Shown here: positions 1 to 12,603 of the stretch, in pieces | Layout of the letters: each line of letters begins with the position of its first letter | Position numbering within the stretch: position 1 is the stretch's first letter | Assembly (NCBI GenBank): GCA_002693605.1 | Contig: NZQO01000010.1 | Location: forward strand, 1 to 12,603 | Reading direction: 5' to 3' | Source of the DNA: Flavobacteriaceae bacterium | GTDB lineage: Bacteria; Bacteroidota; Bacteroidia; Flavobacteriales; Flavobacteriaceae | Length of the DNA: 12,603 bases | The notes under the pieces: model-generated | Told to the model about the DNA's origin: nothing | What the model saw: only the letters and a program-made list of their open reading frames with translations | Database searches by the model: none | Position numbers and translations under genes: made by a program

Positions 1-448
1 GGCGCTATACAGAAGTATTCGCCAGGAAGTCCCAACCGATTATTTTACCCTACCGTTAGGAAAGGCAGCCCTCTTAAAGGAAGGAAGCCAGGTTACGATC
101 GTTACATACGGTGCCGGGGTACATTGGGCCTTGGAAACACTTTCTGAACTGGAAATCTCGGCAGATCTGTTAGACCTTCGTACGCTGGCGCCATTGGATG
201 TTGAGGCGATATATAAATCGGTACGGAAAACCGGCAAGCTGATCATCCTTCAGGAGGACACTCTTTTCGGCGGAATAGGGGCCGATATCTCGGCACTCGT
301 TTCCGAAAACTGTTTCGAAAAACTAGATGCTCCCATCAAGCGTGTGGGCAGCTTGGAAACCCCCGTTCCGTTCGCGGCACAGCTTGAGCAACAGTACCTT
401 CCGAAGAACCGATTCAAGCAGGTTTTAGCCGATCTCGTTGCTTATTAA
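1..448 (+). CDS. 2-oxoacid dehydrogenase E1 component, beta-type C-terminal part (5'-truncated)
   Basis: The reading frame is open from base 2 to the TAA at 446-448 and gives the last 148 residues of a protein that begins upstream of the window. The sequence has the features of the transketolase C-terminal domain of thiamine-diphosphate E1 enzymes: a TIVTYGAGVHWALE segment near the start, then DLLDLRTLAPLD, LIILQEDTLFGGIGADI, and a terminal VPFAAQLEQQYLP. E1 decarboxylates a 2-oxoacid (branched-chain oxoacid or pyruvate) and transfers the acyl group to the lipoyl arm of E2 in the cytoplasm. In flavobacteria this domain is often the C-terminal half of a fused alpha/beta E1 of about 660-690 residues; whether it is fused here cannot be seen. 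Substrate cannot be fixed from this part. An internal ATG at 131 is not the true start, because domain homology continues upstream of it. Confidence 0.88.
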   Translation, partial: ALYRSIRQEVPTDYFTLPLGKAALLKEGSQVTIVTYGAGVHWALETLSELEISADLLDLRTLAPLDVEAIYKSVRKTGKLIILQEDTLFGGIGADISALVSENCFEKLDAPIKRVGSLETPVPFAAQLEQQYLPKNRFKQVLADLVAY

Positions 449-488
449 ACCCTTAACAGTTCTTGTTAAATATAAGATAAACATTCGT

Positions 489-516
489 TTGCCAGAAAAT
501 TAGTTGCGTACCTTAG
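489..516 (+). promoter_or_regulatory. Putative Bacteroidota-type promoter for the envelope operon
   Basis: TTG at 489-491, a 17-bp spacer and TACCTTAG at 509-516 match the Bacteroidota housekeeping pattern (TTG, 17-23 bp, TAnnTTTG) with one mismatch. The predicted start of transcription near 520-523 gives a leader of about 25 bases before the ATG at 548. It lies in the only sizeable gap (449-547) before the three-gene operon. The match is by eye and has not been tested. Confidence 0.45.
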
Positions 517-547
517 TGTTATACTAATCATTAAAACCACTAAAATT

Positions 548-709
548 ATGGTACGCTGGATTATTATTTTTCTTGTAATTGCAATCATTGCCGCAATCTT
601 TGGATTTGGTGGCATCGCAGAAGGTGCAACCGACATCGCAATGATTATTTTCTGGATCTTCTTGGTACTCTTGGTACTTTCATTGTTGTCCAGGCTATTT
701 AGAAGATAA
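548..709 (+). CDS. DUF1328 (UPF0391) small membrane protein
   Basis: A 53-residue ORF with two hydrophobic segments: residues 4-18 ([15 protein letters not shown]) and about 30-47 ([18 protein letters not shown]), ending in the basic tail SRLFRR. A glycine-rich turn, [13 protein letters not shown], joins the segments. Length, the W near residue 4, the GFGGIA turn and the Arg-rich end are the pattern of the DUF1328/UPF0391 family (E. coli YtjA type), a small inner-membrane protein of unknown function. It starts at the only suitable ATG and follows an A/T-rich leader. It is the first gene of a probable three-gene operon with the lipoprotein genes that begin 33 bp downstream. It falls below common ORF length cut-offs and is easily missed. 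Confidence 0.88.
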
Positions 710-742
710 ACGAATATTCACTTAAACACTAAACAACCACGT

Positions 743-1225
743 ATGAAGAAAATCATCATACTAACTGTATTGGCTGCCGCATTCTTTTCATGTGGCACGC
801 CAAAAACGGTTATCGAATCGAAGAAAACAATCAAGGGCTATTGGGAGCTCACTAATATTACCTATAGTCAGTCGGGAACGTTTAACGTAAATTTACTGAA
901 CGACACCTCAAAAGAATGCTTTGAAGGAAGCACCTGGCGCTTTATCCCCAATAACAATACCGGTAACTACACGATTAACGATGCAAATTGCCCCACGGGA
1001 GAGCGTAATTTTGTGTTTACCATTCAGGAAATCGACCCCTCAACGGGCTTATACGATTTCCTGCTGAAACCTACCGATGAGCGCGGAAAATCTGCTACCG
1101 ATGTCGGGTTCCGCCTACGACTTTCACAGTTGAGCGAGTCGTCCATGCGCTGGGAGCAAACGGTAGACCTAAACGGGAAGCCCTTTCAAATTAATATGAA
1201 CTTTACAAAAATTAACGAACAATGA
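743..1225 (+). CDS. Lipocalin-like lipoprotein
   Basis: A 160-residue protein with a lipoprotein signal peptide: MKK, a hydrophobic stretch (residues 4-15) and a lipobox ending at Cys17 (AFFSC). The mature part is beta-rich and shows the opening motif of the lipocalin-like domain common in Bacteroidota: IKGYWELTNITY at residues 30-41, followed later by STWRFIPNNNTGNYTI and a C-terminal MRWEQTVDLNG stretch. Proteins of this type are membrane-anchored and thought to bind hydrophobic ligands, but no ligand can be assigned here. A Cys58/Cys82 pair (KECFEG, ANCPTG) could form a disulphide; this is inference. The stop overlaps the next gene's ATG by four bases (ATGA), which suggests translational coupling to the OmpA-family gene. 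Confidence 0.75.
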   Translation: MKKIIILTVLAAAFFSCGTPKTVIESKKTIKGYWELTNITYSQSGTFNVNLLNDTSKECFEGSTWRFIPNNNTGNYTINDANCPTGERNFVFTIQEIDPSTGLYDFLLKPTDERGKSATDVGFRLRLSQLSESSMRWEQTVDLNGKPFQINMNFTKINEQ

Positions 1226-1935
1226 AAAATGCCTTAAAACAATTATCAATATTTGCCTTAGCGGCTACGCTAGTTACTGGTTTTAGTAGCTGTGAATCCG
1301 TGCAAAATGCCAACAACAAGCAAAAAGGAGCTGTAATTGGCGCCACCGGGGGTGCCATTCTGGGCGCCATTCTTGGCAATAACGTAGGTAAAGGGGGTAA
1401 TGGTGAGATTGGCGCTGTTATAGGCGGAGTTGTAGGAGGTACCGCTGGAGTTCTTATCGGAAACAAAATGGATAAGCAAGCGCAGCAAATTGAACAGGAA
1501 ATACCAGGCGCCCAGGTAGAACGGGTAGATGATGGGATTGTTGTTACGTTTGACGAGAACAGCGGGGTTTATTTTGACACCAATAAATACAACATAAATA
1601 CAGCTTCACAGCAGTCTCTTGATAAGCTGGCGGGAGTACTTCGCGAATATCCCGACACCGATGTTTTGGTAGTGGGCCATACGGATAGTACTGGTTCAGA
1701 TGAATATAACATGACGCTTTCTAAGCAGCGTGCCCAAGCGGTAACGAATTATTTTGTTCAAGATAAAGGTCTAAGCTCAGGTCGATTTACCACAAACTGG
1801 TTTGGCGAGCAGAGCCCAGTGGCTGATAACAGTACCGCCGAGGGAAGAGCTCAAAATCGTCGCGTAAATATAGCCATTGTGCCAAACGAGCAAATGATTC
1901 GGGAAGCAGAGCAAGAAGCCCAAGGAGGTAACTAA
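1222..1935 (+). CDS. Glycine-zipper / OmpA-family peptidoglycan-binding lipoprotein
   Basis: A 237-residue predicted lipoprotein. The signal peptide ends with lipobox GFSSC at Cys24. Residues 36-81 are a glycine-zipper region with GAVIGATGGAILGAILG and GAVIGGVVGGTAGVLIG, joined by a short polar loop, likely two membrane-inserted helices. Residues 108-220 form an OmpA-like domain with VYFDTNKYNI, GHTDSTGSDEYN, LSKQRAQAV and AEGRAQNRRVNI. Asp155 and Arg170 sit in the positions and spacing known to bind the diaminopimelate residue of peptidoglycan in E. coli OmpA. The domain order resembles the YiaD-type outer-membrane lipoproteins. The likely role is to tie the membrane to the cell wall, perhaps under envelope stress; that role is inferred. 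Its start overlaps the previous stop, and a terminator follows 21 bases after the gene. Confidence 0.9.
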   Translation: MKNALKQLSIFALAATLVTGFSSCESVQNANNKQKGAVIGATGGAILGAILGNNVGKGGNGEIGAVIGGVVGGTAGVLIGNKMDKQAQQIEQEIPGAQVERVDDGIVVTFDENSGVYFDTNKYNINTASQQSLDKLAGVLREYPDTDVLVVGHTDSTGSDEYNMTLSKQRAQAVTNYFVQDKGLSSGRFTTNWFGEQSPVADNSTAEGRAQNRRVNIAIVPNEQMIREAEQEAQGGN

Positions 1936-1956
1936 CAGATAGTTAAATTGGCAATG

Positions 1957-1994
1957 AAATCCTGCGCTGGACAATATCACCGCAGGATTTTTTT
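1957..1994 (+). terminator. Intrinsic terminator after the envelope operon
   Basis: A perfect 10-bp inverted repeat, AAATCCTGCG (1957-1966) and CGCAGGATTT (1981-1990), has a 14-base loop and continues directly into TTTT (total run of seven T, 1988-1994). It separates the OmpA operon from the biosynthetic cluster that begins 30 bases later, and it would isolate that cluster from upstream read-through. Confidence 0.85.
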
Positions 1995-2023
1995 ATGTCC
2001 CCAAATTGAACGAACTTTAGCTA

Positions 2024-3148
2024 ATGCCGCAAAATAACAGGTACGACGTAATTATAGTGGGCGGAGGACTTGCCGGATTAACCTGTGCGTTGCATCTGTC
2101 TGCTCGTGGTAAACGAATCCTCCTTATTGAGAAAAACTCATATCCATCCCATAAGGTTTGTGGGGAATATATTTCCAACGAAGTGTTGCCGTACCTAGCG
2201 ACGTTGGGTATTGACCCATTTCAGCTAGGCGCCAAAAAAATTGATAGGTTCCAACTTAGCACCAAAAAGGGCAAATCATTAACAGTATCGTTACCCCTGG
2301 GCGGTTTTGGAATTAGCCGCTATGCGTTCGACAATTATCTTTATCAAAAAATAGTAGAAACAGACCGAGTGATCATCGATTCGGTGAGAGATATTCAATT
2401 CATAAACGACCAATTCAAGGTACGCACCCAAAAAGGTCACTGGGCATTAGCGCCCTATGTAGTAGGAGCTTTCGGAAAACGAGGCAATTTAGATCATTTC
2501 TTAGACCGACCATTTATTAAGCGGAAAACTCCGTGGTTGGCCATAAAGGCCCATTATAAGGGAAATCTTCCCGATAATTTGGTGGCGCTTCATATGTTTG
2601 ATGGTGGGTATTGCGGATTGTCGAAAGTGGAGATGGACAGTGTGAATGTCTGTTATATGGTTCAATCGGAAAAATTCAAGAAATTTAGGAATATCGATTC
2701 GTTCCAAAAGGAAATTCTATATCAAAACCCAAATTTAGATGAATTCTTCAGCACTGCTTCTATGATCTTTCAGGCACCCGTAGCAATTAGCCAGATTTCG
2801 TTTCAGCAAAAAAGTCAAGTTGAAAAGCATGTGTTTATGGTTGGCGATAGTGCCGGACTAATTCACCCACTTTGCGGTAACGGCATGGCGATGGCGATAC
2901 AGGCCGCCAAGATTTTTTCCGACTGTTATCTAACGGCCGAAAAAGAAAAATGGAGCAGAAACCAACTCGAAAAAACATATACTCATAGATGGAACGCGGC
3001 ATTTTCAAACCGCTTACGCATAGGCGCACTCGTTCAGCGGGTTTTTCTCAATAATACGGCCATGGATGTGTCAACCCGCATCCTGCAGACGGCACCTACG
3101 CTAGTGCCCAAGATAATATCCCGAACCCATGGAAAGGCTCTCGCGTAA
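2024..3148 (+). CDS. FAD-dependent oxidoreductase, geranylgeranyl reductase / hydroxylase superfamily
   Basis: 374 residues. The N terminus has the Rossmann dinucleotide motif VGGGLAG (12-18) with Glu36 ending the second strand, as expected for binding the ADP ribose of FAD. CGEY at 46-49 follows, and the second FAD motif GDSAGLIHPLCGNGM spans 274-288. This order is typical of the geranylgeranyl-reductase/FixC and aromatic hydroxylase superfamily. The C-terminal third (300-374) is helical and lacks a membrane anchor. As first gene of a cluster with a type III PKS and a methyltransferase, its likely job is tailoring: hydroxylating or oxidising the polyketide ring (for example resorcinol to quinone), or reducing a double bond. 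The choice between oxidation and reduction cannot be made from sequence. Its TAA overlaps the next ATG by one base. Confidence 0.85.
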   Translation: MPQNNRYDVIIVGGGLAGLTCALHLSARGKRILLIEKNSYPSHKVCGEYISNEVLPYLATLGIDPFQLGAKKIDRFQLSTKKGKSLTVSLPLGGFGISRYAFDNYLYQKIVETDRVIIDSVRDIQFINDQFKVRTQKGHWALAPYVVGAFGKRGNLDHFLDRPFIKRKTPWLAIKAHYKGNLPDNLVALHMFDGGYCGLSKVEMDSVNVCYMVQSEKFKKFRNIDSFQKEILYQNPNLDEFFSTASMIFQAPVAISQISFQQKSQVEKHVFMVGDSAGLIHPLCGNGMAMAIQAAKIFSDCYLTAEKEKWSRNQLEKTYTHRWNAAFSNRLRIGALVQRVFLNNTAMDVSTRILQTAPTLVPKIISRTHGKALA

Positions 3149-3888
3149 TGGTACAATTTGCCTCTAAATATAGGTCTTCGGAAGTTGAGATAATGGATAG
3201 CTTTGACCTTCAAGGTGCCGAAATGTCGGAACTCCTAAATGATCTTAAAACGGTTAACCGTTATCTAGGCGGCACCCGAATTACGCTTGAAGGAATAAAA
3301 AAACTGTTGACCAACAGGCCTAGGGATAGGCCCGTTACGATTGTCGATTTTGGGTGTGGAGATGGAGAAATGCTTCGGAAATGTGCCATTTATGGTGAAA
3401 ATGTGGGGTGCAAATTCAAATTGATAGGTGTCGATGCAAATGGCCATATCCTTGAGGACGCCCGAATAAAATCAGCCAATTACAAAAATATTAGCTTTCA
3501 GAAAATAGATGTATTTTCAACCGAGCAAAGTTTACCCGAATGCGATATTGCATTGTGCACCTTATTTTTACACCATTTTCGCGATAGCGAAATTGCAGCA
3601 CTTCTGCAAAGAATCCATATCAGGTCCAACGTGGGTATCGTAGTGAACGACCTACAACGCAGCTGGCTAGCCTTTCGGCTTTTCAAGGTATTCGGTCGCG
3701 TGTTTCTGAAATCAAAAACCGCGCGCCATGACGGTTTGGTTTCGGTTGCCAGGGGTTTTAGAAAAAAAGAATTGATGCAGATAAGCAAAGAGATTGGGGC
3801 CGGCCATAACTCGGTGCAGTGGTGCTGGGCCTTCCGCTACCAATGGGTGCTATTCAAGAACTCCAAAGAAAATCTAAAAAATAGTTAA
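3148..3888 (+). CDS. Class I SAM-dependent methyltransferase
   Basis: 246 residues. Motif I is IVDFGCGDGE (65-74); an acidic residue after strand 2, Asp96 in GVDANG, would bind the SAM ribose; ID at 120-121 and ALCTLFLHHF (135-144) fit motifs II-IV. A conserved-looking NDLQRS (167-172) ends strand 5. The N-terminal RSSEVEIMDSFDLQG with NRYLGG is a helical lid often found in small-molecule methyltransferases beside type III PKS genes. The start at 3148 overlaps the previous stop (TAATG). A second ATG at 3193 (residue 16) is possible, but the upstream part appears to belong to the fold. The probable role is O- or C-methylation of the polyketide ring or its acidic intermediate in the cytoplasm; the acceptor atom is unknown. 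Confidence 0.87.
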   Translation: MVQFASKYRSSEVEIMDSFDLQGAEMSELLNDLKTVNRYLGGTRITLEGIKKLLTNRPRDRPVTIVDFGCGDGEMLRKCAIYGENVGCKFKLIGVDANGHILEDARIKSANYKNISFQKIDVFSTEQSLPECDIALCTLFLHHFRDSEIAALLQRIHIRSNVGIVVNDLQRSWLAFRLFKVFGRVFLKSKTARHDGLVSVARGFRKKELMQISKEIGAGHNSVQWCWAFRYQWVLFKNSKENLKNS

Positions 3889-3896
3889 TCAGAAAT

Positions 3897-4949
3897 ATGC
3901 CCGTATCTATTGTAACCGTAGCCAAGCAGCTTCCGCCATTCAGCAGAAAAACAGAAGAAATCCTGCCTTTTGTGGAAAGTTGGATACACGGTCAAGAAAA
4001 ACGCTTTCAACGGAAAGTGATAAAACTGTTTGAAAATGCGGGTGTAGACAGGCGCTATTCCATAATGGAGCCGGCCGAAGTGTTTTTAAATACTTCTTTT
4101 GAAGAGCGCAATAACATTTATATCAGAGCGGTAAAATCGCTAGGAAAAAAGGTGCTGGAGAAAGCACTGTTTCAAGCAAATTGGGCCCCTACAGAAGTAG
4201 ATTTTATCATTACGGTTAGCTGTACCGGTATTATGATTCCTTCGGTCGATGCCTATCTTATTAATGAACTTAAGCTGAAACAGGATATCGTGAGACTTCC
4301 CGTAACCGAGATGGGCTGTGCCGCAGGAATATCGGGAATGATTTACGCCAAGAATTTCCTGAAGGCCAACCCGGGGAAAAAAGCGGCGGTAGTTGCCCTC
4401 GAATCCCCTACGGCGACCTTTCAATTGGATGATTATTCTATGACCAACATAGTGAGTGCGGCGATCTTCGGTGATGGTGCGGCTTGTGTTTTACTGTCTT
4501 CTGAAGAAAATGGCACAGGGCCCCAGTTAATCGATGAGGCGATGTATCATTTTTACGACGCCACCCAAATGATGGGCTTTGAGGTGGTTAATTCCGGCTT
4601 GCAGATGGTATTGGACAAAGACGTGCCACAGAAAATTGCAGATCATTTTCCTCAAATTATTGAACCTTTTCTCCAGCGGAACGGCTACGAAATAGATCAG
4701 GTTAGCCATCTAATTTTCCATCCGGGCGGAAAAAAAATAGTCGCCACGGTCGAAGAACTTTTCCGTGGGATGGGAAAAAACATAGACGATACAAAAGAAG
4801 TCTTGCGCCGTTACGGAAACATGAGCAGCGTAACGGTACTGTATGTCTTGGAACGGTTTCTCAATAAGGAAACCGAAAGAGGAGACCTCGGATTGATGCT
4901 AAGCTTCGGGCCAGGGTTTTCTGCACAGCGCATCTTGCTCAAATTTTAA
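3897..4949 (+). CDS. Type III polyketide synthase (chalcone/stilbene synthase superfamily)
   Basis: 350 residues, the usual length for bacterial type III PKSs. The thiolase-fold catalytic triad is visible: Cys141 in TEMGCAAGISGM, His275 in IFHPGGKKI, and Asn308 in RYGNMSS. The family signature near the C terminus is SFGPGFSA (336-343). RRYSIMEP at 52-59 and VSCTGIMIPSVDAYL at 107-121 also match the family. The enzyme would load an acyl starter on Cys141, extend it with malonyl units and cyclise the chain to a resorcinol, phloroglucinol or pyrone. A dedicated ketosynthase, dehydratase, SDR and ACP directly downstream suggest a fatty acyl starter delivered from ACP rather than from CoA; this is inference, by analogy with the Azotobacter Ars system, where a FAS feeds a type III PKS. 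Product and number of extensions are unknown. Confidence 0.95.
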   Translation: MPVSIVTVAKQLPPFSRKTEEILPFVESWIHGQEKRFQRKVIKLFENAGVDRRYSIMEPAEVFLNTSFEERNNIYIRAVKSLGKKVLEKALFQANWAPTEVDFIITVSCTGIMIPSVDAYLINELKLKQDIVRLPVTEMGCAAGISGMIYAKNFLKANPGKKAAVVALESPTATFQLDDYSMTNIVSAAIFGDGAACVLLSSEENGTGPQLIDEAMYHFYDATQMMGFEVVNSGLQMVLDKDVPQKIADHFPQIIEPFLQRNGYEIDQVSHLIFHPGGKKIVATVEELFRGMGKNIDDTKEVLRRYGNMSSVTVLYVLERFLNKETERGDLGLMLSFGPGFSAQRILLKF

Positions 4950-4959
4950 AAAAACGAAT

Positions 4960-5727
4960 ATGGAACGTGGAAAATGGGCAGTAATAATTGGTGGCAGCAG
5001 TGGCCTGGGCCTGGCATCGGCCAAGCAACTGGCGTCAATCGGTTATAATATCTGCATTTTGCACAGAGATCGAAAAAGCCATATGTCATCATTTCAAAAT
5101 GAACTGGAATTAATAAAATCGACTAAAACTGAAGTAATTACCTTTAACAAAGATGCTTTAAAGAAAGAAACCATAGAAATTGTACTCAGTAAGTTACCCC
5201 GCAACCACGTTGGTGTCTTGATTCACAGTATCGCAAAGGGAAGTCTAAAACCTATGCAGGCCGATAACGGAATTACCTTGACCGACGAGGATTTGCACAT
5301 TACGCTTAATGCGATGGCAATCAATTGGTACACGTGGAGCAAGGCACTGAAAGAAGGGGGCTACTTTTCCGATAATTCACGAAATATATCCTTTACAAGC
5401 GAAGGTAGTTATCGGGTTTGGCCCAATTACGCAGCGGTATCTGCCGCAAAGGCAACCCTGGAGGCGCTCATGCGTCAAATGGCCGTGAGTTGGGCTCCAG
5501 CTGGAATTACCACAAACTGCATCCAAGCCGGGACCACACATACTCCTTCGCTTGAGGCTATTCCCGATAGCGATAGGCTGATTGAGTTGGCGTCATCACG
5601 AAACCCCATGGGTCGCCTCACCGAACCGGAGGATGTAGCCAATGCAGTAGCCTTACTTTGCTCAAAAGATGCTAGTTGGATTAACGGTACAATATTAAAA
5701 GTGGACGGGGGCGAAAGTCTTCGTTAA
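4960..5727 (+). CDS. SDR-family reductase, probable enoyl-ACP reductase (FabL/FabI-like)
   Basis: 255 residues with a Rossmann start GGSSGLG (11-17) and a basic pair around His35-Arg36 that favours NADPH. The classical SDR Y-x3-K is absent: the usual tyrosine position is Val160, while Tyr157 and Lys164 form Y-x6-K (NYAAVSAAK), the spacing used by enoyl-ACP reductases FabI and FabL. HSIAKG (89-94) replaces the usual NAG motif and also fits that group. The tail, PMGRLTEPEDVANAV then INGTILKVDGG, is the common SDR C-terminal pattern. It probably reduces trans-2-enoyl-ACP made by the neighbouring ketosynthase and dehydratase, giving a saturated chain. A ketoreductase role is less likely because of the Y-x6-K, but is not excluded. 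The gene starts 10 bp after the PKS stop. Confidence 0.82.
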   Translation: MERGKWAVIIGGSSGLGLASAKQLASIGYNICILHRDRKSHMSSFQNELELIKSTKTEVITFNKDALKKETIEIVLSKLPRNHVGVLIHSIAKGSLKPMQADNGITLTDEDLHITLNAMAINWYTWSKALKEGGYFSDNSRNISFTSEGSYRVWPNYAAVSAAKATLEALMRQMAVSWAPAGITTNCIQAGTTHTPSLEAIPDSDRLIELASSRNPMGRLTEPEDVANAVALLCSKDASWINGTILKVDGGESLR

Positions 5728-5730
5728 GCT

Positions 5731-6195
5731 ATGGACTCTAAAAACAACTTAATCGATTTGCTACCTTACGGACCTGAGTTTCGGTTTGTAGATTTGATCC
5801 ATTCCGTTTCAGAAAGTGAAATCGTGGGTGAATTTACGTTTCGAAAGTCGTTATCATTTTATCAGCATCATTTTCTCCAAAACCCCGTTACACCAGGGGT
5901 TATCTTGGTAGAATGTATGGCGCAAATAGGGTTGGTGTGCTTGGGTATTTACCTAACGCAACAAAATACAGAAACACGCGGAAATATTGCCTTGAGTAAT
6001 GCGAACATCGATTTTCTACATCCCGTATTACTCGGAGAAAAGGTAACCGTACGGGCAGCAAAGGTATATTTCCGCTTTGGGAAATTGAAATGCAACGTCT
6101 CTATGGAAAACGAAACTGGCCTTCGGGTTTGCGCCGGTACGCTCGAAGGAGTGGCAATTCCGAATAAGACGAAAATACATACCTCGAAAATATGA
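5731..6195 (+). CDS. 3-hydroxyacyl-ACP dehydratase, FabZ/FabA-like hotdog fold
   Basis: 154 residues, single hotdog domain. The catalytic pair is recognisable: His47 in YQHHFLQNPVTPGV, matching the family's GHFPxxPxxPGV, and Glu61 in ILVECMAQIG, matching EAMAQ. LLPYGPEFRFVDLI at the N terminus matches the family's LPHRxPFLxVD opening. ANIDFLHPVLLGEKV fits the later strand and loop. The Gly before His47 and the Pro after Phe48 of canonical FabZ are changed (HHFLQ for GHFPG), which suggests a divergent, pathway-specific enzyme. It would remove water from a 3-hydroxyacyl-ACP so that the adjacent SDR can reduce the product. It begins 3 bp after the SDR stop, and its own stop overlaps the ketosynthase start by four bases (ATGA). 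Confidence 0.88.
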   Translation: MDSKNNLIDLLPYGPEFRFVDLIHSVSESEIVGEFTFRKSLSFYQHHFLQNPVTPGVILVECMAQIGLVCLGIYLTQQNTETRGNIALSNANIDFLHPVLLGEKVTVRAAKVYFRFGKLKCNVSMENETGLRVCAGTLEGVAIPNKTKIHTSKI

Positions 6196-7463
6196 AACAT
6201 AGAGTGGTCGTCACCGGTTTGGGCATAGTAGCCCCCAATGGAACTACCGTTGCTTCTTTTAAGAAGTCATTGGAAGAGGGCATCTCTGGAATTCGCTTTT
6301 TTCCAGAGCTGGCGAAATTGAATTTTTCATGCCAAATAGGGGGGATGCCGGCTATTTCCAACGAGCGAAAGCACGATTATTTTACCCCATTACAACTACG
6401 GCAGTTTAACAGCAACGGGATTATGTACGGTGTTATAGCCGGTATGGACGCCCTGCGAGATGCGGGGATTTCGCCTGTAGTTAAAGAAGATCCCCCTCTT
6501 TGGGACCTTGGTGTTATCTTTGGTGCGGGCACGAGTGGGGTCGAAAAATTCCGTGAGGCAATTTATAAAATTGACAAAAAAGAAGTCCGCAAATTGGGCA
6601 GTACCAGTGTTGTACAAACCATGTGCAGTGGCGTAAGTGCCTATTTGGGCGGTATGATTGGTGCCGGCAATACTGTAACGAGTAATTCTTCTGCCTGTGC
6701 AACCGGAACCGAGGCGGTCATAATGGGGTTTAACCGCATTGCGAACGGTTTGGCCACCCAAATGGTGTGTGGAAGCTGTAGTGACGACGGTCCCTACATT
6801 TGGGGCGGATTTGATGCTATGAAGGTTACGACGTATAAACATAATGAATATCCTACGGCAGGTTCGCGACCTCTTAGCGAAACCGCCAGTGGGTTTGTTC
6901 CCTCCGCAGGAGCCGGGGCGTTGGTACTCGAATCGTTGGAGAGCGCGGTAAGACGTAATGCCACTATTTACGCAGAAGTGCTAGGAGGAGCAGTGAACAA
7001 TGGGGGCCAACGATTGGACGGGAGCATGACCGCCCCCAATAGTACGGCAGTACAACGGTGCATAACCTCGGCTGTGAAACTTGCAGATATCAGCGCTAAC
7101 GAAATAGACTATATTAACGGCCATCTCACGGCAACCACAAAAGATTCACTAGAAATTGAAAACTGGTGCGAAGCCTTGGAAAGATCGGGTAGCGATTTTC
7201 CGTATATCAACACGCTAAAAAGTCTGGTGGGGCATGGCCTTGCAGCTAGCGGAAGCATGGAGTGCGTCGCAACCATTTTGCAACTATATCATAATTTTAT
7301 TGCGCCCAATATAAACTGTGAAGATCTGCACCCTGATATTTCAGAAAGCGTCGCGGTTGAAAGGATTCCGAGGGAAAAGATCAGCACGCCGCTAAAGACC
7401 GCCATAAAAGCTAGTTTTGGCTTTGGCGATGTGAACGCGTGTGTTATCTTTAGGAAAAATTAA
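6192..7463 (+). CDS. Beta-ketoacyl-ACP synthase, FabF-like (KAS I/II family)
   Basis: 423 residues, near the normal length for KAS I/II. The active-site nucleophile is Cys169 in NSSACATGTEA; the two catalytic histidines are His311 in INGHLTATT and His348 in LKSLVGHG, and the structural lysine is Lys343. The C-terminal SFGFGDVNACVIF matches the family's closing motif with Asp in place of the second Gly. The usual HGT around the first histidine reads HLT (Gly312 position is Leu) and the following loop is one residue shorter. The full triad argues for a working condensing enzyme, not a chain-length factor. It would elongate an ACP-bound chain with malonyl-ACP for the cluster's lipid starter. Its start overlaps the dehydratase stop, and the ACP follows after 6 bp, as in many FAS operons. 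Confidence 0.92.
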   Translation: MKHRVVVTGLGIVAPNGTTVASFKKSLEEGISGIRFFPELAKLNFSCQIGGMPAISNERKHDYFTPLQLRQFNSNGIMYGVIAGMDALRDAGISPVVKEDPPLWDLGVIFGAGTSGVEKFREAIYKIDKKEVRKLGSTSVVQTMCSGVSAYLGGMIGAGNTVTSNSSACATGTEAVIMGFNRIANGLATQMVCGSCSDDGPYIWGGFDAMKVTTYKHNEYPTAGSRPLSETASGFVPSAGAGALVLESLESAVRRNATIYAEVLGGAVNNGGQRLDGSMTAPNSTAVQRCITSAVKLADISANEIDYINGHLTATTKDSLEIENWCEALERSGSDFPYINTLKSLVGHGLAASGSMECVATILQLYHNFIAPNINCEDLHPDISESVAVERIPREKISTPLKTAIKASFGFGDVNACVIFRKN

Positions 7464-7469
7464 ACCGCT

Positions 7470-7721
7470 ATGACCACAGAGCAAATCTACGCAAAGTTGC
7501 TACCCATTATACAAGCATATCTTCCCACAGACGTAGATCCCGACTCGGTAAATCCCGATAAGGATTTGACCAATGAGCTCAATATCAATTCGGCCCATCT
7601 GGTAGATGTTGTGCTGGACGTGGAAGACCAGTTCGACATTGAGTTTGCGAATGAGGATATGGAAAATCTTCGTACCGTAAATGATGCAATAGAAATCATT
7701 CGGAAAAAAACAACATCATAA
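7470..7721 (+). CDS. Acyl carrier protein (pathway-specific)
   Basis: 83 residues, acidic, with the four-helix ACP pattern. The phosphopantetheine attachment serine is Ser41 in LNINSAHLVDVVLDVEDQF (37-55). The canonical DSL is NSA here: Asp replaced by Asn and Leu by Ala, with the helix continuing HLVDVV. Helix III/IV are NEDMENLRTVNDAIEIIRK. Attachment by a host phosphopantetheinyl transferase seems likely, since none is encoded in the window. The protein is expected to carry the growing chain between the ketosynthase, dehydratase and SDR, and probably to hand it to the type III PKS (inference). It differs enough at the serine motif from a housekeeping AcpP to be a dedicated carrier. It is the last gene of the biosynthetic set. 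Confidence 0.92.
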   Translation: MTTEQIYAKLLPIIQAYLPTDVDPDSVNPDKDLTNELNINSAHLVDVVLDVEDQFDIEFANEDMENLRTVNDAIEIIRKKTTS

Positions 7722-7734
7722 TACATCTAATAAA

Positions 7735-8961
7735 ATGAGCATGGGCGATACTACCGCGAAGAACCGCGAACCAAAGCGATTGGCAATAAAATTAAGCGCG
7801 GCTGGCGAACGCTCTATACATACGGAACATCCTTGGATATTTTCCGATAGTATTGAAAAAGTTAGCAAGGATGGAAACGCCGGCGACTTGGCGATTATTT
7901 TCAGCAAGCGGGCCAATTCCGTCATTGGCGTTGGCCTGTACGATCCGAGTTCGCCCATTGCCATTAAAATGCTCCATCACGGCTCGGGAGCTACGATAGA
8001 TGCGGCTTTCTTCAGAAAAAAAATACAGCGGGCATTCGCCTTGCGTATGCCGTTGTTAAAAACAAAGACCAATAGCTACCGATTGCTCTTTGGAGAAAAT
8101 GATGGTTTTCCAGGATTGATTGTCGATGTTTATAACGATACGGCGGTAATAAAGGTGTATTCGGAAATATGGGAACCCTATCTTCCGTTGATCGTACCCG
8201 CAATCAGTACCGTTGCCGGAACCGAGACTGTAGTACTTCGGTTGAGCCGGAAGTTGCTACAATCTAAGAATCATAAGTTAGGAGACGGTCAGGTGCTGCT
8301 TGGCACCCTCGACAGTGAAGAGGTCGAATTTCTGGAACACGGAATTCGTTTTACGGCTAACGTTATAAAGGGCCACAAGACAGGATATTTCCTCGATCAT
8401 CGTCACAACCGTAAGAAGGTGGGCGCATTGGCCAAGGGTAAAACCGTGTTGGATGTTTTCTGCTATGCCGGTGGATTTTCGGTACATGCACTGGTGGGTG
8501 GCGCCAAACAGGTTACCAGTATCGATATTAGCGAGCAAGCACTGGAAGTGGCAAAGGCGAATGGCGCGCTGAATTCGTTTACCGGAACGCACCAGGTGGT
8601 TGCGAACGACGCGTTTGCTGAATTGGCCGATATGGCTAAGGAAAATCGCACTTTCAATCTGGTGGTTCTAGATCCTCCTTCCCTTGCATCCAAAAAAGAC
8701 CAAACTGCAATTGCCAAAAAGAAATATGAGCAGTTGGCACAATTAGGCGCAAAAGTTACCGGTAAGAACGGTTACTTAGTAGTGGCCTCTTGCTCATCGC
8801 GGGTTCCTGCAACCGATTTTTTCGAAATAGTAAAAAAAGTACTCGACGCATCAGGTAGAAAGTATAAATTACTTGAGCAAACCTATCATGATACGGACCA
8901 TCCCGTAACCTTTCCCGAAGGGAGTTATCTGAAATGCGGGTATTACCAATTCAAGGACTAA
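7735..8961 (+). CDS. Class I SAM-dependent rRNA methyltransferase, RlmI-like
   Basis: 408 residues, close to the length of RlmI/YccW (about 396). An N-terminal PUA domain is seen in residues 15-85 (AIKLSAAGERSIHTEHPWIFSDSI, GVGLYDPSSPIAIKML). A central linker has LLFGENDGFPGLIVDVY (117-133). The catalytic part contains GHKTGYFLDHRHNR (213-226), motif I VLDVFCYAGGFSVHA (238-252), acidic Asp264 in TSIDIS, DPPSLASKK (313-321), and a C-terminal VVASCSS. RlmI makes 5-methylcytosine at position 1962 of 23S rRNA in E. coli; the same reaction is likely but not certain here. ATG at 7735 is used; ATG at 7741 is an alternative. It follows the ACP by 13 bp, so it may be co-transcribed with the lipid cluster despite an unrelated role. 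Confidence 0.9.
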   Translation: MSMGDTTAKNREPKRLAIKLSAAGERSIHTEHPWIFSDSIEKVSKDGNAGDLAIIFSKRANSVIGVGLYDPSSPIAIKMLHHGSGATIDAAFFRKKIQRAFALRMPLLKTKTNSYRLLFGENDGFPGLIVDVYNDTAVIKVYSEIWEPYLPLIVPAISTVAGTETVVLRLSRKLLQSKNHKLGDGQVLLGTLDSEEVEFLEHGIRFTANVIKGHKTGYFLDHRHNRKKVGALAKGKTVLDVFCYAGGFSVHALVGGAKQVTSIDISEQALEVAKANGALNSFTGTHQVVANDAFAELADMAKENRTFNLVVLDPPSLASKKDQTAIAKKKYEQLAQLGAKVTGKNGYLVVASCSSRVPATDFFEIVKKVLDASGRKYKLLEQTYHDTDHPVTFPEGSYLKCGYYQFKD

Positions 8962-9009
8962 CCGAGTGTTAATTGCTGTTAACTTAGGCGTTAAAGGTTA
9001 TTAAAAGAG

Positions 9010-9040
9010 TTGGCAAAAAAGCTACTATTCAGTACTTTAT
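9010..9040 (+). promoter_or_regulatory. Putative promoter for the small secreted protein gene
   Basis: TTG at 9010-9012, a 20-bp spacer and TACTTTAT at 9033-9040 fit the Bacteroidota promoter spacing, with two mismatches in the TAnnTTTG element. The predicted transcript start near 9046 leaves about a dozen bases before the ATG at 9058. It also explains why the TTG at 9010 is more plausibly a promoter element than a start codon. Confidence 0.35.
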
Positions 9041-9057
9041 CAAAAAAAGTATTTGTT

Positions 9058-9420
9058 ATGAAACTTATTGCCACGTTTATATTTGCACTTATTTCCGTAC
9101 ACGCCTTCTCACAAGATCCATTTCTGCAAAAGGATTACGATAATTATGAAGGGCGTGCAGATGCCATAACCGAAACGTATAATTCTGAATTGGCTCTTAG
9201 CTCGAAGCAAGAATTGCTTTTTAAAAAGAAAGTGGCCGAGTTCCTGCCACGATACGATAAAATTAGGGAAGCGTATGAAGGACGAGATATGCTTAATAAA
9301 ATTCACAGTCTGGGCGAGGAGGAGAGCGCCGAAATGCGGGATATTCTTACCCAACCACAGTTCAGGCTTTACGTTAGGATGAAGGAAAAGGTACAACCCC
9401 TTGCACGGGTGGAGAATTAA
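9058..9420 (+). CDS. Small secreted/periplasmic protein of unknown function
   Basis: 120 residues from the ATG at 9058. The frame is open further up to a TTG at 9010, but starting at 9058 places a clean signal peptide at the very N terminus: MKL, hydrophobic residues 4-16, and a likely cut after AFSQ (residue 19), so the mature protein starts DPFLQ. The mature part is charged and helical, without cysteines or membrane segments: LSSKQELLFKKKVAEFL (about 46-62), YDKIREAYEGRD, then EEESAEMRDILTQPQFRLYVRMKEKV. The LSxKQ and LTQPQF spacing recalls small helical periplasmic proteins of the Spy/CpxP kind, but the family's LTxxQ repeats are not convincing. It is probably a conserved flavobacterial hypothetical. 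No function is assigned. Confidence 0.7.
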   Translation: MKLIATFIFALISVHAFSQDPFLQKDYDNYEGRADAITETYNSELALSSKQELLFKKKVAEFLPRYDKIREAYEGRDMLNKIHSLGEEESAEMRDILTQPQFRLYVRMKEKVQPLARVEN

Positions 9421-9440
9421 TCTGAACTATTAAATAAAGA

Positions 9441-9465
9441 AAAAGCACGGCAAAACCGTGCTTTT
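9441..9465. terminator. Bidirectional intrinsic terminator between convergent genes
   Basis: A perfect 10-bp stem, AAAAGCACGG (9441-9450) and CCGTGCTTTT (9456-9465), has a 5-base loop CAAAA. It lies 20 bases after the plus-strand stop at 9420 and 19 bases after the minus-strand stop at 9485. The TTTT at the 3' end serves the plus strand, and the A-rich run 9432-9444 gives a U tract on the minus strand, so it can end transcription from both sides. Confidence 0.88.
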
Positions 9466-9484
9466 CCCATTTATAGAATAATTC

Positions 9485-9940
9485 TTATTTAAAATCTTCG
9501 CCTTTGGTGGTACGCTCTATCGTGGGATCGTCCGTGTGCATCGTTTTCTTTAGTCCGGCGGAGTCTACGTCAAAAAAATCCATAATATTAGGTGGATTTT
9601 CAATTTGCTTTACGCGTTTACCCTTTATGGCTATTGGTTGGGTAAGTACCTCATCGTTGTTCTGAAGTACTTTTATCCAATCATCAGCATCAAAATTGGA
9701 GTGGTCGGTCTTATCGTCAAGTACGCGCTTATCTACCAAATCGCCAATATTTACATTTAGATCGTCGGCTATTTCTGCCCATTGGGTTCCCGTAACTTTA
9801 ACCTTGGCTATGTCTATCGCGTTTATTCTATCGGTAGTGCCTTGCAAATAGCTGAGGGTGTGCTTTCCTACACGCGTGTTGCTGCTGTAAATTAATATAA
9901 GTTCATTTTCGTCCCTTGCGAGTACTGCCATATCTTCCAT
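9485..9940 (-). CDS. Cysteine-free ArsC/thioredoxin-fold family protein
   Basis: 151 residues. The strand-loop-helix opening ELILIYSSNTRVGKHTLSYL (13-32) lines up with the arsenate-reductase/Spx family start (YxxPxCxxxR), then TGTQWAEIADDLNVNIGDLVDKR (50-72), and DDWIKVLQNNDEVLTQPIAIKGKRVKQI (86-113), which matches the family's PxLLxRPI region including its conserved proline. The protein contains no cysteine, so it cannot work as a thiol arsenate reductase or a disulphide switch. A structural or regulatory role is possible but unknown. Start is given at 9940; a second ATG at 9931 (residue 4) is equally plausible. The C-terminal 25-30 residues are acidic and look disordered. It lies 32 bp downstream of the hibernation factor gene and is probably co-transcribed with it. 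Confidence 0.72.
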   Translation of the reverse strand: MEDMAVLARDENELILIYSSNTRVGKHTLSYLQGTTDRINAIDIAKVKVTGTQWAEIADDLNVNIGDLVDKRVLDDKTDHSNFDADDWIKVLQNNDEVLTQPIAIKGKRVKQIENPPNIMDFFDVDSAGLKKTMHTDDPTIERTTKGEDFK

Positions 9941-9972
9941 TATATTGAAATTATTTTTTCCACTAGCAAATT

Positions 9973-10275
9973 CTAGTGTGTGTTCATTTTTTCCTTGCGC
10001 TTCTTTAATTGGCGGTCTAACTGGTTTACCACCTCAGCAACTGACATCTTGAAGTTTTCCTTGCTTTCCTCGGCAAAGAGACGGGGGCCTGGGGCACTTA
10101 ACCGAATGCCGGTCTTTTTACCTGTGGCATCGCTAGAGGTATTCTCTACCTTGAAAAAAACATCGGCCTTTACAATAAAATCGTACTTGTTGACCAATTT
10201 GTCCAAGCGCTCGCGAGTATATTCTTCTAAAGATTCGCTTGCCTTTACGTTGTCATATTCAAAATTGATATTCAT
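9973..10275 (-). CDS. hpf: Ribosome hibernation promoting factor, short HPF/RaiA type
   Basis: 100 residues, the length of short HPF/YfiA proteins, with no C-terminal dimerisation domain. The fold pattern is visible: MNINFEYDNVKASESLEEYTRERLDKL (strand 1 and helix 1), FIVKADVFFKVENTSSD (strand 2-3), GIRLSAPGPRLFAEESKENFKMSVAEVVNQLDRQLKKRKEK (strand 4 and helix 2, with the basic C-terminal helix). These proteins bind the 30S decoding region and stop translation in slow growth. The Lys/Arg-rich tail fits ribosome contact. Its own promoter-like site lies just upstream (10299-10329), and the ArsC-like gene follows after 32 bp. The choice between HPF and RaiA subclass is uncertain. Confidence 0.85.
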   Translation of the reverse strand: MNINFEYDNVKASESLEEYTRERLDKLVNKYDFIVKADVFFKVENTSSDATGKKTGIRLSAPGPRLFAEESKENFKMSVAEVVNQLDRQLKKRKEKMNTH

Positions 10276-10298
10276 TTGTCCTAATTTTTAGTTCAAAT

Positions 10299-10329
10299 TA
10301 AATATACAATTCAGGGGGTAGGTTAACAA
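10299..10329 (-). promoter_or_regulatory. Putative promoter for the hibernation factor gene
   Basis: On the minus strand, TTG (complement of 10327-10329), a 20-bp spacer and TATATTTA (complement of 10299-10306) match the Bacteroidota pattern with one mismatch in TAnnTTTG. Predicted transcription would begin near 10292-10295, giving a leader of about 17-20 bases before the ATG at 10275. A GTTAAC hexamer (10322-10327) touches the TTG element. Confidence 0.42.
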
Positions 10330-10351
10330 GTTTTTAATAATACTTTGTGAA

Positions 10352-11308
10352 TTAACCGTTCGGTACCGGTGGTTCTTCTGAAGGCACCACGACCGAGGCG
10401 ACAATACCGCCGGCCAAAGCCACTACAATGATGCCTAACGACAACCATTCTGGGATTTCCACATGGTGCGCCAGAATCATTTTCACCCCGACGAATGCCA
10501 ATATTACCACGAGGCTGTAATTAATGAATCTGAATTTTTGAAGCATTCTCGAAATAAGGAAGTACATAGACCGCAACCCCAGAATAGCCAGAATATTTGA
10601 ACTGAAAACTATAAATGGATCTGCAGTGATTGCCAAAATAGCCGGAATGCTGTCTAGGGCGAATAAAACATCGGTCAGCTCGATGACCATAAGTGCCACG
10701 AAAAGTGGGGTGGCGGCCTTTACGCCCATCCGCCTTATAAAGAACTTAGAGCCCTCCATGGTCTGGGTTACGGGAAATAGCCTTCTCAAAAATCGATACA
10801 TCGCCGAATTCTTAGGGTCAAATTGGGTATCGTGACTCTTGTACATTTTATAGGCGGTATAGAGCAGGAATGCCCCGAATACATAAATAATCCAATCTAC
10901 CTTATTGATGAGTGTAACACCGAAAAGGATCATCAACGCCCTAAACACAATCGCCCCCAAAATACCCCAGAAGAGCACCCGGTGTTGGTATTTTTCCGGA
11001 ATCTTGAACGACGAAAAAATGACGGCAATTACAAATACGTTGTCAATGCTCAGCGATAGTTCAATAAGGTATCCGGTAATATATTTTAGCAAGGCGGTAT
11101 CCGGGGTAAGCCCAGTTGGATTTTCGACCATTCCTTCAGAAAAGAGCCAATAGATTACACCTGAAAACCCTAGGGCCAAACTTACCCAAACGGTAGTCCA
11201 AATAGCTGCTTCCTTAGTTTTTATAACGTGTGCGCTTCTATTGAAGACCCCTAGGTCCAAAGCTAAAAAGAGGATGATGACAGCTGTGAAAATTATCCAA
11301 ATGGTCAT
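10352..11308 (-). CDS. TerC/Alx-family integral membrane protein
   Basis: 318 residues with about nine hydrophobic segments. Family motifs are present: LALDLGVFNR (15-24) in the first helix, ELSLSIDNVFVIAVIF (83-98) in the third, and ELTDVLFALDSIPAILAIT (210-228) with LGLRSMYFLI (244-253) further on. Acidic residues within helices (Asp18, Glu83, Asp89, Glu210, Asp213, Asp219) are the conserved putative metal-binding set. Related proteins (Alx, TerC, MeeF/MeeY) handle manganese or other metals, some for metal loading of secreted enzymes. A metal-homeostasis role in the inner membrane is therefore likely, and tellurite resistance is not implied because no other ter genes are present. Length is normal. 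The gene is 76 bp upstream of hpf and has a promoter-like site of its own. Confidence 0.92.
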   Translation of the reverse strand: MTIWIIFTAVIILFLALDLGVFNRSAHVIKTKEAAIWTTVWVSLALGFSGVIYWLFSEGMVENPTGLTPDTALLKYITGYLIELSLSIDNVFVIAVIFSSFKIPEKYQHRVLFWGILGAIVFRALMILFGVTLINKVDWIIYVFGAFLLYTAYKMYKSHDTQFDPKNSAMYRFLRRLFPVTQTMEGSKFFIRRMGVKAATPLFVALMVIELTDVLFALDSIPAILAITADPFIVFSSNILAILGLRSMYFLISRMLQKFRFINYSLVVILAFVGVKMILAHHVEIPEWLSLGIIVVALAGGIVASVVVPSEEPPVPNG

Positions 11309-11337
11309 ATATGAAAGGAAATTGGTTTCTGGTTAGT

Positions 11338-11368
11338 TAAAATTACCGGGCGAACTTTCGCGGCTCAA
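11338..11368 (-). promoter_or_regulatory. Putative promoter for the TerC-family gene
   Basis: On the minus strand, TTG (complement of 11366-11368), a 20-bp spacer and TAATTTTA (complement of 11338-11345) match the Bacteroidota promoter with one mismatch. The leader to the ATG at 11308 would be about 22-25 bases. The site is in the 191-bp divergent region shared with the hydratase gene. Confidence 0.42.
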
Positions 11369-11464
11369 ATATCGGTACAATCTATCACAAACCGACTTAA
11401 AGATATCTGAATTGTATTCCAAAACATCTAATTTATTGTTAAAGCGAATTCAGAACACAGGATT

Positions 11465-11494
11465 TTGAATACCTTACTTTAAACTATACTTTTT
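11465..11494 (+). promoter_or_regulatory. Possible promoter for the hydratase gene (near-leaderless)
   Basis: TTG at 11465-11467, a 19-bp spacer and TACTTTTT at 11487-11494 fit the pattern with one mismatch. The transcript would begin at about 11499-11502, on or next to the annotated ATG at 11500. So either the mRNA is leaderless, or translation starts at the second ATG (11506), or this match is by chance. Confidence 0.25.
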
Positions 11495-11499
11495 GAACC

Positions 11500-12603
11500 A
11501 TGGGAATGAACGTAACGCAAAAATTAATTAAGGAGCATTTAGTCAAGGGAAAAATGGTGCCGGGAGAAGAAATAGGCCTGAAAATTGACCAGGCATTGCT
11601 TCAGGACGCCACTGGAACCTTGGTTCAACTAGAGCTGGAGGCTATGAAACTGGATCGTGCCAAAACCGAGGTGGCGGTACAGTATGTAGACCATAACCTG
11701 TTGCAAACAGATTACAAAAATGCAGACGACCACGTATTTCTTCACAGTGCCGCACAAAAATTTGGCCTGTGGTTTAGTAGGCCAGGCAACGGTGTTAGCC
11801 ACCCCGTTCATATGGAGCGCTTTGGAAAGCCGGGCAAGACCTTGGTGGGTAGTGACAGCCATTCTTGTGCGGCTGGGTCCTTGGGAATGTTGGCCATAGG
11901 CACTGGAGGCCTCGACGTTGCAGCGGCTATTGCCGGACAACCCTATTTTGTGAAAATGCCTCAGGTAATGGGGGTAAAGTTAACGGGTACCCTTCCCAAA
12001 TGGGTTAGTGCCAAAGACGTAATTCTTGAAATGCTGCGTCGGCACGATGTCAAGGGCGGTGTGGGTAAGATAATTGAATATTACGGGGAAGGATTAAAGC
12101 AATTAAGCGCTATGGACCGGCACGTTATTGCAAATATGGGTGCAGAACTGGGTGCAACCACAACGGTATTTCCAAGCGACGAGGAAACCAAGCGATTTTT
12201 GAAGAGTCAGGGTAGGGAAGAGGACTGGCATGAACTTGTGGCAGATGCAGAAAGTACGTACGATCTCTACGAGGAAATTGTACTGGACGATCTCGTTCCA
12301 TTAATCGCCTTGCCAACAAGTCCGGGAAACGTGGTACCAGTGAGGGAAGTTGCCGGCAGAGAAATTAGCCAGGCAGTATTGGGGTCATCCGCAAACCCAG
12401 GACTTCGTGATTTCTGGATTGCGGGTGCAATTGTAGAGGGAAAATCCGTAAATCCTAATGTATCTTTTGATGTGAACCCCACGAGCAGGCAAATAATCCA
12501 AAATATGATAAGTACTAAAGCCTTCGCAAATCTTATTACCGCAGGCGCCCGCTTTCACCAAAGTGGTTGCATGGGATGTATCGGGATGGGGCAGGCGCCT
12601 GCA
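11500..12603 (+). CDS. Aconitase-superfamily hydratase (3'-truncated)
   Basis: The first 368 residues are in the window and the gene continues beyond it. It resembles the roughly 640-residue single-chain bacterial aconitate hydratases related to LeuC plus LeuD. Visible motifs are KIDQALLQDATGT (31-43), YVDHN (64-68), GLWFSRPGNGVSHPVHMERFGKPGKT (88-113), VGSDSHSCAAGSLGMLAIGTGGLD (116-139), MRRHDVKGGVGKIIEYYG-type region, and FPSDEETKRF. Cys357 and Cys360 in SGCMGCIGMGQAPA are two of the three [4Fe-4S] ligands of the family. The third, normally in GSCTN, is Ser297 (GSSANPGLRDF). From memory some related bacterial hydratases also read GSSANPG, so this may be a subfamily trait rather than a mutation. 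Likely citrate/isocitrate isomerisation or a related hydratase reaction; substrate is uncertain. ATG 11506 is an alternative start. Confidence 0.82.
   Translation, partial: MGMNVTQKLIKEHLVKGKMVPGEEIGLKIDQALLQDATGTLVQLELEAMKLDRAKTEVAVQYVDHNLLQTDYKNADDHVFLHSAAQKFGLWFSRPGNGVSHPVHMERFGKPGKTLVGSDSHSCAAGSLGMLAIGTGGLDVAAAIAGQPYFVKMPQVMGVKLTGTLPKWVSAKDVILEMLRRHDVKGGVGKIIEYYGEGLKQLSAMDRHVIANMGAELGATTTVFPSDEETKRFLKSQGREEDWHELVADAESTYDLYEEIVLDDLVPLIALPTSPGNVVPVREVAGREISQAVLGSSANPGLRDFWIAGAIVEGKSVNPNVSFDVNPTSRQIIQNMISTKAFANLITAGARFHQSGCMGCIGMGQAPA

Follow-up and report, generated by a model that had tools for sequence, protein, structure and literature searches.

The locus described here raises the question of where a type III polyketide synthase (PKS) obtains its acyl starter: acyl-CoA is the usual starter of type III PKSs, and this one is encoded among genes for fatty acid synthase (FAS) proteins, including an acyl carrier protein (ACP). 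The window (the whole stretch of Flavobacteriaceae DNA that was analysed, 12,603 nt) was found by open reading frame (ORF) reading to contain seven ORFs on the forward strand between positions 2,024 and 7,721, with neighbouring ORFs overlapping by up to 4 bases or lying up to 10 bases apart.

Operon layout and conserved residues

Pfam assigns the expected class to each of the seven ORFs (Table 1). The original prediction had read an intact type III PKS triad, a Y-x6-K short-chain dehydrogenase/reductase (SDR), a FabZ-like dehydratase, a FabF-like ketosynthase (KS) and an ACP in one tightly spaced operon together with a methyltransferase (MT) and a flavoenzyme, and the ORFs, Pfam classes, catalytic residues and spacing all agree with it.

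Table 1. Genes of the flavobacterial PKS operon, in window coordinates
Feature	Position	Strand	Family matches and residues
FAD-dependent oxidoreductase, flavin monooxygenase/halogenase-like fold	2024..3148	+	
SAM methyltransferase (MT), PRK06202/UbiG-like	3148..3888	+	Pfam Methyltransf_25; NCBIfam PRK06202
Type III PKS	3897..4949	+	Pfam Chal_sti_synt N and C; C141/H275/N308; F228, M237
SDR, FabL-type enoyl-ACP reductase	4960..5727	+	Y157-x6-K164; PDB 3oic best match
FabZ-like 3-hydroxyacyl-ACP dehydratase	5731..6195	+	Pfam FabA-like; FabZ structures; H47, E61
FabF/FabB-like ketosynthase (KS)	6192..7463	+	Pfam ketoacyl-synt N and C; KAS I/II structures; C169, H311, K343, H348
Acyl carrier protein (ACP), INSA serine motif	7470..7721	+	Pfam PP-binding; S41

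The relatives named in this study are the best 80 of at least 580 loci, and the sample is therefore skewed to close relatives. Among these best 80, the Cys-His-Asn triad that places the PKS in the chalcone synthase family is present in 80 of 80, as are H47 and E61 of FabZ; C169 of the KS is found in 78 of 78, and H311, K343 and H348 in 77 of 78 each (one gap each); N40-S41 of the ACP is found in 76 of 76, and Y157 and K164 of the SDR in 52 of 52. The KS and the dehydratase fall below the NCBIfam cut-offs for fabF (256.4 bits versus 493.75) and FabZ (45 bits versus 113), the latter with its catalytic His and Glu kept. No ketoreductase, KAS III or malonyl transacylase is among the seven genes, so the cassette needs other enzymes in order to work. 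The window gave no match in Rfam and tRNA scans, and neither promoter-like sites (17 observed versus 23.8 expected) nor terminator-like sites (16 versus 14.5) gave a signal in it.

Conservation and co-inheritance

The operon is carried by many flavobacteria. Because their flanks were too short, 10 of the 80 named loci were dropped from a 70-locus count and 17 from a 63-locus count. In the 70 usable loci among the best 80 of at least 580, the FAD enzyme, MT, PKS, FabZ, KS and ACP genes are present without exception, as expected from the suggestion that similar gene sets may exist in other flavobacteria. The SDR gene, in contrast, is present in 45 of these 70 and absent from 25, so that the predicted joint conservation holds for six genes and a fixed set of seven fails. 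A phosphopantetheinyl transferase (PPTase) gene lies just downstream in 43 of the same 70 loci (match of at least 25 bits, same strand, within 9 kb), directly after the ACP gene in most and separated from it by one gene in L060 and L067; none was found in the source assembly, which is 68% complete. Seven further PKS loci keep the order FAD enzyme, MT, PKS, SDR, FabZ, KS, and the ACP was undetected in three of them (L220, L222 and L224).

Two samples of 395 genomes, one of the phylum and one of the class, were evenly drawn and overlap in genomes. All 33 genomes of the phylum sample that possess this PKS clade have the cluster KS within 1.6 kb, and all 26 such genomes of the class sample have the cluster KS, whereas none of 35 loci of the phylum with a different type III PKS, scanned over their whole length, has a KS, FabZ or ACP. 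These counts, with the 70 of 70 above, rule out a chance neighbourhood. They also weigh on the idea that the FAS genes belong to the synthesis of a different lipid and only share the operon, with the PKS using acyl-CoA of the general pool: this idea is quite unlikely, as it must accommodate a PKS clade that in both samples always came with the KS and other type III PKSs that lack such neighbours, even though acyl-CoA is the customary starter and the cluster KS occurs without the PKS clade in 10 genomes of the phylum and class samples.

Portability of the FAS cassette

All five KS-positive genomes of the phylum sample that lack the clade PKS encode a more distant type III PKS elsewhere, and KS-positive genomes of this kind may generally do so. 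The (SDR)-FabZ-KS-ACP set is also found without this PKS. At L215 and L216, a homologous SDR-FabZ-KS-ACP-PPTase set adjoins dialkylresorcinol genes, identified as DarB (635 and 615 bits, cut-off 550) and DarH (454 and 443 bits, cut-off 300), and at L217-L219 the set stands beside GNAT and GT2 genes. Since it recurs without this PKS, the set behaves as a portable acyl-ACP cassette. The earlier proposal that a dissociated mini-FAS builds the PKS starter is upheld as far as co-inheritance with the PKS goes (33/33 and 26/26), and the location of the set beside other acyl-using partners is what a starter-building cassette predicts; the building of the starter itself stays a putative function.

The variable SDR

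By PDB profile, the SDR is nearest to 3oic, FabL of Bacillus subtilis (140 bits versus 97 for the next match), but it misses the curated NCBIfam FabL cut-off (147.7 bits versus 328) and is therefore labelled FabL-like rather than FabL. Its Y-x6-K spacing and FabL-nearest profile argue against an ordinary ketoreductase. On a quick tree of the PKS, the SDR changes between presence and absence seven times, at least four of these changes being forced by starred branches, and the KS and FabZ stay while it comes and goes. No close second SDR was found in six SDR-minus genomes (best 121 bits), of which four were read as SDR-minus and two assumed so from a short PKS-KS gap. Five SDR-minus loci have longer gaps between PKS and FabZ; the ORFs there, considered as possible SDR remnants, resemble transposases or unrelated proteins.

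The seven changes against a constant KS and FabZ, and the six genomes with no close substitute, would suit a cassette that delivers an unsaturated (enoyl or polyene) starter, with the SDR as a late tailoring reductase instead of an enoyl-ACP reductase and a pigment-like lipid as product. Such an arrangement is very improbable, however, given the wide margin by which the SDR is nearest to FabL and its presence in 6 of the 11 PKS-free cassette loci; a housekeeping enoyl reductase could also stand in for it.

The PKS and its predicted product

The solved structures nearest the PKS are PKS11 (two sequences), 1u0m and then CylI. Its score for NCBIfam DpgA (3,5-dihydroxyphenylacetyl-CoA synthase) is 173.4 bits against a cut-off of 425, and DarB is absent among the eight NCBIfam families that it matches. 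F228 and M237 occupy cyclisation/gatekeeper positions. HidC, an alkylresorcinol synthase that the available text describes as a predicted acyl-ACP user, is reported to have Met at the position of M237 (PMC8086630, PMC10896814), and F228 is aromatic like Trp281 of ArsB, whose replacement by Gly is reported there to have switched the product from resorcinol to pyrone (PMC6274091). F228 is nevertheless a weak marker both ways, because PKS11, which is labelled pyrone synthase-like, has Trp at this position and the resorcinol synthase CylI has Leu (with Asn at 237). That PKS11 is the nearest solved structure, and is likewise aromatic there, would fit an alkylpyrone product, made from the same cassette-supplied starter and decorated by the MT and FAD enzyme. 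An alkylpyrone is unlikely in view of the HidC-like Met, the related cassette that adjoins dialkylresorcinol genes in two loci, and the alkylresorcinols (C15/C17, in a heterologous host) that the available text reports for planctomycete type III PKSs, several of them from MT-oxidoreductase-PKS operons (PMC10896814, PMC8086630).

The MT scores 119.8 bits against NCBIfam PRK06202 (cut-off 243). The best structural matches of the FAD enzyme are halogenases and hydroxylases, with scores close together. The WxWxI motif of flavin-dependent halogenases is present in none of 79 FAD enzyme sequences; a halogenase was rejected on this ground, the fold being common to both. Judged from sequence, the likely role of the enzyme is ring oxidation. 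Co-expression of planctomycete MT and FAD genes gave only one methylation, probably a C-methylation, according to the available text (PMC10896814, PMC8086630).

The reading favoured here, with moderate confidence, is that the elongation kit feeds the PKS, and the MT and FAD enzyme methylate and oxidise its product to a phenolic or quinone lipid. An acyl chain carried on the dedicated ACP would be elongated by the KS and FabZ of the operon, with ketoreductase (FabG) and malonyl transacylase supplied by the cell, and enoyl reduction would fall to the FabL-like SDR where present and to the cell's enzyme elsewhere. The PKS would then take the acyl group from the ACP, add malonyl units and cyclise the chain to an alkylresorcinol, which the MT and FAD enzyme may methylate and hydroxylate on the ring to give a methylated hydroxy-alkylresorcinol or a benzoquinone lipid with a possible membrane or redox role. 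Acyl transfer from an ACP domain is described for ArsB and ArsC in the text available (PMC6274091). Co-inheritance, the DarB/DarH neighbours, the downstream PPTase, the HidC-like Met and the aromatic F228 are consistent with this pathway; the SDR missing from 25 of the 70 usable loci (best 80 of at least 580) counts against it, as do the ambiguity of F228, the dependence of the cassette on outside enzymes, the closely spaced halogenase and hydroxylase scores of the FAD enzyme, the single methylation in the planctomycete co-expression and the PPTase not found in the 68%-complete source assembly.

Implications

No assigned product for the flavobacterial PKS-cassette operon was found in the literature searched. 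Clusters with a type III PKS of any kind make up 9-11% of predicted Flavobacteriaceae biosynthetic clusters in the text available (PMC10734526, PMC7440613). The comparison leads to a sharp hypothesis: no member of this type III PKS clade was found lacking a dissociated fatty-acid cassette of its own, which makes the choice between acyl-ACP and acyl-CoA directly testable. The analysis also identifies a portable module for acyl-ACP supply, and unrecognised quinone lipids may be present in bacteria that are common in marine and freshwater habitats.

Other families of the phylum have clusters of UbiA, a type III PKS, an MT and a FAD enzyme, in which the FAD enzyme (44%, L180) and MT (38%) are related to those described here, the PKS is just 26% identical (L180), and a UbiA prenyltransferase replaces the FAS cassette. 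By whole-locus count, four loci have the FAD enzyme and MT genes without UbiA. A paper on the Ubi-297 prenyltransferase, considered as a match for the UbiA-PKS cluster, concerns the ebo cluster instead in its available text. It is a tentative and rather doubtful idea that Bacteroidota share a polyketide lipoquinone head group made by type III PKS, MT and flavin hydroxylase, with an interchangeable tail: acyl through KS-FabZ-ACP in flavobacteria and prenyl through UbiA in other families. Such a compound would serve as an electron carrier besides menaquinone, or as a redox lipid of the membrane, in a phylum that is not known to use any quinone other than menaquinone.

Comparison with known systems

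A type III PKS beside one MT and one FAD/oxidoreductase gene is the gene content of the hid, srs (named from Streptomyces griseus) and pkq clusters. The ars system of Azotobacter has a type I multidomain FAS beside its type III PKSs, whereas the KS, FabZ, SDR and ACP found here are discrete proteins accompanied by tailoring genes. DAR/flexirubin clusters produce resorcinol lipids of Bacteroidota, and a cassette homologous to that of the operon adjoins their genes in L215 and L216; the dialkylresorcinol ring is built by DarA and DarB, not by a type III PKS.

In the available text, hidABC (hierridin, cyanobacteria) and the planctomycete operon combine a type III PKS with one MT and one oxidoreductase, as here, and an acyl-ACP starter is proposed for them as for the flavobacterial operon, but as described they are without KS, FabZ and ACP and have the order MT-oxidoreductase-PKS (PMC8086630, PMC10896814). 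Likewise, pkqABC (polyketide quinones, actinobacteria) and srsABC use a type III PKS, an MT and a hydroxylase or oxidoreductase to make alkyl benzoquinones; likened by gene content, they are three-gene clusters described with no FAS cassette or ACP (PMC9927152). In Azotobacter, a dedicated FAS (ArsA/D) is described as passing acyl groups from its ACP domain to type III PKSs (ArsB/C), like the transfer proposed here (PMC6274091). The cyl cluster (cylindrocyclophanes), as far as described, has a free-standing ACP that feeds the resorcinol-forming CylI by way of other synthases, but unlike the flavobacterial operon it uses type I PKSs (PMC8086630). The contrast originally drawn with ArsA/ArsD of Azotobacter and with srsABC of Streptomyces holds, as does that with the pkq and hid clusters, likewise of three genes: the PKS-MT-FAD enzyme part resembles hidABC, srsABC and pkqABC, and the dissociated FAS cassette beside the PKS is the new element.

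Operon structure and conservation

The seven genes that the original prediction placed in one tight operon are all present as successive ORFs, each separated from the next by no more than 10 bases or slightly overlapping it, and Pfam supports their classes: FAD-binding oxidoreductase, SAM methyltransferase, type III polyketide synthase (PKS), SDR, FabA/FabZ-like dehydratase, ketosynthase (KS) and ACP. For all seven proteins the best NCBIfam match falls below its curated cut-off (narrowly for the ACP, 56.7 versus 66); most of them therefore represent distinct subfamilies. The operon is followed, 13 bases downstream, by a gene resembling 23S rRNA methyltransferases, a neighbour that varies among relatives. 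The window spans one entire contig; its assembly totals 2.19 Mb in 161 contigs, is 68% complete and, judging by the nearest named relatives, probably belongs to Flavobacteriaceae.

Among 59 other genomes picked as relatives, a close PKS was found in 12, all of the same family; all 12 have the seven genes in one order, with inserted genes in three. A scan of named genomes yielded 80 loci (the best 80 of 580), including Aequorivita, Ulvibacter, Altibacter, Gelidibacter, Psychroserpens, Salinimicrobium, Flavobacterium, Polaribacter and Aquimarina, and one record each labelled Brumimicrobium, Siphonobacter and Saprospiraceae. At the 70 of these with at least 2.5 kb before the PKS and at least 5 kb after it, the predicted neighbourhood held for the oxidoreductase, methyltransferase, FabZ, KS and ACP genes (70/70), and only in part for the SDR (present in 45/70); a phosphopantetheinyl transferase (PPTase) gene was present in 43. 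A quick tree built from 79 PKS rows, with 27 of its 76 inner branches left open, requires seven changes of the SDR label, at least four of them forced by starred branches, and two of the PPTase label. Similar transposase-like genes, presumably REP-type, lie between PKS and FabZ at three loci, two of which (L057 and L103) lack the SDR.

Coordinates of features in the window and at loci of other genomes (L-numbers)
Location	Positions	Strand	Feature
Window	131-448		fused 2-oxoacid dehydrogenase E1-like gene
Window	2024-7721	+	seven-gene operon
Window	7470-7721		ACP
Window	11350-12603		final 1.2 kb; no convincing ORF in ORF listing
L021	7419-7979		transposase-like gene
L057	11114-11677		transposase-like gene
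L103	4250-4810		transposase-like gene
L021	11846-12376		YceI-like gene
L022	11857-12360		YceI-like gene
L023	4029-4538		YceI-like gene
L169	9038-9562		ORF following PKS
L180	7273-11201		UbiA-PKS-methyltransferase-oxidoreductase cluster

Co-inheritance of PKS and ketosynthase

The predicted pairing of a type III PKS with dissociated fatty acid synthase genes is borne out in a sample of the phylum. In 395 evenly drawn genomes, PKSs of the window's clade (at least 626 bits; next PKS 248) occur in 33, and all 33 carry the cluster KS (at least 698 bits) 447-1529 bases downstream on the same contig and strand. Thirty belong to the window's family, of which 11 listed genomes lack the clade PKS. A class sample of 395 genomes, overlapping the first and so non-independent, has the clade PKS in 26 (down to 466.9 bits) and the KS in 26/26. 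Nineteen further clade loci all contain the oxidoreductase, methyltransferase, PKS, FabZ and KS; the first 12 have the ACP in 12 and the SDR in eight, the other seven the SDR in seven and the ACP seen in four. No KS, FabZ or ACP match was found at 35 loci of other type III PKSs (5-17 kb read per locus).

Thirteen of those 35 loci, in other families of the phylum (L179, L180, L194-L198, L200-L204, L208), hold a four-gene cluster of UbiA prenyltransferase, type III PKS, methyltransferase and FAD oxidoreductase, on which no publication appeared among the 15 matches listed in a literature search. At 10 of the 15 loci L162-L176 an ORF of 163-183 aa follows a type III PKS outside the clade; the three read resemble, by their motif, ICMT/BpsB-type membrane methyltransferases.

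Active sites

Among the best 80 of 580 named relatives, each gene being counted where found, the PKS triad (C141, H275, N308) is intact in 80/80 and the Y-x6-K signature of the SDR (Y157, K164) in 52/52. Likewise kept are FabZ H47 and E61 (80/80), KS C169 (78/78), KS H311, K343 and H348 (each 77/78) and ACP S41 (76/76). The closest structure to the SDR profile is FabL (3oic; 140 bits, next structure 97). In place of DSL, the usual serine motif of ACPs, INSA, INST or INSM occurs in most cassettes, whether or not the PKS is present (the window, L215, L216, L218, L227-L231); L217 and L219 have LDSF.

The cassette without the PKS

The KS occurs in the absence of a clade PKS in ten of the sampled genomes (five in the phylum sample, six in the class sample, one common). 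At the 11 such loci read (L215-L219, L227-L232) an ACP is always close to the KS, with FabZ in nine, a PPTase in eight and an SDR in six; of the loci lacking FabZ, L230 starts at the KS and L232 is a 5.4-kb contig. In L215 and L216 the cassette is divergent from adjoining genes above NCBIfam cut-offs for the dialkylresorcinol enzymes DarB and DarH; in L217-L219 its neighbours are GNAT-like and glycosyltransferase-2 genes, with a BioF/serine palmitoyltransferase-like gene also in L218. The best explanation for a cassette with partners this varied is that it supplies acyl-ACP.

At 63 named loci from the best 80 of 580, neighbours include the E1-like gene, presumably a branched-chain 2-oxoacid dehydrogenase (28), and FabH-AccB-AccC-like genes (8); genes of both kinds have ties to fatty-acid priming, and their closeness to the cluster may reflect simple synteny. 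YceI-like secreted proteins (11; L021, L022, L023 and others) and an MMPL/HAE3 exporter (1; also in L021 and L022) also occur.

Product and comparison with known pathways

One report (PMC6274091) places Gly284 of Azotobacter ArsC nine residues before Met293, and its counterpart in ArsB, Trp281, steers to resorcinol. In the window PKS, F228 lies nine residues before M237 and, by this same spacing, would be the partner of Trp281/Gly284; the M237 position was checked by alignment, an Asn of CylI lying opposite. Both residues are kept in 80/80 of the best 80 of 580 named relatives. They lean towards a resorcinol. Counting against this, the F228 position is Trp in PKS11 and Leu in CylI, which is a resorcinol synthase. 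In a planctomycete study, adding methyltransferase and FAD genes gave methylation and no oxidation.

Type III PKS clusters of any kind make up 9-11% of predicted clusters in Flavobacteriaceae according to surveys (PMC10734526, PMC7440613), and a survey calls those of Aquimarina likely novel. No publication on the seven-gene arrangement or its product appeared among the results listed in literature searches that covered mainly open-access journals. The operon is a real, conserved system and, as far as the literature searches show, uncharacterised. What sets it apart from the type III PKS lipid pathways already described is a dissociated, portable fatty acid synthase cassette, which would replace the type I fatty acid synthase or the general acyl pool.
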